Part shown: one piece after another, positions 1 to 64,000 of the stretch | How positions within the stretch are numbered: the stretch's first letter is position 1 | Layout: each line of letters starts with the position of its first letter | From: Okeania sp. SIO3I5 | GTDB taxonomy: Bacteria; Cyanobacteriota; Cyanobacteriia; Cyanobacteriales; Microcoleaceae | NCBI RefSeq assembly: GCF_010672085.1 | Contig: NZ_JAAHHT010000031.1 | Location: 1 to 64,000 of the forward strand | Direction: 5' to 3' | DNA length: 64,000 bases | Position numbers and translations under genes: made by a program | The notes under the pieces: model-generated | The model's database searches: none | Told to the model about the DNA's origin: nothing | The model's input: only the letters and a program-made list of their open reading frames with translations

Positions 1-1
1 T

Positions 2-79
2 GCGGAAATTTTACATCCCGAATTGTTTAATTTTGGTTATCAAGGGATAGGTTGGGAGCAGTTAATAATTAATAATTAA
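2..79 (+). CDS. C-terminal end of a gene cut by the window edge
   Basis: An open frame enters from the left edge and stops at TAA (77-79). It reads as a plausible protein tail of about 25 residues (AEILHPELFNFGYQGIGWEQ then LIINN). The last codons fall in the TAATAATTAA low-complexity run, so the stop may have been supplied by that repeat. The family is not recognisable from so short a piece, and the frame could be chance. Confidence 0.35.
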   Translation, partial: AEILHPELFNFGYQGIGWEQLIINN

Positions 80-255
80 TAATTACCTAAAAATTGAAAA
101 ATTAAGGTATAAAGTCTCCCCTTTTAAGGGGATAAAAAAAGAGAATATTCCTTACGTAAAGCCTCATTATTGCAGAGGTACTGATAACTGGGAACTGATA
201 ACTGATAACTGAAATTACCTTTTCTCCCATATATAAATTCTGATTTGGTTAAAAT

Positions 256-768
256 TTAATCCCACCAATAAGAAATAACAACAGCATCTCGTTGGTAAGG
301 TTTATTTTCACTCATTAATCCTTCTGTTAATCGAGCTTTAAGACACCGTTGAAGTCGGAAAGCATATTCTTCATTTATACCATCAATAATATCTACAGCA
401 TCAGCACGCCATTTTTTCCCCAAGTCTAAAAGTGACGATACTATTGTTGCTTGATTTTCAGTAAGAATATAAAGTGTATCAGCAGGATAATATACAAACT
501 GAATTATATTTTCACGTGACATAGGGCGATAGTTAGCCATTGCTAAAAGTGTATCGATTAAACCACTAAAACTCAAGCCATTTTCATCGGGAGCAAAAAT
601 CGGTTTTGTGAATAAAAAACTTGCCCATAAAGTAGAATTTTTTTGCAAATCTCTAATTACTTCTTCTCCATAAAATTGATTAAACTGACGTTGCCAAACA
701 AGTGCAGCAAAAAGTTCTTGTGGGGAATAAGATTTGGCAATGAATTGGATTTTTTCGATTTGTAACAT
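256..768 (-). CDS. hypothetical protein, 170 aa
   Basis: I do not recognise this protein. It is soluble-looking, with no signal peptide or membrane segment, and rich in aromatic and charged residues. It begins MLQIEKIQFIAKSYSPQEL and ends with VVISYWWD. The frame is clean over 170 codons in a region whose other frames are closed, and its composition matches neighbouring genes, so it is probably real. It stands alone, convergent with the partial gene at the left edge. Its upstream side is a 1-kb spacer full of miniature elements. No function is proposed. Confidence 0.6.
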   Translation of the reverse strand: MLQIEKIQFIAKSYSPQELFAALVWQRQFNQFYGEEVIRDLQKNSTLWASFLFTKPIFAPDENGLSFSGLIDTLLAMANYRPMSRENIIQFVYYPADTLYILTENQATIVSSLLDLGKKWRADAVDIIDGINEEYAFRLQRCLKARLTEGLMSENKPYQRDAVVISYWWD

Positions 769-862
769 AAATTTTTATGAGTTAAATTACTTGGTTGAAG
801 AACTTAATTTTTTTATTTTATCTCATATCAAAACCTTGATAAGACAATAGTTTCGGGTAATT

Positions 863-1036
863 ATATCATGTCCGGTAGCATCGTTTGTGTATAGAGTTAA
901 GTCACAACTGGAAGAAACCCTCCTGACTCCTGTACGGACGTTGCATAACAAAAATGCGTTTCATGTCGCGCAGCGAAACGTCCCTACCTCCTGACTCCTC
1001 CCTCCTTATTTATAATTATTCAACCGGACATGATAT
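863..1036. mobile_element. MITE family A (TIR ATATCATGTCCGG), copy 1
   Basis: The left end reads ATATCATGTCCGGTAGCATC and the right end CCGGACATGATAT, a 13-bp perfect terminal inverted repeat. Other copies lie at 5239-5405, 18768-19029 (nested), 30387-30542 and, degenerate, 44949-45065. The copy at 30387-30542 shares almost its whole interior. This copy contains a smaller GGACGTT...AACGTCC element (about 935-990). No transposase is encoded, so it would have to be moved by an enzyme acting in trans. Confidence 0.8.
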
Positions 1037-1068
1037 TATTTGAGATTTGAAGTTGGAAACTATTTGTG

Positions 1069-1172
1069 ATACCAATTCTCCATGAAGTTGCGCTTAATAA
1101 AAGATAACAGATATTAGTAAAATTCAAGTCTGGGGAAGAATTATTAAGCGCATTGTTACAGAGAAATGGTAT
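1069..1172. mobile_element. MITE family B, 104 bp, copy 1
   Basis: A 104-bp near-palindrome. The left end is ATACCAATTCTCCATGAAGT, the right end ACAGAGAAATGGTAT, and the inner arms GCGCTTAATAA and TTATTAAGCGC match perfectly. A second copy of identical length is at 49159-49262. The rest of the 769-1764 spacer shows only AT-rich simple sequence (TTCTAAATTC runs) and a short stretch of the GTGTGGGAG minisatellite near 1510. No gene was seen there. Confidence 0.75.
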
Positions 1173-1764
1173 GACAACTGATAACTGATAACTGAAATGA
1201 CATACCTACAGTGAATTGCTATGAGTGTGCACAGATTTCATTCTAAATTCTGTAGGTGGTAAACTTCATAGTGGTACTTAAATATTTTCTGCTCAGAAAA
1301 ATGCCTCAAAGTCTATCTAAATAAGGGAATTACGTCAATGCCCTAAAAATGTCTAGAACCGTTGGTAATTCAAGATTTATGCCTTTTTGACGTAAAAGCC
1401 TCTGCCTGTCTATATTTGAGCCTGTTTTTTGGGTTGATTTTGTTTAAGTCCCGATAGTAGTTATACCATTTCTCATGCATGAATGCTATATATGATTGGG
1501 TAGAGAAGTGTGGGAGGTGTGGGAGGTGTGGGGAGAGGAAAAGTAGGAAAAGTATATACTAACTTACCTTAAATTGTCAAAAACATACTTTAAATCTTGG
1601 TAAATATTTAATTATTGAAGTGTAGCTGAAGTATAGCATTACTTTTGGTAATTGGTATTATACCCTGGATAAATTCTAAATTCTAAATTCTAAATTCTAA
1701 ACTCTCTAGGTGGTAAACTTCATAGTAGTTATACCCTGGATAAATTCTAAATTCTAAATTCTGT

Positions 1765-2829
1765 ATGTATAACCAACAAACAAAACAAAGAAGTCAACCT
1801 AGAAAAATTTCAGACCTTGAGTTAATAAATATCTGGTTACAACAAATTCCTCCTATAGAGCAATCTTCTCATTTATATATAGCTCAAATGTTTCTGAATT
1901 TTGTCAGAAAACCACTAGAAAAAGTAACTTCAGCAGATATTATAGCATTTGCAAATGTGCGGAGTGTTGATTCTCACCATAGGGAATCTGATGAACAAAA
2001 ACGACTAGAAACTATTAATTCTCTACTCAAATTTTGTCAGCAAACTGGTATACTTCCTACTACTCAAAAACAACCTACTACTCAAAAAAAAACATTGTCT
2101 GTGATGACTACAAACTTTAAAAAATCAGCTTCCTCTGAAGACAAAATTAAGAATTACCGCACTACTCGAAAAATGCAGAAAAAGCCCTTAAATTGGTATA
2201 AATTATTGAACCTACAACTAGCTTCCTTCCTATTAATTATTTTCGTATTATTTATGGCAATCTCACAACTATTTCGACAAGTGGGTAGGAGTGCAAATGG
2301 CGATGAAAATGAGTCAGTAACATCAGCAGTTATGCCTAAAATCGATCCAACTAAAAATTGGGCTTATCCAGTCAATGTTCCCAGAATCAGAGCTTTTCTG
2401 GATACAATCTCTGTCACAGAAGGGACAACAGGGCCTCAAGGTTATTATCGTCAATATACAGGTAGTCATTTTTCTAGTTTTGAAGACCATCCGAGAGAAC
2501 TAAAATGTGCCCTTAGCAATGGCAAGGAACTTTGTTCTGATGCGGCAGGTAGATATCAGTTTTTGAGTACCTCCTGGGATAGGTTTGCTCCTGTAGTTGA
2601 GGCTAAGAATTTTAGTCCTATCTATCAAGATCGTATAGCTATAGAATTGATTCGAGAGAAAAATGCTCTGAAAGATATTGAAGAAGGGAGAATAGAAGAA
2701 GCTTTTAGAAAGTTATATATGGTCTGGCCTTCATTTGGGGAAACGGAAATAGATGTGGAACGACTTATGCCTAAACTTGTAGCAACTTATGAAGAAAAAT
2801 TGGCTCTATATAAATCAAATAGGGAGTAG
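1765..2829 (+). CDS. integrase SAM-like domain / TM / lambda-type lysozyme (GH104-like) fusion protein
   Basis: A 354-aa protein in three parts. Residues about 16-92 look like the SAM-like N-terminal core-binding domain of tyrosine recombinases (ISDLELINIWLQ...YIAQMFLNFVRKPL...TSADIIAFA), without the catalytic domain. Residues about 152-171 form one hydrophobic segment. Residues about 205-350 match the phage lambda endolysin fold family: RAFLDTISVTEGT with the probable catalytic Glu, then DHPRELK, AGRYQFLSTSWD, FSPIYQDRIAIELI and a C-terminal IWAS-like VWPSFG. The predicted role is cleavage of peptidoglycan by a membrane-anchored muramidase whose catalytic part would be periplasmic. The start ATG lies in a CTAAATTCTGT repeat, so the true N-terminus is slightly uncertain. 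The enzyme family is fairly clear; the role of the N-terminal domain is not. Confidence 0.8.
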   Translation: MYNQQTKQRSQPRKISDLELINIWLQQIPPIEQSSHLYIAQMFLNFVRKPLEKVTSADIIAFANVRSVDSHHRESDEQKRLETINSLLKFCQQTGILPTTQKQPTTQKKTLSVMTTNFKKSASSEDKIKNYRTTRKMQKKPLNWYKLLNLQLASFLLIIFVLFMAISQLFRQVGRSANGDENESVTSAVMPKIDPTKNWAYPVNVPRIRAFLDTISVTEGTTGPQGYYRQYTGSHFSSFEDHPRELKCALSNGKELCSDAAGRYQFLSTSWDRFAPVVEAKNFSPIYQDRIAIELIREKNALKDIEEGRIEEAFRKLYMVWPSFGETEIDVERLMPKLVATYEEKLALYKSNRE

Positions 2830-3194
2830 GGAATAGGGAAGTTCAGCAATTAACAATTAATAATGAGCAATTAATGTAAGTATTCAGCTATTAGCAGTCA
2901 GCAAGAGCGCAAATAATGAATAATTCTTTCTCTGGTTAAAAGAGTATATTGTAGTAGTAACTTTGAGTTCTCCTTGAAGACTAATTTCTGCTTCCAAGAT
3001 AATGAGATAATGAGATAATGAGTTAATAAATTATAGCTGATAGCTGATAACTTACAGCTAAATACTTACCAATTAATAATGCAAGAATTCTTTGATTATT
3101 AATTATTAATTATTCGGTAAAGTAGGGATTTTGCATACAATTTCCCTACAAGGTTATCATTTTTTTAAACTGATTTTGTATTAAGAAAAAAATT
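2830..3194. other. AT-rich spacer, no gene seen
   Basis: The 365-base spacer holds TAATTATTAATTATT-type simple repeats and several GATAACT direct repeats of the kind found in most spacers of this window. I see no open frame worth calling and no clear terminator. The promoter of the downstream zinc-ribbon GUN4 gene must lie here, but no confident -35/-10 pair was picked. Confidence 0.5.
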
Positions 3195-4106
3195 ATGTTA
3201 TGTCCTATTTGCGGTGCAGAATATGTTGAAACAGTGCCAGAGTATTGCTCTATTTGTGGCTGGAATTTAACGTCTGAAGCGGCTTTTTTTGCTACAGCAG
3301 AAATTTACCAACAAAAAGAACAAGCAAAATTAAACTGGGCGAGAAAAATGTGGCAAATTGTACAAGCTGCAGAAATTTCTAGTGATCAGAATAGCAATTC
3401 TGGTTTACCAACTGCACCTGCGGATGGGGTAAATGACAATCAAAATTATAGAGACTTAAAAAAGCAACTGGATGAAATACAAGCTCAGTTACATCAGGCA
3501 ACAATAGAACGCTTTCAACTTAACTCTCAACTACAATGGGTACTTTATCATCTGGAACAACTTAACCCGGAGACGTTGGCAGAAACTCTATATAATATTA
3601 ATGAAAAGTTGAATGCTATGCCAACTCCGGAACCACCAATGTCGGAAGTGGGAATAGATTATAATCCGCTGATTAATCTTTTGGCTGCTGGAAAATGGCG
3701 AAAAGCGGATGAACTTACCTGGGAGTTGTTGCTGCAAGTTACTCTCAGGGAGGAGGAAGGTTGGCTACAGTTGACAGATATTGAGAATTTTCCTTGCACA
3801 GACATTTGTACTATTGATTGGCTTTGGGAATATTATAGTCATGGGTTGTTTGGCTTGAATGTGCAACAACGTATATGGGAAAGTGCGAGTGGGGAATATG
3901 GAGAATTTTGCGATCGCTTGGGATGGCGAGATGGAGAAAATTGGAAATATTATGATGAATTGTCTTTTAATTTGGAAGCTCCGGAAGGTCACTTACCGAT
4001 AATTATCTGGCGCCGACGTGCTTGTTATGGGGTAGGACAAATGATGGCAGCGGAAACTTTTTTGGCTTTGAAAGCGCGACTAACAATTTGTGGTGGTAGT
4101 AGATAA
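3195..4106 (+). CDS. zinc-ribbon / coiled-coil / GUN4-domain protein
   Basis: A 303-aa protein. The N-terminus has a four-Cys zinc ribbon (CPICGAEY...CSICGW, residues 3-25). It is followed by a Gln/Glu-rich predicted coiled coil (about 85-120) and a C-terminal GUN4 domain (about 155-290). The GUN4 marks are INLLAAGKWRKADELTW, DIENFPCTDICTIDWLWEYYS, FGLNVQQRIWES, FCDRLGWR and LSFNLEAPEGHLP. Classic GUN4 binds porphyrins and helps Mg-chelatase, but cyanobacteria carry many GUN4 paralogues fused to signalling domains, and this is one of those. It precedes the caspase-like gene by 133 nt on the same strand, so it may belong to the same signalling neighbourhood (inference). The domain call is firm; the ligand is unknown. 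Confidence 0.85.
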   Translation: MLCPICGAEYVETVPEYCSICGWNLTSEAAFFATAEIYQQKEQAKLNWARKMWQIVQAAEISSDQNSNSGLPTAPADGVNDNQNYRDLKKQLDEIQAQLHQATIERFQLNSQLQWVLYHLEQLNPETLAETLYNINEKLNAMPTPEPPMSEVGIDYNPLINLLAAGKWRKADELTWELLLQVTLREEEGWLQLTDIENFPCTDICTIDWLWEYYSHGLFGLNVQQRIWESASGEYGEFCDRLGWRDGENWKYYDELSFNLEAPEGHLPIIIWRRRACYGVGQMMAAETFLALKARLTICGGSR

Positions 4107-4239
4107 TAGATAAATGATAGCTGAAATGATAAGGTAGATAGCTCACTCCTGGAATAAAATTATCCGGTTTTTAGAGTTAGGTCATTGTAAATATTAGGTA
4201 TTGACAAACCATTACTCTATAAATTAAGGGAAAAATCAA

Positions 4240-5223
4240 ATGTCTGAAAAATTTTCTCATGGTTATGCTTTACTCATTGGTGTGGGAGAATCTGCATATC
4301 CACGTTTATCTTTACCTGTTACTGTTAAAGATACTCAAGCTATTTATGCTGCGCTGGTTGACCCTAAATTATGTGGTTATCCAGAAGGCAATATTCGAGT
4401 ATTAAATGACAAAGATGCAACACGGGACAATATTTTAGAGGGGTTAAAATGGTTAAAAGAGCAAGCAGAAGCAGATCCTAAAGCTACGATATTTATATAC
4501 TACTCTGGACATGGTGATTTGAATGTGGCAGATAACCAATACTATTTGTTGCCCCATGATATTGATCCACGAGATATTCCAAATTCAGCACTTGGGGCTG
4601 ACAGTTTTATTGAAGCTTTACGAAAAATTACGGCAGAAAAACTCCTAGTTGTTATTGATAGTTGTCACGCTGCAGGAATGGCTACTTCAAAAGATCCGGC
4701 AGATATTTTAAGTGCGGATAAAGCAATGTTAGAAAAGTTAAAGGGATTAAAAGCAGTTTCTCTAGAGCCAAGTTTGCTGAAAAAATTTATGGAAAGTAAA
4801 GGTCGTGTGGTATTAGCTTCTTCTCGTGGGGAACAGAAATCTTGGATACGCTCGGATAAAAAGTTAAGTATCTATACTCACCATTTTCTAGAGGCTTTGC
4901 ATGGAGCTAGTAATAAACCGGGTGATACAGAAGTTACAGTCTCTAATCTTATTCAACATTTGGGTAAAGCTGTTCCTAATAGTGCAATGGAACAGTATAA
5001 ACAAGAGCAAATTCCTATTGCTGATATGACCAATGCTGAAGATTTTGTAATTGCTAAACTTATGGGTGGAAAAGGTTTACCAAATAAAGGGTGGTCAGAG
5101 ATTCAACCTCAAGCAACTCAAAAAATTAACAAAATTGCTGATAATATTGAGCAACATGGCAAATTTATTATCAATATTGATAAAGCAAGAAATATGCACA
5201 TCGGTGATGTTATTCAAAAATAA
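4240..5223 (+). CDS. caspase-like (peptidase C14, metacaspase-type) protease with adaptor-like C-terminal tail
   Basis: A 327-aa protein with a caspase p20-like fold. It opens with YALLIGVGESAYP. The catalytic His is in FIYYSGHGD (His91) and the catalytic Cys in VVIDSCHAAG (Cys142). RVVLASSRGEQKSW and YTHHFLEAL follow, as in cyanobacterial type-I metacaspases and orthocaspases. The last 25 residues (HGKFIINIDKARNMHIGD) repeat a motif found near the N-termini of the next two genes, which suggests a shared adaptor domain. A MITE begins 15 bp after the stop, so the natural C-terminus may have been shortened. It would act in the cytoplasm, cleaving after basic residues if it resembles its family (inference). 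It is co-directional with the 5573 and 6605 genes. Confidence 0.88.
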   Translation: MSEKFSHGYALLIGVGESAYPRLSLPVTVKDTQAIYAALVDPKLCGYPEGNIRVLNDKDATRDNILEGLKWLKEQAEADPKATIFIYYSGHGDLNVADNQYYLLPHDIDPRDIPNSALGADSFIEALRKITAEKLLVVIDSCHAAGMATSKDPADILSADKAMLEKLKGLKAVSLEPSLLKKFMESKGRVVLASSRGEQKSWIRSDKKLSIYTHHFLEALHGASNKPGDTEVTVSNLIQHLGKAVPNSAMEQYKQEQIPIADMTNAEDFVIAKLMGGKGLPNKGWSEIQPQATQKINKIADNIEQHGKFIINIDKARNMHIGDVIQK

Positions 5224-5238
5224 TGGTGCTGCCTATTT

Positions 5239-5405
5239 ATATCATGTCCGCTGGTATCGTTTGTGTAAAACAAAGGGTGAATATCTACAGGAAATTTTAA
5301 GTTGTTTCGGGGTTAATACCCTTAATTCCAAGATAAATCAAGCCTTCATCCCAAATTTATGAATTCTTACCCTTTTACAATACCGATGCTACCGGACATG
5401 ATATT
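5239..5405. mobile_element. MITE family A, copy 2
   Basis: The ends are ATATCATGTCCGCTGGTATC and CCGGACATGATAT. The interior differs from copies 1 and 30387-30542 except near the ends (…GTATCGTTTGTGT on the left; GATGCTACCGG on the right). It sits directly behind the caspase-like gene and separates it from the following TM-protein gene. Confidence 0.75.
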
Positions 5406-5572
5406 ACGGGGTGAATTATGGGTTGGAGAAAAAGAAAATAAAAGAGTTGATTTACTAACTTTTGTATAGGAATTTACCTTTTTCCAAAAAAATTTATCCC
5501 TTCATTTAGCAACACCAAAATAGTTGTTATAATTTGTCACAAAAAACTAATTAATAACAAAAAATTGATCCA

Positions 5573-6388
5573 ATGATTACTACAGAGGAAATAAAGGCTA
5601 TTCTTGGTAGAATTGCTGAAGACAAAGAAACGCCATCGGATCTGAAGCAGCTAAAAAAGGCTATTTCTAGCAATGAGAAAATGGAGTTTCAGCTAGGAGA
5701 AACCATTGTTAATGTCGGTAAAGGGCAAGGAATTCATATCGGCAATCAAGTTATTCAGCAATTTGATTTAGATACTATTCGAGAGATTCTCAAAGAGAAG
5801 AAAGCCAGTCAAACAACTAGAATGGGTTTTATTCTTATTGTTATGGTTCTATTGTTGGGTATGATCTATATTGTTTACATGGATCAAATAAAGGAACATG
5901 ATCAACTTAACCCGCAACCATCTATCAATCAAACGCAGCCCAAAATCCCTAAGTATCCAAATGAATTTCCTGAGAATGCTACTTTATTAGTCACCAAACT
6001 TAATAATGCTCGACTACAAGGAGAAGAAGGCGATCGCCAAACTGGAAGCTTTTATTCCTATAACGTTTGGTTAGAAGATGTATCTCTAGAAAGTCCCCAT
6101 GACTCTACTGAAAATAATCGCCATGTTCAACAATATACTATCATTGGAAAATGGAGTTCAAAAGTTTACAAAGAAATTAATACTTTTGGTTTAAGAGTCG
6201 ATACACCTTGGGGAAGTAATAAAACACCGTATGGAAACTTTACAGTTAAATTTGAAATGATTAATGAACGAGTTACTAATATTCAACTTGATGTAGCTCG
6301 ACATGATGATAGTGCAAATAATTATGCAGCAGAGAAAGCTAAACAGTTAATTCAGTCAAAAATAAGTGAGGTATTGCAAGTTTTTTAA
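5573..6388 (+). CDS. single-pass membrane protein with adaptor-like N-terminal segment
   Basis: A 271-aa protein. Residues 1-80 are helical and charged and contain GETIVNVGKGQGIHIGN followed by FDLDTIREILKEK, matching the adaptor motif in the caspase tail and in the N-terminus of the STAND protein. A single strong TM helix (GFILIVMVLLLGMIYIVYM, about 83-102) precedes a Pro/Asn linker and a 135-residue C-terminal domain that I do not recognise. With the adaptor inside the cell, the C-terminal domain would be outside or periplasmic. There is no catalytic motif. It could be a membrane anchor or effector of the caspase/STAND set (inference from shared motif and gene order). Confidence 0.75.
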   Translation: MITTEEIKAILGRIAEDKETPSDLKQLKKAISSNEKMEFQLGETIVNVGKGQGIHIGNQVIQQFDLDTIREILKEKKASQTTRMGFILIVMVLLLGMIYIVYMDQIKEHDQLNPQPSINQTQPKIPKYPNEFPENATLLVTKLNNARLQGEEGDRQTGSFYSYNVWLEDVSLESPHDSTENNRHVQQYTIIGKWSSKVYKEINTFGLRVDTPWGSNKTPYGNFTVKFEMINERVTNIQLDVARHDDSANNYAAEKAKQLIQSKISEVLQVF

Positions 6389-6390
6389 CT

Positions 6391-6466
6391 AGGACTTACG
6401 CAGAAACCGGGTTTATCAATTTCGCCGTTTGAAAGACAATGTTCGGGGCAATAAACCCGGTTTCTT
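6391..6466. repeat. repeat family F (GGACTTACGCA ... AAACCCGGTTTCTT)
   Basis: It starts AGGACTTACGCAGAAACCGG and ends with a fold-back AAACCCGGTTTCTTA. Relatives lie at 13586-13867 (triplicated), 33760-33841 (inside a gene) and 35640-35835. The C-rich/G-rich stretch at about 6500-6530 belongs to a different mobile repeat (CCCCCTTTGAAAGGGGGG). Confidence 0.6.
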
Positions 6467-6604
6467 ATAGCAATTTGTTGAAGATCTGGAGGAGTTTAAT
6501 CCCCCCAAACCCCCCTTTGAAAGGGGGGCTTAAGAATTGCTTTGTGTAGGTCTTATTAACTCTAATGATTGATGTTCTGCTAATAAATAATAGTTAGATA
6601 AAAA

Positions 6605-9600
6605 ATGGCAATTTCTAATAATCCTAATGATATTATAAATCGCATTCAATCGGGTAATTGGAATAATTCTGACCTGGAATCTTTGCGTCAATTACTCCTA
6701 AATAATGATCAAGAAACTCTACAACAATTGGGGAAATTTAATGTTTCTATTGATGAAGGTAGAGAAATTCATATTGGCGATCGCTACTACCTCAACTGGA
6801 ACAATGAAGCTATTCAAGCTGTTGTGGAAGTTCTTCGACAGGGGAAAGCTGTTGCTGTTTTTAATCCCACTGGAAAAGTTACTATCTACAACTACTACAA
6901 TTATTATCGAGAGGAAACAACAACTGCCTCTGTTAATACCACAGAAGAAACTGATAATTTACCCTGTCCCTATCGAGGATTATTTAGTTTTGGTCCTGAA
7001 GATGCCGAATATTTCTTTGGGCGAGATGTATTTATTGAAGAACTTTATGAAGCTACTCAAACTAACAATTTTATTCCGGTTCTTGGTGCTTCTGGAAGTG
7101 GTAAGTCTTCTGTGATTTTTGCTGGATTAGTGCCGAGATTATTAACAGTAGGAAATTGGAAATTTACCCATTTTCGTCCGGGAACAGACCCTTTTCATGG
7201 TCTTGCTAAAGCATTAGTTCCGCTCTATGCGACAAATCTTGATGAAACTGACCGTATAGCTCAAGCTCGGAAATTAGCTGGTTATTTTCAAGATAATTCT
7301 GTTTTATTATCTGATGTTTTTGAGCAAATACAACATAATTATCCCCAAAGTCGGACTTTATTAATTGCTGACCAATTTGAGGAAATTTACTCTCTTTGTA
7401 GGGACGAACAAATCCGCCGGAATTTTCTGGATCTTCTCTTAAATACTTTTCAATCTTTACGGGAAAAATCTTCTTTATCTACTGTATTAGTTGCCACGAT
7501 GCGGGCGGATTTTTTAGGGAATGTTTTGGCTTATCCACCATTAGCTGAGGTATTACGAAATGATGTTAAAATTCGTTCTATGAATTGGCAGGAATTGAGA
7601 GAAATTATTGAAAAACCAGCCGAAAAATTGGGGGTAAATTTTGAAGCAGGATTAGTTGAACGTATTCTCAAAGATGTTGATAAACAACCGGGCAATTTAC
7701 CTTTATTAGAGTTTGCTTTAACTGAACTTTGGCAAAAACGTCTAGGTAAAATTTTAACCCATAATTCTTATGAGGAAATAGGAGAAGTTTCAGGGGCATT
7801 AACTCGTTATGCAGATGACAAGTTTGACAAACTTAATTCAGAAGAAAAAGAACGAGTCCGCCGAATTTTTATTCAGTTAGTGCAACCAGGGGAGGGAACA
7901 GAAGACACTCGCAGGGTTGCCACGAAGGCAGAATTAAATGAGAGCAACTGGGAGCTAGTCAGAAAATTAGCTGATGCACGGTTGGTTGTCACCAGTCGTG
8001 CTGTTATTGTCGGTGCCACGGAAAATAATTCTGAACAAGAAACGGTTGAGGTAGTCCATGAAGCTTTGGTTAAAAATTGGGGGCGGTTGAGAGAATGGAT
8101 GGAAGTAGATCGAGAATTTAGGTCTTGGCAAGAACAATTGCGATCGGCGATGAGACAATGGGAAGCAAATGGTCGGGATCAGGATTTGTTGTGGCGCGGT
8201 GCAGCTCTGGCAAAAGCAGAAGAGGAGTTGCAGGAGCGATCGGAGGATTTGGGAGTTGAGAAATTATTTATTTTGGAGAGTGTTGGAGAGCGCGATCAAC
8301 TTCAACAAGTGGAGGCGGAACGAAAGCGGCGAGATTTGGAAACTGCACAGCAATTAGCAAAAGCACAGGCAAAAGCTCTGGAAGAATCGAAAGCCAGGGA
8401 AGTACAACAAAAGCAAGCCAATAAAAAGCTGCTTGTAAGAGCAATATTTCTTGGTGTTGCATCTGTCATCGCGATTATTGCTGCTGGATTGGCGTGGAAT
8501 CAGACAAAATTAGCCTGGAATCAGAGAAAATTAGCCCGGAATCAGAGAAAATTAGCCCGGAACCAGAAAAAAGAAGCACAACTGAATCTAGCAAATTCTC
8601 GCGCCCGAAATTCTATGTCTCTGTTGAGTCAAGGAAAAGATTTAGATGCTTTTTTGGAGGCTATTCGAGCAGGAAAAATCTTGCAAAAATACCAAGCAAA
8701 AGACCCACAGGTTTTAGGTGCCCTAATAGGCAATATTTATGAAGGCAGGGAGCGGGAGCGTTTGCAGGGACACGATAGCAAGGTCAAAAGCGTCAGTATC
8801 AGCAACGATGGCAAAACTATTGTTTCTGGCAGTTATGACAACACCATCAAAGTCTGGAATCTGGAAACGGGAGAGAAAATCCGCACTCTCACAGGACACG
8901 ATGACGGGGTCAATAGCGTCAGTATCACTAAGGATGGTCAAACAATAGTTTCTGGCAGTGATGACAAAACTATCAAAGTCTGGAATCTGGAAACGGGAGA
9001 GGAAATCCGCACTCTCACAGGACACGATGCCTGGGTCAAGAGCGCCAGTATCACTAATGATGGCACAACCATTGTTTCTGGCAGTTATGACAACACCATC
9101 AAAGTCTGGAATCTGGAAACGGGAGAGAAAATCCGCACTCTCACAGGACACGATGACGGGGTCAATAGCGTCAGTATCACTAAGGATGGTCAAACAATAG
9201 TTTCTGGCAGTGATGACAAAACTATCAAAGTCTGGAATCTGGAAACGGGAGAGGAAATCCGCACTCTCACAGGACACGATGGCTGGGTCACAAGCGCCAG
9301 TATCACTAATGATGGCACAACCATTGTTTCTGGTAGTTATGACCAAACCATCAAAATCTGGAATCTGGAAACGGGAGAGGAAATCCGCACTCTCACAGGA
9401 CACGATAGCTGGGTCAAGAGCGTCAGTATCAGTAATGATGGCAAAACCATTGTTTCTGGCAGTGATGACAGAAAGACCGATAATGACAGTGGGGGCCCTT
9501 TATTTGGTAAGATCATAAATTCAGACCAAACCATCAAAGTCTGGAATCTGAAAACGGGAGAGGAAATCCGCACTCTCACAGGACACGATAACAGGGTCAA

Positions 9601-10660
9601 TAGTGTCAGTATCAGTAACGATAGCAAAACCATTGTTTCTGGCAGCGATGACAAGACCATCAAAGTCTGGAATCTGGAAATGGGAGCAGAAATCCGCACT
9701 CTCACAGGACACGATGGCAGTGTCACAAGCGTCAGTATCAGTAAGGATGGCAAAACCATTGTTTCTGGCAGCGATGACAAGACCATCAAAGTCTGGAATC
9801 TGAAAACGGGAGAGGAAATCGGCACTCTCACAGGACACGATGGCAGTGTCACAAGCGTCAGTATTAGTAACGATAGCAAAACCATTGTTTCTGGCAGTTT
9901 AGACAGAACTATCAAAGTCTGGAATCTGGAAATGGGAGCAGAAATCCGCACTCTCAAAGGACACGGTGGCAGTGTCACAAGCGTCAGTATCAGTAACGAT
10001 AGCAAAACCATTGTTTCTGGCAGTAGTGACACCACCATCAAGGTCTGGAATCTCAAGGCGGGAACTGAGTTGTACACTCTCACGGGACATGATGAATTGG
10101 TCTGGGACGTCAGTATCAGCAATGATAGCAAAACCATTGTTTCTGGCAGTTTAGACAGAACTATCAAAGTCTGGAATCTGGAAACGGGAGAGAAAATCCG
10201 TACTCTCAAAGGACACGATGGCTGGGTCACAAGCGTCAGTATCAGTAAGGATGGCAAAACCATTGTTTCTGGCAGTTTAGACAGAACTATCAAAGTCTGG
10301 AATCTGGAAACGGGAGAGGAAATCCACACTCTCAAAGGACACGATAGCTTGGTCACAAGGGTCAGTATCAGTAACGATAGCAAAACCATTGTTTCTCGCA
10401 GTTTAGAAGGTGCAATCAAAGTCTGGAATCTCGAAGCGGGAGCCGAGAACCACACTCTCACAGGATACGATGGCTGGGTCACAAGCGTCAGTATCAGTAA
10501 CGATAGCAAAACCATTGTTTCTGGCAGTTATGACAAAACCGTCAAAGTCTGGAATATAGACTTTGACTGGTTAATGGAACGTAGCTGCGACTGGGTGAGA
10601 AATTATTTGCAGCACAATCCCAACGTTACTGAAGAAGAGCGTCGTCTGTGTGATCTATAG
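6605..10660 (+). CDS. nSTAND1 NTPase with adaptor-like N-terminus, TM segment and 14 WD40 repeats
   Basis: A 1351-aa protein. Residues 1-75 carry the adaptor-like motif GKFNVSIDEGREIHIGD plus a short helix. After a Tyr-rich linker comes the nSTAND1 module: CPYRGLFSFGPEDAEYFFGRD, Walker A GASGSGKSS (about 162-170), Walker B TLLIADQFEEIY (about 253-264), and a winged-helix region ending near VEVVHEALVKNWGRL. A long coiled coil and one hydrophobic helix (about 609-631) lead to an Asn-Gln-Arg-Lys heptad stutter, then 14 WD40 blades (about 716-1318), enough for two seven-bladed propellers. STAND proteins are NTP-driven switches: the WD40 part would sense a ligand and the N-terminal adaptor would recruit effectors such as the upstream caspase (inference). 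The blades are nearly identical in DNA, and blade 6 has a 19-residue insertion. Confidence 0.92.
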   Translation: MAISNNPNDIINRIQSGNWNNSDLESLRQLLLNNDQETLQQLGKFNVSIDEGREIHIGDRYYLNWNNEAIQAVVEVLRQGKAVAVFNPTGKVTIYNYYNYYREETTTASVNTTEETDNLPCPYRGLFSFGPEDAEYFFGRDVFIEELYEATQTNNFIPVLGASGSGKSSVIFAGLVPRLLTVGNWKFTHFRPGTDPFHGLAKALVPLYATNLDETDRIAQARKLAGYFQDNSVLLSDVFEQIQHNYPQSRTLLIADQFEEIYSLCRDEQIRRNFLDLLLNTFQSLREKSSLSTVLVATMRADFLGNVLAYPPLAEVLRNDVKIRSMNWQELREIIEKPAEKLGVNFEAGLVERILKDVDKQPGNLPLLEFALTELWQKRLGKILTHNSYEEIGEVSGALTRYADDKFDKLNSEEKERVRRIFIQLVQPGEGTEDTRRVATKAELNESNWELVRKLADARLVVTSRAVIVGATENNSEQETVEVVHEALVKNWGRLREWMEVDREFRSWQEQLRSAMRQWEANGRDQDLLWRGAALAKAEEELQERSEDLGVEKLFILESVGERDQLQQVEAERKRRDLETAQQLAKAQAKALEESKAREVQQKQANKKLLVRAIFLGVASVIAIIAAGLAWNQTKLAWNQRKLARNQRKLARNQKKEAQLNLANSRARNSMSLLSQGKDLDAFLEAIRAGKILQKYQAKDPQVLGALIGNIYEGRERERLQGHDSKVKSVSISNDGKTIVSGSYDNTIKVWNLETGEKIRTLTGHDDGVNSVSITKDGQTIVSGSDDKTIKVWNLETGEEIRTLTGHDAWVKSASITNDGTTIVSGSYDNTIKVWNLETGEKIRTLTGHDDGVNSVSITKDGQTIVSGSDDKTIKVWNLETGEEIRTLTGHDGWVTSASITNDGTTIVSGSYDQTIKIWNLETGEEIRTLTGHDSWVKSVSISNDGKTIVSGSDDRKTDNDSGGPLFGKIINSDQTIKVWNLKTGEEIRTLTGHDNRVNSVSISNDSKTIVSGSDDKTIKVWNLEMGAEIRTLTGHDGSVTSVSISKDGKTIVSGSDDKTIKVWNLKTGEEIGTLTGHDGSVTSVSISNDSKTIVSGSLDRTIKVWNLEMGAEIRTLKGHGGSVTSVSISNDSKTIVSGSSDTTIKVWNLKAGTELYTLTGHDELVWDVSISNDSKTIVSGSLDRTIKVWNLETGEKIRTLKGHDGWVTSVSISKDGKTIVSGSLDRTIKVWNLETGEEIHTLKGHDSLVTRVSISNDSKTIVSRSLEGAIKVWNLEAGAENHTLTGYDGWVTSVSISNDSKTIVSGSYDKTVKVWNIDFDWLMERSCDWVRNYLQHNPNVTEEERRLCDL
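8752..10550 (+). repeat. 126-bp coding repeat, 14 WD40 blades
   Basis: Each blade is 42 codons with the core IVSGSxDxTIKVWNLxTGExIRTL. Blades 1-2 and 3-4 are an almost exact 252-bp duplication: the DNA from about 8829 recurs at 9081. This indicates recent amplification or gene conversion. The only spacing break is in blade 6 (about 9471-9527), where an extra stretch (RKTDNDSGGPLFGKIINSD) interrupts the D-x-x-x-K-V-W strand. Confidence 0.9.
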
Positions 10661-10687
10661 CATTCAGCATTCAGCTAGGAGGAAAAA

Positions 10688-10890
10688 TTATCCAAATTGA
10701 GGATAATTATAATCAACCACATTATCTATCTGGCGGGCTAAAGCAATACTACGAGAGCTTCTAATTATATCAAATCCGCTGGCTACGGTTCCCGATAAAT
10801 CGGAGTGATATAATTCTACCATCAGTATTGGTGAAAACTCCAAGTTGGTGGAGGGTTTGGAGACCAAACCCCTACAGTCTTGAATTCTAC
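10688..10890. other. spacer with degenerate gene or MITE remnants
   Basis: On the minus strand a short frame reads SSRSIALARQIDNVVDYNYPQF and looks protein-like, but upstream it runs into ATATCAAATCCGCTGG, a decayed family-A end, and then into a GGTTTGGAGACCAAACCCC fragment of family C. It is best read as a gene remnant overwritten by repeats. No intact gene is called. Confidence 0.3.
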
Positions 10891-10892
10891 CG

Positions 10893-11856
10893 AAAAACCA
10901 GCGCTCGCGAGAACTGCTGTAACTATTGTCCAATAGATAAATGAAAATCAGCGGTCGCGAAAACTGTTGTAACTATTGTCCAATAGATAAATCAAAATTA
11001 GCGCTCGCGAGAACTGCTGTAACTATTGTCCAATAGATAAATCAAAATCAATCTCGGAAAAATCAGCGCTCGCGAGAACTACTGTAACTATTGTCCAATA
11101 AATAAATCAAAATCAACGATCGCCAAAACTGCTGTAACTATTGTCCAATAGAGCCATAAAAATCAATCTCGAAAAAATCAATGATCGTGAACACTGCTGT
11201 AACTATTGTCCAATAGAGCCATAAAAATCAACCTGGGAAAAATCAATGATCGCGAAAACTGTTGTAACTATTGTCCAATAGATAAATCAAAATTAGCGCT
11301 CGCGAGAACTGCTGTAACTATTGTCCAATAGATAAATGAAAATCAGCGCTCGCGAGAACTGCTGTAACTATTGTCCAATAGATAAATAAAAATCAGCGCT
11401 CGTGAACACTGCTGTAACTATTGTCCAATAGATAAATAAAAATCAACCTGGGAAAAATCAGCGCTCGCGAACACTGCTGTAACTATTGTCCAATAGATAA
11501 ATAAAAATCAATCTCGGAAAAATCAGCGCTCGCAAAAACTGCTGTAACTATTGTCCAATAGATAAATGAAAATCAGCGCTCGCGAACACTGCTGTAACTA
11601 TTGTCCAATAGATAGATAAAAATCAATCTCGGAAAAATCAGCGCTCGCGAAAACTGTTGTAACTATTGTCCAATAGATAAATAAAAATCAACGCTCGCGA
11701 ACACTGCTGTAACTATTGTCCAATAGAGCCATAAAAATCAATCTCGGAAAAATCAGCGATCGCCAAAACTGGTGTAACTATTGTCCAATAAAGCCATAAA
11801 AATCAATCTCGGAAAAATCAGCGATCGCGAACACTGCTGTAACTATTGTCCAATAG
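10893..11856. repeat. long tandem array, about 17 units, each with a CTATTG-TC-CAATAG fold-back
   Basis: The constant core is CTGTAACTATTGTCCAATAG, seen about 17 times. The core is separated by GATAAATnAAAATCAGCGCTC-type spacers (unit about 49 bp) or by the same plus an extra CAATCTCGGAAAAAT segment (unit about 65 bp). Every core contains the inverted pair CTATTG/CAATAG with a 2-nt centre. The variable arm is GCGCTCGCGA or GCGATCGC (HIP1-like). The segments between cores are themselves repeated, not unique, so this is not a CRISPR array. It is tandem and non-coding. Confidence 0.9.
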
Positions 11857-11951
11857 ATCGACAGGACTTACGCAGAACCCCCATATCTAGTAAGGGCGAA
11901 TGCCATTCGCCCCTACAGATCGCCTATATAGCAACCGCTATTCTTTCTTTC

Positions 11952-11984
<33 letters not shown>

Positions 11985-11987
11985 TCT

Positions 11988-13349
11988 TCAAACACGAGTT
12001 GCTCTATTAACAGTATTTTGTTCTACTTCTCTAGCTTTTTTACCACGCCAAAGTATTCTTATTGGCGTACCTGTAAATCCTAAATGTTGACGAAATTGAC
12101 TTTGGATATAACGCCGATAATTGTCAGGAAAACGTTTAGGATCGTTAACAAATAATGCCATTGTTGGTGGTTTACTTGTTACTTGAGTTCCATAATAAAT
12201 TTTACCTTGACGCCCTTGACGGCTAGTCGGAGGAGAATTCCAACTAACTGCTTCTTCTAATACTTCATTAATTACTGAAGTTGTGACTCGACGTTGATAT
12301 TCATTAGCTGCATTATCAATCAAATCTATAATTTTTTCTACTCGTTTTCCAGTTAATGCACTAACAAAAATCATCTCAGCCCATTCCATAAAATATAGTC
12401 GCGATTTTACTTCCTGTTCGTAAGTATAAATAGTATAAGTATCTTTTTCTACAGCATCCCATTTATTCACGACAATAACACAGGCTCTACCATCTTCAAT
12501 AATCCGATTTGCTAATTTTTGGTCTTGCTCTGTTACCCCATCTAAAGCATCAATTACAAACAGCACAACTTCGGCGCGACGAATAGCTTTAAAAGCTCGA
12601 TTAATCCCAAAAAATTCTGCTCCATATTCGACATTTTTCTTCTTTCTAATTCCGGCAGTATCTATCAAACGATAAGTCTTGCCATTGCGTTCAACTACAG
12701 TATCAATAGCATCTCTTGTAGTGCCAGAAATCGGACTAACAATTGCCCGTTTTTCCCCAATAAATGCGTTTAATAAACTCGATTTACCCACATTCGGACG
12801 ACCAACAATTGCTATTTTAATTTCATTAGTTTCAGGTATTTCTTCTATGCTCGGTAAATAGGTAATTAAATCATCCAATAATTCCCCAGTACCATTGCCA
12901 TGAATACCAGAAATAGGATAAGGTTCTCCTAAACCTAATTCCCAAAACATAGCAGCTTGAGTCAATCCTTCTTTGATAGATTCGCATTTATTAACTGCTA
13001 GGAGAGTCGGAACAGATTGTTGACGTAACCATTGGGCAATTTCTTCATCACCGCCAGTAATACCCGTTTGTCCATCTACGACAAAAATGGCCACACTTGC
13101 TTCTGCTAGAGCGGCCATAGCTTGTTCGCGGATGAGGGGTAAAAATTCCGTATTATCATCAAATACTAAACCTCCAGTATCCACAACCTGAAACTCTCGG
13201 TCTCGCCAATATGCGTCACGATACGTGCGATCGCGTGTTATACCTGGTTCGTCGTGGACAATGGCATCTTTACTTTCGGCCAAGCGATTAACAATTGTGG
13301 ACTTTCCCACATTTGGCCTGCCAATAATAGCTACAATAGGTAAGGACAT
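11988..13349 (-). CDS. der: ribosome-assembly GTPase Der (EngA)
   Basis: A 453-aa protein with two tandem GTPase domains and a C-terminal KH-like domain, the standard Der layout and length. Domain 1: [12 protein letters not shown], then [16 protein letters not shown] and NKCES. Domain 2: [12 protein letters not shown], then [21 protein letters not shown] and NKWDAVEKD. The KH-like end covers about 355-453. Der binds the 50S precursor and is essential for large-subunit maturation; it is cytoplasmic. The gene is monocistronic here. Upstream lies GATAACT-repeat spacer, and downstream are CTCCTGACTCC direct repeats and the big tandem array. Nothing odd is seen in the protein. Confidence 0.97.
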
Positions 13350-13585
13350 ATTTCAGTTATAGCGCTACGCGCTAGGGAATAGGGAATAGGGAATAGGGAA
13401 TAGTAAGCTGTCAGAAGGTTTCAGGATTTATAAGTTTCCTAACCTTTGCTTCGACTGCTATATCAGTTATCAGTTATCAGTATTTCCTACTGAAATAGGA
13501 GGTTTAAAATACTGAAGTTTATTCTTTTCATTTCCCTAAAAAGGGGATGCTTGAGACCTTATTTTTTGGTCAATTTTAATTAGTA

Positions 13586-13867
13586 AGGACTTACGCAAAG
13601 AAACCGGGTTTTTAGGATAAATTGTTGTTTTTAACAATTAACAATGAGGAAAAAACCGGTTTCTCGGTTCCCCTAGCTAAGTCCGCAAAGAAACCGGGTT
13701 TTTAGGATAAATTGTTGTTTTTAACAATTAACACTGAGGAAAAAAATCGGTTTCTCGGTTCCCCTAGGTAAGTCCGCAAAGAAACCGGGTTTTTAGGATA
13801 AATCGTTGTTTTTAACAATTAACATTGAGGAAAAAACCCGGTTTCTCGGTTCGCCTGCGTAAGTCCT
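13586..13867. repeat. repeat family F with triplicated interior (about 90-bp period)
   Basis: The outer ends form an inverted repeat, AGGACTTACGCA on the left and TGCGTAAGTCCT on the right. The interior (GCAAAGAAACCGGGTTTTTA ... GGTTTCTCGGTT) is present three times with starts near 13595, 13685 and 13776. Each unit can fold through AAACCGGGTTT/AAACCCGGTTT. The remaining spacer up to 14060 is AT-rich with no gene seen. Confidence 0.8.
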
Positions 13868-14060
13868 GTTAGTTTAGGTAAATAAAAAATATTTCAATTT
13901 TAATTATAGCAATAATTTTAAAGAAGCGGTCACCACTCAGCAATTAGTAGGATTATTTTTTTTAAGATTTAGAAGAAGATTTAAACTTTTCCCTATCGTC
14001 CAACCCATTTTCCCTACTCTCTGATATTTGACAACTCTGAAAACGAGATAAAAGTAATTC

Positions 14061-14492
14061 CTAACCTACACGAGCAAAACGAGCTTGCCAGTACATCCCG
14101 AAAGTAGTCGGCACTAACCAACTCACAGGCAAATGTCCAACTGGGGCATTAATATCAAAAATTATATTGTCATAGTTTAACCAGCGATCGCCTATACGCC
14201 ATCCGACTATTTCTGCTAGTTGAGCGTAGTTTCTTTGGACTTTTTGATAAATATTATTTATCATGCTAAATCCAAAACGTTTTTGACTATATTTAAGCCA
14301 AAGTCTATCAATTATAATTAAATCATTACAGGGAAATTTCTCAATATCTTTCTGAGTTAATAGCAGGTTATCTCTTTGCTCTGCACCTGCTATTTTTAAC
14401 ATAATTCGTCTAGTTTCCCGATCCGCTTCTTGCCAATTTTTTACTACTAATAAATTTTGCAGTTGACTGAATTTGTTGGTCATGTTCAACAA
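14061..14492 (-). CDS. stand-alone GUN4-domain protein
   Basis: A 143-aa protein made almost only of a GUN4 domain: LQNLLVVKNWQEADRETRRI, DIEKFPCNDLIIIDRLWLKYS, FGFSMINNIYQKV, LAEIVGWRIGDRW and IIFDINAPVGHLPVSW. It resembles the C-terminal half of the 3195 protein (the F-P-C-x-D and D-x-x-W positions are the same). It lacks the extra N-terminal helical domain of the chlorophyll-pathway GUN4, so it is probably a paralogue for porphyrin-linked sensing (inference). The start could be MLNMTNKFS or the internal MTNKFS. The second is favoured because MTNKFS is the part copied in the upstream repeat array. Confidence 0.82.
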   Translation of the reverse strand: MLNMTNKFSQLQNLLVVKNWQEADRETRRIMLKIAGAEQRDNLLLTQKDIEKFPCNDLIIIDRLWLKYSQKRFGFSMINNIYQKVQRNYAQLAEIVGWRIGDRWLNYDNIIFDINAPVGHLPVSWLVPTTFGMYWQARFARVG

Positions 14493-14581
14493 TTAATAAT
14501 GAATAATTACCTCTCCTTGAAAAGAAGAGGATTGACTCGAAGGAAAATTTTTATTTATTATCCCCTATCCAAGGGGAGGCT

Positions 14582-14972
14582 TTAAACCAAAAAATTTCGG
14601 TAACTTCTGTTATTAATTTCACAATTATAGTAATATAAAATCATTTGTGAGTCAAAATTGTAGTGGTTTGGAGACCAAACCCCTACGATAAAATCTGACA
14701 ACTTATTACTGAATTTGTTATCATGGTAACTTCTGTTATTAATTTCACAATTATAGCAATATAAAATCATTTGTGAGTCAAAATTGTAGTGGTTTGGAGA
14801 CCAAACCCCTACGATAAAATCTGACAACTTATTACTGAATTTGTTAGTCATGGTAACTTCTGTTATTAATTTCACAACTATAGTAATATAAAATCATTCG
14901 TGAGAAAAAATTGTAGTGGTTTGGAGACCAAACCCCTACGATAAAATCTGACAACTTATTTAGGATTGCTAT
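14582..14972. repeat. 126-bp tandem array made from the GUN4 gene 5' end plus MITE family C
   Basis: Three units with a period of 126-127 bp (the GAGACCAAACCCC sequence at 14671, 14797 and 14924). Each unit contains a family-C MITE body (GTAGTGGTTTGGAGACCAAA ... ATTGCTATA). On the minus strand at least two units also carry ATGACTAACAAATTCAGT, the first codons of the adjacent GUN4 gene (MTNKFS). The outermost right end is a full family-C terminus (TAGGATTGCTATA). Confidence 0.8.
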
Positions 14973-15032
14973 ACATATTGTCTATCTAAATTTAGAATAG
15001 ACTTAACCGTTAAAGAAAATTACAATTCTCAG

Positions 15033-16166
15033 ATGATTAAATCCACAAAAACTTTAACTTTAGGAGATCATGCTATTCCTTTTGTTTTGCTCGACCAATC
15101 GGAGGAATTATTCTATTTCAGAGATGAAGCTGGTAAGCCAACAATTCTAATTTTTTATGCCTCTGATGAAATTCCTGGTTGTCAAGATATAGCTTTTGCA
15201 TTTCGAGACTTAATATCTACTTTTAATAAGTTTGATTCACAAGTTTATATAGTTAGCTCTGATTCACCAAAAGTTCATCAAAAATTTGCTGAAGAATATA
15301 ATATTCCTTTTCCATTGCTGTCAGATTCTCAGAATAAAATTAGTCGTCAATATGGTGTTTGTTTTCCTGGAGATAATGACCAGGAAAATATGCCATATAG
15401 GCGGACAGCTTTTTTGCTCGATCCTAACCAAAGAATAGTTAAAATTTATCATCTCAAGTATTTATCAAGTAGTATTGAAGCAATTTTAAAAGATATTAAA
15501 AATATACTGCCTAAAGAGGAACCGCGTCATATTCAGGTGCAGGCTCCGGTACTCTTAATTCCTAATGTTTTTTCTCTAGAATATTGTAATTCTTTGATTG
15601 ATATTTGGCGTACAAAAGGTAATGATGAATCAGGTTTTATGCGTAAACAAGGTGAGCAAACTGTTGGATATATCGACCACACTCATAAGATTAGAAGAGA
15701 CCATTTTGTGAGAGATGAAAAAACTATTAACAGTTTAAATAAAGTGATGAACTCAAGGGTATTTCCGGAGATTAAAAAAGCTTTTAATTTTAATGTTACT
15801 AGACAAGAAAGGTATAGAATAGCTTGTTATGATGGCAGTCTTGGTGGTTTTTTTAATAGACACCGAGACAATACTACGCCGGGTACGATACATCGCATAT
15901 TTGCTATGACATTAAATTTGAATGTAGAGGAATATGAGGGAGGGTTTTTAACGTTTCCAGAATACGGACCTCATTTGTACAAACCTGATACTGGTAGTGC
16001 GGTGATTTTTTCTTCTTCTTTGATGCACGAAGCTACTCCCGTGACATCTGGTTTAAGGTTTGCACTTTTGAATTTTTTCTATGGAGATAAAGAGTCAGAA
16101 GCGAGGAATAATTATGAAAATAGAGCGCAGAATGATTATAATGCGGTGGTGAAACTGAATAGTTAG
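15033..16166 (+). CDS. peroxiredoxin-like / 2-oxoglutarate-Fe(II) dioxygenase fusion
   Basis: A 377-aa protein. Residues 1-165 form an AhpC/TSA (BCP-type) peroxiredoxin domain. GKPTILIFYASDEIPGCQDI places a Cys at the peroxidatic position, and SRQYGVCFPG follows. Residues 175-365 form a prolyl-4-hydroxylase-like 2OG oxygenase: iron ligands in NRHRDNTTPG (H-x-D) and SSLMHEATPV (distal His), and the 2OG-binding Arg in TSGLRFALLNFF. The likely activity is hydroxylation of a protein or small-molecule substrate, with a linked redox domain. The substrate is unknown. The gene is alone between two repeat arrays, and its 3' end runs into an AATTCAGAATTGAG array right after the stop. Confidence 0.88.
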   Translation: MIKSTKTLTLGDHAIPFVLLDQSEELFYFRDEAGKPTILIFYASDEIPGCQDIAFAFRDLISTFNKFDSQVYIVSSDSPKVHQKFAEEYNIPFPLLSDSQNKISRQYGVCFPGDNDQENMPYRRTAFLLDPNQRIVKIYHLKYLSSSIEAILKDIKNILPKEEPRHIQVQAPVLLIPNVFSLEYCNSLIDIWRTKGNDESGFMRKQGEQTVGYIDHTHKIRRDHFVRDEKTINSLNKVMNSRVFPEIKKAFNFNVTRQERYRIACYDGSLGGFFNRHRDNTTPGTIHRIFAMTLNLNVEEYEGGFLTFPEYGPHLYKPDTGSAVIFSSSLMHEATPVTSGLRFALLNFFYGDKESEARNNYENRAQNDYNAVVKLNS

Positions 16167-16179
16167 AATTTAGAATTTA

Positions 16180-16745
16180 AAATTCAGAATTGAGAAGTAA
16201 TTCCTGATGCTCGTTTGAGAATTTATAGGCGTTATTTAAAATTCAGAATTGAGAAGTAATTCCTGATGCTCGTTTGAGAATTTATAGGCATTATTTAAAA
16301 TTCAGAATTGAGAATTCAGAATTGAGAAGTAATTCCTGATGCTCGTTTGAGAATTTATAGGCGTTATTTAAAATTCAGAATTGAGAATTCAGAATTGAGA
16401 AGTAATTCCTGATGCTCGTTTGAGAATTTATAGGCGTTATTTAAAATTCAGAATTGAGAAGTAATTCCTGATGCTCGTTTGAGAATTTATAGGCGTTATT
16501 TAGAATTCAGAATTGAGAATTGAGAATTTAGAAGTAATTCCTGATGCTCGTTTGAGAATTTATAGGCGTTATTTAGAATTCAGAATCGAGAATTGAGAAT
16601 TGAGAATTTAGAAGTAATTCCTGATGCTCGTTTGAGAATTTATAGGCGTTACTTAGAATTGAGAATTGAGAATTGAGAATTGAGAATTGAGAATTCAAAA
16701 TTTAGAAGTAATTCCTGAGTGAGTTTGAGAATTTATAGGCGTTAT
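16180..16745. repeat. tandem array, 8 units of AAGTAATTCCTGATGCTCGT type
   Basis: Eight units of about 60-80 bp. Each has the constant part AAGTAATTCCTGATGCTCGT followed by TTGAGAATTTATAGGCGTTA, separated by variable numbers of AATTCAGAATTGAG. The last unit runs into a short reading frame (16735-16881). Unit length varies because the AATTGAG stretch itself expands. Confidence 0.85.
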
Positions 16746-16881
16746 GTGAAGGAAAAAACTTCTAAACAAGATTTGCTATTACAAGAAAGTCAAGAACAAC
16801 TAGAAAAACAGAAAAATCAAACCAAAATTTTCTATCTCACTCCTGATGATAATTGTTTATGCAAATCTAGAGTAAAAATTT
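16735..16881 (+). pseudogene. 3' remnant of a coding gene
   Basis: A stop-free frame reads RRYVKEKTSKQDLLLQESQE, then QLEKQKNQTKIFYLTPDDN, and ends with SRVKI at TAA. It has the look of a helical protein tail but no start codon. Its 5' edge is the last unit of the tandem array: the repeated TTTATAGGCGTTA encodes YRRY. The array therefore probably arose by re-duplication inside this former gene. The family is unknown. Confidence 0.35.
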
Positions 16882-16940
16882 AATCTGATATATAGCAATT
16901 CCCATAGTTATGAGGTACATTCACAATCCCCCTAAATCCC

Positions 16941-17320
16941 CCTTTGTAAGGGGGACTTTGAAGGTTCCCCCCTTATCAAGCTATCCCTTATAAAGAACTC
17001 CTGAAAACCTTGTGGGGAGGAGGGGGAGGATGGGGAGGAGGGGGAGGATGGGGAGGAGGGGGAGGATGGGGAGGATGGGGAGGATGGGGAGGAGGGGGAG
17101 GATGGGGATACGGAAGTTACATGAATAAAAGCGGATTTTTCTGCCACACCTGTGACACCTGTGACACCTCCCACACTTCCCACACCTCCCACACCTCCCA
17201 CACTTCCTACACCTCCCACACTTCCCACACGAACCCACCCTCTCCTACTTTTTTCTAGGCGTGACAATAAATTGACCCTGCCTTTGTAAGGGGGACTTTG
17301 AAGGTTCCCCCCTTATCAAG
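16941..17320. repeat. composite minisatellite element flanked by a 40-bp direct duplication
   Basis: The 40 bases at 16941-16980 recur exactly at 17281-17320 (both begin CCTTTGTAAGGGGGACTTTG). Between them lies a 300-bp block: a GGGGAGGAT/GGGGAGGAG run (17010-17110), a unique ATGAATAAAAGCGGA centre, a CACACCTCC run (17150-17230) and a CAATAAATTGACCCTG end. A sister block lies at 46500-46740. The host is a TATAGCAATTCCC...ACTGCTATA MITE. The long Gly- or Ser-rich open frames through it come from the 9-bp period, not from a gene. Confidence 0.75.
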
Positions 17321-17430
17321 GGGGGTTAGGGGGGATCTAAAACTGTACTTCTTATTTTAAATAACTGCTATACTTTCTCAAGATTAATTTCAGAAAATAG
17401 TCGAATAAATTAGAGGAAATTTAACTAATT

Positions 17431-18660
17431 GTGGAAAGATTAATATCAGCACTAGGATTAATAGTTTTTGTGGGTTTAGCTATTCTGTTATCTGCAAAAA
17501 GAAAGGCAATTAAGTGGCAACCTGTTTTCTGGGGAATAAGTTTACAACTATTATTTGCATTGCTAATTTTAAAAAGCACAACAGGTTTAGCAGTGTTTAA
17601 ATTTATTGCCGATCTTGTTAGTCAGTTACTCAAATTTTCAGATGCAGGAGCAAAATTTGTCTTTGGAGAAAGCTATCTCGACCACTTTTTTGCCTTCCAA
17701 ATACTACCAACAATTATCTTTTTCTCTTCATTAATTACTATTTTGTATCACTATGGAATTTTGCAACAGGTAGTCAAAGTATTTGCATGGATAATGCTGA
17801 AAACGATGAAAACTTCCGGCGCCGAATCTCTCGCTTGTTCCGCTAATATTTTTGTGGGTTCAACCGAATCACCGTTGCTCATTAAACCTTATGTGGAAAC
17901 TATGACTCTTTCAGAATTACACGCGGTGATGACAGGTGGTTTTGCTACAGTTGCTGGAGGAGTATTGGCAGCTTATATTTCTTTTGGAGTACCTGCCGAA
18001 CATTTGATTGCTGCATCGGTAATGTCGGCACCCGCAGCATTGGCAATATCAAAAATCTTGTTGCCAGAAACAGAAGAGTCTCCGACTGCGGGAACGGTAA
18101 AGGTAGAGGTAAACCAAACTTATGCAAATGTTATTGATGCAGCAACAGTAGGTGCTAAAGAAGGAGTAAAATTAGCAGTCAATGTGGCAGCAATGTTGAT
18201 TGCTTTTATAGGGTTGATTGCAATGGTAAATGGACTATTGGGATGGATAGGTGCTGGTGTGGGGTTGCCTCAGTTATCCTTGGAGTGGATTTTTTCCATA
18301 TTATTTGCACCTGTTGCTTGGTTGATGGGAGTACCTTGGGTCGACTGTCCTGAAGTGGGGGTTTTGCTAGGAAAGAAAACGATCTTGAATGAATTTATCG
18401 CTTATTTGGATTTAAAGACACTGATTGAAAATGCTCAAAAAGGGGAAACAGTAAACGTTATTTCTGAGCGATCGCAAATTATTGCAACTTATGCTTTATG
18501 TGGGTTTTCTCATATTAGTGCCATTGCGGTACAGATAGGTGGAATTAGTTCTATTGCACCATCCCGACAGCACGATCTAGCAAAATTAGGAGTTAGGGCA
18601 ATGATTGGTGGATCTATTGCTTGTTTTATGACTGCTTGTATCGCAGGAATCTTGTTGTAG
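17431..18660 (+). CDS. concentrative nucleoside transporter (NupC/CNT family)
   Basis: A 409-aa inner-membrane protein with about ten hydrophobic segments, of usual length for bacterial CNTs. Marks of the family are a Nucleos_tra2 N-terminus (ISLQLLFALLILKSTTG), the gate domain ending AESLACSANIFVGSTESPLL, then KPYVETMTLSELHAVMTGGFATVAGGV and a C-terminal EFIAYLDL...YALCGFSHISAIAVQIGG. It should import nucleosides with Na+ or H+. The start is GTG at 17431, preceded by AGAGGAAAT about 12 nt upstream. No other transport gene is nearby. The call is firm at family level; substrate preference cannot be read. Confidence 0.93.
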   Translation: MERLISALGLIVFVGLAILLSAKRKAIKWQPVFWGISLQLLFALLILKSTTGLAVFKFIADLVSQLLKFSDAGAKFVFGESYLDHFFAFQILPTIIFFSSLITILYHYGILQQVVKVFAWIMLKTMKTSGAESLACSANIFVGSTESPLLIKPYVETMTLSELHAVMTGGFATVAGGVLAAYISFGVPAEHLIAASVMSAPAALAISKILLPETEESPTAGTVKVEVNQTYANVIDAATVGAKEGVKLAVNVAAMLIAFIGLIAMVNGLLGWIGAGVGLPQLSLEWIFSILFAPVAWLMGVPWVDCPEVGVLLGKKTILNEFIAYLDLKTLIENAQKGETVNVISERSQIIATYALCGFSHISAIAVQIGGISSIAPSRQHDLAKLGVRAMIGGSIACFMTACIAGILL

Positions 18661-18767
18661 AGATTTACAGCATATTTGGGGTGATGTACAAGATAAATGG
18701 CGAAAATCTTGTAGTGCGGGGATATTACCCGCTCCGGGGTTTACCTCATAACAGTGGGAAGTGATGT

Positions 18768-19029
18768 ATATCATGTCCGGATCAGAGCGTGATAGAACTC
18801 CGTTCCGCTTACGCGACCAAAAAACTTTCTCCCTTTCAACCTGTTCTTTCCTTCTGCCTTACTTCCTCCAAAGTGTAATATCATGTCCGCATAATCAGTG
18901 ATCAAAAAACCTTTTCCCTTCTAACCTTTTCTTTCCTTCTGCCTCCTGCATTCTGCCTTCTGCCTTACCTCCTCCAAAGAGTAAGTATTAAACCGGACAT
19001 GATATAAGTATTCAAACAGACATGATATT
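18768..19029. mobile_element. nested MITE family A (element within element)
   Basis: Two left ends (ATATCATGTCCGG at 18768; ATATCATGTCCGC at 18888) and two right ends (ACCGGACATGATAT ending 19005; CAGACATGATAT near 19030) are arranged as L-L-R-R. This is the pattern expected when one copy inserts into another. The stretch also holds CTTTCCTTCTGCCTT direct repeats. Confidence 0.65.
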
Positions 19030-19033
19030 AGAT

Positions 19034-19270
19034 AGGGCTTGCTGATTAAATCTAAAAGCATTTACAGATAAAGCTTTTAGCCTTTTTAGGTCGAAAAAAG
19101 TACCAGCTTTTCGGTGGATAGAGCTGCAAAAAGTTAGTATTTTAGGCTGATTATGGCAGAAAAATTAAGGGATAATTTTTCCGACTGTCTCCTCTATAAT
19201 TCGCATTTATCCTGACTCCTGACTCCTGACTCCTCCCCAAACCCCAAGCATACTTTTTCAGCAAGTCCTA
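19034..19270. mobile_element. MITE family D (TIR AGGGCTTGCTGA), copy 1
   Basis: The left end is AGGGCTTGCTGATT and the right end TTTTTCAGCAAGTCCT. The interior includes AAAGCTTTTAGCCTTTTTAG and a CTCCTGACTCC run. Relatives lie at 38758-39020, partially at 36070-36180, and at the end of the 46.8-kb spacer. The right end overlaps the last codon of the MBL gene: the TAG stop is read from the element boundary. Confidence 0.75.
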
Positions 19271-19966
19271 GATAGTAGTTGCCACTTGACCACAACCTTG
19301 GTTAGCAGGGACCGCCTCTGCTATTTTTTTGGGATTGGGTAAGTTAAGATTATTCATAAGTTCAATGAAACTAGCCCGATTATGTCCGGCAAAGCGAGGG
19401 TTAAACTGCTTTTCTTCCTCAATGGTAGAGACTGTTTTGCCTTTGTAATCGTGACCAGGATAAACTAAAGTAGCATTTGGTAGAGTAAACAGTTTCTGAG
19501 TAATGTAGTCATAAAGTGTTCCCGCATCTCCATTTTGAAAATCTGTACGACCGCAACCTCGAATTAACAGAGAATCTCCTGTCAAAACACTAATATTATT
19601 TACGAGATAGGACATATGACTATCTGTATGACCAAGGGTTAAGATCGCTTGTATATCAACTTCTCCTATTTTTAAGACTTCTCCATCTCGAATGAACCGA
19701 TCTGCACAATCAACTTTGGCATTTTTGGGGAGTATTCCTTCACAACCTGTTAATTCTCTCAATTTCCCTGTTCCTGTCACATGGTCAGCATGAATATGGG
19801 TTTCTAAACAATAGCGCAGTATGAGTCCCAGTTCTTTAATGAGTTGAAAATCCCGTTCCACCTGTTCTAAAACTGGATCGACTAAAACTGCTTCTTTGGT
19901 ACTCAAGTCAGCAATTAAGTAAGTATAAGTGCTGCTTTCTCGATCAAATAATTGACGTAATAGCAT
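19268..19966 (-). CDS. persulfide dioxygenase-like metallo-beta-lactamase-fold protein
   Basis: A 232-aa protein of the ETHE1/Blh group. The metal site reads THIHADHV (56-63), then ILTLGHTDSHMSYL, VLTGDSLLIRGCGRTDFQ and YPGHDYKG. The RGCGRTDFQ-GD stretch is typical of persulfide dioxygenases, which oxidise glutathione persulfide to sulfite with a mononuclear Fe(II) in sulfide detoxification. Glyoxalase II is a less likely alternative. The gene is cytosolic and monocistronic. The 3' end touches a family-D MITE, so the last few residues (…GQVATTI) may be altered from the ancestral C-terminus. Confidence 0.9.
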   Translation of the reverse strand: MLLRQLFDRESSTYTYLIADLSTKEAVLVDPVLEQVERDFQLIKELGLILRYCLETHIHADHVTGTGKLRELTGCEGILPKNAKVDCADRFIRDGEVLKIGEVDIQAILTLGHTDSHMSYLVNNISVLTGDSLLIRGCGRTDFQNGDAGTLYDYITQKLFTLPNATLVYPGHDYKGKTVSTIEEEKQFNPRFAGHNRASFIELMNNLNLPNPKKIAEAVPANQGCGQVATTI

Positions 19967-20287
19967 TTTTTTCCTTGGTTAAAATTGATTTCAATATTTA
20001 ACATTCAAAATTTGTGTTGTTGTATATCAGATAGTTTGACTGCTATACATTATTGTCTAGTATACAGCTAAATTAACAATATAGTCAATCTTGAATTTGA
20101 CTTTAGAGAGTAGGGAGTAGGGAGTAGAGAGTAGGGAGTAGGGAGCGAAAAATATTCTCGCGCGCGAGAGAAGAAGATTTTTATTATGGCTAATTAATGA
20201 GACTTGATATAAAACGCAGTCGGAAGTGGATTGAAGCAATAATTTAAAAATACTTCGATACGCTCAATCCCCAAATCTCGCTAATCC

Positions 20288-21733
20288 CTACTCCCTATTT
20301 CCTATTTTTCTCCCAACCAATAAATAAGTCTTCATTTCCCCTTTTCCTTTAACAGATATAACACCACGCTCCTGAAAAATATACTTATTCTGTAATAAAT
20401 TATAAGTGCTAGTGGTAACCTGAATCGCACCAGGAATTCCATGAGATTCCATACGACTAGCAGTATTAACAGCATCACCCCACAAATCGTAAATGAACTT
20501 TTTCGTGCCAATAACTCCAGCAATAACAGGTCCGGAATTAATCCCAATGCGGATACTCAGTTCACAATTATTCTCTAGATTAAAATTAGCGATCGCTTCC
20601 TGCATATCAAGCGCCATTTCTGCTACTGCCTCAACATGATCTGTGCGTGGAATAGGTAAACCACTAGCAACCATGTAAGCATCTCCGATAGTTTTAATTT
20701 TTTCTAGTCCGTAGCGATCGCTCAAACAATCGAATTCTGAAAATATTTTATTGAGTAATATGACTAAATCTTTAGGGGGAATTTTTTCTGAGAGTAAAGT
20801 AAAACCGACAATATCAGCAAACAGAATTGTCACATCTGCAAACCCCTCAGCAATTTGATGATGTCCTTCCTTTAATCTGTCTGCTATTTGTTCTGGTAAA
20901 ATATTCAGTAGTAGAGACTCTGACTTTTCCTTTTCCTCCGCCAGTTCAGCAGTACGTTCAATAACACGTCGCTCTAATTCTGTTGAAGTCTGTCGGAGTT
21001 TCGAAATCACCAAAGTTATTCCGGCAACTCCGAGAACAGATAATCCTACTAATGTCAAAAATGTATCTCGTAATCCTGCATGGGTTGTCTCAATAACAGC
21101 ATCGAGTGGTTGAGTAATTTCCAAAACACCTCGTAGATCCCCAACTTTCCAATCTTTTTTTGGACTATCTGGGTGATTATTATGACAACTAATACAACTA
21201 GGTCTCATAATGTCTGCTTCAGCATATCGGAACGAGGGACGACCCTGAAAATCAACAAACTGATAGAATGGTACATCTGGGTTTTTTTCCAAATGGCGGA
21301 TAGCTTTGTATTCAAAATTGTCTCTAGGACCACCTTCTGCTTGACGCGAAGGAAAAGGATAGTTACTGTAAAGACGGACTGACATTTCTGGATTTTTTAA
21401 CCGGATACGCTCACCTAGTTCAATCAAAAATGTTGCTGGTATCGGAATTGCTCCTTCTGTCGTTCTGTAGTCGTGAGTCATACTAATACCTTCAACTTTC
21501 ATAGCATTAGGGACTACTTCTGAACTGTATAGTGTACGAGCTTCTTTGATACTCTCAGCATAGTGACTGGCACTTTGAAGTGCCTGTGATTTAATCAGGT
21601 CAGATGAGAGACGATAAGTATTCCATAAGCTAGCTGTAATACCTATGCAGAACATTAAGCTTAATACTAACGCTGTACGTTTGTAGAGTTGGTGGATGAA
21701 TAAGGTTGTCACCCTGTAAATGAGTTTATCCAT
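20288..21733 (-). CDS. membrane adenylate/guanylate cyclase with heme-motif Tll0287-like (DUF3365) sensor domain
   Basis: A 481-aa protein. TM1 spans about 19-40 and TM2 about 224-246. Between them lies a periplasmic domain with the c-type heme motif CISCH (Cys180-Cys183-His184), as in Tll0287/DUF3365 sensors. A coiled coil (about 250-275) leads to a class III cyclase domain (about 296-478). Metal-binding Asp residues are in LFADIVGFT (307) and IGDAYM (351), the substrate-selecting Lys is in EKIKTIG and the Asp in YDLWGD (416), with NTASRM following. This pattern favours cAMP. It should turn a redox or gas signal at the heme into cyclic nucleotide synthesis (inference). The start is ATG at 21733. 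The gene is monocistronic. Confidence 0.93.
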   Translation of the reverse strand: MDKLIYRVTTLFIHQLYKRTALVLSLMFCIGITASLWNTYRLSSDLIKSQALQSASHYAESIKEARTLYSSEVVPNAMKVEGISMTHDYRTTEGAIPIPATFLIELGERIRLKNPEMSVRLYSNYPFPSRQAEGGPRDNFEYKAIRHLEKNPDVPFYQFVDFQGRPSFRYAEADIMRPSCISCHNNHPDSPKKDWKVGDLRGVLEITQPLDAVIETTHAGLRDTFLTLVGLSVLGVAGITLVISKLRQTSTELERRVIERTAELAEEKEKSESLLLNILPEQIADRLKEGHHQIAEGFADVTILFADIVGFTLLSEKIPPKDLVILLNKIFSEFDCLSDRYGLEKIKTIGDAYMVASGLPIPRTDHVEAVAEMALDMQEAIANFNLENNCELSIRIGINSGPVIAGVIGTKKFIYDLWGDAVNTASRMESHGIPGAIQVTTSTYNLLQNKYIFQERGVISVKGKGEMKTYLLVGRKIGNRE

Positions 21734-21836
21734 AATACTTCAAACTAAAAAAAATAATTTATTGCTTCATCTTAGCTAACACTATTCAAGTATTGCATAT
21801 TATCTAATTATAGCTTTGTTTGAGTGGTGTCCAATA

Positions 21837-21935
21837 GACATCTCCAGAAAAGAGGGAGCAAGGAGTATAGATTAGGGGGAAATAATTGATGATTTCTGTA
21901 CGATAATTTATTTTTTTTATTATTGGAGGTGTCTA
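21837..21935. mobile_element. MITE family E (TIR TAGACATCTCCA), copy 1
   Basis: The ends are TAGACATCTCCA and TGGAGGTGTCTA, a perfect 12-bp inverted repeat except at the centre-facing bases. A second copy lies at 47725-47835 (TAGACATCTCC ... GGAGAAGTCTA). No coding capacity. Confidence 0.7.
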
Positions 21936-21944
21936 AATAATTAA

Positions 21945-22069
21945 TATAGTAATCCTAAATAGGTTGTAATATTTTATCGTAGGGATTTGGAGACTAAACC
22001 CCTTTGCGTTTAGGTTTGGAGACCAAACCCCTACAGTTTTTTTCTCACAAATGATTTCATATTGCTATA
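21945..22069. mobile_element. MITE family C, copy
   Basis: The ends are TATAGTAATCCTAAAT and ATTTCATATTGCTATA. The interior has two GGTTTGGAGACCAAACCCC palindromic cores. Similar elements are at 22542-22666, 24577-24820 (interrupted) and inside 14582-14972. Confidence 0.75.
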
Positions 22070-22541
22070 ATTAAATAATTCAAGGATTCAGGTTTAAATC
22101 CTGCTATTTTTAAGCTGAAAACATTGAATTTTTCCGAATAGTTTCAATCCTCTCACTCAAAGGCAGAAGTAATTATTGGTAGTCATGTAGATGTCGTGAT
22201 TTATTGTAGAGAAAGGGAACACTTAACTCTTAACTGGGAACAGTAAACCACCTTCAATTATTAGTTTCAAAGAAATCATATTTCCGGGAAAATTTGACTT
22301 TTTTTATAATCTCACTACTTGTACACCACTACCTAATTATTAATTGTTAATTGTTAATTGCTGAAAACCCAAAATATAGATTGAAAGTTGAGTTATTGGT
22401 TAAGTAATTTTAATTCTGCTCGCCTCTTTCCTAAAATCCTCAACTTCTCTATCTTACGAATTTTATTAAACAAGCAGTTAGCACGTAAGGATTCAGTTTG
22501 ATTATTTTTTTAACCTGAACGAAGGAGATTTTAAGCAGAGC

Positions 22542-22666
22542 TATAGCAATCCGCGCATAGGTTGTCAGATTTTATCTAACGGGGTTTGGTCTCCAAATCC
22601 CTTTGCGTTTAGCTTTGGAGACCAAACCCCTACAGTTTTTTCTCACAAATCATTTTAGATTGCTAT
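22542..22666. mobile_element. MITE family C, copy
   Basis: The ends are TATAGCAATCCGCG and TTTTAGATTGCTATA, with the GGGGTTTGGTCTCCAAA / TTTGGAGACCAAACCCC core. It is 125 bp, the same length as the copy at 21945-22069, and has the same two-core interior. Confidence 0.75.
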
Positions 22667-22820
22667 ATAAAAGCTGTTAACGAAGTTACCACTCAGGAGC
22701 CTAACTGAATGCTAAAAGCTGATAGCTAGTTAACAGTATATTGATTGACAATCAATTAATAGTCTGCTACATTATCTATGGAAAATAAAGGTAAAAATTA
22801 AATTAGTAATAGTTAAAAAT

Positions 22821-24569
22821 ATGCCGAAGAAAAAAAGATTTAACTTAGATTTATTAAATGATTTTTGGTCAATTGCTAAAGTTTATTGGTTCTCAGAACA
22901 AAAATGGCGAGCTAGGGGTTTATTATTACTGGTAATTGTTTTACTGGGAACATTTACTGTATTTAATTTATTACTCACGAATCAAAGAGCAGAATTTATT
23001 TCTGCACTATCTGCTCAAGATTCTGATAGATTCTGGCAGTCAATTCTACAATTTTTTGGTACAGTTGTAATTGCTGTACCTTTTGTGTCTTCCTACTCTT
23101 TTATCCGACAAAAACTTAGTATATTTTGGCGCAGGTGGATGACTGATAGTTTTATGAAAAGCTATTTAGGCGATCGCTCTTTCTATAAAATTAGTTACAA
23201 CCAAGAAATTGATAATCCTGACCAACGTATTGCTCAGGATATTAAAAGTTTCACAGACCAATCTCTGAGTTTTCTTGTAATTATTCTCAATGCCATATTT
23301 CAGTTATTTGGTTTTAGCGCTTTGTTATGGTCAATTTCTAAACCATTAGTATTTTTTGTAGTTGCTTATGCTATTGCTGGTACAGTAATCACGACAGGAG
23401 TATTTGGTAAAGTTTTAATAGGAATTAATTTTGAACAACTGAAGCGAGAAGCTAACTTTCGTTTTGGTTTAATTAGAATTCGAGAAAATGCTGAATCTAT
23501 AGCTTTTTATGGAGGCGAAAAACAAGAATTACAACAAGCAAATAACCTATTTACCGATGTTTTTGATAATTTTAATCGGTTAATTCAATGGCAACTATAT
23601 TTAGATATTTTTAGAAATAGTTATGAATTTATTACTTTCGCATTACCATCTATAATTATTGGTCGGCGTGTACTTTCTGGTGAATTAGAAATAGGGGTAA
23701 TTACTCAAGCAGGAACAGCTTTTATTATTATCTTAAGTTCCTTAACACTTATTGTTAGTCAATTGGATAGACTTACAGAATTTGCTGCTGGAATTAATCG
23801 TTTATCTACTTTTTCTGCCATTATTGAATCATCTCCTGAAGTTCCTGAAGGTGAATCAACTATTGATACATTTGCTATTGAATCATCTCTTGAAGTTCCT
23901 GAAGGTAAATCAACTATTGATACAGTAGCAAAGTCTCGTCTAACTTTAGAACATTTGACATTAAAAACTCCTAATTATAAAAGAACTTTAGTCAGAGATA
24001 TTTCTGTGGAAATACCATCAGGAAATGGATTATTAATTATGGGAGCTAGTGGCAGTGGCAAAAGTTCAATTTTAAGAGCGATCGCTGGTTTATGGAACTC
24101 TGGGACAGGGGCTATTTATCGACCTAAATTGAATGAAATATTATTCTTACCTCAGAAACCTTATATGGTTTTAGGATCTCTGCGTCAACAACTTTTATAT
24201 CCCCAGACTAATCTAGATATTTCTGATGTAGAAATACAACAAGTATTAGAAAAAGTAAATCTTCCCGAATTAGCAGAAAGATTTGGTGGTTTAGATGCAG
24301 TAGAAAATTGGAGTCAAGTTTTGTCAGTGGGAGAACAACAAAGGGTTGCTTTTGCCAGATTATTTTTAACTAAACCTAACTATGTAATTCTTGATGAAGC
24401 TACCAGTGCTTTAGATGTGCCAAGTGAGGAAATTTTATATCAAGAATTGCAAGAAACATCCACAACATTTATTAGTGTTGGGCATCGTCCGACTTTAAAA
24501 AATTATCATCAACAATTACTAGAAATTACTGCTGATGAATCCTGGCAACTTCAATCTATTACAACTTAA
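22821..24569 (+). CDS. SbmA/YddA-type ABC transporter, fused permease and ATPase
   Basis: A 582-aa half-transporter of the ABC_membrane_2 group (YddA, BacA/SbmA, peroxisomal ALD relatives). An N-terminal six-helix permease carries family marks RWRRWMT-like FWRRWMTDSF, SFYKIS, NPDQRIAQDI and AESIAFYGGE. The C-terminal ATPase has Walker A GASGSGKSS (about 408), a Q-loop in LFLPQKPYMVLGSLRQQL, signature LSVGEQQR (about 503), Walker B VILDEATSALD and H-loop GHRP. Proteins of this group move peptides, vitamin B12 or lipids; the substrate here is unknown. The linker has a 20-residue tandem duplication (ESSPEVPEGESTIDT / ESSLEVPEGKSTIDT). The gene is alone. Confidence 0.9.
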   Translation: MPKKKRFNLDLLNDFWSIAKVYWFSEQKWRARGLLLLVIVLLGTFTVFNLLLTNQRAEFISALSAQDSDRFWQSILQFFGTVVIAVPFVSSYSFIRQKLSIFWRRWMTDSFMKSYLGDRSFYKISYNQEIDNPDQRIAQDIKSFTDQSLSFLVIILNAIFQLFGFSALLWSISKPLVFFVVAYAIAGTVITTGVFGKVLIGINFEQLKREANFRFGLIRIRENAESIAFYGGEKQELQQANNLFTDVFDNFNRLIQWQLYLDIFRNSYEFITFALPSIIIGRRVLSGELEIGVITQAGTAFIIILSSLTLIVSQLDRLTEFAAGINRLSTFSAIIESSPEVPEGESTIDTFAIESSLEVPEGKSTIDTVAKSRLTLEHLTLKTPNYKRTLVRDISVEIPSGNGLLIMGASGSGKSSILRAIAGLWNSGTGAIYRPKLNEILFLPQKPYMVLGSLRQQLLYPQTNLDISDVEIQQVLEKVNLPELAERFGGLDAVENWSQVLSVGEQQRVAFARLFLTKPNYVILDEATSALDVPSEEILYQELQETSTTFISVGHRPTLKNYHQQLLEITADESWQLQSITT

Positions 24570-24576
24570 AATAAGT

Positions 24577-24820
24577 ATAGGAATCCTAAATAAGTTGTAA
24601 GATTTTATCGTAGGGGTTTGGTCTCCTTTCCCCAAGCTAAGGCGTTGCATAATTAGGAATGATGAAACCCGAAAGTAGGTATTTTTGGATAACCATTTCT
24701 TCAATATATGTACAGTTGAAAATATATTATCATTCTTTAATGTGCAACCCCCAAGCTAAGATGGGATTGGGAAACCAAACCCCTACATTTTTTTTCACAA
24801 ATCATTTAAGATTAGTATAT
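24577..24820. mobile_element. MITE family C interrupted by about 130 bp
   Basis: The left half is TATAGGAATCCTAAATAAGT...GGGGTTTGGTCTCC and the right half GGAAACCAAACCCCTACA...AAGATTAGTATA. They are separated by a unique stretch (about 24627-24760) holding a CCCCAAGCTAAG direct repeat at both edges, the mark of a secondary insertion. Confidence 0.6.
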
Positions 24821-25219
24821 CTAAGTATAGGATGACTTTTGGTAATTAGTATAGATTAGGTTTTAATAATTATTCGCGAGGTAAGGTAAGTATTTCCTGC
24901 GGGATGCTTACTTCGCCGAAATAAAAGGTGACAATTTATAATTTGTCTACCGATATTTGAACAAATACGTCTATTAATGGGGTTGGTGATTAGGTAATGT
25001 TCTTCAATATTTATGAACTGTACAACTATAGTTTTTTCAGAGATATTTAAGACAAAAGCATTACGCATTTACCAACGCCCTATTAATTGCAAGTTTGTGT
25101 GTGTCAAATTTAGTTCTGGTATTTTTATTGATTATAAATACGGAAACAAAATTGTTAAGTTTGAAGAATTAGGTAGGAAACAAAACACTCCGCTAAAACA
25201 CGCAAAGAAAGACAAAAAT
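24821..25219. other. spacer, no gene supported
   Basis: AT-rich sequence with short open frames on both strands that lack protein character. No repeat family or terminator was recognised, apart from the tail of the interrupted family-C MITE at its left edge. Confidence 0.4.
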
Positions 25220-25270
25220 ATGAATATCAAAGCTATTGCTCTTGCAATCGTTACACTAGGTAAGATTTAA
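25220..25270 (+). pseudogene. truncated start of a secreted protein, ending in a perfect hairpin
   Basis: The frame MNIKAIALAIVTLGKI then stop resembles the first half of a signal peptide cut short. The cut coincides with a perfect hairpin at 25254-25283: stem CACTAGGTAAGA / TCTTACCTAGTG with a 6-nt loop. Either a hairpin-shaped insertion truncated the gene or the frame is chance. Confidence 0.3.
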
Positions 25271-25283
25271 CTCTTACCTAGTG
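25254..25283. repeat. perfect 12-bp stem hairpin
   Basis: CACTAGGTAAGA, loop TTTAAC, TCTTACCTAGTG. It lies 7 bp before the minus-strand stop of the adjacent broken gene (25291). No T-run follows on either strand, so it is not a standard rho-independent terminator. Confidence 0.8.
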
Positions 25284-25290
25284 CCTAAAA

Positions 25291-25760
25291 CTAAACATAA
25301 ATATACTCTACACTTTGCCGAAATTGCTCCCAAAACCCCTCAATAAATCCTTCTGCTAAATTTTCCAACTTATCATCATCAAGATTCTCAATCTTTTGCT
25401 CAACAACACCTTGAATACTCCAAGGCTTATTTATTCCCCGGTTTACCCCAATTCTTAATCGCCTGATCCAATTCGGGAAACTTTGAGCGAGCATCATCAG
25501 GCAATCCAGCCCAAAAACGTTTAATCCCATCCCGCCCCCGCATAAATGCCTGCTTAATAGCAATATTCCTGAATGCCGTCATCCCCAAAATAGCAAGCGA
25601 CCACACCTCATTTAATAAATCATCCCTAATCTCCGGATTAAGATTCCATGCCAACGATAACGCCCTGACATTAATTTGCACTTTGGGAGGATTAAACAAC
25701 CCCCCAACCAAAATCCCCGCAATCCCCTTTCCCCAAAATTCTCCAGCTGGACCAGACAGC
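25291..25760 (-). pseudogene. frameshifted conserved-looking gene
   Basis: Two overlapping minus-strand frames form one protein. The upstream part reads GILVGGLFNPPKVQINVRAL ... FPELDQAIKNWG; the downstream part reads RGINKPWSIQGVVEQKIENL ... EQFRQSVEYIYV then stop (25291). The switch is near 25427-25445, consistent with one small indel. No start codon fits upstream, because near 25750 the sequence becomes a transposase fragment on the other strand. The family is not recognised. It was probably a gene of more than 150 codons, broken at its 5' end and by a frameshift. Confidence 0.55.
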
Positions 25761-25892
25761 GCTGTATTAGTAACTGCTCCGAAAGATTGGGAATATTCTA
25801 GTTTTCATTGTTATGTAAAAGCGGGAATTTATGAGCAAGTGTGGGGTGCTTCAGAAAGACTTATTTTTGATAGTAACATTGGCAGAGAATAA
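25750..25892 (+). pseudogene. C-terminal fragment of a REP-associated (Y1_Tnp) transposase
   Basis: The frame reads VTAPKDWEYSSFHCYVKAGI, then YEQVWGA, and ends SNIGRE at a stop. The D-W-x-Y-S-S-F-H-x-Y-V-x-x-G-I-Y pattern is the usual C-terminus of RAYT/IS200-like tyrosine transposases. The HUH catalytic part is missing, so only about 45 codons survive. It overlaps the 5' edge of the broken minus-strand gene. Confidence 0.7.
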
Positions 25893-25904
25893 AACGTAGG
25901 TTGG

Positions 25905-26215
25905 GTTAAGCGACAGCGCAACCCAACAAACCAAGATATTGTTGACAAACCAAGATGGTGTTGGGTTGAGTCACGAAACCTAACCTACTTTGAGAGCGAT
26001 CGCCCAACCCAACAAACCAAGATATTGTTGACAAACCAAGATGGTGTTGGGTTGAGTCACGAAACCCAATCTACTTTGAGAGCGATCGCCTAACCCAACA
26101 AACCAAGATATTGTTGACAAACCAAGATGGTGTTGGGTTGAGTCACGAAACCCAATCTACTTTGAGAGCGATCGCCCAACCCAACAAACCAAGATATTGT
26201 TGACTATATCCATCC
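25905..26215. repeat. 86-bp tandem repeat, about 3.6 copies
   Basis: The phase marker CCCAACAAACCAAGATATTG starts at 25922, 26008, 26094 and 26180, an exact 86-bp period. Each unit holds a GCGATCGCC (HIP1) and the fold-back GGTGTTGGGTTG / CAACCCAACA. The family also appears as single copies of GGTTGGGTTAAGCGACAGCG at 30067, 30300 and 30750. The rest of the spacer to 26628 is AT-rich and shows no gene. Confidence 0.85.
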
Positions 26216-26628
26216 GTGTATTCGTGGCAAAATCCGTGTCTTGCCCTGACTTCATTTCAATTTGTAATGTTACTTCGATGATGTTGGGTTGGAAAATAAG
26301 TTGAATTATCAGAGGACTATAATTGCCATTTTCTACAGACATTAATCTGAATAAGTTGACTAATATAATAGTTACAAAGGCGATTTTTTTGGCAAGAGTT
26401 TTAATCTTCTTCATTGTTGTATCCTGAATTTAATTTTACTTGATTCTATTGTGACTAACTGAAATTAATTTTGAAAATATAAATAGATGTCAAATCTTTG
26501 GGAGTAAAGGCAAATATTCGGGGCTAAATAGAGCAGAAATAATGGCAATTTTTCCCAAATAATTTCAAATAGCAGCAAATAACGTTAAATAACAAAATCA
26601 ATTAAATTGTTGTTTTTTCCTGCGGGGA

Positions 26629-27585
26629 ATGGCTAAAATGGGAATATCTCAATTAAACATTCCTGGGAGGGAAAAGATTATGATAGAGACAGAATTTTTG
26701 GAGGATTTTAGTCGTTCTCTATTTCTAGAAAAGGTAAGTGGAGATGCTGAAGAATATAGATGTTTTGTTGGATTACGTTTGGACCCGAAAAACTATTTTT
26801 TAGAGAATAAAAGAAGCAGGCGATATGAGAATACGGAACACGAGCGAGACTGCCAAGATATTGCTACTTTGATGACAGCTAGAAATTTTCCTCAAGGCGA
26901 TATCCAGAAAACTCAAAAAACTGTTATTGAGGAAATAGTTAATCTATACAAAGTTGAACTTGAAAGCGATAAACAAGATAGTCAAAGTTGGATAAATGTA
27001 AAGCGGGGGCAAAGAGGAATTTGGCAGCAAGTTTATGATTGGTTGTGGAAGTATAAGTTTCCTCGGTGGGAACTCGATCACCTATTTTGGGAACCTTTAA
27101 AGCATAAAACTTCTGGTTTAGATTGGATAAAAATCAGGAGTAATACCAAGGTGAGAAACTGGGAAATACCTGTTATTGAACCTGAACTTTTGCCTGTAGG
27201 GGAACCACTTTGGATTTCGATTCAACTACCACCAGAACATGATTATTTGTTGTTACTTTATCGGGGTTTGACTCAACAGTGTTTTTTGTGCCCTTCCTAT
27301 ATTTTTGCTCCCGAATATAAACTTTCAGATAATAAGATTTTAATGCCACAAAGGGAGTCTTTTTGGTATCAGAAAAATCAAGATGGCATGAAGTTGACTA
27401 CGCCAGGAACTCAGGAGTTTGTGGCGATCGCTCTCAAAGAAGTTCTAGATTTGGATTGGTTAAAACCGAGGCGAGAGGAACCTGTTGTTGCTTGGACGAG
27501 CGATCGCTTGACTCAGCTTTCGCAGTGGTTAGATGATAACCCCAATAGTTGGCAGGGTTGTTATCAGCAGTTTACGGTAGCGTAG
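26629..27585 (+). CDS. DUF4384-like protein, partner of the CHAT gene
   Basis: A 318-aa protein. The C-terminal 140 residues resemble the DUF4384 beta-sandwich found beside cyanobacterial CHAT/caspase genes: VGEPLWISIQLPPEHDYLLL, a Cys pair in QQCFLCPS, LSDNKILMPQRESFWY and TTPGTQEFVAIAL. The N-terminal half is unfamiliar (DFSRSLFLEKVSGDAEEYRC…). The start may be Met18 (26680), preceded by GGGAGG at a good distance, rather than the first ATG. It sits 124 nt before the TPR-CHAT gene, same strand, with a short tandem repeat between them. I infer a two-gene signalling unit; the function is unknown. Confidence 0.7.
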   Translation: MAKMGISQLNIPGREKIMIETEFLEDFSRSLFLEKVSGDAEEYRCFVGLRLDPKNYFLENKRSRRYENTEHERDCQDIATLMTARNFPQGDIQKTQKTVIEEIVNLYKVELESDKQDSQSWINVKRGQRGIWQQVYDWLWKYKFPRWELDHLFWEPLKHKTSGLDWIKIRSNTKVRNWEIPVIEPELLPVGEPLWISIQLPPEHDYLLLLYRGLTQQCFLCPSYIFAPEYKLSDNKILMPQRESFWYQKNQDGMKLTTPGTQEFVAIALKEVLDLDWLKPRREEPVVAWTSDRLTQLSQWLDDNPNSWQGCYQQFTVA

Positions 27586-27589
27586 GTTG

Positions 27590-27725
27590 GGTTGAGGGTA
27601 GCTCACACGGATTATGGCACGGATAGCTCACACAGATTATGGCACGGATAGCTCACACAGATTATGCCACGGATACACGGATTATGGCACGGATAGCTCA
27701 CACAGATTATGCCACGGATACACGG
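27590..27725. repeat. short tandem repeat overlapping the CHAT gene start
   Basis: Units of CACGGATAGCTCACACA plus GATTATGGCAC are repeated about four times, with two shorter GCCACGGATACACGGATTAT units. The array runs to about 27737 and supplies the first ten or so codons of the next gene. Confidence 0.75.
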
Positions 27726-29952
27726 ATTATGGCACGGAGAAGCTAATTCCCTAGGTGGTTTGGGCAATTCCTACCACTTCCTAGGGCAGTACGAGCGGGC
27801 TATTGAATATCACCAACAGTATTTAACCATTGCTAGGGAAATCAAAGACCGCCAAGGAGAAAGTGTTTCTCTGGGCAACTTGGGCAGCGACTACCACTCC
27901 CTAGGTCAGTACGAGCGGGCCATTGAATATCACCAACAGCATTTAACCATTGCCAGGGAAATCAAAGACCGCCAAGGAGAAGCTAATTCCCTCAACAGTT
28001 TGGGCCTTGCGCACCAAGAGTTAGGTCAGACTAAAGAAGCTATTCAAGCTTTCCAAGCTAGCCTGACAATAGCAACTCCCGAAACTATGCCCGATAGTTG
28101 CATCGCAGCCGGAAACAACTTAGGCAAAACCCACTGTACTCAGGGTAACTGGGAACTCGCCATTACAGGTTATCAACCTGCCATTGAAGCTATCGAACTC
28201 ACTCACAATTCCTCCCTCACCGACGATCGCTGTAAACAAATCCTCGAAAACTACCTGGGTGTCTATGATAAAACTGTGCAATGCTACATCAAGTTGGAAC
28301 AATACGAAAAAGCCCTCGAATATGCCGATCGCTCTCGTTCCCGTTTCCTTGCCGACCTCTTCCACAACAAAGACCTCCACTCCAAAGGCGACATCTCGCC
28401 CCAGGTTCAAGAGTATCTCGACTTACAACAGCAAATTGATGGCCTCCGGTTTGTCTCCCCTTCTGATGGCATGATGGGAGAACGTTTATCTACTATCGCC
28501 TCCCCCGAAGCTAAACGAGAAAAAATCAGACAGTTAGGAGCCACAAAACAGCAAATTTTGGAAAATATTCGTCGTGAAAATCCAGAATTAGCGGCACAAC
28601 TCCAACCCACTCCTTTGAGTTTCCAGAAGATACAGCGGTTAATTCCTGATCGCAAAACTGCCTTGCTCAACTTCTACAGCACTAATGAAGATACCTTTAT
28701 TTTTATCCTGCGCTATCCTAATACTGGGGAGAGGTCAGTCGCCTGCTATATCTGCAAAGGGGAAGGTTACAAAAACCTACAAAAATGGATTTGGCAAACC
28801 TGGCTCAACTCCTACATTAATATCAAAAACTCCAAATTCATAGTCATCGCCCCACTTCTCAACTGCAAACCAGAAGATATCGAAACCATTGAAACTACCA
28901 ACACTGCTGCTTTAGTCACATTAACCGATGGTTCTCAAAAAACTATTAATATAAGCCAAGAATTCCTCAAACAAACTCGCAAAAAACGCGACCAACTCCA
29001 GAAAGAATGGCAAAACCAAATGGAACCCACCCTCGCCGAACTCTCCCAACGTCTCCAACTCCAGCAACTCATCGACAACCATCTCCAAGACATCGAAGAG
29101 TTAATCATTGTACCGCACCTAAACCTACACCAAATTCCATTCGCCGCCCTTCCCATCTCCCCAAAAGTGGCAGAAAACCCAGAAACCACTGCCCCAGTTC
29201 TCCAAACTGCCGGACAAACCCGCGACTACCGAAATATTGCTGGTATAGATGATACCTCGGACACCAAACCAACCCCACCTAAATATATAGATAACAATGA
29301 ATATCTGAGCGATCGCTTCCGCATCCGAGTAGTACCCAGTTGCCAAATACTCGACTTCTGCCACCAACGAGAAGCGATCGCCACCAAAACCGTCGGCATT
29401 GTCGAAAACACCACAGGAGACCTACACTTCACCCCAGAAGAATGTCGTAAACTTGCCGAACTCTACAAAGTTCCCCCAGAGCGCCACTTAAAAGAAGAAA
29501 AAGCCACCATTGCCAACTACCTCAAACTTGCGCAACAAGTAAACGTTCTCCACTCTAGTCATCACGCCAGCTCAAACCTCAGCAACGCCCTAGAGTCTGG
29601 GTTGCGACTATCTGACGGCACATTAGACTTAGCGAACCTATACATTCAGAGTTTTCCTCAACTTTCAGAAGTCTTTCTTTCCTGCTGCGAAACGAATTTC
29701 ACCCTCTCTGAAATCACCGATGATGTACTAACATTAGCGGGAGGTTTCCTGACAGCAGGAGCGCGGAGTGTAGTCAGTACATTGTGGTCAGTGCAAGACG
29801 ACTCCACGGCAGAGTTTTGCGAGTTATATTATCAATTCCGCAACCAGGGAGAAACCAGCCCGGAAGCATTAAGAAAAGCACAATTTGAACTCCGGAAAAT
29901 TCCACGTTTCAACCATCCCTATTATTGGGCGGCATTTGTTTCCCAGGGTTAG
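27709..29952 (+). CDS. TPR-CHAT protease-like protein
   Basis: A 747-aa protein. The N-terminal tetratricopeptide repeats (GNSYHFLGQYERAIEYHQQ and two close copies, residues about 15-160) lead to a helical middle and a C-terminal CHAT domain (about 450-747), a caspase relative. The catalytic pair is visible as His618 in VLHSSHHASS and Cys659/660 in VFLSCCETN, with LASGGFLTAGARSVV-like LAGGFLTAGARSVVSTLWSV after it. CHAT proteins are TPR-regulated cysteine proteases used in conflict and death pathways. The first codons (MPRIHGLWHG) come from the tandem repeat and the TPR series begins abruptly, so the original 5' end has probably been lost or replaced. Its neighbour at 26629 is a likely partner. 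Confidence 0.88.
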   Translation: MPRIHGLWHGEANSLGGLGNSYHFLGQYERAIEYHQQYLTIAREIKDRQGESVSLGNLGSDYHSLGQYERAIEYHQQHLTIAREIKDRQGEANSLNSLGLAHQELGQTKEAIQAFQASLTIATPETMPDSCIAAGNNLGKTHCTQGNWELAITGYQPAIEAIELTHNSSLTDDRCKQILENYLGVYDKTVQCYIKLEQYEKALEYADRSRSRFLADLFHNKDLHSKGDISPQVQEYLDLQQQIDGLRFVSPSDGMMGERLSTIASPEAKREKIRQLGATKQQILENIRRENPELAAQLQPTPLSFQKIQRLIPDRKTALLNFYSTNEDTFIFILRYPNTGERSVACYICKGEGYKNLQKWIWQTWLNSYINIKNSKFIVIAPLLNCKPEDIETIETTNTAALVTLTDGSQKTINISQEFLKQTRKKRDQLQKEWQNQMEPTLAELSQRLQLQQLIDNHLQDIEELIIVPHLNLHQIPFAALPISPKVAENPETTAPVLQTAGQTRDYRNIAGIDDTSDTKPTPPKYIDNNEYLSDRFRIRVVPSCQILDFCHQREAIATKTVGIVENTTGDLHFTPEECRKLAELYKVPPERHLKEEKATIANYLKLAQQVNVLHSSHHASSNLSNALESGLRLSDGTLDLANLYIQSFPQLSEVFLSCCETNFTLSEITDDVLTLAGGFLTAGARSVVSTLWSVQDDSTAEFCELYYQFRNQGETSPEALRKAQFELRKIPRFNHPYYWAAFVSQG

Positions 29953-29957
29953 TTAAG

Positions 29958-30066
29958 GTGTGGGAGGTGTGGGAGGTGTGGGGAGTGTGGGAAGTGTGGG
30001 AAGTGTGGGAGGTGTGGGAGGTGTGGGAGGTGTGGGAGGTGTGGGAGGTGTGGGAGGTGTGGGAGA
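29958..30066. repeat. 9-bp minisatellite (GTGTGGGAG)n
   Basis: About twelve units of GTGTGGGAG or GTGTGGGAA directly after the CHAT stop codon. The same nonamer, or its complement CACACCTCC, recurs near 1510, 17160-17230, 36200-36290, 46610-46680 and 55275. Because the period is a multiple of three, it leaves spurious open frames on both strands. Confidence 0.9.
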
Positions 30067-31024
30067 AGTAGGTTGGGTTAAGCGACAGCGCAACCAAACA
30101 CGAACCCAAATAATCAGGCAAGAAGTAGTGGACCGACACACCTTAAATGGTGCATTAGATGCGAAGTGTGGGGAGGGTGGGAAGTGTGGTCCGGGTGGGG
30201 AGAAAAAGACACCTGGAAACAAAAATAAGAGTGCACAGTTTTAGCTGTGTCAGTCTAGTAGGTTGAGTATAATTTAGAATTCAGAATTTAGAAGTGAGTA
30301 GGTTGGGTTAAGCGACAGCGCAACCCAACACAAACCCAAATAATCAGGCAAGAAGTAGGTTGAGTATAATTTGGAATTCAGAATTCATATCATGTCCGGT
30401 AGCATCGTTTGTGTATAGAGTTAAGTCACAACTGGAAGAAACCCTCCTGACTCCTGTACGGACGTTGCATAACAAAAATGCGAACGTCCCTACCTCCTGA
30501 CTCCTCCATTTTTATTTATAACTATTCAACCGGACATGATATCAGAAGTGATATAGAATCCGGTTATATAGTATATGTTCATTATTAAATCGGACAATCG
30601 GACCATCTCCCCCAACAATACACTCTTGTATTCAACTGGATTTGATATTACTCCTTACTCCTTACTCCTTACTCCTTACTCATTACTCATTACTCATTAC
30701 TCATTACTCCTCAGTAATACGATAACTAATTACCCGGATTCTATATGAGTAGGTTGGGTTAAGCGACAGCGCAACCCAACACAAACCCAAATAATCAGGC
30801 AAGAAGTAGGTTGAGTATAATTTAGAATTCAGAATTCAGAATTCTAAATTCTGAATTCAGTGAGTAGTGGACTGTTTCAGCTAAAATAGTGCATTAGAGA
30901 GTAGGAGAGTAGGGGAGAAAGATTGTTGTTGGGTTACCGTTCCCTACCGGACGCTACCCGAACGGGATCTTGCTACGTTATACTTCTTAATCCGTATATC
31001 TGTGGCATAATCCGTGTGAGCAAA
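30067..31024. other. repeat-filled spacer
   Basis: It holds three copies of a TAGGTTGGGTTAAGCGACAG unit (30067, 30300 and 30750), a family-A MITE (30387-30542), a related decayed element (GATATAGAATCCGG ... CTGGATTTGATAT, about 30546-30650), an ACTCCTTACTCCTT run and TAGAATTCAGAATT repeats. No gene was seen in this stretch of nearly 1 kb. Confidence 0.6.
30387..30542. mobile_element. MITE family A, copy 3
   Basis: The ends are ATATCATGTCCGGTAGCATC and CCGGACATGATAT. The interior is nearly the same as copy 1 at 863-1036, including the GTACGGACGTTGCATAAC insertion, but lacks the TTTCATGTCGCGCAGCGAA segment of copy 1. Confidence 0.8.
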
Positions 31025-31750
31025 TCAACCCAACCTACTTCTTTTTAACTGTGGTTTCTTAGCAGGAGGTTTTTTTGTAGTCGCGATCGCCAATACTCCC
31101 ACTACCCTAATACCTCCTTTGCGCAAAACCTCTATGGCAGAATTCACTGTTGCACCAGTTGTATAAATATCATCTACCAACAAAACGGAAACGCGGGGAC
31201 GACGGTTACGCAAATCTTTCCCCACTACAAAAGCATCCTTTACCGTTTCCAACCTCTCCCCACGAGACAAACCAAATAATGCCTGGGTTTGCTTCACCCT
31301 TGCCAAACCATTTCGCCGTATCTGCAAACCTGTTGCTTCACAAAAACTATTGGCCAATAGTTCCGCCTGATTAAAACCTCGTTCCCTCTGCTTTTTTTTG
31401 TGCATGGGAATGGGTACAACTACCACTTTGTCAAGGTTTGCTACAGAGGAAGCTAACCACCCATCCGCTAACCAATATCCCAGAGGTCTTGCTATTTGGG
31501 GGTTATCTTCATATTTCATGGCAGCGATCGCTCGTTTGAGAGTATCTTTATATTGACCCCAAATGAATACGGGTATTTCTCCTGGAAATATTTCTCCTCC
31601 ATTAGGAAATTGACAGCGCCAAACTTGTTTTTCGCAATATTGACAAAGCTCTCTGTCTGCCGATCGCTGACAAAGAGGACAGTTAGGTTTAAGAAATATA
31701 TTTAGAAACGGTTTAAGGATTTTTTTCCAGATAAATTTAATAATTTTCAT
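31025..31750 (-). CDS. comF: ComF-family phosphoribosyltransferase-like protein
   Basis: A 241-aa protein with the ComF plan: an N-terminal four-Cys zinc finger (CPLC ... CQYC), a central VVPIPMHKKKQRERGFNQAELLA, and a type I phosphoribosyltransferase fold with the PRPP loop VLLVDDIYTTGAT near the C-terminus. ComF is needed for late steps of natural transformation in many bacteria, and most cyanobacteria keep it. The gene is cytoplasmic, probably with a membrane-associated DNA-uptake machine. The C-terminus is Lys-rich (TTKKPPAKKPQLKRSRLG). No other competence gene is in the window. Confidence 0.93.
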   Translation of the reverse strand: MKIIKFIWKKILKPFLNIFLKPNCPLCQRSADRELCQYCEKQVWRCQFPNGGEIFPGEIPVFIWGQYKDTLKRAIAAMKYEDNPQIARPLGYWLADGWLASSVANLDKVVVVPIPMHKKKQRERGFNQAELLANSFCEATGLQIRRNGLARVKQTQALFGLSRGERLETVKDAFVVGKDLRNRRPRVSVLLVDDIYTTGATVNSAIEVLRKGGIRVVGVLAIATTKKPPAKKPQLKRSRLG

Positions 31751-32267
31751 TTCAGTTTTTAGAGAGGGAACAGGGAGTCATTTCAGTTATCAGTTAGCCT
31801 CATAAGGTCGTAACTGCGTTAACAGTTATCAGTTATCAGTGAACCTCCGACTAAACTCGGAGGCTTGAAATACTGAATTAAATATTTTTTTCATCCCCTT
31901 GAAAGGGAAGGCTAATAACCTCATTTTTTGGTAAATAAGATGTATAATTAATGCCTGCTTATAAACTTATGATTTATCAGTTTTCAGTACCTCAAATCTG
32001 AATTAGGAGGCTACTAAAATATATTTTTTTTCAAGATTGACTTGTTTTTATCTGATAAAAATAAGCTTTTTATTTAAAGCTAAATTTAAAAAAGTAGTTA
32101 TTGACAAATCTGTTATTCTTGCCTTTAGGCTCAGATTTTATAACACACATAAATTTAAAAAAATCAGCTTTTTTATATACTGCTATTGACCTATTTTTTT
32201 GTTGTATTCCATGACTTTAGCAATATTTTATGAAATTAGTATAGCATGAGAAGACTATTTAGTGATA

Positions 32268-32660
32268 AAATCAGAGTTAAGCTAAAAAATCAGGTCTCAA
32301 GCATCCTGTTTTTAGGGCATTAAAAAAGTAAATTTCAGTATTTCAACCCTCTAGGTTAAGCCAGAGGTAATGAGAACTGATAACTGATAACTGAAAAAGA
32401 GTTAAGCTAAAAAATCAGGTCTCAAGCATCCTGTTTTTAGGGCATTAAAAAAGTAAACTTCAATATTTCAACCCTCTAGGTTAAGCCAGAGGTAATGAGA
32501 ACTGATAACTGATAACGGAAAAAGAGTTAAGCCAAAAAATCAGGTCTCAAGCATCCCCTTTTAAGGGAATAAAAAAAGTAAATTTCAGTATTTCAAGCCT
32601 CTCAATTCAACCAGAGGTACTGATAACTGATGTAGTGACACAACGCGCGTTGTGTCACTA
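32268..32660. repeat. 125-bp tandem repeat, 3 copies
   Basis: The marker GAGTTAAGCTAAAAAATCAG begins at 32274, 32399 and 32524. Each unit has CAGGTCTCAAGCATC, a CCTCT...AGAGG fold-back and the GATAACTGATAACTGA tail common to spacers of this genome. The array ends about 30 bp before the PEP-synthase-like gene. Confidence 0.85.
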
Positions 32661-32661
32661 C
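32632..32661. promoter_or_regulatory. perfect 30-bp palindrome upstream of the PEP-synthase-like gene
   Basis: GTAGTGACACAACGC followed at once by its exact reverse complement. It lies 29 bp before the GTG start at 32691 and splits a GATAACTGA / CTAACTGATAACTGA repeat, so it looks inserted. It could be an operator for a dimeric regulator, a cruciform, or a mobile palindrome. Only the symmetry is certain. Confidence 0.6.
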
Positions 32662-32690
32662 TAACTGATAACTGAAAAAGTAATAGTTTT

Positions 32691-35285
32691 GTGTATAATT
32701 TTTACTGGCTAAATCAACTTCAATCATCAGACTGGAAGACAGTGGGAGAAAAAGCTTTTTATTTAGCTAACCTCATGGATAAAGGTTATCCAATTAATCC
32801 TGGTTTTGTCATTCCAGCAAATAGCTTTTGGCAATTTTTGCAACATATTGATTGGTCAGATCCTTTATTAGCTGATTTCCCTCATTCTTCTTTACATTTT
32901 AATATTAATGACTATCAACAATTACAACAAATTTCTCAATCAATCAACTATTATATCCTTGATACTGACTTACCATTCGAGTTAGTCTCATCTTTGGAAT
33001 CTGCAATTAATAATTTTAATGCTGAAGTATTAATTTTTCAGCCTTATTTAGCTTCTCCTAATTTCGAAACTTTTGGGATATTAGAACCAATAATTTGTGA
33101 AGCTATATCGGTAGAATTTCTCCAAGGAATTAAACAAGTATGGTCAGAAATATTTAAAGCTAAAAGTTTATTCTATTGGCATAGCCACCAAATTGATATT
33201 CAACAACTTCAACCAGTAGTTTTAGTACAACCTTTACAGTCGGCGATCGCTTCAGGAACTATTCAAATCTTTGCAGATAGTTGGGAAATTCAAGTAACTT
33301 ATGGTTTAGGAATATCTATTGAGCTGGGGCAAATTATCCCCGACTCTTATCTAATTTCTCCTGAAAATTGCACTATACAAGACAAAAAATTAGGTAATAA
33401 AATCATAGCTTATAATCTTGATACAACTATTACAAAAGTCAGCTATACCAATACATGGCAAGAAGTTTATCATACTCAAATGCCTATTCCCGATACCTTA
33501 CCAGCACTGCAAGCTTTTTTATTGCCAGAAGATGTACAAAAAGAATTTGCTTTACCAGATAAACACCTACAATTATTAATTGAATTAACTCAGAAAATAA
33601 CAAAGAATTTACCGACTAATTTTTGTTTTAAATGGAGTTTATTTAAAAGTGACAGTGACGCTGAACCTCAACTATTAATTACCGATTTTAAGAAGCTACC
33701 AAAAGACTATCAAAATTTAGAAAAGTTACCTAGTTCGACAACAGAAGAAAAACAATCTATAGGACTTACGCAGAAATATGATTTATCCACAAAATTTCCT
33801 GATATGAAAAACAATAATCAGGGCAAGAAACCCGGTTTTTTGTTTGAATCTATTGAAAATATTGATGTTCCTATCATTAAAGGTATAGCAGCATCAGCAG
33901 GAAAAGTAACAGCTAAAGCTGTAGTTATTCAGGGTTTAACTCCACAATTAGAAGAATTTCCTGAAGGAGCAATTTTAGTTGTATCGGCAATTATTTCTAG
34001 TTATTTGCCATTACTAAAAAATGCTTCTGGAATTATTTCTGAACAAGGTGGTATTACAAGTCATGCTGCAATTTTAGCTAGAGAACTTGGGATTCCTGCT
34101 ATTGTCGGAGCTACCAATTCTACTCAGATAATTGAAACAGGTAACTATTTATTAGTTAATGGCAATAATGGAGAAGTACATCTGGTGAAAGAACAGACAA
34201 ATAATCCCAAAAAACCGGATATAGAAGTAACAGAAAATTCTCTTCATTCTCAAAACTTCTTTCCCATTGGTACTAAATTATTTGTGAATATTAGTCAAAT
34301 TAATTCAATTAAAAAAGCTCAAGGTTTACCTATAGATGGAGTAGGATTATTACGCTCGGAATTAATGGCAATTGAACTGTTAGAAAATCATCATCCTTTA
34401 TGGTGGATAAAACAAGGTCGTCAATCAGAATTAATAAATTTAATGGTGCAGCGTCTAACTCAATTTGCTGCTGCTTTTGCTCCTAAACCAGTTTTTTACC
34501 GTTCCCTTGATTTGGGGTTATTTAATTCTAGTTATCAAGAAAAAACTTTAACTGAAGAAATGGAACAATTACCGCTAAATTCTTCTAGCGATCGAGGTAA
34601 TCAGTATAGTCAAAATATTCATCCTCAAAATCTAGGTCAAGAATTAAATTTTTCCCATCAAACTAATTCTGATCATCCCATCTTAGGACAACATGGCACA
34701 TTTAGTTATATGTTAGAACCGAGTTTACTAGATTTAGAAATAAATATCTTATCTGAAGTACATAAATTAGGTTACAGTAACGTTCATTCAATCTTGCCGT
34801 TTGTACGCTCTGTAGAAGAATTTCAATTTTGTCGGAGTCGAATAGAAACAAAATGGCAGAATAAACCAAATCATTTTCAAATTTGGATTATGGCAGAAGT
34901 ACCATCAGTTATATTCTTATTACCTGAATATGTAAAAGCAGGCGTACAAGGTATTGCTATTGGCACTAATGATTTAACTCAATTATTGTTAGGTGTAGAC
35001 CGAGAAAAAGCAGAAATGAAAAATGTTTTTAATGCTCGTCATCCAGCAGTAATGAAAGCAATTCAGCAATTAATTTCTCAGGCTAAAATTGCTGGAATTC
35101 CTTGTTCTATTTGTGGAGATGCTCCTGCTTTATACCCAGAAATAATAGATGATTTAATTCGGTGGGGTATTACTTCCATTTCTGTTAATGTGAATGCTGT
35201 TGAACAGACTTATCAAGCGATCGCTCGTGCCGAACAACGTTTGATATTAGAAGTAGCTCGTAGTGGAGTGGGGAAGCAGGAATAA
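32691..35285 (+). CDS. PEP synthase/PPDK-like protein with degenerate ATP-grasp domain
   Basis: An 864-aa protein, start GTG. The N-terminal ATP-grasp part is recognisable (VGEKAFYLANLMDKGYPINP, GFVIPANSFWQFL, VVLVQPLQSAIASGTIQIF), but the usual V-R-S-S-A-x-x-E-D ATP loop is missing. The middle His domain is intact, with the phospho-His in GGITSHAAILARELG (His458). The PEP/pyruvate barrel is intact: GVGLLRSELM, a FYRSLDLG strand, IMAEVPSVIFLL, IAIGTNDLTQLLLGVDRE and the catalytic Cys in CSICGDAP. A repeat-family-F copy is read through in frame between the first two domains (residues about 357-384). It may be a PEP synthase with altered nucleotide use or a diverged paralogue; normal PEP synthesis is not assured. 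Confidence 0.8.
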   Translation: MYNFYWLNQLQSSDWKTVGEKAFYLANLMDKGYPINPGFVIPANSFWQFLQHIDWSDPLLADFPHSSLHFNINDYQQLQQISQSINYYILDTDLPFELVSSLESAINNFNAEVLIFQPYLASPNFETFGILEPIICEAISVEFLQGIKQVWSEIFKAKSLFYWHSHQIDIQQLQPVVLVQPLQSAIASGTIQIFADSWEIQVTYGLGISIELGQIIPDSYLISPENCTIQDKKLGNKIIAYNLDTTITKVSYTNTWQEVYHTQMPIPDTLPALQAFLLPEDVQKEFALPDKHLQLLIELTQKITKNLPTNFCFKWSLFKSDSDAEPQLLITDFKKLPKDYQNLEKLPSSTTEEKQSIGLTQKYDLSTKFPDMKNNNQGKKPGFLFESIENIDVPIIKGIAASAGKVTAKAVVIQGLTPQLEEFPEGAILVVSAIISSYLPLLKNASGIISEQGGITSHAAILARELGIPAIVGATNSTQIIETGNYLLVNGNNGEVHLVKEQTNNPKKPDIEVTENSLHSQNFFPIGTKLFVNISQINSIKKAQGLPIDGVGLLRSELMAIELLENHHPLWWIKQGRQSELINLMVQRLTQFAAAFAPKPVFYRSLDLGLFNSSYQEKTLTEEMEQLPLNSSSDRGNQYSQNIHPQNLGQELNFSHQTNSDHPILGQHGTFSYMLEPSLLDLEINILSEVHKLGYSNVHSILPFVRSVEEFQFCRSRIETKWQNKPNHFQIWIMAEVPSVIFLLPEYVKAGVQGIAIGTNDLTQLLLGVDREKAEMKNVFNARHPAVMKAIQQLISQAKIAGIPCSICGDAPALYPEIIDDLIRWGITSISVNVNAVEQTYQAIARAEQRLILEVARSGVGKQE
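33760..33841. repeat. repeat family F inside a coding sequence
   Basis: AGGACTTACGCAGAAA on the left and AAGAAACCCGGTTTTT on the right match the ends of the spacer copies at 6391 and 13586. The reading frame of the PEP-synthase-like gene passes through without a stop (GLTQKYDLSTK ... GKKPGFLF) and falls between the ATP-grasp-like and His domains. Confidence 0.75.
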
Positions 35286-35374
35286 AGTATTAGTAGGTTG
35301 GGTTGAGGTAACGAAACCCAACATCAACTATGGTCGAATAAAAGTTTCATTTTGGTACTATTAAAGTTTGTTTT

Positions 35375-35571
35375 TTCCGTTCAGCAGCATAGCTTATACA
35401 AGCCAAAATATCCTGCGCGTGTTAAATAGGGGAAATCTTCTAATAATTCTTCATAAGTCATTCCCGCAGCTAGATAAGAAAGTACATCATAAACAGTTAT
35501 TATCATACCTCGAATACAAGGTTTACCACTGCGTTTTCCTGGTTCAATAGTAATAATATTTTATTCTAACA
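35375..35571 (-). pseudogene. broken DUF433 antitoxin-like gene
   Basis: The minus strand reads NIITIEPGKRSGKPCIRGMI, then TVYDVLSYLAAGMTYEELLE and DFPYLTR, the standard DUF433 (VapB-like antitoxin) sequence. After that it shifts frame near 35412-35417; removing one base restores EDILACISYAAERKKQTLI to a stop. No ATG is present, because a TAA stands just before the first Asn. It is a dead gene with lost start and frameshift. No DUF5615 PIN-like toxin partner is left beside it. Confidence 0.8.
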
Positions 35572-35639
35572 TGACATATTTATTTGACAGATTAGGATAA
35601 TTTTATTTTACACAAATTCAAGGATTTTCTAACTATTTT

Positions 35640-35835
35640 AATTTCTCAGGACTTACGCAGTACCGCTATATATGGTGTATATATCCAGAATAATCAGGAC
35701 TTACGCTTCCCCGCTATATATGGCGTATTGTTTGGTCAATATTCCCAATATCCCCACTATAATTAGTGCCCTTGCGTAAGTCCTGATAATGCTAGATATT
35801 CCCACTACAATTAGTACAGTTGCGTAAGTCCTGTT
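35640..35835. repeat. repeat family F cluster
   Basis: AGGACTTACGCA occurs at about 35648, AGGACTTACGCT at 35697, and the reverse complement TGCGTAAGTCCTG at about 35773 and 35820. The TATATATGGCGTAT and CCCACTATAATTAGT segments between them are duplicated. Confidence 0.7.
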
Positions 35836-35860
35836 TCTCTTTTTCTTGAGGGTGATTCCT

Positions 35861-36030
35861 TCAAAGCGATCGCTCGTGCTGAACAACGTTTGATTTTAGA
35901 AGCAGCTCAACTCAATAATGGATAATGGATAATTGATAATGGATAATGAAAACTACAACAGTATTAGTAGGTTGGGTTTCGTTACCTCAACCCAACATCA
36001 AATGAAGCAGCTCGTATGAGAGTGGGGGAA
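35861..36030 (+). repeat. partial duplication of the PEP-synthase-like gene 3' end
   Basis: AGCGATCGCTCGTGCTGAAC followed by AACGTTTGATTTTAGAAGCA repeats the last codons of the 32691 gene (at about 35217-35258) with few changes. A GCAGCTCGTATGAGAGTGGG piece at about 36005 repeats the final bases once more. So 35286-36004 looks inserted into, or copied with, the gene end. Confidence 0.7.
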
Positions 36031-36199
36031 TCGGGGAGTTGGGGAGCTAGGGAGTAATTTTTTTGCTCTTGTTTGCCCAAAATGTTAACTTTTGAGCAAG
36101 GATTTACAGGTAAAGGTTTTAGCCTTTTTAGGTCGAAAAAAACCAACTTTTCCGTCTAAAAAGCTCAAAATCCTCACTTTTTGAGCAGACAAAATTTGA

Positions 36200-36295
36200 T
36201 TTTTCCACCCTTCCCACCCTTCCCACACTTCCCACACCTCCCACACTTCCCACACCCCCCACACTCCCCACACTCCCCTACTCTCCACTCCCTAT
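36200..36295. repeat. CACACCTCC/CACACTTCC minisatellite at the ggt 3' end
   Basis: A run of 9-bp units (CCCACACTT, CCCACACCT, CCCACACTC) ends in the last codons of the gamma-glutamyltransferase gene. The preceding 36070-36180 stretch is a piece of MITE family D (GGTTTTAGCCTTTTTAGGTC). Confidence 0.8.
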
Positions 36296-38050
36296 TGCCT
36301 CCCCTTCCCCGCGAGGATCTGCCGCTCCTTCCAACATCCCACTCTCATCCACCACAACTATATTTGCATTACCCCAACCACGTCGCATTACCACATCATG
36401 TCCGCGCCGTTTCAACTCATTCACAGTTGCCTCACTAAACCCCCCTGTTTCCAACCTCAACTTATCTGGCAACCATTGATGATGAAAACGTGGAGCAGAT
36501 ACAGCTTCCGCAGCATTCATTTTATATTCCAACACATTCAAGACAACCTGCAAAACCGTCGTAATAATTGTACTTCCCCCAGGAGAACCAGTCGCCATAA
36601 TTAACCTGCCATTCTCTGTCACAATAGTAGGAGTCATACTAGACAAAGGAGTTTTTCTCGGAGCTATAGCATTCGCCTCACCCCCCACCAAACCATACAA
36701 ATTTGGCACCCCAGGAGCAGCAGCAAAATCATCCATCTCATTATTTAACAATATTCCTGTACCAGCAGCTACCACTCCAGCACCAAAACTACCATTAATC
36801 GTATACGTCATACTAATAACATTCCGCTCTTTATCCACTACAGTCAAATGAGTAGTATCAGGAGACTCCAAAACATTACTCCTCAGAACTTCCGGTGATG
36901 CTGGTTCTACTTCACTCGAACGTCTGACTTTTTCAAGATTAATTTCCTCACGTCGTTTTTGCGCATAACTCAAGCTAGTCAACTCCTTGACTGGCACCTC
37001 CACAAAATCTGGGTCTCCCAAATATTTAGAGCGATCGGCATAAGCAACCCGCATTGCCTCAGTCAGTAAATGAATAGTATCAGGATTTTCCCTCCCCCAC
37101 TGTTGCAAGTTAGTCTCTCCCACAATATTTAATATTTGCAGTAGATGTACCCCTCCAGAAGATGGGGGTGGCATCGCACAAACCTTTGCTTCCCGAAACT
37201 TGCCACAAATAGGTTCACGCCATATTGGTTTATAATCTTTCAAATCTTCTAAAGTAATTAGACCTCCTGCTTTAGCCATATCAGTAGCGATCGCTTCAGC
37301 AATTTTACCCGTATAAAAGCTTTGAGGATTTTCAGCAATGATTTCTAAAGTTTGAGCTTTATCCGTTTGAATCAACAGATCGCCCGGTTGATATGCTTGG
37401 CCATTCTTAGTAAATATATCCCTAGCTGCCGGATTTTTATTAATTACCTCCAACCGTCTTTCTAACCTAGAAACGAAGCGATCGCTCACCTCAAACCCAT
37501 CACGAGCATAACGAATAGATGGCTGTAGCAATTCTGACCATGGCAACTTGCCATAGGATTTGTGAACAGTATACAATCCTGCCACAGTTCCCGGCACCCC
37601 CACTGCTAAATGTCCATCTAAACTTGCTCTTTTCTCTACTTCTCCCTGTTCATTAAGGTACATATTTCGGGTTGCTGCTTTAGGCGCTCTTTCCCGAAAA
37701 TCTAGCGATCGAATTTTATACTGTTGAGTCTCAGAACTTTCTGGAGGAGTTCCCAATAACAAAAAACCTCCCCCTCCAATACCCGCCGAAAATGCTTCTA
37801 CTACTGAAATGGCAAAAGCAGTAGCAACCGCTGCGTCTACGGCATTGCCCCCTTTTTCTAGCATTAACTTTCCTGCTTCACTAGCTAGGGGATGAGCAGA
37901 AACTACTATACCTTCCTTACTCCGTTTTAATTCTGCTAGAGGTAGAGATTTTGGAGAGTTGGGAGTACAACCAAACAGAAATAGGGAAACAGCTACACAA
38001 CTAAATATTAGTATTTGGCTTTTAGTCTTAGGGAATTGAATCTGAGGCAT
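36278..38050 (-). CDS. ggt: gamma-glutamyltransferase (Ntn-hydrolase), lipoprotein-type signal
   Basis: A 590-aa precursor. A signal peptide with the lipobox-like LFLFGCTP (Cys28) suggests export and lipid anchoring in the periplasm. Family marks are MLEKGGNAVDAAVATAFA, GIGGGGFLLL, LDFRERAP, GVPGTVAGL, MPPPSSGGVHLLQIL, the catalytic Thr399 in SPDTTHLTVVD (start of the small subunit after self-cleavage), NGSFGAG, NNEMDDF, PLSSMTPTIV and GSPGGSTIITTVLQV. It cleaves gamma-glutamyl bonds, mainly of glutathione. Length is normal. The last residues (GRGEGEAIGSGE) run into the minisatellite, so the C-terminal tip may be changed. Confidence 0.95.
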   Translation of the reverse strand: MPQIQFPKTKSQILIFSCVAVSLFLFGCTPNSPKSLPLAELKRSKEGIVVSAHPLASEAGKLMLEKGGNAVDAAVATAFAISVVEAFSAGIGGGGFLLLGTPPESSETQQYKIRSLDFRERAPKAATRNMYLNEQGEVEKRASLDGHLAVGVPGTVAGLYTVHKSYGKLPWSELLQPSIRYARDGFEVSDRFVSRLERRLEVINKNPAARDIFTKNGQAYQPGDLLIQTDKAQTLEIIAENPQSFYTGKIAEAIATDMAKAGGLITLEDLKDYKPIWREPICGKFREAKVCAMPPPSSGGVHLLQILNIVGETNLQQWGRENPDTIHLLTEAMRVAYADRSKYLGDPDFVEVPVKELTSLSYAQKRREEINLEKVRRSSEVEPASPEVLRSNVLESPDTTHLTVVDKERNVISMTYTINGSFGAGVVAAGTGILLNNEMDDFAAAPGVPNLYGLVGGEANAIAPRKTPLSSMTPTIVTENGRLIMATGSPGGSTIITTVLQVVLNVLEYKMNAAEAVSAPRFHHQWLPDKLRLETGGFSEATVNELKRRGHDVVMRRGWGNANIVVVDESGMLEGAADPRGEGEAIGSGE

Positions 38051-38421
38051 TTAGCAACTACTGAGATTAACTTTGATATTTTTAACTTCCTTAAATTTAT
38101 CAAAATTAATCAATTCAAAATTCCAGATAATTACTGGGAGTAAGTAAGCGCCAGGATAACAATTCAAAATTCAAAATTATTAATTCAAAATTATCTTTTC
38201 CTCATGCCTGCATTTTGCATTTTTAATTTTGAATTCAAAAAATGGTCATGGAACCTCGCCTTTTCAACTAACCCTTGTTCCTTACTCCCTGCTCCCTACT
38301 CCCAAAAAATTGAAAAATAGATTACAAATATTTCTGAGATAAATTATTGGCCTATAAACCATTTAATTTATCAAAATTACAAATTTGTCTTAAAATTTTA
38401 TTAATGACTATTACAACTTTA

Positions 38422-38728
38422 TTGACATACTCCCGACGTTGCCCTTCTATTCCCCCCTTTCAAAGGGGGGTTAGGGGGGATGGAAAAATAGGGATTCTTC
38501 AGTCTGGGAAACCCTGACCGCTGCGCATGACAGAGGTGATGTCCTCCCCCTGTGTTGACATTGATAATAACAAAATGCTCCTAGCTTGTGTCTTGGGCCT
38601 ATGAACGTTTAGCTTATGAAAGTATCCGAATCCTGGCCCTGGCTTTCATCCCGACGCTCCCCCTCCCCCCTTTCCAAGGGGGGTTAGGGGGGATGGAGAG
38701 CGCGGGACTTCCCGCCAGGAAAGTTAAA
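38422..38728 (-). mobile_element. TnpB-transposon deletion derivative, copy 1
   Basis: The ends are TTGACATACTCCCGACGTTG and GGGACTTCCCGCCAGGAAAG followed by TTAAA. Both ends match the decayed TnpB element at 41370-43382 in inverse orientation. The retained interior next to the TTGACATAC end (GATTCTTCAGTCTGGG ... GAGGTGATGTCCTCC) equals the tnpB 3' end, where the guide (omega) RNA of such elements is made. The tnpB body is deleted. A CCCCCTTTCAAAGGGGGG repeat is inserted near each end. Confidence 0.8.
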
Positions 38729-38757
38729 AACGAATACTGTTCTAGATTTTTGTAATT

Positions 38758-39020
38758 AGGGCTTGCTGATTCAATCTAAAAGCATTGATCTATAAAAGCT
38801 TTCGCCTGTGGGTTTGGGAAAAAAGTGCAAGCAAAGTGCTAACTATAGCTTAAAATGTGAGGATTTTGACCAGACAAGAGAAGAAAAATTAAGGGACTTT
38901 AATATCCGACTACATCCTCTGTAATTATCCTGTCTCCTGTCTCCTGTTTCCTGTCTCCTGTCTCTAGTCTCTAGTCTCCTGAGGACTACCCTTCCCCATA
39001 AGACTTTTTCAGCAAGCCCT
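38758..39020. mobile_element. MITE family D, copy 2
   Basis: The ends are AGGGCTTGCTGATT and TTTTTCAGCAAGCCCT, a near-perfect 15-bp inverted repeat. The interior shares AATCTAAAAGCATT and AATTAAGGG-type pieces with 19034-19270 and contains CCTGTCTCCTGT repeats. Confidence 0.8.
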
Positions 39021-39149
39021 AATTAATTTAAGCTTTTTTTAAACACAAAACAATTTTTAAACTGTATTGAAAGTCCAATACTTTTGGATTACCACTAAAT
39101 TTTGTAATTGTCAATAAAAAAACCTTTACCTTTATAGTTTTAAATAATT

Positions 39150-39923
39150 ATGATGGAATGGCAAGAAAATTCTGGTAATTGGGTATTAATACCTTCTCAC
39201 CCCAAAGCAGTCATACATTTTTTAGGTGGAGCATTTGTCGCAACTGCACCCCATATCACATATCGTTGGTTATTGGAGATTCTAGCAAATCAAGGCTATG
39301 CAGTAATAGCTACTCCTTTTATTAATACTTTAGATCATTTAGTAATGGCTAAAAATGTTCTCAGCACTTTTGAGAATTGTCTTAATAATTTATATGCTAG
39401 TCGAATGCTCAGAAAAAAATCTTTACCCATATATGGAATTGGGCATAGTATGGGATCTAAGTTACATTTACTTATCGGTAGTTTATTTTCCATAAAAAGG
39501 GCTGGCAATATTCTTATATCTTTCAATAACTTTGCAGCTCGTGATGCCATCCCCCTAGTCGAACAAATATCTCCTGTAGTGAAAGTAGAGTTTACTCCTT
39601 CGCCACAAATGACAAACCGCCTGATTCAAAAGCGTTATCGAATTCCACGGAATTTATTGATTAAATTTAATGATGATAATTTAGACCAAACTCTTCGTTT
39701 GAGCGATATATTACGACTAAATTTTCCCAGTATGGTAACAGTTCAGAAATTAAACGGAAACCATTTAACACCCTTAGGTCAAGATTTAAGTTGGTCTGTA
39801 GGACAAGTATATACACCTGTAGATGCCCTAGCTCAATGGCTGAAACAAGAGATTTATCGGGACTTAAATCAACTTAAACGTGAAATCCTACTTTGGCTGA
39901 ATCCTCTAGCAAAAATATCATAA
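39150..39923 (+). CDS. DUF1350 family alpha/beta-hydrolase-like protein
   Basis: A 257-aa protein of the cyanobacterial/plastid DUF1350 family: WVLIPSHPKAVIHFLGGAFV, APHITYRWLLEIL, YAVIATPFINTLDH, the nucleophile-elbow-like YGIGHSMGSKLHLL, NNFAARDAIP, FTPSPQMTNRLI and a late LNGNHLTPLGQD carrying a His. The fold suggests a serine hydrolase; no substrate is known. The gene is convergent with the RsbW-like gene at 39947 (24 nt apart). No signal peptide. The family call is firm; function is open. Confidence 0.88.
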   Translation: MMEWQENSGNWVLIPSHPKAVIHFLGGAFVATAPHITYRWLLEILANQGYAVIATPFINTLDHLVMAKNVLSTFENCLNNLYASRMLRKKSLPIYGIGHSMGSKLHLLIGSLFSIKRAGNILISFNNFAARDAIPLVEQISPVVKVEFTPSPQMTNRLIQKRYRIPRNLLIKFNDDNLDQTLRLSDILRLNFPSMVTVQKLNGNHLTPLGQDLSWSVGQVYTPVDALAQWLKQEIYRDLNQLKREILLWLNPLAKIS

Positions 39924-39946
39924 CTTTATCCCGATCAATTCCAGAT

Positions 39947-40447
39947 TTAGGTATTACCATCAGAAGTATTATTTTCTTCTTGGGTAGGTGGCCAATATTT
40001 TTTGACAATTAACAAACAATTACGATGATCAGATGTACGGGTATAACTAATATTGTCTGCGATCGCATACATTAATTTTATACCCCATCCACCACCAGCC
40101 CAGATATCTGTTTGAGTGGGTTGCTGTTTTAGCCATTCAAGCAATTCAAAAGGTTGACCATAATCCCAAATTGTAATTTCCACTTGTTCAGTATAGATTT
40201 GAACTTCAATATCTATAGGTGTTTCTCTAGGTAAATATTTATGGGCATGGCGGACAACATTAGTAAAACCCTCAACTAAAGCTAGCTCACACTCTAACCA
40301 AACTTTTTTGGGAATTGGTGTTTGGTGCAACTGCTCAAACCAAGATAAAACCTTGTCGTTTTCTTCCAGGTCTGAAAAAACCTGTAAATCAGCTTGCTCA
40401 AACTTTGGTAATTTATCAGAATCTTTTACTTTAGTCACACTTCGCAT
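39947..40447 (-). CDS. RsbW-like anti-sigma/serine kinase, 5' end cut by a MITE
   Basis: A 166-aa HATPase_c protein of the RsbW/SpoIIAB type. The N box is in VEGFTNVVRHAHKY, the G1 box in IWDYGQPFELLEW and the G2 box in GGGWGIKLMYAIAD. It should bind a sigma factor or phosphorylate a STAS-domain protein such as the one at 45970. It is a close paralogue of the 40833 gene. Its original first codons (GTGAAATATTATTTAA on the minus strand, 40739-40724) are separated from the rest by the element at 40457-40728. The present start is Met-Arg-Ser-Val, where the paralogue has Lys-Arg-Ser-Val. Losing about ten N-terminal residues outside the ATP-binding core may be tolerated. Confidence 0.85.
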   Translation of the reverse strand: MRSVTKVKDSDKLPKFEQADLQVFSDLEENDKVLSWFEQLHQTPIPKKVWLECELALVEGFTNVVRHAHKYLPRETPIDIEVQIYTEQVEITIWDYGQPFELLEWLKQQPTQTDIWAGGGWGIKLMYAIADNISYTRTSDHRNCLLIVKKYWPPTQEENNTSDGNT

Positions 40448-40456
40448 CTTAAGTAA

Positions 40457-40728
40457 TTGACATACTCCCGACGTTGCCCTTACGGGAATTATAGGGATTC
40501 TTCAGTCTGGGAAACCCTGACCGCTGTTTAGACAGAGGTGATGTCCTCCCCCTGTTTTGACATTGATAATAACAAAATGCTCCTAAAAGTGTCAAGGGCA
40601 TATAAACGTTTAGCTTATGAAGGTATCCGAATCCAGGCCCAGGCTTTCATCCCGACGCTCCCCTCCCCCCTTCCAAAGGGGGGTTAGGGGGGATGGAGAG
40701 CGCGGGACTTCCCGCCAGGAAAGTTAAA
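40457..40728 (-). mobile_element. TnpB-transposon deletion derivative, copy 2, inside a kinase gene
   Basis: TTGACATACTCCCGACGTTG to CGGGACTTCCCGCCAGGAAA then GTTAAA. It sits in the 5' coding part of the RsbW-like gene. Joining the two flanks (TTTAA from one side, AATTACTTAAG from the other) rebuilds a frame that aligns with the paralogue. The duplicated GATGTCCTCCCCCTGT hairpin region is kept. Confidence 0.82.
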
Positions 40729-40832
40729 TAATATTTCACATACTATGATTTTAGAGTATCTGTCGATTACAAGTATAAAAATTTCTTAACCAAACCTAAA
40801 GATACAATATTATAACCTTACACTGACAAAAT

Positions 40833-41363
40833 TCAGATTTTATCAAAATTAAAGTTGTCATTTTCAGTTTTGGGATATAACCAATAATGTTTAGTAATAA
40901 ACAAACAGTTACGATTATCAGATGTATGGGTATAACTAATATTGTCTGCTATTGCACACATTATTCTTATACCCCGTCCACCAGGATCAAACATATCTGG
41001 CTCTGGTTGTACTTTTAACCATTCCTTCAAGTCAAAAGGCTGACCATAATCCCAAATTCTAATTTCCAGGTAGTCAGTATACATTGTAACTTCAATATCT
41101 ATAGGTGTTTCTCTAGGCAAATATTTATGGGCATGGCGAGTTGCATTAGTAAAACCTTCAGCCACAGCCAATTCACATTGTATCCAAACTGTTTTTGGAA
41201 TTGGTGCTTGATGCAAATGCTCAAACCATGCCAAAACTTTGTCATTTTCTCCCAAGTCTGAATGAACTTGCAAATCAGCTTTGCGAAACTTTGGTAATTG
41301 ATCGGAACCTTTCACGTTAGTCACACTTCGCTTCTTAAGTAATTTAGATAATAATTCTTTCAT
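40833..41363 (-). CDS. RsbW-like anti-sigma/serine kinase (paralogue)
   Basis: A 176-aa HATPase_c protein. It has the N box AEGFTNATRHAHKY, G1 box IWDYGQPFDLKEW and G2 box PGGRGIRIMCAIAD. About 70% of positions match the 39947 gene, so the two are a tandem duplication. It keeps the full N-terminus MKELLSKLLKKRSVT. Expected roles are phosphorylation of an anti-anti-sigma factor (STAS, 45970) opposed by the PP2C phosphatase (43558), or direct capture of a sigma factor. A TnpB element begins 7 bp upstream of the ATG, so the native promoter has been displaced. Confidence 0.88.
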   Translation of the reverse strand: MKELLSKLLKKRSVTNVKGSDQLPKFRKADLQVHSDLGENDKVLAWFEHLHQAPIPKTVWIQCELAVAEGFTNATRHAHKYLPRETPIDIEVTMYTDYLEIRIWDYGQPFDLKEWLKVQPEPDMFDPGGRGIRIMCAIADNISYTHTSDNRNCLFITKHYWLYPKTENDNFNFDKI

Positions 41364-41369
41364 TTATAT

Positions 41370-43382
41370 TTTAACTCCCCCGGCGGGAAGTCCCGCGCTC
41401 TCCAGTTGGCGGAGCCTAGCGGCAGCTATTAGGGGAGCGGAGGGATGGAAAAGCCGGGCGTTATCTGTGTGGTTTATCCTGATTTCCTAAGCTATTGACA
41501 ATTATATATATATAGTCATTATTATATTATAATAACAGGTATATAAAAATAAGGTCAATTCTCTATGCTATTGAAATACAAGGTCCTTGCTAAAGCCCCA
41601 TAAAATTAAAACAGTTATTATTGTCAATTGGTTAGAATTAGCTAGAAAACAATATAATTACCGTTTAGCTGAAAGGCTGAATTGGTTCGAAGCAACCCGC
41701 ACACTACTTAACGCTTGTCCTCTTAATGTTTCAGTAGTAGGGACGTTGCATAACAAAAATGCGTTTTCCGTTCCGGAATGCTCCGCAAACATGTCGCGCA
41801 GCGTTAACGAACTTGTGCTTTAGCTAAACATCCGTACAACGGATTTATCACGCATCTTCCCGAATTTAGAACACAAACACGTGACGGCAGGAAAAAGGAC
41901 AGCAATGATAATCCGATAACCAAGAAAGGAGATAAGCATCCGAATATAATTAACGGATATGTTGTTTGGGAAACTGTTCAATTAGCAGACTTAGCACAAA
42001 CTAAAAAACTTTTCCCTGAGTACAAGTCTATCCATTCCCAAGTTTTCCAAGATGTTATCCAACGTGTACAAACAACAATGGATAATTTGTGCCTTGCCTG
42101 ACAAAAATGGTAAAACAAGTGGTAGACCTAAATTCAAAGGAAAACGCTATTATAATTCGTTCAGTTATCCTCAGTTATCAAATACCAATATTGTCAAAAA
42201 TGCTAACGGTCGTTATTGTGTGAATCTACCAAAAATTGGTTTAGTCCCCTTTGTCTACAATCGCCCAATACCGATAGGTTTCAAGGTTAAGGCAGGTACA
42301 GTAATCCGCTTCGCGGATGGCTGGTATCTTAGCTTCACAATAGAAGATCAAGACGTCCGTGTAGAGGTTGCAGAAATTCAACCCACCGAAGATAACTCAT
42401 GCATGTACTGACTTGGGATTATTATATTATGCTGTTACCAGTGATGGTGAGTTTATAGAAGTACCATTATTTTTGAGGCTCTGTGAACATCGCTTGTCTA
42501 AACTACAAGTAAGATTGGCCAAAAAGTCCAAGAATTCTAAGGCTTGGAAAATTCTCAAAAGGTAAGATCGCCAAACTACATCAACTAATAGCTAGACAGC
42601 GTTTAGACTGGCAATTCAAACTTGCTTATCATCTGTTTTCAGACGTAAGTATAATATTCTAGGAAGACTTACAGATAGGAAACTTAGTTGGGCGCTGCAA
42701 AGCTAAGTTAGGCAGTAACGGTCAGTTTTTACCCAACGGTCAATCAGCAAAATCAGGATTGAATAAGTCTTTGCAAGATGCAGCTACTGTCAATTTCTTG
42801 ATTCTTAAAGTATGTTGCCTGGAAGCTTGGTAAAAAAATCATCAAAGTAAACCCAAAAGGCACATCTCAATATTGCTGGGAATGCTTAAATAAAGTCTCT
42901 AAAAGCTTATCAGAGCGTTTCGCTGCCCGACATGAAAGGCATTCATGTCCCAGATGTGGACAAGAATTAGATAGAGATTATAACTCAGCACTCCTAATAC
43001 AAAAAATAGGATTGTTGTCAATACAGGAGGAGGACATCACTTCTGTTAAAACTGCAGTCAGAGCTGATCTGACTGAAGAATCCCGCGCTCTCCATCCCCC
43101 CTAACCCCCCGATGATGCGCTATCCCTGATCAGGAACTCCTGAAACCCTTGTGGGAGGGTGGGGAAGATGGGGAGGAGGGGGAGGAGGGGGAGGAAGAAT
43201 TCTGTCTACAGTTATCAAAAAAAATGTATTTTTAAACACATTTTTCTCCCAAAAAAAGCCTTTGAGGAGCTTGCGCATAACTTGTCTATGTTGTCAAGTT
43301 TTATGAAAAGAGAAAGATGTTTATAAAGCATAGCTTGGAAATGGGGGAGGGGAGCGTCGGGAGTATGTCAAGTTATATTATC
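41370..43382 (+). mobile_element. decayed IS605-group TnpB transposon (source type of the deletion derivatives)
   Basis: The left end is TTTAACTCCCCCGGCGGGAA and the right end GGAGCGTCGGGAGTATGTCA. The tnpB pseudogene runs left to right. A GGACGTT-family element (about 41742-41823) is inserted near the start and a GGGGAGGAG minisatellite piece (about 43117-43195) in the right end. No tnpA is present. The short derivatives at 38422, 40457 and 56453 share both ends. Confidence 0.8.
41590..43110 (+). pseudogene. tnpB: tnpB, RNA-guided nuclease of C4 zinc-finger type, multiply broken
   Basis: Pieces in several frames form one TnpB. They run N-terminal KTVIIVNWLELARKQYNYRL; HPYNGFITHLPEF ... INGYVVWETVQLADLAQ; KTSGRPKFKGKRYYNSF ... 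VNLPKIGLVPFVYNRPIP; GWYLSFTIEDQDVRVEV; the RuvC-I Asp in TDLGLLYYAVTSDGEF; ARQRLDWQFKLAYHLF; and the C-terminal SQYCWECLNKVSKSL ... HSCPRCGQELDRDYNSALLI with four zinc Cys and the last RuvC Asp. There is an inserted repeat after codon 45 and at least three frameshifts, so no active product is expected. Confidence 0.85.
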
Positions 43383-43557
43383 AAAATAATTGGGTCTCGC
43401 AACCCCACCTTGATCGGCAAAATGTTTTTGGAGGGTTACTCGCGTATCCCCGTTACAAAAACAACTTCTGAATTCTGACTTCTGACTTCGTTAAGGAGTA
43501 TCTGTCTAAAATTCATGTAAATAAAAATGACAAACTTTTGGTGGTCTACTCACTTTT
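43383..43557. other. short upstream region of the response-regulator gene
   Basis: AT-moderate sequence including TTCTGACTTCTGACTTC repeats. There is no strong Shine-Dalgarno before the ATG at 43558. The in-frame Met at 43600 (MIYKILVIDD) is the more usual start for a receiver domain. Confidence 0.4.
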
Positions 43558-44736
43558 ATGTCGGCTTTAGCTGAAATGGTGAATTGTTTAACTAAGTCCA
43601 TGATATATAAAATTTTGGTGATTGATGATGATACTGCCATTCAAGAATTGCTCAAAAGGGTTCTGCGGAAACAGGGTTATGAGGTGACAGTAGCAAGTAA
43701 CGGTGAAGAAGGTTTTGAACAGGCCAAGATCCTACAACCTGCTTTGATTATCTGTGACTGGATTATGCCACGACTCACGGGAATAGAAGTATGCCGTAGG
43801 GTTAAAGCTAGTTCTGAGTTGTCTACTACTTTCTTCATTCTCTTAACTTCTTTAGGAACAACTAAAGATCGAGTCGAAGGTCTGGATGGTGGTGCTGATG
43901 ACTTTATTTCTAAACCCATAGAAATGAATGAACTGAAGGCTAGAGTTAGAGCTGGACTGCGACTACATCAGCTTTCTCAAGACTTACAGACTCAAAAGCA
44001 ACTAATAGAAGCAGAATTAGCTGAAGCTGCTGACTATGTACGTTCCCTCCTACCAGAACCTTTAACTAAACCAGTAAAAATTGAATCAGAGTTTATTCCT
44101 TCTCGCAAGTTAGGGGGAGACTGTTTTGATTATTATTGGTTAGATGAAAATTACTTAGCTGTATATTTACTTGATGTAGCTGGCCATGGTTTACGGGCAG
44201 CACTTCCTTCAGTTTCAGTTTTAAATTTGTTAAGGTCAAAGGCCATACCTAATTTAGATTACCATCAACCTAGTGATGTACTTAGAGCTTTAAATAACAC
44301 TTACCAGATAACCTACCAAAATGATAAATATTTTACTATTTGGTATGGCGTGTATAATTTTTCCCAAGATGAACTGGTTTATGCAAGTGCTGGTCATCCT
44401 CCAGCTATTTTAATCTCAGGTGATGGTCAGCAAACTCAGGCGAATAAATTGAAAACTCCAGGAATGCCTATTGGTATGTTTCCAGAAGCTACTTATGTAG
44501 ACAATTCTTGTTTAGTAGAAAAGTCTAGCTCCCTTTATATATTTAGTGATGGTGTCTACGAAATTTCTTTATCTGAGGAAGAAATCTGGGGAATAGATAA
44601 TTTTATTAATATAATTTTAGAATATCATAGATATGGTTCTTGCGATCTAAACAAAATATTAGACTATGTGCGAGAGTTAAATTGTAGTGATGTATTTAGT
44701 GATGATTTTTCTTTGTTAAAAGTTGTCTTTGGTTAG
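43558..44736 (+). CDS. response regulator with PP2C/SpoIIE-type phosphatase output (RsbU-like)
   Basis: A 392-aa protein. The receiver domain (about 17-135) has the acidic pocket VIDDD, phospho-acceptor Asp67 in IICDWIMP, Thr/Ser in LLTSLG and Lys119 in FISKP. A short coiled linker leads to a PPM phosphatase domain (about 165-392): LGGDCFDYYW, LLDVAGHGLRAALP, YASAGHPPAILI and YIFSDGVYEIS supply the metal-binding Asp and Gly residues. It should dephosphorylate a STAS anti-anti-sigma protein when its receiver is phosphorylated, completing the switch formed with the RsbW-like kinases and the 45970 gene. The start may be Met15 (43600), giving 378 aa. Confidence 0.93.
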   Translation: MSALAEMVNCLTKSMIYKILVIDDDTAIQELLKRVLRKQGYEVTVASNGEEGFEQAKILQPALIICDWIMPRLTGIEVCRRVKASSELSTTFFILLTSLGTTKDRVEGLDGGADDFISKPIEMNELKARVRAGLRLHQLSQDLQTQKQLIEAELAEAADYVRSLLPEPLTKPVKIESEFIPSRKLGGDCFDYYWLDENYLAVYLLDVAGHGLRAALPSVSVLNLLRSKAIPNLDYHQPSDVLRALNNTYQITYQNDKYFTIWYGVYNFSQDELVYASAGHPPAILISGDGQQTQANKLKTPGMPIGMFPEATYVDNSCLVEKSSSLYIFSDGVYEISLSEEEIWGIDNFINIILEYHRYGSCDLNKILDYVRELNCSDVFSDDFSLLKVVFG

Positions 44737-45969
44737 GCTATTTATGTATCCTGAATTTATATAGTATTTTCAAATGAGATGTAAATCTATATTGAGTTTT
44801 TTTCTAATAAAAAAATGCTGTATTAAGTAGAAATTATCTTGTGTTTTTGACAATTAAATACTGTTTTTTATCCTTGCCTATTGCAAGAGTGCTTATTGCC
44901 TATTCGCTTTTTCAGAGGACTCAGTTTCCGTATCTCAAATAAAAACGCTATATCATCTCTGCTTGAATACTTTGGTGGCAGGAAGGAAGAAGGCAGGAGG
45001 CAGGAGAATTGCTTCCCATTATGACTTAGATTGTATAAACGCTCCAATGCTACCGGACATGATATAATTTAACCCTTAATCCTTAAATCAAATACAAAAT
45101 AAAAAAGTTAAGCCTAAATAGATTAAACATTAGTCTGTCTAATTTTAATTATATATAGCAATTTTCATACTGGTGAGATATAGAATTCGTTTGTTTTAGG
45201 GATTATATAGTTTTTTTTATTATATATTCCCTCTTTTTTCAAAATAAAATATAGAAATTATTGAAGTTAGAATATCATAGGCTTCAGATAACTATAAGTT
45301 TACTTACAAAGTTTTTATTTAATTTTTTTCTGAGTATCCATCAGATAGTTAATATCATCTCAAATCAAAAATTTATTCCTACCCAATTTTTTTTTTAATG
45401 CAGCCCTTTTTAGTCATAAAATATTTCAGGTTTTGTTTTAATTAACCAAGAATTTATATAGCAATCCTAGATGATTTGTAATAAATCAAAAAATGGATAA
45501 AAATTCCTAACTTCCCCTCTGTTACCTATTAAATTTTGCCTTTTGCCTTAAAACAACAAACATTTTTGACACAACTCAAATAGGATTGTCATAGATGAAG
45601 ATTGAATCTATTAGTTACCGAATAATTAATAATTAATAATTAAATAATTCACCTTTAAAGCCTCCCCAATAAACAGGGAAAAAGCGGTAGAGGGATGCCG
45701 AATTCTCCCGCTCTTGCAGAGCCACTCTGCAATTTAAGTCGCTCCACATTTTTCATGTCGCTCTGTCGCCGATATGAAAACCGGAGCTTTGGGCTAGCAA
45801 AACTTCGTTTTGCGTTAGCTAAACGCCATATCCAATCTACGAAGAGAAAATAAATTTTTTCCTTTTAGTGAATCCTCTCCCTAAAAGGGAGAAATAATTA
45901 TTAATTATCCATTATTAATTATCCATTAATGAAATACTTTCTAAAATCTAAGATACTGATTGATAAATT
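44737..45969. other. 1.2-kb spacer with repeats, no gene seen
   Basis: It contains a degenerate family-A element (44949-45065, right end CCGGACATGATAT). AT-rich sequence follows, then a composite repeat at about 45640-45900 whose outer arms (CACCTTTAAAGCCTCCCC and GAATCCTCTCCCTAAAAGG) are the mirror image of those at 47545-47700, with a GC-richer insert (CGGAGCTTTGGGCTAGC ... GTTAGCTAAACGCCATATC). I see no coding frame. Confidence 0.55.
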
Positions 45970-46320
45970 TTAGGATTTGCTTTGAGCTTGAAGATTTGTA
46001 TTAGATTTAATAGTGACTTTTTCAAACTCTTCTTTGTTAGGAAATATTTCAAAAACTCGATCCATACTTGTTAGTTCAAACAGAATTTTAATTTGCTCAT
46101 TAATAGAACATACAACCAATTGACATCCAGCAGCACGAACAGTTTTAAGTGCTAAAACTAAAGCACCTAAACCAGAGCTGTCCATAAAACTTACTGCTTT
46201 AAAATCTATCAAAACAATATCAGCTCCAGCATCAACTTGTTCACTAATTTCTTGACGAAATGCAGTAGCTTTAGTACCGTCTAAAATACCAGAAGGTTCA
46301 ATATATTTAACAGTGGTCAT
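45970..46320 (-). CDS. STAS-domain anti-anti-sigma factor (SpoIIAA/RsbV-like)
   Basis: A 116-aa STAS domain with the usual DIVLIDFKAVSFMDSSGLGA. Ser48 in MDSSGLG is the predicted phosphorylation site of an RsbW-like kinase. IVCSINEQIKILFELTSMDR completes the fold. Unphosphorylated, it would bind the kinase and free its partner; the PP2C protein at 43558 would reactivate it. It is transcribed away from that gene. Length is usual for the family, with a short Ser/Lys-rich tail. Confidence 0.93.
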   Translation of the reverse strand: MTTVKYIEPSGILDGTKATAFRQEISEQVDAGADIVLIDFKAVSFMDSSGLGALVLALKTVRAAGCQLVVCSINEQIKILFELTSMDRVFEIFPNKEEFEKVTIKSNTNLQAQSKS

Positions 46321-46499
46321 ATTTTCTAGAAGCTATAATTCTAAATATTAGGAAATCTAGTCTAGTATAGCTTATTACTGAAATTAACTCCAAATATGTC
46401 CAAATAGATTCCTCAGTTTGAAGAACAGACAATTGACATCCTTAACCATAGGGAATTCAAAAAGTTAGGATTTTAGGTTGGCAAGGGCCTAAAAATCAC

Positions 46500-46740
46500 C
46501 AGAGAATATTTAGGGAGAGGATGGGGAGGATGGGGAGGATGGGGAGGATGGGGAGGATGGGGAGGATGGGGAGGAGCAAGCTGTATGAATAAAAGCGGAC
46601 TTTTCTGCCACACAGACCACACGGACCACACGGACCACACGGACCACACGGACCACACGGACCACACGGACCACACCTCCTCACCTCCTCACCCTCTCCT
46701 ATTTTTTTCTCTGATGATAATAAATTGACCCTGGCCTCCA
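46500..46740. repeat. composite minisatellite element, copy 2
   Basis: A GGGGAGGAT run (46515-46575), the unique centre ATGAATAAAAGCGGA plus CTTTTCTGCCACAC, a nonamer run CCACACGGA (46610-46675) and the end CAATAAATTGACCCTGG. The centre and end match 17115-17280. Here the second run has mutated to CACACGGAC units, so each locus has homogenised its own variant. The right flank ends with MITE-D-like TTTTTCAGCAGACCCTAA (about 46808-46825). Confidence 0.75.
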
Positions 46741-46847
46741 GGGAGGGATTAGGGATGGGTTGACTCCTGACTCCTGACTCCTGACTCCGACCCTCACCCA
46801 TAAGACTTTTTCAGCAGACCCTAATTATTAATTATTGAAATTAAGCT

Positions 46848-47474
46848 TCAAATTGTGGGACTAACTTTGGCACGGAATAGCAGTTTATCCCCTTGCTTAT
46901 AGCCAGTGTAACGAACTTTTACCATTTCTCCTTTCTGTACAGACCCCTCCATCAGTTGATGCAATTTGGGGTCAAAAGGAACTTCTGCTCCAACAGTAGC
47001 AATAGATTCTACATTCCACACTTCCATAAGTTTTTCTACTGGACGTAACAGAGGTAATATTTTGACAGCTGCTAAACGAGGGTTTTGTTTAACTTTTTGT
47101 ACAACAGTGGGCCATTGTTGTAGCCAAGATTCTAAAATTTGTAAACTAGACTGCTGAAACTCTTGCATTAAAAATTGTTTTTGTTGCTCTAATTCTTTCT
47201 GGAGATTGTTATATTCTTGTTCTAGTGCTGAGGTGGAAGTTTCTGGTAATTTTCTGATAAGTTCAGGTGCAAAATTAGTCAATAGTTCTGTTAAAGTTAT
47301 TCCTAATCCTTGACTAATTTTGAGTAAAATATCTACTCGCATTCGTGATGCTAGTCCACGTTGCAACCGCATAACCTGTAGCTCAGAAACTCCAGCTTTT
47401 TGACTTAATTCTTTCAAGCTGGAAATACTTCCTTGATCCATGAATTTTTTTAACAGAAGAGCATAATTTTTCAT
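46848..47474 (-). CDS. XRE-type helix-turn-helix protein with GrpE-like C-terminal domain
   Basis: A 208-aa protein. Residues 1-65 form a lambda-repressor-like HTH (SLKELSQKAGVSELQVMRLQ, RMRVDILLKISQGLGITL). A helical, Gln-rich segment (about 80-130) follows. The C-terminal part (VGAEVPFDPKLHQLMEGSVQ, GEMVKVRYTGYKQGDKLL, FRAKVSP) resembles the beta-wing head of GrpE nucleotide exchange factors. This could link DNA binding or self-regulation to a DnaK chaperone (inference). The HTH call is solid and the GrpE-like part likely. The gene is monocistronic. Confidence 0.8.
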   Translation of the reverse strand: MKNYALLLKKFMDQGSISSLKELSQKAGVSELQVMRLQRGLASRMRVDILLKISQGLGITLTELLTNFAPELIRKLPETSTSALEQEYNNLQKELEQQKQFLMQEFQQSSLQILESWLQQWPTVVQKVKQNPRLAAVKILPLLRPVEKLMEVWNVESIATVGAEVPFDPKLHQLMEGSVQKGEMVKVRYTGYKQGDKLLFRAKVSPTI

Positions 47475-47544
47475 ATCAGTTAAGTATTTTTTGAAGAAGC
47501 AATAAGGAAGAAATTCATTAATGGATAATTGATAATTGATAATT

Positions 47545-47835
47545 GATAATTACCTCTCCCTAAAAAGGAGAGGATTAGTTAAAAGGAAAAAATTTATTTC
47601 TCTTGGTTGATTGGATATGGCGCCGGTCACCTATCCATCCCATCCTAAGGGACTGAGACCCTTGCCAACCGCTTTTTTTCCCTTTATTGGGGAGGCTTTA
47701 AACCTGAATTATTTAATTATTTAATAGACATCTCCAAAAATTAAAAATAAAATCAATTATTATCCAGAAATTATGAATTGCTTCTCCCTATTGCCCATTG
47801 CCTATTTCCCATTCCCTCTTTTCAGGAGAAGTCTA
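47545..47835. repeat. composite spacer repeat plus MITE family E copy 2
   Basis: The arms AATTACCTCTCCCTAAAAAG and ATTGGGGAGGCTTTAAACC enclose an insert with TTGGTTGATTGGATATGGCG. The same arms occur at 14505-14590 and 59865-59950 without the insert, and inverted at 45640-45900. The family-E copy is 47725-47835 (TAGACATCTCC ... GGAGAAGTCTA). Confidence 0.65.
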
Positions 47836-48097
47836 ATTGTTTAATTATTAATTATTTCGGAAATAGTATTAGCTAATGTATTGTTAATAATTTCTGTTAT
47901 TTAGGAACGTTTTTTCTGGTAAATATATCCGAGATTTGTAAGTATGTTTCTTGAAATATTCCAGTTTCATTTTTACTTATTGATGACTTTTACTACTTTT
48001 ACTAAAGGATAATCATGGAAAAATTAACTAGCTATAGCAATGAGATGTGAGAAAAAGCTGAGAGCTGAAAACTAACAGCTGAATGCTTACTTCAATT
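47836..48097. other. AT-rich spacer, nothing recognised
   Basis: Apart from a TTTACTACTTTTACTA run and AGCTGA-type repeats, I see no structure in this 260-base stretch. Confidence 0.4.
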
Positions 48098-48637
48098 CTA
48101 ATTACAAATGCGGGATTTTTCCCAAGATTGTTGAGAATTCCACACACCTAAATCTCTTTGTATAGCAGAATTTTGAGCATTTAAGTAAGTAGTTTTTGAA
48201 TTAGGACAAGTATCATTTAGATGTTTACAGAAAAGAGAAGCTTTTCCTTCACTAACCAATTGTAAGTTAATAGAAGTATTATCTTTAAATACTTCTGCCA
48301 CTATCCGTTGACGACTACTTTTTCCTGTGTCACTAACTAATACTATTGTACCTCTAGGAATTAATGTTTCAAGTCTATTTTTGGCGGCCTCAAAAAAAGG
48401 GCTATCTCCATAATCTGGTCCATCAATACAGGCAAGTTGTAGCCGACATAATTGTGAATTTCCTTCCCAAGGAATTCGACATTGTGACATGGTAACTTCT
48501 AAAGTATCTCCATCAATAATTCGAGAAATTCTTGCCTGTTGAGTAGCTAAAGACTGGGGAGTTTTTAATAGAGATAATATTATTAAAATTCCACAGGATA
48601 TAATAGCTAAAATTAGACTGATTTTACGTGTTTTCAT
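48098..48637 (-). CDS. secreted/membrane-anchored thermonuclease-family (SNase) protein
   Basis: A 179-aa protein with an N-terminal signal/anchor helix (ISLILAIISCGILIILSLL), then a staphylococcal-nuclease-like OB fold. ARISRIIDGDTLEV carries the Asp pair for Ca2+, LCRLQLACIDGPDYGDSPFF gives the R-x-x-G-x-D-x-P-E equivalent with Arg, EAAKNRLETL follows, and SSRQRIVAEVF includes the second Arg region. A Cys-rich tail (CKHLNDTCPNSK, KSRICN) may form disulfides, as expected for a periplasmic or secreted enzyme. It should degrade DNA or RNA outside the cytoplasm. It is shorter at the C-terminus than many family members. Confidence 0.85.
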   Translation of the reverse strand: MKTRKISLILAIISCGILIILSLLKTPQSLATQQARISRIIDGDTLEVTMSQCRIPWEGNSQLCRLQLACIDGPDYGDSPFFEAAKNRLETLIPRGTIVLVSDTGKSSRQRIVAEVFKDNTSINLQLVSEGKASLFCKHLNDTCPNSKTTYLNAQNSAIQRDLGVWNSQQSWEKSRICN

Positions 48638-49887
48638 TTTTATTATAAAAAATATCTAAGGTAGTCGTGCAAAATTAATTTCCTATATAGCAATCCTCTA
48701 ATATATTTGTGTATAAAAATCTTACCGCTTTTAGGGAACAGGGAACATTTAACTGGGAAAAGATAGGAATTTCGGCTTTTTTATCTACTTTTTGATTACC
48801 CACAACCTATTTAGGATTGCTATATAGCATTTTCATTTAAGATGCAGCAACACAGTCCTTTCATTAATGGATAATGGATAATTACCTCATAGATTTACAT
48901 CTCATTTGAAAACGCTATATATTGCCTTTTAGCATTTAGCTATTAACAGTATAAGTAGATCAGTGTTAAAATTTGTGGGTATGTAACAAGATGTAAAGTT
49001 ACCCTCAAGTCAACTTTAGCTTGGAGCTTCAAGTTAGTCTACAAAACTTAATTTACTTAAGCTTTCTCGTGCTTACCAGAAGCCCGAAGGGCTTAAGTAA
49101 GAAGTTATGAGTTATGAGTTATGAGTTAGGAGTTATGAGTTATGAGTTAGGAGTTATGATACCATTTCTCCATGAAGTTGCGCTTAATAAAAGATAACAG
49201 TTATTAGTAAAGTTAAGGTCTGGGTAATAATTATTAAGCGCATTGTTACAGAGAAATGGTATGAGTAAAATCAAGCCCGTTGATGTTGGTTTAAAGCCTC
49301 TTCATTCATAAAGAAAAATTATTGCGTATTCATCATTTTTTGAATCCTCTGACTTGACTGCGGAATGCGGAGCAAACAGGCAGAGGTATTACTTATTACT
49401 CCTTACTTATTACTCATTACTCCTTACTCATTACTCATTATTTATTACTCATTATTTATTACTTGTGAACTACTTAGCACTAAAAAAAAGAATGTTACAA
49501 ACAAGAAGGTATATCTCAATCAGAGATGCTAAAAAATAGCTGCTCCAATTCATTTGAGACAGCTATCTAAATCATTTTTCCATTCTTTTTCAAAATTTAT
49601 CCTTCTTTTCTAAATAACTAAAGCTTTCTTATTAGCAAATCCTCTTTTGCTCAGAAGAGGTAATTATTAATTGTTAATTATTAATTATTAATTATTGAAA
49701 CTTGGTATAGCATTTCTCAGCAATCGTGAGGTACACCTATCTTTATTTTTTCCTATTCCCTATTCCCTATTCCCTGTTCCCTGTTCCCTGTTCCCTGTTC
49801 CCTAAAACCAAGGAATTTTTTACCTCACCAGCATGGGAATTGCTATACAATAATTAATTAAACTGCAAACTTCAGAGGTGAACAAAA
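48638..49887. other. 1.25-kb spacer with MITE family B and simple repeats
   Basis: It contains TATAGCAATCC-type ends (48690-48830), a GAGTTATGAGTTAGGAGTTA run (49100-49157), the 104-bp family-B element (49159-49262), an ACTCATTACTCCTTACTC run (49395-49465) and a CCCTGTTCCCTGTTCC run (49760-49805). No supported gene. The frame at 49354-49539 lies in simple repeats and is rejected. Confidence 0.6.
49159..49262. mobile_element. MITE family B, copy 2
   Basis: 104 bp from ATACCATTTCTCCATGAAGT to TTACAGAGAAATGGTAT, differing from the copy at 1069-1172 at only about ten positions. Here the outer arms ATACCATTTCTC / GAGAAATGGTAT are perfectly complementary. Confidence 0.85.
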
Positions 49888-51513
49888 TTGTCGGCTAAAA
49901 AATATCAAAAATATTTACCTAATAAATTAATCCGTAATACAATCTTCATAACAACTTTGCTACTAGGATTAAATATAATGCCAGTCAAAGCTGTTGAACA
50001 ATATAACAGATTACTAAAAATAGGAATTATACAAAGATTCGGCACTAAACCAACAGATAAAATTATTATTAAAGCTACTCCAGGAGATCGATTAACTTTG
50101 CGGTTTAAAACTCCAGCAGGAGAAGAAACTCTAACTACTGAAAAAGTCGAACTAAAAATTAAAATGAAACCCCTAGAAAAGCCTCTCTTAAAAGAGCGGT
50201 TAATTCTTAGTAGTCACCGTAGTTATGAGAATGCTGAAGAAGATGCCCAGTTATGGAAAAATAAAGGAATAGAAGTAGAAGTAGCTCAACCTGGTAGATG
50301 GAACGTTTGGGCAAAAAGAAAAGTTTATAAAACTCCTTTATTACGACGCTGGCTATTAGAAAGTATACAAGCTAATAGTAATACAAATGTCTATCTCGAT
50401 CTGGAACCTATAAAACAACGGCCTACAGCTTACTGGAATATGAATGGCTATACTTATCATCGCCATGAACTACATATTACTGCGGGGAAAAATGAAATTA
50501 TTATCAATAATCAATTTAACCAAGACATAGCAATACCAGAAGAACGACGTTATGCTGGTTCATTAAAACTACAACCTAATGCTTATGGTACTTATACATT
50601 GGTGAATAATGTACCAATAGAAACTTATATTCGAGGAGTTGTACCCCATGAATTAGGAGCTTGGCCACCAAAAGCATCCCTAGAAGCTCAGTCAATTTTA
50701 GCTAGAACTTATGCACTCAGAAATTTACATCGGTTCGTAGCAGATAATTATGAGTTGTGTGCTGATACTCACTGTCAAGTTTATAAAGGATTAGATGTTT
50801 ACCCAGAAACGGATGCAGCAGTAGCAGCAACTAGGGGAAAAGTTCTGACTTATGAAGATGAGTTAATAGATGCAGTTTATTTTGCTGTTAGTGGTGGTGT
50901 TACGGCAGATTTTAATGATTTGTGGAATGGTACTGAGCGTCCATATTTACGACCTGTTGTTGATGCGGCTAATAATATCTGGGATTTATCTACAAATAGT
51001 TTAGCTTCTGAACAAAATTTCCGTAGGTTTATGAGTCTTCAAAAAGGATTTAATGAGGATGGTTGGATAGAATTTCGCTGGCGAGAGGTGGTTAGTTTGC
51101 CTGGTATAGTTGGTTATTTAAAGAGTTATTTTCGACAGAAAAAAAGTCCTTTTGTTCAGTTGGAAACAATCAAAAAAGTAGAGGTGACGGAGCGATCGCT
51201 AGCTGGTCGTGTTTTGAAAATGACTGTGGAAACAGATAGAGGAATTGTAGAGTTAAATAAGGATGAGGTACAAAATGCTTTTTGGGTGCCTTGGAGTACA
51301 CTATTTTATCTAGATCCTATATACAAACCAGATCAAACTTTGTGGGGTTATGCTTTTGTTGGCGGTGGGTTTGGACATGGAGTTGGTTTTAGTCAAAAAG
51401 GTTCTATTAACTTAGCTGAATTAGGTTGGAGTAGCGATCGTATTCTCAGTTTTTATTTTCCAGGAACCGAAGTCCAACCTCTCAGCGAGTTAGTTACTTT
51501 TGGACAAAAATAG
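49888..51513 (+). CDS. SpoIID/LytB-domain protein (amidase-enhancer type)
   Basis: A 541-aa exported protein. The start is TTG at 49888 with AGAGGTG seven bases upstream, giving MSAKKYQKY. A hydrophobic signal segment (NTIFITTLLLGLNIMPVKA, about 18-36) is followed by an unknown beta-rich region and a SpoIID domain: YTLVNNVPIETYIRGVVPHE, WPPKASLEAQSILARTYAL, HCQVYKGLD, YFAVSGGVTADFNDLW, and late GGGFGHGVGFSQKGSINLAE with LSFYFPG. SpoIID-type enzymes are lytic transglycosylases or amidase activators acting on peptidoglycan; in non-sporulating cyanobacteria they may serve wall remodelling. The conserved core appears complete. Confidence 0.93.
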   Translation: MSAKKYQKYLPNKLIRNTIFITTLLLGLNIMPVKAVEQYNRLLKIGIIQRFGTKPTDKIIIKATPGDRLTLRFKTPAGEETLTTEKVELKIKMKPLEKPLLKERLILSSHRSYENAEEDAQLWKNKGIEVEVAQPGRWNVWAKRKVYKTPLLRRWLLESIQANSNTNVYLDLEPIKQRPTAYWNMNGYTYHRHELHITAGKNEIIINNQFNQDIAIPEERRYAGSLKLQPNAYGTYTLVNNVPIETYIRGVVPHELGAWPPKASLEAQSILARTYALRNLHRFVADNYELCADTHCQVYKGLDVYPETDAAVAATRGKVLTYEDELIDAVYFAVSGGVTADFNDLWNGTERPYLRPVVDAANNIWDLSTNSLASEQNFRRFMSLQKGFNEDGWIEFRWREVVSLPGIVGYLKSYFRQKKSPFVQLETIKKVEVTERSLAGRVLKMTVETDRGIVELNKDEVQNAFWVPWSTLFYLDPIYKPDQTLWGYAFVGGGFGHGVGFSQKGSINLAELGWSSDRILSFYFPGTEVQPLSELVTFGQK

Positions 51514-51577
51514 TTATAACGATCAAGGTGAAATAGGTTGGTTGCTTATAGTTAATTTCAATAAACTATAAACAATC

Positions 51578-51618
51578 AAAAAATTATCAATCATCTTACA
51601 TTCTAAGATGATTGATAA
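51578..51618 (-). terminator. rho-independent terminator of the 51625 ferredoxin gene
   Basis: A perfect 14-bp stem, TTATCAATCATCTT (51584-51597) and AAGATGATTGATAA (51605-51618), with a 7-nt loop. On the minus strand the stem is followed by TTTTTTG. It sits 7 bp beyond the ferredoxin stop codon and between convergent genes. Confidence 0.9.
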
Positions 51619-51624
51619 CTAACT

Positions 51625-51930
51625 TTATAGATTATTTTCTTGGTGAGTGGTAATAGTGCAGTCTTTTTTCGGATAGGCAACACAAGTTAGTACCCATCCT
51701 GCTTCGATCTGATCGTCATCTAAGAATGACTGATCGCTTTGATCTAAACAATCATCTGCCTTACCTTCTAGTTTTCCTGCACAACTTGAGCAAGCACCAG
51801 CGCGACAGGAGTAGGGTAGGTCTAAACCTGCTTCTTCAGCAGCATCAAGAATATATGTATCATCCTCGCAATCAATAGTTTGATTAATTCCCTCTAGTTC
51901 ATTAATCAGAGTAACTTTATATTTAGCCAT
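51625..51930 (-). CDS. plant-type [2Fe-2S] ferredoxin
   Basis: A 101-aa ferredoxin. Cluster ligands are Cys42, Cys47 and Cys50 ([10 protein letters not shown]) and Cys83 (VLTCVAYP). It accepts electrons from photosystem I and passes them to FNR, nitrite reductase and others. It has an extra Cys-containing loop ([10 protein letters not shown]) compared with the 96-aa paralogue at 53672. Another ferredoxin copy between the two is broken, so the locus was once a tandem set of three. It has its own strong terminator. Confidence 0.95.
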
Positions 51931-52376
51931 GTAATTTTCCCCTCAAAATTAGTATATAAATCTTGATCATTCTTGATTGACTTGAAGTTGTCAACCTAAG
52001 CTGCTTCATAAAACCGATATCAAACGTCTCTCTTGGTGCGCGTTCCCTCACAGGAGTGCGCATTCCCTCACAGGAGTGCGCATTCCCTTGCGACTATCGT
52101 CGTCGCGGGGTCGCACCGCTTGCGCCTGTCGGCGACGCGGGGTCGCACCGCATCACAAGTGACATTTTAATGTGTACGGACGTTGCATAACAAAAATGCG
52201 TTTTCTTATAGGGAATGCTACGCAAACATGTCGCGCAGCGTTAGCGGAGCTTTGCGTCAGCAAAACGTCCCTATCTGCTTCCACCGGAACTGTAGGCAGC
52301 AGGACCTCCACAGGCATTGAGGGTCTTGCCCGACCGCATCTCTTAAATTTATACTTGCGTTTAAATCTCTTTGGTG
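51931..52376. other. spacer with GC-richer short repeats
   Basis: Direct repeats of CACAGGAGTGCGCATTCCCT (52040-52095), GCGGGGTCGCACCGC twice (52110-52150) and a GGACGTT-family element (52172-52275: GTACGGACGTTGCATAACAA ... CAAAACGTCCCTA). No gene was seen. Confidence 0.55.
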
Positions 52377-53022
52377 AGTTGTGACAGTACAATCAGAGGT
52401 AGGATAAGCTACACAAGTTAGTACATATCCTGCTGCCATCTGGTCGTCATCTAAGAAAGATTGGTCTAACTGGTCTACTTTGTCTGCTTCTATTTTACCA
52501 AAAAATGAGGGTATGCGCCTCCCCTTTTTAAGGGGATAAAAAAGCGGTCGTTTCGCTTTCCTACGGAATGCTAAAGCAAACGCGACATGGAATAGGAGCA
52601 TTCCCTATACGAAAAAGCCGAGCTGTCCGTAGAATGGGATGGCGTTTAGCTAGCGCAAAACTTTCATATAGGGAATGCTCCGCAAACGTTAACGCTACGC
52701 GACATGTTTGCGGAGCATTCCGTCAGGAAAAAGTGTTCGCGGCTCTGAAAGAGCGGGTTTCCTTTCCCTCCGGGACGCTAGGCGTTTTGCTAGCGCAAAG
52801 CTTTGCTAACCGCTGTCGCGACATGGAATAGGAGCATTCCCTATACGAAAAAGCGGAGCTTTGCGCTAGCAAACGCCATATCCAATCGACCAAGAGAATA
52901 TTTAATTCAGTATTTCAAGTCTCCGACTTTAGTCGGAGGTTCACTCTCTACTGATAACTGATAACTGAAATGACCAGCACAGGTAGAACAACCACCTGCA
53001 CGACAGGAGTAGGGTAGTTCTA
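52377..53022 (-). pseudogene. third [2Fe-2S] ferredoxin gene, split by an insertion
   Basis: On the minus strand 53022-52972 reads [18 protein letters not shown], with three of the four cluster Cys. After about 470 bp of inserted repeat sequence, 52503-52377 continues [20 protein letters not shown], then [17 protein letters not shown] and TVTTHQ with the fourth Cys. The N-terminal third is absent: a TAG stands just upstream of TIELPY. The two exon-like pieces fit together at CAG-K without loss, so the insertion was clean. Confidence 0.85.
52504..52971. repeat. repeat mass inserted in the ferredoxin gene
   Basis: It starts with CCTCCCCTTTTTAAGGGG-type sequence. It contains repeated motifs GGAATGCTCCGCAAACG, CGCGACATGG, CATTCCCTATACGAAAAAGC (twice) and GCTAGCGCAAAGCTTTGC, and ends with the TCCGACTTTAGTCGGAGG fold-back and GATAACTGATAACTGA. 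It is a composite of several spacer repeats rather than one element. Confidence 0.7.
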
Positions 53023-53671
53023 TAGTCTATAAAAATATAGTCACATAAGACATATTTATCTTGCAAGTCCTGCCGTTCTACTAAACTTACCCAAACTTAC
53101 CCAAAATGGTATTTTGAGTTTTGGAGCTAGCTTCCTGTTTTGCTAACGCAAAGCTGCGCTAACACTGAAGACCACTGACCCCAGTCTGTGTACGGACGTT
53201 CGCATTTTTGTTATGCAACGCCCCTTCTTCTCCACAGGCTTAAAATCGGCGGAAACTCCACCTACTGATGCACATAGTTTTCTAGATTGAGCCTAAAGTA
53301 TTAGCATTTTGAGGCTACAATAGCCAAAAACCTTGCACTTTTTTAGCAATATTTAACCCTAGCAGCCTTTACAGATATTGATTACAATTTTATTAACCAA
53401 GCCCTAATTAGCAATTCTCACACGCTAATAAGTATAGATGTGAGAATTACTTTCTTACTGGCTTCCACTGTTTGAATGTCTGAGAATTTGCTCAGTCCTT
53501 ACTACTATACTTCCGTCGAGGGTTTTGCCCTTGGTAATGCTGCCCATTTCATGTCACATAAGGTTTCATATCGGGGACAGCCGAAAACTTGGGATGTTAA
53601 GGCTGACAAATTATTTTTTAGACTCTTGTAGATATCAACCAGGTTTGACAATTTTCTAAAGTAGTTAATAA
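53023..53671. other. spacer between ferredoxin copies
   Basis: It has a GTACGGACGTTCGCATTTTTG fragment of the GGACGTT family (about 53192), a possible MITE-D remnant around AGCCTTTACAGATATTG ... AAGCCCTAATTAG, and a perfect 10-bp hairpin AATTCTCACA / TGTGAGAATT (53413-53448). No gene is supported. Confidence 0.5.
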
Positions 53672-53962
53672 CTACAGATTATCTTCCTGATGAGTTACAA
53701 TTTTACAATCAGATGTTGGTTTAGCTACACAAGTTAGTACCCATCCCTCTTCTATTTGCTCGTCCTCTAAGAAAGTTTGCTCACTTTGATCTACTGTGCC
53801 TGACTCAAGTTTACCTGCACAACTCGAGCAAGCACCAGCGCGACAGGAAGAAGGTAAATCTAATCCTTGCTCTTCAGCAGCATCAAGGATCATGTCATCC
53901 TCAGGGCAATCAATTACTTTCTCACCTTCTGGTGTAACTAGAGTAACTTTGTAGGTAGCCAT
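53672..53962 (-). CDS. plant-type [2Fe-2S] ferredoxin (paralogue)
   Basis: A 96-aa ferredoxin with ligands Cys40, Cys45, Cys48 ([10 protein letters not shown]) and Cys78 (VLTCVAKP). It has the usual start [12 protein letters not shown] and end THQEDNL. Its length and sequence are those of a main photosynthetic ferredoxin. Its upstream AT-rich 300 bases face the bvdR promoter in a divergent arrangement. No strong terminator was seen on its 3' side. Confidence 0.95.
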
Positions 53963-54270
53963 TTAATTTTCCTCTCCAGAATTTAGTATATTTATAAGTT
54001 AGACTTATACAAATTACTTGGCTTGGTTAGCCAGTTCATTTGTACTTGTTTTGTTTCCATCTCTGATATTAAGGGAAAAAAGCAAACTTGTAAAACAAAT
54101 TAGGCAAAAAATTACTATAGAATTTGTTATAAATAATTCTAATTTAATTCTGATTACTTATATCTAATTGGCCATTTTTTGGACTATATAGATTAAAAAA
54201 AGTTAACTATATCACAGATTTTATATTTTACTATATAAAATAGTAATTTTGTGTAATTCTATGTGTTGCT
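53963..54270. promoter_or_regulatory. divergent promoter region, ferredoxin and bvdR
   Basis: A 308-base AT-rich gap between divergent starts. TATTTTACTATATAAAATAG near 54228 is a dyad that could overlap a bvdR promoter. TTAGACTTATACAAATTACT lies near the ferredoxin side. No single -35/-10 pair can be chosen with confidence. Confidence 0.35.
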
Positions 54271-55254
54271 ATGAGTCAGATAAATATCTCTTCCCCTTTC
54301 TGCTCTATTCCGATCAAGGTTGGTATTGTTGGCACTGGTTATGCTGCTAAAGCTAGAGCTGAAACATTAAAAGGAGATGAGCAAGCGCTTCTAGTTACAG
54401 TTGCAGGTCATACCCCAGAAACAACTGAAGCATTTAGTCAAACCTTCCAAGTCCAGAGTACAAGTTCTTGGCAACAACTGGTGGAACGAGAAGATTTGGA
54501 TCTAGTAATCATTTCTACTATTAATAGAGATCATGGAGCGATCGCTCGCGCTGCTCTGGAAAATGACAAACATATTATAGTTGAATATCCTCTCTCCCTA
54601 GATCCAACTGAAGCGGAGTCATTAATTTCTCTGGCAGCTCAAAAAAATAAACTATTACACGTTGAACATATAGAACTGCTGGGTGGTCTCCACAATACTA
54701 TTAAACAATTTTTGTCAAATATTGGTAAAGTTTTCTACGCTCGTTACGTCACAATTAATTCTAAGCAACCTGCACCTCAAAAGTGGACTTATAGATCGTC
54801 ATTGTTTGGCTTTCCTTTTGTGGGAGCGCTTTCTCGTTTGCATCGGTTTACGGATCTATTTGGTCAGGTTGATACTATTAATTGCCAAAGTCAGTTTTGG
54901 TATACTGATGTCGATCTTTATAAAGCTTGTTTATGTACTGCTCAGTTAAGGTTTAATAATGATGTAATTGGGGAAGTTGTTTATGGCAAAGGTGAAACTT
55001 TTTGGCAGTCAGAAAATATCTTTAGTCTTTACGGTGAAAAAGGTACATTAATTTTTACTCCCCAACAAGGTCAACTATTGCAGGGAGAAAAAATACAAAC
55101 TATAGAAGTGCCTGCTAGGCGTGGTTTATTTGCTAAAGATACGAAAATGGTAATTGAACATTTGTTAGCGGGAACTCCTTTATATGTAACTCCAGAAGCA
55201 AGTTTGTATACTTTAAAAGTTGCTGATTCTACTAGGAGAGCATCAGATTTGTAG
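54271..55254 (+). CDS. bvdR: biliverdin reductase BvdR
   Basis: A 327-aa Gfo/Idh/MocA oxidoreductase that matches cyanobacterial BvdR throughout: VGIVGTGYAAKARAE (NAD(P) Rossmann loop), STINRDHGAIARAALENDKH, VEYPLSL, LLHVEHIELLGGLHNTIKQ, VFYARYVTI, PAPQKWTY, FGFPFVGALSRLHRFTDLFG and GTLIF. The enzyme reduces biliverdin IXalpha to bilirubin with NADPH. In Synechocystis its loss affects phycobilisome assembly. Length equals the family norm. The last residues (RRASDL) stop before the usual short tail, and a repeat follows directly. It is divergent from a ferredoxin gene. Confidence 0.95.
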   Translation: MSQINISSPFCSIPIKVGIVGTGYAAKARAETLKGDEQALLVTVAGHTPETTEAFSQTFQVQSTSSWQQLVEREDLDLVIISTINRDHGAIARAALENDKHIIVEYPLSLDPTEAESLISLAAQKNKLLHVEHIELLGGLHNTIKQFLSNIGKVFYARYVTINSKQPAPQKWTYRSSLFGFPFVGALSRLHRFTDLFGQVDTINCQSQFWYTDVDLYKACLCTAQLRFNNDVIGEVVYGKGETFWQSENIFSLYGEKGTLIFTPQQGQLLQGEKIQTIEVPARRGLFAKDTKMVIEHLLAGTPLYVTPEASLYTLKVADSTRRASDL

Positions 55255-55336
55255 ATAGGGAGATGGGGTGATAGGGACTGTGGGAAGTGTGGGAAGTGTG
55301 AGGGGAAAGAAAAAAAAGTAATTAACCAGGCTAGGG

Positions 55337-55664
55337 AGTGAAAATTTTCCTTCTGTTGCGTATAGAGCAATAGTCGATACATTTTCTGAAGCACCCAAGC
55401 ACGGGAGATGAGTGGTGAAATTTTCCTTCTATTGCGTATAGAGCAATAGTCGATACATTTTCTGAAGTATCCAAGCACGGGAGATGAGTGGTGAAATTTT
55501 CCTTCTATTGCGTATAGAGCAATAGTCGATACATTTTCTGAAGCATCCAAGCACGGGAGATGAGTGGTGAAATTTTCCTTCTATTGCGTATAGAGCAATA
55601 GTCGATACATTTTCTGAAGCACCCAAGCACGGGAGATGGGTAGTGAAATTTTCCTTCTATTGCG
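55337..55664. repeat. 76-bp tandem array, part 1 (about 4.4 units)
   Basis: CACGGGAGATGAGTGG recurs at 55400, 55476, 55552 and 55628 (exact 76-bp steps). Each unit contains the fold-back CTATTGC-GTATAGA-GCAATAG. The minus strand is free of stops across units in all three frames, which gives long spurious open frames. Confidence 0.92.
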
Positions 55665-55848
55665 TATAGAACCCATTTGGTATTTATTTTAGAAGTTACA
55701 AGTCTAATACCCATCTGGGGAAAGATGATTCTGGCAGTCATTTTTCATAATTTTTCGGTCTCCTGAACCCTTATAGTTATTAGGCTCCTTAAAACAGCTT
55801 TCCTGAAGGCTTTGTATTTCAAGAAAAGATACGTTTAGGGGTTCTATA
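55665..55848. mobile_element. 184-bp element inserted in the 76-bp array (TIR TATAGAACCC)
   Basis: The left end TATAGAACCC and right end GGGTTCTATA are exact inverted repeats. The array unit is interrupted inside GTATAGAGC. The interior is unique within the window (GATTCTGGCAGTCATTTTTC ...). It encodes no protein. Confidence 0.75.
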
Positions 55849-56355
55849 GAGCAAGAGTCGATACATTTTCTGAAGCACCCAGGCGCGGGAGATGAGTGGT
55901 GAAATTTTCCTTCTGTTGCGTATAGAGCAATAGTCGATACATTTTCTGAAGCACTCGGCGCGAGAGATGAGTGGTGAAATTTTCCTTCTGTTGCGTATAG
56001 AGCAAGAGTCGATACATTTTCTGAAGCACTCGGCGCGAGAGATGAGTGGTGAAATTTTCCTTCTGTTGCGTATAGAGCAAGAGTCGATACATTTTCTGAA
56101 GCACCCGGCGCGGGAGATGAATGGTGAAATTTTCCTTCTATTGCGTATAGAGCAAGAGTCGATACATTTTCTGAAGCACCCAAGCACGGGAGATGAGTGG
56201 TGCAATTTTCCTTCTGTTGCGTATAGAGCAAGAGTCGATACATTTTCTGAAGCACTCAAGCGCGGGAGATGAGTGGTGCAATTTTCCTTCTGTTGCGTAT
56301 AGAGCAATAGTCGATACATTTTCTGAAGCACTCAGGCGCGAGGGATAAATAGTGA
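55849..56355. repeat. 76-bp tandem array, part 2 (about 6.5 units)
   Basis: The same unit as part 1, with the variant GAGCAAGAGTCGATACATTT and CTCGGCGCGAGAGATGAG. Neighbouring units share variants (AAGCACTCGGCGCGAGAG in two adjacent units), which shows expansion by unequal exchange after the insertion. Confidence 0.92.
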
Positions 56356-56452
56356 AAAATTCCTACTAAACCCATTTAAATGTTAGAATAGGAATTTTTT
56401 AAGAGTGCCTTAGATTTTAGGGTGAGTTTATTTCATCTAATAGTTAAACTCG

Positions 56453-56745
56453 TTGACATACTCCCGACGTTGCCCTTACGGGAAAAATAGGGATTCTTCA
56501 GCCTGGGGAAACCCTGACCGCTGCGCATGACAGAGGTGATGTCCTCCCCCTGTGTTCATTGAGCATAAGTTCAATGATAAGTATTGTAATAAAATATCTC
56601 CTATTTGTCAAGGGGAGCATAACGTTTAGCTGATGGAGGTATCTAACCGTTGACCTTGGCTTTCCCATCCCTCCGCTCCCCACCCCCCTTTCCAAGGGGG
56701 GTAAGGTATGATGGAGAGCTTTGACTTCCCCGAAGGGAAGTTAAG
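56453..56745 (-). mobile_element. TnpB-transposon deletion derivative, copy 3
   Basis: TTGACATACTCCCGACGTTG to TTGACTTCCCCGAAGGGAAG then TTAA. It keeps the GATTCTTCAGCCTGGGGAAA ... GAGGTGATGTCCTCCCCC segment next to the TTGACATAC end, as in copies 1 and 2, with a diverged opposite end. It lies 38 bp past the stop of the 1010-aa gene. Confidence 0.78.
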
Positions 56746-56782
56746 CTTGACGCGCCACTACTGAACCTGATAGCTAGTTAAC

Positions 56783-59700
56783 CTAACCAATACCAAATTC
56801 AACAATCATTTGCTCAACCTGAGCAGCTACCAGAGGGTTTGGGTCATTTCTCAAATTAGGCAATAATTCAACCAATGCACGTTGAGATGCCATCTGTAAG
56901 TAAGCTAGAGCTGCCTCCCGCACAAAACCAGTAGGGTGGCGTAAACAAACTAAAGTTTGCTCTGCAGTTAAACTCCAACGAGCCGCACGAGCCATCTGTA
57001 AACAGCAAGCTAATGCCCAGTCAGAAAGAAAATGACGAAAATCTAGCAAGTGTCGTAAGCGATCGCTAGGAGCCATTGGTTGATAAACAACCATCTCAGA
57101 TAAACTACCTAATTTTTCCTCATAACTCTTTTGATCTAAAATCTCAATCAGCGATCGCTTACAAGAAATATCTACAGTATTATCCAAAATTTCCAAACCA
57201 CGAGCCACATTTGAACGGGAGTCTGACTTAATATTAAAAGCTGCTGCCTGAATAGAACTCAATGGATAAAGAAACTGCATTAACAAAAAACATTGTTCCA
57301 TAGCATCTAACTCCAACAACTCTAAAGACCGCAACAAAATTTCTGTATAATCAGTTGTCAGTTTTCCATTACCTTCCTCTAAAGGAGCAGAGTCAGAATT
57401 ATTTGAATTAATATCTACCCCAGACAGGTCTACTATGCCGGCATAAACCTGTCCTAAAAACATTAACTCTTGCTCTACTAAAATTTCAACTCCACTGCGA
57501 CCTACTCGTTCGAGTACCCCTTCTATTCCTACTTCTCCTGGCATTTTCAATAATCTACGGAGAATATTACGACGGGTTATACCCCAAGACGTCATCATTC
57601 TATTTACCAGAGAATCTAGTGCTTCTATTGTACCGATTTCACCAATGGCAGTCCATGCTTGTAATCGCACTATATCCGATTTATGAGTATCATCTGCTAA
57701 TTTTACCAACATCGGAATCGCATCATTACCTAATCTTACTAATGCTTGTAATGCAGATTCCCTAGTTGATTTGTAGGATAAACCCCGTAATAGTGAAGGA
57801 TAGAAACTTTCCAAATGAGTCGCAGCAATCACATCCATGCAATACTTTCGCACTCGTAACGATTCATCTTGTAATAAACTAGGAACATACAATCGTAACC
57901 CTTGCAAATAATCTGCTTCTCCCAAAGCACGAACACCCATCACTCTTTCCTTTTCCAGTTTAGAAGTAATCATCCGGCGTAAAACATTCGTAGCTTCCGC
58001 TTTTTGCTCTCTGTCCCCTCTACGCATAATTAAAGCTGCTGCCGTACCTCTTACTACTGGATCTACTGAAGATTGTAAATATGGTTGCAGTTGAGTAACA
58101 TCTGGTTCTGATTCTGTGAGCCAAATATAACGTAAAGCTAAAGCCAAAACTTCTGGTGGCAATGATGTTTTGGTTAGCGACCGCACTTCTTGAAGATAAG
58201 CTGGATTCGGGTGATTCAACATTACTTCCAAACTTTGAGATTGTAATGCAGGTGACATTTTATGTAATATTGGAGCCAATACTTCACCTACATTTTTTTT
58301 GTCTATTTGACTTAATAACTCAATACAAGAACGCTTATCTTCTTCTGCCCTTCCTTTTTCTAAAGTTTCTACTACTGAGCGTTTCAATGCCCGCATATCT
58401 AAATCTAAAACACCAAATCTGCCTTTCCCTGCACTTCTTACCAACAAGCCTACATATTGGGTTCTAATTAACCATATTACTCCTAACCATACCAAGCCTG
58501 ATATTATTATTGCAATGACAAATACTAGACCCTGCTGGTCTTGAAATCTACTTTGACTCGAATCTAATATTAATTTACAAAACCAGAGAATTGCTAATAT
58601 TATTAATCCGCTCAAACCTGTAGAAAATGGTTCTGCCACTCCATTTACCATTGTTTGAACATCACTACGAATATTTTCTGGTAAAGGTTGGAATAAAACA
58701 GGTCCGGTAGTTTCTATTAATGTATAGTGTAGTAATTCATCTAAAAATCTTAGAATTACTAATCCTATAAATACTGAAAATAAGCCTGTTATTGCTCCTG
58801 TAAAAGAAAATAACCCTAAAGCCATTGCTCCTACTGGTAGTATTATTGCTGTACCAAAAACTCCTATTCTTTCTACTAAACGACTAGAGGCAAACCATTG
58901 AGTTGCTACTTGACAACTACTTAAAATCCCCTCAAATAACCCCAAGAAACTTGCTATTTTACTTGCTCCATCAGCAGCCGGGTTTTGCAATTCTAGTTGA
59001 TAAAAGAATTGAAAGTCTATTAATACATATAGCACTTCTGCCATGACAAAGAATACGATCAATGGCAATATATAACCTTTTAAAGGTCCTTTTATGCTCC
59101 TAGTAGAAAATTCCTCTTCGTCCTCTTCTGGTATCCAACGGCTAGAATCAGGAAAAGATTGTTGATATTTCTCTGATAAATATAAAAGTATTCCTGACCC
59201 CAATACTACCATTAATCCTGATACTATTGTGACGTTATTCAGTGGCACAAAGTATAGTATTAAAGGTAAAGAAAATCCACTAATTACTCCTGCTACTAAA
59301 AAGCCACTACTTATTATTGGATATGTCCGTTTAATTTCTCTAATATTAAATAACTGATTAGCTGTGATTGAAGTATTTAGATCGTTAAGCAAGTAACAAG
59401 CTTCTACCCATAACCACATCATAAAAGTGGTAAGAAAAGCTAAACTTAGACCAGCTATCTTGATATTTTCAATGCCAATTCCAAATCTAAATAAGAATAA
59501 AGGAATTGCCATTAGTAATAGAATTATCACTATTACTCTGCGCAAAGGCATGATTTTTTGTAGCCAGGAATAGACAAAGCCTAAACCTGAACCTATGCCT
59601 GCACTAGCAATATATATCCAAGGTAGTTTGTCGGCACCATATTGGTCTAAAAATAGACTAACTGTACTTAGTTCTAACCAAATTAGTCCTACAGAAGTAA

Positions 59701-59815
59701 GAGTATATACCACAAACATTAGTAAGGTTCGCTCTACTTCCTCAGAACGGAGGTTAAGAGATATTAGCAGTTTATATCCTAATCCTGTATAACTTTTTAA
59801 ACTTCTCACTTCCAT
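56783..59815 (-). CDS. ATP/ADP-translocase-like (MFS-related) membrane protein with C-terminal HEAT repeats
   Basis: A 1010-aa protein. The N-terminal 440 residues have about 12 TM helices in the style of nucleotide-translocase-like MFS proteins (FVVYTLTSVGLIWLELSTVS, IASAGIGSGLGFVYSWL, ASFLGLFEGILSSCQVATQW, LHYTLIETTGPVLFQPLPEN). Residues about 480-1010 form a cytoplasmic alpha-solenoid with HEAT-like repeats (VRGTAAALIMRRGD, RVMGVRALGEADY, LQAWTAIGEIG, VREAALAYLQMA). Such fusions occur in cyanobacteria and their cargo is unknown; they have been compared with Npt translocases but need not carry ATP. The gene is alone with a 1.1-kb upstream gap. Confidence 0.8.
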   Translation of the reverse strand: MEVRSLKSYTGLGYKLLISLNLRSEEVERTLLMFVVYTLTSVGLIWLELSTVSLFLDQYGADKLPWIYIASAGIGSGLGFVYSWLQKIMPLRRVIVIILLLMAIPLFLFRFGIGIENIKIAGLSLAFLTTFMMWLWVEACYLLNDLNTSITANQLFNIREIKRTYPIISSGFLVAGVISGFSLPLILYFVPLNNVTIVSGLMVVLGSGILLYLSEKYQQSFPDSSRWIPEEDEEEFSTRSIKGPLKGYILPLIVFFVMAEVLYVLIDFQFFYQLELQNPAADGASKIASFLGLFEGILSSCQVATQWFASSRLVERIGVFGTAIILPVGAMALGLFSFTGAITGLFSVFIGLVILRFLDELLHYTLIETTGPVLFQPLPENIRSDVQTMVNGVAEPFSTGLSGLIILAILWFCKLILDSSQSRFQDQQGLVFVIAIIISGLVWLGVIWLIRTQYVGLLVRSAGKGRFGVLDLDMRALKRSVVETLEKGRAEEDKRSCIELLSQIDKKNVGEVLAPILHKMSPALQSQSLEVMLNHPNPAYLQEVRSLTKTSLPPEVLALALRYIWLTESEPDVTQLQPYLQSSVDPVVRGTAAALIMRRGDREQKAEATNVLRRMITSKLEKERVMGVRALGEADYLQGLRLYVPSLLQDESLRVRKYCMDVIAATHLESFYPSLLRGLSYKSTRESALQALVRLGNDAIPMLVKLADDTHKSDIVRLQAWTAIGEIGTIEALDSLVNRMMTSWGITRRNILRRLLKMPGEVGIEGVLERVGRSGVEILVEQELMFLGQVYAGIVDLSGVDINSNNSDSAPLEEGNGKLTTDYTEILLRSLELLELDAMEQCFLLMQFLYPLSSIQAAAFNIKSDSRSNVARGLEILDNTVDISCKRSLIEILDQKSYEEKLGSLSEMVVYQPMAPSDRLRHLLDFRHFLSDWALACCLQMARAARWSLTAEQTLVCLRHPTGFVREAALAYLQMASQRALVELLPNLRNDPNPLVAAQVEQMIVEFGIG

Positions 59816-60511
59816 GTAGGTTACTGAATTTTAACTAAAGTGTATATTTAATAATTAACAATTAATAATTACCTCTTCTTAAAAATAAGAGGATTGGTTA
59901 AAAGGATTTTTTTTCTCTTTGAAAGGAGAGGCTTTAAACCTGATTTTTTCGGTAAAATTGCTAGATAAAGATAGTCAAATCTTGTCAGATATAAGAATAT
60001 CTAATTAGATAATAATGATAATTGATTTTCAGCCATCATATTATTGAGGAAAGATTCATTGAGAGCAATCTATTTTATCATAATTCCCCGATTATGTAAC
60101 ACCTATAGTTTAATTTAGGGCGTTGATGAATGATTGTATGATTTTTAGTGGTCAGTAGTGGTAGAGGCCATTCGTGAATCGCCCTTACAGTAGTCTGTAG
60201 TCAGTAGTTAAAAGAGCTTTTTTTTCCTTACTATGAATCTTACTCTGATCGGAATTTCATACCTTATTTCACCAATGCCTAATTTAGATTAAATAAAATA
60301 CAGAACTTAAAAAGCAAAGCTATAGTTTAAATTTCAGTTTGTCTAAATTATTTAAGTAATAAAATCATCATTCCTAACAACGATATATCCCATAACTTAA
60401 TTCCTCTCCTAAGAAATGTTAGGAGAGGAATATTTTTTAACTATACAGCAGCAAGGAGAAATAGCTCTATCAACTAAAACATTAGTATTCTTCTATACTT
60501 TAGAGTTATAA
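59816..60511. other. spacer with composite repeat and an orphan terminator
   Basis: 59860-59950 is a plain copy of the AATTACCTCTTCTTAAAAAT ... GGAGAGGCTTTAAACC spacer repeat. The rest is AT-rich with no coding frame. A strong plus-strand terminator (60400-60438) ends this stretch although no plus-strand gene precedes it. Confidence 0.5.
60400..60438 (+). terminator. rho-independent terminator without an obvious upstream gene
   Basis: Stem ATTCCTCTCCTAA (60400-60412), loop GAAATG, stem TTAGGAGAGGAAT (60419-60431), then ATTTTTT. This is a perfect 13-bp stem with T-tail on the plus strand. The nearest plus-strand gene upstream is bvdR, more than 5 kb away with arrays between. It may end an unannotated small RNA, or act against antisense transcription. 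Confidence 0.75.
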
Positions 60512-60667
60512 ATGCTATTTGACACTCTGCGCTCTAAAGAGACTCAGATTCTTCAGGTCGCACCTGAAAGGGTCGCATCAATTGGCATTTCTGCCACCGA
60601 CCCCCTACCCTGTTGCTTTTGCTTTACTTCTACTTGTTTTTTTTGCTTTCTGGGTACTACCACTTAG
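60512..60667 (+). CDS. possible Cys-rich small protein, 51 aa (alternative reading of the structured block)
   Basis: ATG at 60512 opens 51 codons. The first part, MLFDTLRSKETQILQVAPER, is polar. The end (PLPCCFCFTSTCFFCFL) is packed with Cys and Phe. TAGAG lies about 7 nt upstream. A leader-plus-Cys-rich-core plan resembles a modified-peptide precursor, but no modifying enzyme is nearby. The same bases form strong RNA stems, so the frame may be accidental. Listed only as a possibility. Confidence 0.2.
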   Translation: MLFDTLRSKETQILQVAPERVASIGISATDPLPCCFCFTSTCFFCFLGTTT

Positions 60668-60905
60668 CTTCTATACGCTCCACAACCTGTCATTGCACGC
60701 CCCAATGAATGTCGCTGAAGCACTTAAAAAGCCGTCTGTTCTCAGGTGGCCTGGATTTTTACGTACTAGGATGCTTCATTTCGCAGGCGTTTACCCTGAC
60801 TAACTTTATTAACTTTATTAATAATAACAGATCACGCTTGTTAAAACGACCGAATCGTTTTTCCGCCCCGATGCATAAAAGACTGGGCGTGACCTTACTC
60901 CCGAA
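60520..60905. ncRNA. candidate structured RNA, about 390 nt, strand undetermined
   Basis: The block is GC-richer than its surroundings and densely self-complementary. TTCAGGT-CGC-ACCTGAA lies at 60552-60568. GGGTCG (60570-60575) pairs with CGACCC (60598-60603) and encloses TGGCA-TTTC-TGCCA. TGAAGCA (60716-60722) pairs with TGCTTCA (60772-60778), with CAGG-TGG-CCTG inside. CAGG (60784) pairs with CCTG (60795). TCACGC (60832-60837) pairs with GCGTGA (60887-60892) and encloses AAAACGA-CCGAA-TCGTTTT. I do not recognise RNase P, tmRNA, 6S or SRP signatures. It directly follows infC on the minus strand. Confidence 0.45.
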
Positions 60906-60919
60906 CTTTTTTTGTGTTT

Positions 60920-61462
60920 TCAACTTGACTTTTTAGGAGATAATAACATCATCATACTGCGTCCCTCCTTTTTGGGAGCTTGTTGAACCTCTGCTAATTC
61001 TTTTAAATCTGTTGCCATCCGTTGCAATAATTCTTCTGCAAGGTTACTATGTTGTATCTCCCGGCCTCGGAACATAATAGTGGCTTTCACTTTATCACCA
61101 GACTCGAGAAAGCGCTTTGCATGAGATAAGCGGACATTATAGTCATGCTCCTCAATTTTATAGCGCATTTTTACTTCCTTAACTTCTGCATTATGCAGCT
61201 TGTTTTTGGCATCCTGTACTTTCTTTTTCTTTTTCTGCTCAAACAGATACTTTCCATAATCAACTATTCTACAAACTGGTGGGTCAGCTTTATCGCTGAC
61301 CATAACCAGATCGAGACCTTTTTCTTCGGCCATCCGCAAAGCTTCTGTTGTTTCTAAAATTCCTAGTTGTTGGCCATCTGCGTCAACAGCCCTAACTTTG
61401 GGAACTCTAATCTTTTCGTTAACTTGAGGGAGATTACGATTATTTTTTTTTTCGATTGGCAT
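60920..61462 (-). CDS. infC: translation initiation factor IF-3
   Basis: A 180-aa protein of standard length. The N-domain has [62 protein letters not shown]. The C-domain has [39 protein letters not shown] and a basic end SPKKSS. IF-3 binds 30S subunits and controls start-codon choice. The start is ATG (61460-61462) rather than the rare AUU used by many infC genes, so AUU-based autoregulation is not visible. rpmI/rplT are not next to it. A TnpB transposon has landed upstream and may separate it from its native promoter. Confidence 0.97.
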
Positions 61463-61574
61463 TAATTGGGATTTTCAAACGATTATTTAGAAGGACATCT
61501 GTATCAAATCAAATCAGGCTAAGGTATTTGTTATTTATATCCTCCGTAGGTTGCGCCTATGCAACAACGTAGGA

Positions 61575-61751
61575 TTCTCTAACATCACTTATAGAAGCTT
61601 TCTGCTTCATAGCACCCGCCTTCAAGGCCGAATCTCTCTTCAGTCTTAGGGTGGATCTGCAGGCAAGCCAGTCCGGTCTTGGGGGTTTCCCCCATTAGCT
61701 ACTGGCACTGATAGTTACTAAATCTATAGAAAAATCTTTTTTGATTTAGTT
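61575..61751 (-). ncRNA. putative omega RNA (TnpB guide RNA) region
   Basis: The 3' flank of tnpB holds the stem GGGGG-TTT-CCCCC (61681-61693) and several GC-rich complementary pieces (GAAGCTTTCTGCTTC, GGATCTGCAGGCAAGCCAGT). In this transposon group the guide RNA is made from the tnpB 3' end and right end, with the guide read from the flanking host DNA. The position and structure fit; the transcript itself is inferred. Confidence 0.5.
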
Positions 61752-62990
61752 TTAATTAAGTGTTACCTTAACGGGGTGAACTACAACACCCTCTATCCCA
61801 TTGCTAAAAGCGTTTGGGACTACTTTTCGTAATATATTTAAACTTCCATTGACATCAGCATTGTATGTGACTCCATTTGAAGCTTTATAAAGTCCTCTTT
61901 TCACTCGTTTACCACTAAATTTGTGTTTGGCACCTTTTTGGTAAACTGGTAAGTCGTCCCAGTCTAAAAAACTAGCAATTGAAGTATAACTTTCTTCATT
62001 AAGAAAGACTTTGATTCCTACTAATTTCCCTTTGTATTTTAGTTGTTCAATTAACTTAAAAAAAGGAATTTGAACAAAATTTTGATTGTTTTTGGGGCCA
62101 AGATTTAGGCTTTGTTTCCAGTTAGGATTATTCCCTATTACTAAAGTTCCTATCTGACTTTCTATCAGACGATTAATAATATACCTGCTAGTCTTATGCA
62201 GATAATCATCAATCTTTAAATTTCTTTTTGTCGATAATCTTTTGATTCTATTACTACTTTTAGCCTCCTTTAGTTCTGACTGTAGTTTGCCTTTTTTCTT
62301 ATTATAGAATTGATTAATTGATTTGACTGGTCTGCCGTTAATAATAAAGGGTTGAAAACCTTTTTTATTTGATGTTACAGCCGCCAAATTATTCACTCCC
62401 AAATCTACAGAGGCTACATGAGATTCTGACAAATCTAATTTAACTTCAAAGGATTCGTAAACCACTTCTATCACATAGTAATTAAGCTTAGGAATTATTC
62501 TCACTTGTTGCAGAGAATCATAATTTATTTTACTGTCAAAAAATAGCTCACTTTTTGATAGTAATATTTTCTGATTTTTGACTAATTGAGGTTTACTAAT
62601 CGCTTGTTTTGTATAAACTAGAATATTCCTCCCTTTCTGTTTATGTTTATATTTTGGCAGTTTAGGACGACTTTTAAACTTACTTGGACATTCATTATAA
62701 GCTCTTATAGCTTGAAAAAAACTTTGCCAATTTTCATCTAAAAGAATCAACACCTGCTGAGAAACTTTCGCCGGTATTGCTTGATAATCTGCTCCCGACT
62801 GTAACAACTTTTGAACCTTGTTATAATCTAGATAATTTCCTTTATTAATAAACTCTTGTCTAACTATGTAGTTAGCCATGTTGTAGAGATTTTTCGACAA
62901 GAAAGCTACAGCATCAAGTGATTTATAATTGGGATGATTTTTTTTAATAATAGTACGTTCTACTAACTGCATTATCGCTCCTGTCAACAT
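61752..62990 (-). CDS. tnpB: TnpB-like RNA-guided nuclease, zinc-finger-less variant with displaced Glu
   Basis: A 412-aa protein. The better start may be Met7 (MQLVERTIIKK). The N-terminal helix-turn-helix/WED region has FLSKNLYNMANYIVRQEF and PSKFKSRPKLPKYKHKQKGR. RuvC-I Asp196 lies in SVDLGVNNLAAV. The strand that usually carries the RuvC-II Glu reads LVIGNNPNWKQ (Gly286). Glu residues appear instead in LNEESYTSIASFLDWDDLP (Glu332/333). The last Asp379 is in YNADVNGSLNI. No Cys zinc finger is present: FSGKRVKRGLYKASNGVTY occupies that place. It should be a guide-RNA nuclease that preserves the transposon at donor sites. Activity depends on the alternative Glu (inference). Confidence 0.9.
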   Translation of the reverse strand: MLTGAIMQLVERTIIKKNHPNYKSLDAVAFLSKNLYNMANYIVRQEFINKGNYLDYNKVQKLLQSGADYQAIPAKVSQQVLILLDENWQSFFQAIRAYNECPSKFKSRPKLPKYKHKQKGRNILVYTKQAISKPQLVKNQKILLSKSELFFDSKINYDSLQQVRIIPKLNYYVIEVVYESFEVKLDLSESHVASVDLGVNNLAAVTSNKKGFQPFIINGRPVKSINQFYNKKKGKLQSELKEAKSSNRIKRLSTKRNLKIDDYLHKTSRYIINRLIESQIGTLVIGNNPNWKQSLNLGPKNNQNFVQIPFFKLIEQLKYKGKLVGIKVFLNEESYTSIASFLDWDDLPVYQKGAKHKFSGKRVKRGLYKASNGVTYNADVNGSLNILRKVVPNAFSNGIEGVVVHPVKVTLN

Positions 62991-63151
62991 TTAACGAGCT
63001 GTTGGGGTTTTCCAAGTTCATCTTCAAGATGCATGGGTGTTGCAGATAATTTCATTCATAAACTACATAAGGGAATTTAACTAATTCCAGTCTAAGATAT
63101 TTTTAGTTGTTTTTTTCTGTTTTTCTATAAAATCAATAAAACTTTACAATA

Positions 63152-63191
63152 CTAAAGCGTCAGGTTTCTCGACGCTTTAGCTAAATTTTTT
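63152..63191 (+). terminator. rho-independent terminator
   Basis: Stem CTAAAGCGTC (63152-63161), loop AGGTTTCTC, stem GACGCTTTAG (63171-63180), then CTAAATTTTTT. A perfect 10-bp stem with T-tail on the plus strand. No plus-strand gene ends nearby. It may insulate the hydrolase gene at 63475 or be a relic of the arrangement before the TnpB insertion. Confidence 0.7.
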
Positions 63192-63474
63192 GGTCAGAGT
63201 AATATAGAATAGTGTTTGATCTGTATTCTATCATAATTAAGCAATTTTATGCAAGCCTATTAATTAACGCTGATACTTGATACTCAACATACTATAGTTC
63301 AGTTCAATAGTAGAGATATCTAATGACACGCCCTAATACCATTTACTTTGTTAGGAACTTTACAAATCTTAAGATTTAGGAATTTAATTAAGTCTTGGGA
63401 TAAGTCCCATACAGGAATTGTGTGCTTTAGCGTGATGAAAAACAATATCAGGATAAAAGCAAGTTTGGTTGATC

Positions 63475-64000
63475 GTGAGTAATATTTCTAGCAATTGGCA
63501 AAAAAAAATAGGTAGTGAACGAGACTGGGTATGGCGAGGGTGGCAAACTCGCTACACTTATGTTCGATGCCAAAGTAATTATGAAACTGGGGAAGGCCAA
63601 AATCTACAAAACCCTCCTATACTACTTTTACATGGTTTTGGTGCATCAATAGGCCATTGGCGACACAATATCAATGTATTAAGTCAAAAACATACAGTCT
63701 ATGCACTTGATTTGCTGGGTTTTGGCGCTTCGGAAAAAGCGATCGCTAATTATGATAGTAGTTTTTGGGTAGAACAAGTATACGAGTTTTGGCAGACTTT
63801 TATTCAAGTACCAGCGATATTAGTGGGTAACTCTATTGGTTCACTGGTATCTCTAGTAGCAGCTACTACATATACAGATATGCTTGCAGGACTAATAATG
63901 ATTAGTTTACCAGATCCGGCTCCTCAAGCAGAGGTAATTCCAAGTTGGTGTTTACCGACTGTTGAGTTAATTCAAAATATTGTTGCTTCTCCAATATTGT
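63475..64000 (+). CDS. alpha/beta hydrolase, 3' end outside the window
   Basis: The frame runs from GTG at 63475 to the window end (175 codons seen). The product begins MSNISSNWQKKIGSERDWVW. It has the oxyanion-hole motif ILLLHGFGASIGHWRHNI, DLLGFGASEKA and the nucleophile elbow AILVGNSIGSLVSLVAA with Ser. This is the pattern of the cyanobacterial pheophytinase-like hydrolases (Slr1916 type), which act on chlorophyll-related or other esters. AGGA occurs about 22 nt upstream, so the GTG start is not strongly supported. The catalytic Asp and His lie beyond the window. Confidence 0.85.
   Translation, partial: MSNISSNWQKKIGSERDWVWRGWQTRYTYVRCQSNYETGEGQNLQNPPILLLHGFGASIGHWRHNINVLSQKHTVYALDLLGFGASEKAIANYDSSFWVEQVYEFWQTFIQVPAILVGNSIGSLVSLVAATTYTDMLAGLIMISLPDPAPQAEVIPSWCLPTVELIQNIVASPIL

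What the first reader, a model, noticed from the sequence alone, without database searches (positions are those of the whole stretch)
4240..10660. Caspase, one-TM protein and STAND-WD40 NTPase share an adaptor-like HIGD motif
Seen: GKFIINIDKARNMHIGD at the caspase C-terminus, GETIVNVGKGQGIHIGN in the TM protein and GKFNVSIDEGREIHIGD in the STAND protein share spacing and key residues, and the genes are consecutive and co-directional. Known: effector-associated domains join STAND or other NTPases to caspase/TIR-type effectors in bacterial conflict systems (Kaur, Aravind and co-workers). Inference: homotypic contact would bring the caspase and the membrane protein to the WD40-sensing NTPase as an abortive-infection or death pathway. 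The membrane protein with an unknown external domain is the least described part.
Basis: partly seen in the sequence, partly recalled or inferred. Interest (0 to 1): 0.8.

Follow-up and report, generated by a model that had tools for sequence, protein, structure and literature searches.

The report
Caspase with minimal EAD10 docking tail
Three neighbouring genes in a filamentous cyanobacterium encode a caspase-like protease, a membrane protein and a sensor NTPase that share a known adaptor domain, and the protease carries only its central 25 residues as a tail, which suggests how a bacterial cell-death complex may be wired together.

Summary
The shared segment is the core of a published adaptor, effector-associated domain 10 (EAD10, PF19954). 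The STAND-WD40 and TM proteins carry whole EAD10s (86.5 and 69.6 bits, cut-off 24.1); the caspase carries only positions 37-61, at its C-terminus. Three of the four proteins with an EAD10 match in the genome are these.

(2) Tails resemble the adjacent gene's EAD10 (0 of 20000 permutations; p=0.013 by rank without the three strongest and one near-duplicate). (3) In one locus the core is replaced by another motif in caspase and neighbours alike; in another genome both partners show the core alone. (4) The TM protein's outer domain belongs to a small unnamed family, fused to EAD10 without a TM in all five relatives tested.

Best reading: an EAD10 death/defence complex, a new variant of a known kind; the TM protein's part is the least supported. 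Bolder, unproven: the core is a templated beta (amyloid-like) signalling motif. I found no experiment on any part.

The parts
4240..5223 (+). caspase-like protease (Peptidase_C14), 327 aa, His-containing SGHG (aa 89-92) and Cys-containing DSCHA (aa 140-144) present
   Evidence: (E 7.4e-19)
5140..5214 (+). bare EAD10 core at the caspase C-terminus (aa 301-325 of 327; EAD10 positions 37-61)
5573..6388 (+). EAD10 - transmembrane helix - domain X protein, 271 aa
5573..5797 (+). full EAD10 of the TM protein
   Evidence: (2.4e-19)
5822..5878 (+). predicted transmembrane segment of the TM protein (aa 84-102, mean Kyte-Doolittle 2.68); no such segment in the five relatives tested
5987..6385 (+). domain X, about 133 aa, no Pfam or NCBIfam match; strong relatives in 8 genomes of 376 (own included); model with helix, strands, helix, weakly like TULIP/BPI and Aha1-N folds
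6605..10660 (+). EAD10 - nSTAND1 NTPase - TM-like segment - WD40 protein, 1351 aa
6605..6829 (+). full EAD10 of the STAND protein
   Evidence: 7.8e-24; 86.5 bits
6968..8185 (+). nSTAND1 NTPase (aa 122-527), Walker A GASGSGKS at aa 161, Walker B-like LLIADQ at aa 252
   Evidence: (2.7e-119)
8429..8485 (+). predicted transmembrane segment of the STAND protein (aa 609-627, mean Kyte-Doolittle 2.53)
8768..10588 (+). 14 WD40 repeats, 13 of 42 residues (the last set to 42 by the script) and one of 61; most variable at repeat positions 4, 5, 7, 23, 25

Best explanation
The locus encodes an EAD10-wired conflict (death or defence) complex. The WD40 array of the membrane-anchored STAND NTPase senses a trigger; NTP-driven oligomerisation clusters its N-terminal EAD10s. 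These recruit the caspase through its bare EAD10 core tail (beta strands KFIINI and MHIGD, inferred to add onto the beta sheet of the clustered EAD10 cores) and hold the EAD10-TM-X protein beside it at the membrane. The caspase is switched on by proximity and cleaves targets, X being either a substrate, a second effector or a membrane-side partner. Shown: families, intact active-site motifs, the bare-core tail, its recurrence and co-variation with neighbours, conserved gene order in a second genome. Inferred: contact, oligomerisation, activation, death, trigger.
For: EAD10 by profile in two proteins and its core in the third. Only one other protein of the genome has an EAD10 match at E 0.1. 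Same gene order caspase - EAD10-X - EAD10-STAND in G057, whose contig equals Okeania sp. SIO2F4 contig L111 in length and match place. Bare core at the end of caspases in many genomes: 21 of 24 tails at 10 bits or more, 0 of 1200 shuffled tails. Tail against core of the nearest co-directional EAD10 within 500 bases: n=17 pairs, mean z 1.51 against -0.28 (sd 0.29), 0 of 20000 permutations; by rank, n=13 without the three strongest and one near-duplicate, p=0.0126. Profile-free scan: 19 of 22 caspases of EAD10 stretches match the N-terminus of another protein of the stretch better than all 60 shuffles; 1 of 8 other caspases does, through a different helical segment. The window's tail ranks the STAND EAD10 first of 97.
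Against: No experiment. The caspase alone does not reach the whole-domain cut-off. The window's TM EAD10, the nearest one, is not close to the caspase tail (rank 57 of 97; rank 8 of 17, z 0.03). Other pairs without co-variation: o1078/o1066 rank 16 of 17, o1149/o1155 15, o831/o843 11, o45/o52 7 (the second triplet), o1410/o1418 7. In one search the matching partner is not always the adjacent gene (L062, L072, L079, L090: kilobases off, some on the other strand), so that scan shows kinship with some EAD10 of the stretch, not specificity. Relatedness of genomes is not fully removed by the permutations. Gaps of 349 and 216 bases, with a terminator-like stem at 6443 (such stems: 9 found, 5.3 expected), leave co-transcription open. 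G375 has a tailed caspase and no other EAD10 match at E 0.01.
Confidence: 0.6

Rival explanations
1. Templated beta assembly: the EAD10 core is a signalling-amyloid type motif, like BASS/RHIM. NTPase clustering nucleates a cross-beta stack of cores that the bare caspase tail joins; the helices of full EAD10 are a carrier that keeps the core soluble.
For: The bare core of about 25 residues sits at the extreme C-terminus of effectors and pairs with N-termini of NTPase proteins, the layout described for BASS pairs (PMC7889193, passages read). It also sits on CHAT proteins (L071, L080) and on two proteins with hydrophobic stretches by eye (L031, L097). In G196 a caspase and a 1705-residue ORF with a P-loop by eye both show the core without a full EAD10, and no further EAD10 match at E 0.01 is in that genome. 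In G034 the core is swapped for an N/G-rich motif in two EAD10 proteins with P-loops and in the caspase between them. Core I-x-I-G, with G58 invariant in 39 rows and present in 97 of 99. The Frankia BASS3 peptide scores 5.5 bits against the EAD10 profile, 10 of 2000 shuffles as good.
Against: AlphaFold2 gives a compact alpha+beta EAD10 with block pLDDT 82-89 over residues 41-70. Pfam RHIM marks no EAD10 place among its 24 matches in 8 genomes. The second published peptide (Methanothrix) does not match: 517 of 2000 shuffles as good. The BASS3 match lies at positions 40-49, not at I-x-I-G. In G196 the two genes are on opposite strands, about 1.9 kb apart, and Pfam's match in the large ORF is positions 24-70. 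BASS profiles were not at hand.
Confidence: 0.28
2. The EAD10s only co-locate or regulate: the tail docks the caspase as an inhibitor-held reserve or substrate, and the system serves a housekeeping or stress role, not death.
For: GUN4 gene directly upstream; of 473 cyanobacterial caspase homologues 83 have WD40 and 29 GUN4 domains (PMC8283722, passages).
Against: EADs are described from predicted conflict systems (PMC7159879, PMC8195603); the WD40 part diverges faster than the rest (210/598 identical against 302/409 NTPase and 98/120 EAD10 with linker), as expected of a sensor in conflict. Neither excludes a stress role.
Confidence: 0.15
3. Chance likeness, or a decayed EAD10 at the caspase end.
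For: The caspase match alone is under Pfam's cut-off.
Against: 0 of 1200 shuffled tails against 21 of 24 real; relatives end at the same place; co-variation with neighbours.
Confidence: 0.01

Closest known systems
EAD10 adaptor systems (Kaur et al. 2020, 2021; PF19954)
   Same: Same domain, terminal position, repeated in adjacent genes, on effector and on NTPase; homotypic coupling proposed for the class
   Different: The caspase has the core alone as a C-terminal tail; the passages of the two papers that I read do not describe a bare-core form, a swapped core, or domain X (their supplements and figures were not seen)
BASS / RHIM / PP signalling-amyloid pairs (Dyrka et al. 2020, known to me only through passages of PMC7889193 and PMC8086366)
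   Same: Short matching motifs, effector C-terminus and NTPase N-terminus, neighbouring genes, filamentous bacteria; reported also with CHAT domains
   Different: EAD10 partners have a predicted folded alpha+beta domain; no RHIM profile match; effector is a caspase, not a Bell protein; amyloid not shown
Bacterial CARD-NLR systems (LypABC, PMC13236601, passages read; Lysobacter gasdermin system as cited there)
   Same: Adaptor domain joins protease and NLR-like ATPase; cell lysis
   Different: There the adaptor is a helical CARD and the protease trypsin-like; here EAD10 and a caspase

Membership tests
EAD10 (PF19954) | profile match over the curated cut-off of 24.1 bits, STAND protein | tested here: met
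   86.5 bits
EAD10 (PF19954) | same, TM protein | tested here: met
   69.6 bits
EAD10 (PF19954) | same, caspase | tested here: not met
   16.0 bits whole protein, 20.3 bits tail alone; covers positions 37-61 only, so I call it an EAD10-core tail, not an EAD10
EAD systems (Kaur et al.) | copies in adjacent genes, N- or C-terminal, on effector and on core NTPase | tested here: met
EAD systems (Kaur et al.) | adjacent copies closer to each other than to others | tested here: inconclusive
   met for caspase tail and STAND (rank 1 of 97), not for caspase tail and TM protein (rank 57 of 97); 24% TM-STAND identity
BASS/RHIM signalling amyloid | short motif at effector C-terminus paired with NTPase N-terminus of a neighbouring gene | tested here: met
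BASS/RHIM signalling amyloid | match to RHIM profile PF12721 | tested here: not met
   0 of 24 matches in 8 genomes at an EAD10 place, none over cut-off
BASS/RHIM signalling amyloid | match to BASS1-10 profiles | not testable with these tools
   profiles not held; one published peptide weakly similar, one not
BASS/RHIM signalling amyloid | forms cross-beta fibrils | not testable with these tools
   needs a laboratory
CARD-NLR | helical death-fold adaptor | tested here: inconclusive
   model has three strands in the core; no PDB chain matched well
Caspase (PF00656) | profile over cut-off and His/Cys motifs | tested here: met
   68.8 bits against 21.4; SGHG, DSCHA

The most novel reading that the evidence does not exclude
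The EAD10 core is a portable signalling motif that folds only on assembly: a templated beta stack of the amyloid-signalling type that full EAD10 merely carries. That would join two literatures, the effector-associated domains and the BASS/RHIM amyloids, and give a bacterial caspase a prion-like recruitment tail whose type can be swapped together with that of its NTPase.
Probability: 0.28. Interest if true: 0.8.

Novelty: new variant of a known kind. Interest (0 to 1): 0.52.

Why it matters
EAD coupling is a prediction for which I met no direct test of EAD10 in the papers that I saw. A 25-residue tail that co-varies with its partner and has natural swapped and core-only versions reduces the question to peptides: does the tail bind the EAD10 next door, is the pairing specific, and is the contact a discrete dimer or a templated assembly. 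It would also tell how prokaryotic caspases are recruited to NLR-like sensors.

Tried and rejected
Rejected: decayed gene at the caspase end (reading on past the stop in three frames shows no remainder of EAD10 by eye; relatives end likewise). Rejected: 'membrane protein with external domain' as a family property. Not a member by profile: RHIM proper. Looked for tail pairing in caspases without the EAD10 tail: of 13 stretches given (L146-L158) 8 had a usable tail and 1 of these 8 matches a neighbour, L151, by a different helical segment; a second caspase of the own genome (L001) has an odd tail scoring 8.3 bits but no partner. PDB sequence search with EAD10: best E 0.091, not convincing; the BASS3 peptide found no PDB chain. 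EAD10 fold: Foldseek best E 2.8, VIA-align best Z 2.3, which shows nothing about novelty of the fold. Domain X: best rows LBP Z 8.0 (4.3 A, 133 aligned), Aha1 Z 7.7 (4.0 A, 116 aligned); the tool warns that such Z may be only a common arrangement. NCBIfam gave the caspase only a sub-threshold 'caspase, EACC1-associated type' (93.1 of 140 bits). PADLOC: for the four genes scanned, 'caspase' for the caspase, PD-T4-6 for the upstream GUN4 gene, nothing for the TM and STAND proteins. Literature: searches; only PMC8195603 held both 'EAD10' and 'amyloid', the latter in a reference title. Dyrka et al. 2020, the BASS paper itself, was not read; a BASS family may already contain this motif.

Limits of the controls. 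Loci were fetched because of EAD10 matches, some of them for a core match only (G375, G331:C59, G196, G339, G073, G051, G102:C68), so 21 of 24 is not a rate among caspases at large. In 8 genomes one search lists 95 caspase matches; of the 38 caspase loci I had from the own genome (8 of 10) and these (30 of 95, the tool's choice, mostly best scorers), 35 gave a caspase ORF and 2 of the 35 carry the core at 10 bits or more, both at EAD10 loci. L091 was given but left out (tail over 160 aa); the tailed caspases of L075 and L096 were not given. One search's match list is cut by the tool. The caspase profile was seeded with eight translations of which three (L002, L003, L008) were on the wrong strand; it was then rebuilt twice from its own strong hits, and Pfam confirms the caspase domain in the five that I scanned with it (window; L028, L030, L084; L091). 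The first EAD10 profile included some core-only hits; the one used for the 21 of 24 was rebuilt from full EAD10s alone. TM segments rest on hydropathy, those of L031 and L097 on inspection.
Full report
1. What is there. The window is part of a 10.5 Mb genome. Pfam names the caspase (PF00656, E 7.4e-19), EAD10 in the TM protein (PF19954, E 2.4e-19) and nSTAND1 plus WD40 in the third; EAD10 of the third protein is outside the 25 of 64 families shown there and comes out when its first 121 residues are scanned alone (E 1.3e-24). The caspase matches EAD10 positions 37-61 only. In the whole genome EAD10 gives five matches at E 0.1: these three and two in one further protein on contig C290, although the genome has ten caspase matches. 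The genome shares its genus label with G057, whose contig C838 has the same length and match place as Okeania sp. SIO2F4 contig NZ_JAAHGT010000391.1, so the window is probably from Okeania or a close genus (inference).

2. The adaptor is known. Kaur et al. 2020 and 2021 (PMC7159879, PMC8195603; passages read) define EADs as small terminal domains that are repeated in neighbouring genes and are predicted to couple effectors to core NTPases by homotypic contact; they predict EAD10 to be alpha+beta.

3. The caspase tail is a bare core, and this is a recurrent form. EAD10 occurs in 10 of 61 genomes of the family and 57 of 388 sampled from the order, at E 0.01. I fetched loci around many, not all, of these and listed ORFs. 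Besides 103 matches starting before profile position 16 there are 38 partial matches, mostly to the core (loci overlap, so a few genes are seen twice). Of the 38 rows, 21 end within 14 residues of the end of a caspase ORF, as in this window. With a profile built only from 99 full EAD10s, 21 of 24 unique complete caspase tails from these loci score 10 bits or more; 1200 shuffled tails give none (best 9.0). The same core ends or enters other proteins: CHAT proteins (L071, L080), a CHAT-core-VMAP protein (L087), proteins with hydrophobic stretches (L031, L097).

4. Tail and neighbour go together. Each caspase tail was scored against the second half of all 99 EAD10s. For 17 caspases with a co-directional EAD10 gene within 500 bases the true pairs have mean z 1.51, permuted pairs -0.28 (sd 0.29), none of 20000 permutations as high. 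Without the three strongest cases and one near-duplicate 13 pairs remain; by rank p=0.0126 (mean normalised rank 0.67 against 0.50). The strongest: G022 (NINLGNIGQARDITLG in the caspase, NINLGNIGQARDINIG next door), G102 (GKNIVGNIEGENNQVGD, GKNLVGKIEGNQIHVGD, GKNIVGEIQGKQIQVGD in three genes in a row) and G034. Against: pairs at rank 11, 15 and 16 of 17, and three at rank 7 or 8, among them both triplets when the nearest EAD10, that of the X protein, is taken as partner. A profile-free scan of the fetched stretches gives 19 of 22 caspases of EAD10 loci a match that no shuffle of 60 reaches, each at the N-terminus of the other protein, and 1 of 8 for other caspases; the other protein is not always the adjacent gene, so this scan shows kinship, not specificity. 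In this window the tail ranks the STAND EAD10 first of 97 and the TM protein's 57th. Relatedness of genomes is not fully removed by these permutations.

5. Two informative exceptions. In G034 two EAD10 proteins keep the helices but have another core (GNNNVIGNNNVIGDNN; NSQIVPGNNNVTGDGN), and the caspase between them carries the like motif (NSTILPGDRNVVGSGN) in mid-tail instead of the usual end; Pfam still gives EAD10 for both (27.3 bits; 27.2 bits). In G196 the caspase and a 1705-residue ORF (P-loop by eye, not scanned, with masked stretches), on opposite strands about 1.9 kb apart, show the core without a full EAD10 (Pfam positions 32-65 and 24-70), and no further EAD10 match is in that genome at E 0.01. 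So the core can act, or at least persist, without the full domain, and can be exchanged as a unit.

6. Structure. AlphaFold2 for the STAND EAD10 (12 sequences) gives pLDDT 80, pTM 0.67: helices 7-16, 21-32, 36-43, strands 47-49, 55-57, 60-62, helix 67-85. This favours a folded domain whose sheet the bare tail could extend, and speaks against a core that is wholly disordered before assembly; it does not settle the matter. The searches found no close solved structure.

7. The amyloid reading. Layout fits BASS pairs (PMC7889193, PMC8086366, passages and one section read). Tests: Pfam RHIM marks no EAD10 place among 24 weak matches in 8 genomes; the Frankia BASS3 peptide is as similar to the EAD10 profile as only 10 of 2000 of its shuffles, but at positions 40-49, not at I-x-I-G, and the Methanothrix peptide is not (517 of 2000). 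I rate this reading 0.28.

8. The TM protein. Its domain X has matches in 10 of 376 genomes at E 0.01, of which 8 (own included) are strong and two weak with internal stops. One scan of named genomes gives five loci: Okeania, Moorena, Symploca and Prochloron, seen before without names, and Mastigocoleus testarum. In these five X is fused to EAD10 with no TM-like segment; G236 also has EAD10-X. In G077 X follows a helical segment that resembles EAD9 below cut-off (E 0.025), in G229 a stretch without a match. X is 107/129 identical between window and Okeania SIO2F4, their EAD10s only 18/65: one of the two copies, by its likeness to none of the others more likely the window's, has exchanged its N-terminus, and the window's has gained a TM. 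In SIO2F4 the first 411 bases of the X gene are 366/411 identical to the start of the STAND gene, a duplication or conversion. A caspase with the tail is next to EAD10-X in the window, SIO2F4, Moorena and Symploca; the STAND gene follows in the window and SIO2F4, in Symploca another EAD10 protein whose further domains I did not identify, and no EAD10-STAND in the Moorena, Mastigocoleus and Prochloron stretches held. Fold likeness to TULIP/BPI or Aha1-N is borderline.

9. The sensor. Of fourteen WD40 repeats 13 have 42 residues (the last by construction of the script); they are very alike and vary most at positions 4, 5, 7, 23 and 25 (entropy 1.7 to 2.4 bits; position 39 has 1.7 too). Compared with SIO2F4 the EAD10 plus linker is 98/120 identical, the NTPase 302/409, the WD40 region 210/598. 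This is what a fast-changing recognition surface would show; similar variable positions in fungal WD40 NLRs are recalled, not tested.

10. Verdict. Ordinary in its family, new in its wiring: a variant of EAD10 systems in which the protease has only the strand core of the adaptor.

Noticed in passing
window 3195-4106 (+) and 14061-14492 (-): Two GUN4 genes near the locus, the first with an N-terminal cysteine-rich segment (sub-threshold zinc-ribbon matches) and a strong match to the PADLOC model PD-T4-6 that includes the GUN4 part.
   Followed up: no
window 9398-9580 (WD40 repeat at protein residues 932-992): One WD40 repeat of the STAND protein is 61 instead of 42 residues long, an insertion of 19 residues.
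   Followed up: no
L030 10213-11019 (-), G034: A 268-aa protein with hydrophobic stretches, EAD10-like helices (17.6 bits, under cut-off) and a core like the swapped one of the nearby caspase and NTPase proteins.
   Followed up: partly
L091 430-2100 (+), G164: Caspase with a 303-aa tail holding several copies of a [VQ]-x-[FI]-G-D-R-x-[YF] motif, like a stack of EAD10 half-cores.
   Followed up: no
L151 5944-7017 (+), G302: Caspase without the EAD10 tail that matches a nearby gene through a shared helical C-/N-terminal segment, perhaps another EAD.
   Followed up: no
L148 3-1391 (+), G331; L147 6419-8791 (-), G057; L146 4194-8669 (+), own genome: Caspases of the same chassis with other short Gly/Asn-rich C-terminal tails and no matching neighbour found.
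   Followed up: partly
L032 6590-7960 (+), own genome C290: The only other EAD10 protein of the genome has one and a partial second EAD10 in tandem.
   Followed up: no

Follow-up and report, generated by a model that had tools for sequence, protein, structure and literature searches.

The window (the whole 64,000-nt stretch of Okeania sp. SIO3I5 DNA that was analysed) contains, between a membrane-protein gene and infC, a block with several short stems, for which the sequence-only reading had proposed the limits 60512-60905. These lie within 7–8 bases of the ends derived here (Table 1), which are based on the ends common to the block and a TnpA/TnpB element of the same genome, on near-identical family copies and on empty sites; the left joint at 60913 is uncertain by about 2 nt. 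The functional strand of the element is the minus strand. On the plus strand, a strong hairpin followed by a T run (60397-60437) separates the membrane-protein gene from the element and is probably a terminator. Directly upstream of infC there is a full-length TnpB gene (61752-62990, minus strand; 412 aa) with OrfB_IS605 and Cas12f1-like TNB domains; this TnpB and the one to which the element is related belong to different subfamilies. A palindromic repeat with G/C runs (GGGGG...CCCCC, with a GCGACTG-like flank) is found behind this TnpB gene (61640-61720), and a similar one inside a decayed tnpB (L008, 1930-1985); it has the look of a repeat interspersed in this genome. With 126 OrfB_IS605 (TnpB) matches in 10.5 Mb, the genome is very rich in IS605-type sequences.

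Table 1. Coordinates in the window of the element behind infC and of its parts
Feature	Position	Strand	Remarks
Whole element	60519..60913	-	395 bp; ORF-less, non-autonomous IS200/IS605 element with IS608-like ends
Presumed target motif, ACAC on the minus strand	60914..60917	-	Precedes the left end; would serve as TnpB TAM
Left-end palindrome (GCCC...GGGGC), presumed TnpA recognition hairpin	60865..60888	-	Conserved with full elements
Right end: GAAT guide, imperfect palindrome, TCAA cleavage site	60519..60551	-	IS608-like
Promoter -10 box (TATTAT in the window copy)	60821..60826	-	Displaced by about 10 nt by a duplicated AATAAAGTT
5' structured domain (model R1)	60653..60809	-	About 160 nt; covariation; no Rfam match
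TnpB omegaRNA core, AAGUAG to TCAA	60519..60635	-	Order of parts as in tnpB 3' ends
omegaRNA stem P1, 5' arm (GGGGTCG)	60598..60604	-	Compensatory variants across orphans
omegaRNA stem P1, 3' arm (CGACCCT)	60569..60575	-	Compensatory variants across orphans
omegaRNA hairpin P2 (TTCAGGT/ACCTGAA)	60552..60568	-	Sequence, and variants in relatives
Putative guide (flanking DNA at the RNA 3' end)	60499..60518	-	Expected from TnpB biology (PMC8612924)

The block is GC-richer (0.43–0.46) than its surroundings (about 0.26–0.35 on the left side), as had been noticed from the sequence, and the earlier impression that it encodes no convincing protein also holds: its two plus-strand ORFs (94 and 75 aa) occur by chance, a Pfam search with the 94-aa ORF gave no match, and in the sense transcripts of 63 relatives (263–344 nt, measured from the anchor up to the right end) the longest ORF has a median length of 33 aa. 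We also considered a coding remnant and rejected it: the 3' core and the 3' ends of tnpB go back to a common ancestor, but no ORF is conserved in the interior. The core of one relative (L119) is still readable as protein (...RGALTTPLRLKLWAIQ). Searching Rfam on both strands, we found no match inside the block at gathering thresholds, and at E up to 10 only chance-level matches, all outside the block; a tRNA/tmRNA scan found none. Thermodynamic folding of the single sequence was unremarkable (z of -1.89 on the plus and -0.93 on the minus strand), so the stems of the block alone would prove nothing, and the proof of structure comes from comparative evidence.

A search of the element's own genome (10.5 Mb) showed that the block is repetitive, with two more short copies and a 1.9-kb element on another contig (C361). 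This longer element has the left end (66 bp, 89% identity) and the right end (40 bp, 95% identity) in common with the block, and encodes a Y1 transposase TnpA (Pfam, 2.3e-31) as well as a decayed TnpB, which makes the block an ORF-less member of IS200/IS605. Near-identical copies in other genomes stop at identical bases (TCAT or TGAC on the left, ...TCAA on the right). As in IS608, the right end consists of GAAT, then a palindrome, then TCAA, and the right-end type of the window element occurs widely across the family. ACAC precedes the left end in related copies and in full elements (L008, L050, L016, L018, L040 and L015). The palindromes near the termini, insertion 3' of a short target motif, and the absence of both target duplication and a transposase gene are as in PATEs, which are ends-only IS605 derivatives found in archaea and bacteria (PMC3119063, PMC7290912).

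Using joined-flank queries, we were able to identify empty sites. That of one Planktothrix copy is intact in four relatives (87–99% across the joint), that of a second Planktothrix copy in one relative (87%), and the window site behind infC is empty in all six congeneric genomes searched, where the match extends 10–59 bases beyond the joint. These empty sites show that the element is mobile, and the common ends point to TnpA as the enzyme responsible. Because the site behind infC is empty in the six congeners, the element is no infC regulator: the idea of a cis-regulatory RNA in the infC 3' UTR, raised in the sequence-only reading on account of a position directly behind the infC stop codon, retains practically no probability, all the more as relatives of the element sit at loci unrelated to infC. 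Judged by these sequence comparisons, the element is a lineage-specific passenger behind infC.

Two RNA parts can be recognised inside the element, the first of which is a structured domain that starts with GUGAGUAAG in most copies. As measured with a covariance model (R1), this 5' domain is present in 112 of 391 genomes of the order (43 of 150 genera), with E down to 5e-33, and several genomes, e.g. Planktothrix rubescens PCC 7821, have at least 10 copies; in a phylum-wide genome sample, matches were confined to the same order. The window copy scores 140.5 bits (E of 2e-31), its sequence having belonged to the training set. Phage records and viral contigs gave no relatives of the element; in plasmids, short stretches matching the query's 3' end were all that was found. 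Among 66 distinct sequences of the domain, 94% of pair cells hold standard pairs and 14 of 23 pairs show compensatory changes, a number reached by none of 500 shuffles, while in slid controls of the alignment the paired cells drop to 30–46%. The 66-sequence alignment was fitted to the model, so these numbers lean its way; an unfitted 12-sequence alignment agrees. The structure that had been proposed for the block is thus borne out by comparison, not by folding energy. Over a short length CCTAGTACG resembles the 23S rRNA sarcin-ricin loop, a likeness that we set aside because its bases have other pairing partners in the covarying structure.

The 5' domain is preceded by a TATAAT-like -10 box in 49 out of 58 copies, mostly at one position and at a nearly fixed distance (10% in shuffled sequence). 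In the window copy this box is displaced and helix 4 is broken (CGU against AGG), both of which indicate that the copy is probably decaying; the interest lies in the family rather than in this single copy. Out of 47 tnpB loci, 46 lack the 5' domain. The sole exception is L238; here and in L249, a complete orphan element is followed by a tnpB gene at a distance of about 80 bp. By this comparison, the 5' domain is not derived from tnpB and is no part of tnpB elements. We note that in these two genomes of the same genus (L238, 1030-1500; L249, 460-930) the downstream tnpB has its own promoter-like sequence, and the pair may form a composite mobile unit in which one left end goes with two right ends.

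In IStrons, an omegaRNA occurs together with IS605 ends and a structured RNA on the 5' side, and the 5' domain could by analogy belong to a self-splicing intron that has become fused to an omegaRNA. We consider this very improbable: no Rfam intron match was found for the window (E up to 10) or for the related copy L083 (E up to 5), a search that left the 5' domain without any family, the domain starts behind its own promoter and not at the element end, and the window insertion lies behind a stop codon, outside any gene.

The second part is the 3' half of the element, which by homology is a complete TnpB omegaRNA core. Orphans and full tnpB elements with a like right end have the same order of parts (AAAGUA, a hairpin, the UAGRSG hairpin P1, P2, and the GAAUC palindrome GUGUCAA), and the tnpB genes sharing it look catalytic. 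In Planktothrix, the orphan is 86–96% identical to the resident tnpB-borne RNA over the last 130 nt; the best match of a Sphaerospermopsis orphan is the scaffold of a TnpB from its own genome (73%); in the remaining genomes, identity between the orphan cores and the small sample of tnpB copies is lower (63–81%), and a non-resident copy is sometimes the best match. The interior of the window copy's core is not alignable by blastn to the full relative in its own genome, and its assignment to the omegaRNAs is based on the order of parts, the ends and P1. Many variants of P1 are observed among orphans (GGGGCG/CGCCUU, GGGGGAU/AUCCCUU, GGUGUU/AGCACC, GAGGGUC/GACCCUU, GCGGC/GUCGC, ACGAU/AUCGU and others), and within one scaffold type (14 sequences) 100% of P1 cells pair and 16 are compensatory (0 of 500 shuffles). 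This covariation shows that the scaffold is kept as RNA, even though in the orphans no tnpB is translated through it. Since the core ends at the right end of the element, the flanking DNA would be the guide.

The two parts bear on two of the earlier suggestions for the block. An orphan mobile-element RNA of HEARO or omega type is supported as to a TnpB-type omegaRNA core; HEARO/IscB is not, with no Rfam match and the guide side at the 3' and not the 5' end. A new structured RNA is an apt description of the uncatalogued 5' domain but not of the 3' part, which is a core of TnpB type by homology. The search for homologues and covariation, likewise suggested at that time, has given homologues in 112 genomes and covariation in both the 5' domain and P1.

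With these features in hand, we can assess whether the element is an ordinary PATE, i.e., an ends-only deletion derivative moved by TnpA, with a passive tnpB leftover as core and a functionless interior. PATEs are common, and there are precedents for tnpB-derived remnants: one in Halanaerobium retains the right end together with 58 nt of tnpB (PMC7290912), and HqIRS71 of Haloquadratum retains a non-coding tnpB-like end (PMC3119063). The decayed look of the window copy would also fit. A passive leftover is not expected, however, to show a 5' domain of non-tnpB origin with compensatory changes in 43 genera, a fixed promoter, and a P1 maintained via compensatory change in the core, and we consider this explanation quite unlikely.

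A relation between the elements and TnpB is also seen at the level of genomes. The related TnpB subfamily was found in 89 of the 112 genomes with R1 and in 104 of the 279 genomes without it (odds ratio 6.5; Fisher p of 2e-14, with genomes treated as independent of kinship). In 23 genomes that have the R1 domain, no TnpB match was found at E<=1e-70; with four TnpB candidates scored per genome, this number of TnpB-less genomes is an upper bound. The best matches to Pfam PF01385 had been tried as TnpB partners and were rejected as members of other subfamilies with different right ends, which is why the comparison was repeated with a TnpB sharing the element's right end. Searching PDB with that TnpB by phmmer gave no match at 1e-3.

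Other short elements were encountered in the same searches. L028 and L033 (about 1100-1541) contain short IS605-type elements without tnpB that have a similar right end and a different RNA-like interior, which suggests further classes of orphan omegaRNA elements. An orphan copy without a left end on contig C168 (L002, 1805-2009) abuts a TnpB fragment resembling the window TnpB (78% over 37 aa), and this junction is a sign of one IS landing in or beside another.

Taken together, we think that the block is probably a decayed guide-RNA-only transposon of a widespread cyanobacterial kind, for which both TnpA and TnpB would act in trans. Mobility, ends, non-coding nature, conserved structure, promoter and homology of the core to tnpB omegaRNAs come from the sequence comparisons; from these we infer mobilisation by TnpA in trans, loading of TnpB in trans, cleavage, retention and a role of the 5' domain, as follows. 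The Y1 TnpA of full elements would recognise the IS200/IS605 ends and mobilise the protein-free element in trans. An internal promoter in the left part would drive an RNA of about 300 nt, consisting of the 5' domain and then the omegaRNA core, which would run past the right end so that about 16 nt of host DNA serve as guide. A resident TnpB would bind this orphan RNA in trans and cut the empty site left by TnpA excision, and repair would copy the element back. The 5' domain might stabilise or load the RNA, which is not preceded by a translated tnpB mRNA; TnpB is able to trim the 5' side of its RNA (PMC10278001).

For the 5' domain, we propose such a role as a stabiliser or loading module, though it may instead serve in regulation or as a decoy. 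The wider proposal, which we put forward tentatively and with slightly less than even confidence, is a guide-RNA-only selfish class, in which the 5' domain would be the module that stabilises the tnpB-separate RNA or loads it onto TnpB in trans, and an element of about 400 bp would exploit TnpA for mobility and TnpB for retention. The RNA could otherwise be regulatory: it might repress TnpB or TnpA, act as their decoy, or occupy TnpB with no cutting, and so limit rival IS605 elements or protect the host. In vitro, cleavage by TnpB is inhibited by part of a tnpB mRNA, and examples of TnpA under antisense or structural control are known (PMC10278001); the large 5' domain is also unnecessary for a minimal omegaRNA. 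The right end and the core are, however, complete up to the guide joint, and a pure decoy needs them only for transposition, so we regard the regulatory explanation as unlikely.

The elements provide an abundant natural test case for two questions: whether TnpB acts in trans, and whether elements that are non-autonomous exploit not only the transposition of others but also their RNA-guided retention. With the 5' domain, a large conserved RNA is available in 112 of 391 genomes, and named strains with many identical copies, such as Planktothrix rubescens PCC 7821 and Sphaerospermopsis kisseleviana NIES-73, make direct tests feasible; if it aids a guide RNA in trans, it may be of use in compact genome editors.

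Among known systems, IStrons resemble the element in their IS605 ends, 5' structured RNA and omegaRNA, from which it differs by the absent Rfam intron match, its internal promoter and its protein-free nature. Trans-acting or standalone IscB omegaRNAs (HEARO) were reportedly described by Altae-Tran in 2021; there, too, the guide RNA gene is apart from the nuclease gene, but the guides of IscB are located 5' and represent another RNA family, to which the element has no match in Rfam. PATEs (PMC3119063, PMC7290912) are likewise ORF-less IS605 derivatives with near-terminal palindromes and no target duplication, and are moved in trans, as the element would be; the element has, beyond fused ends, a conserved promoter, an RNA domain and a maintained omegaRNA. 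Like the omegaRNA (reRNA) of TnpB (ISDra2, PMC8612924; AmaTnpB, PMC10278001), its RNA has a hairpin-rich scaffold that runs to the transposon right end, with the flank as putative guide, and the same order of omegaRNA parts as the tnpB elements of the searched genomes; unlike it, the orphan RNA lies outside tnpB and has its own promoter and an extra conserved domain of about 160 nt. No promoter-driven RNA with such a 5' domain was found in Rfam 15 or the literature searched, and orphan TnpB guide RNAs may have been described earlier in other bacteria. TnpB omegaRNAs and PATEs are thus already known, and what is new, as far as searched, is the module of a conserved promoter and a 5' domain.
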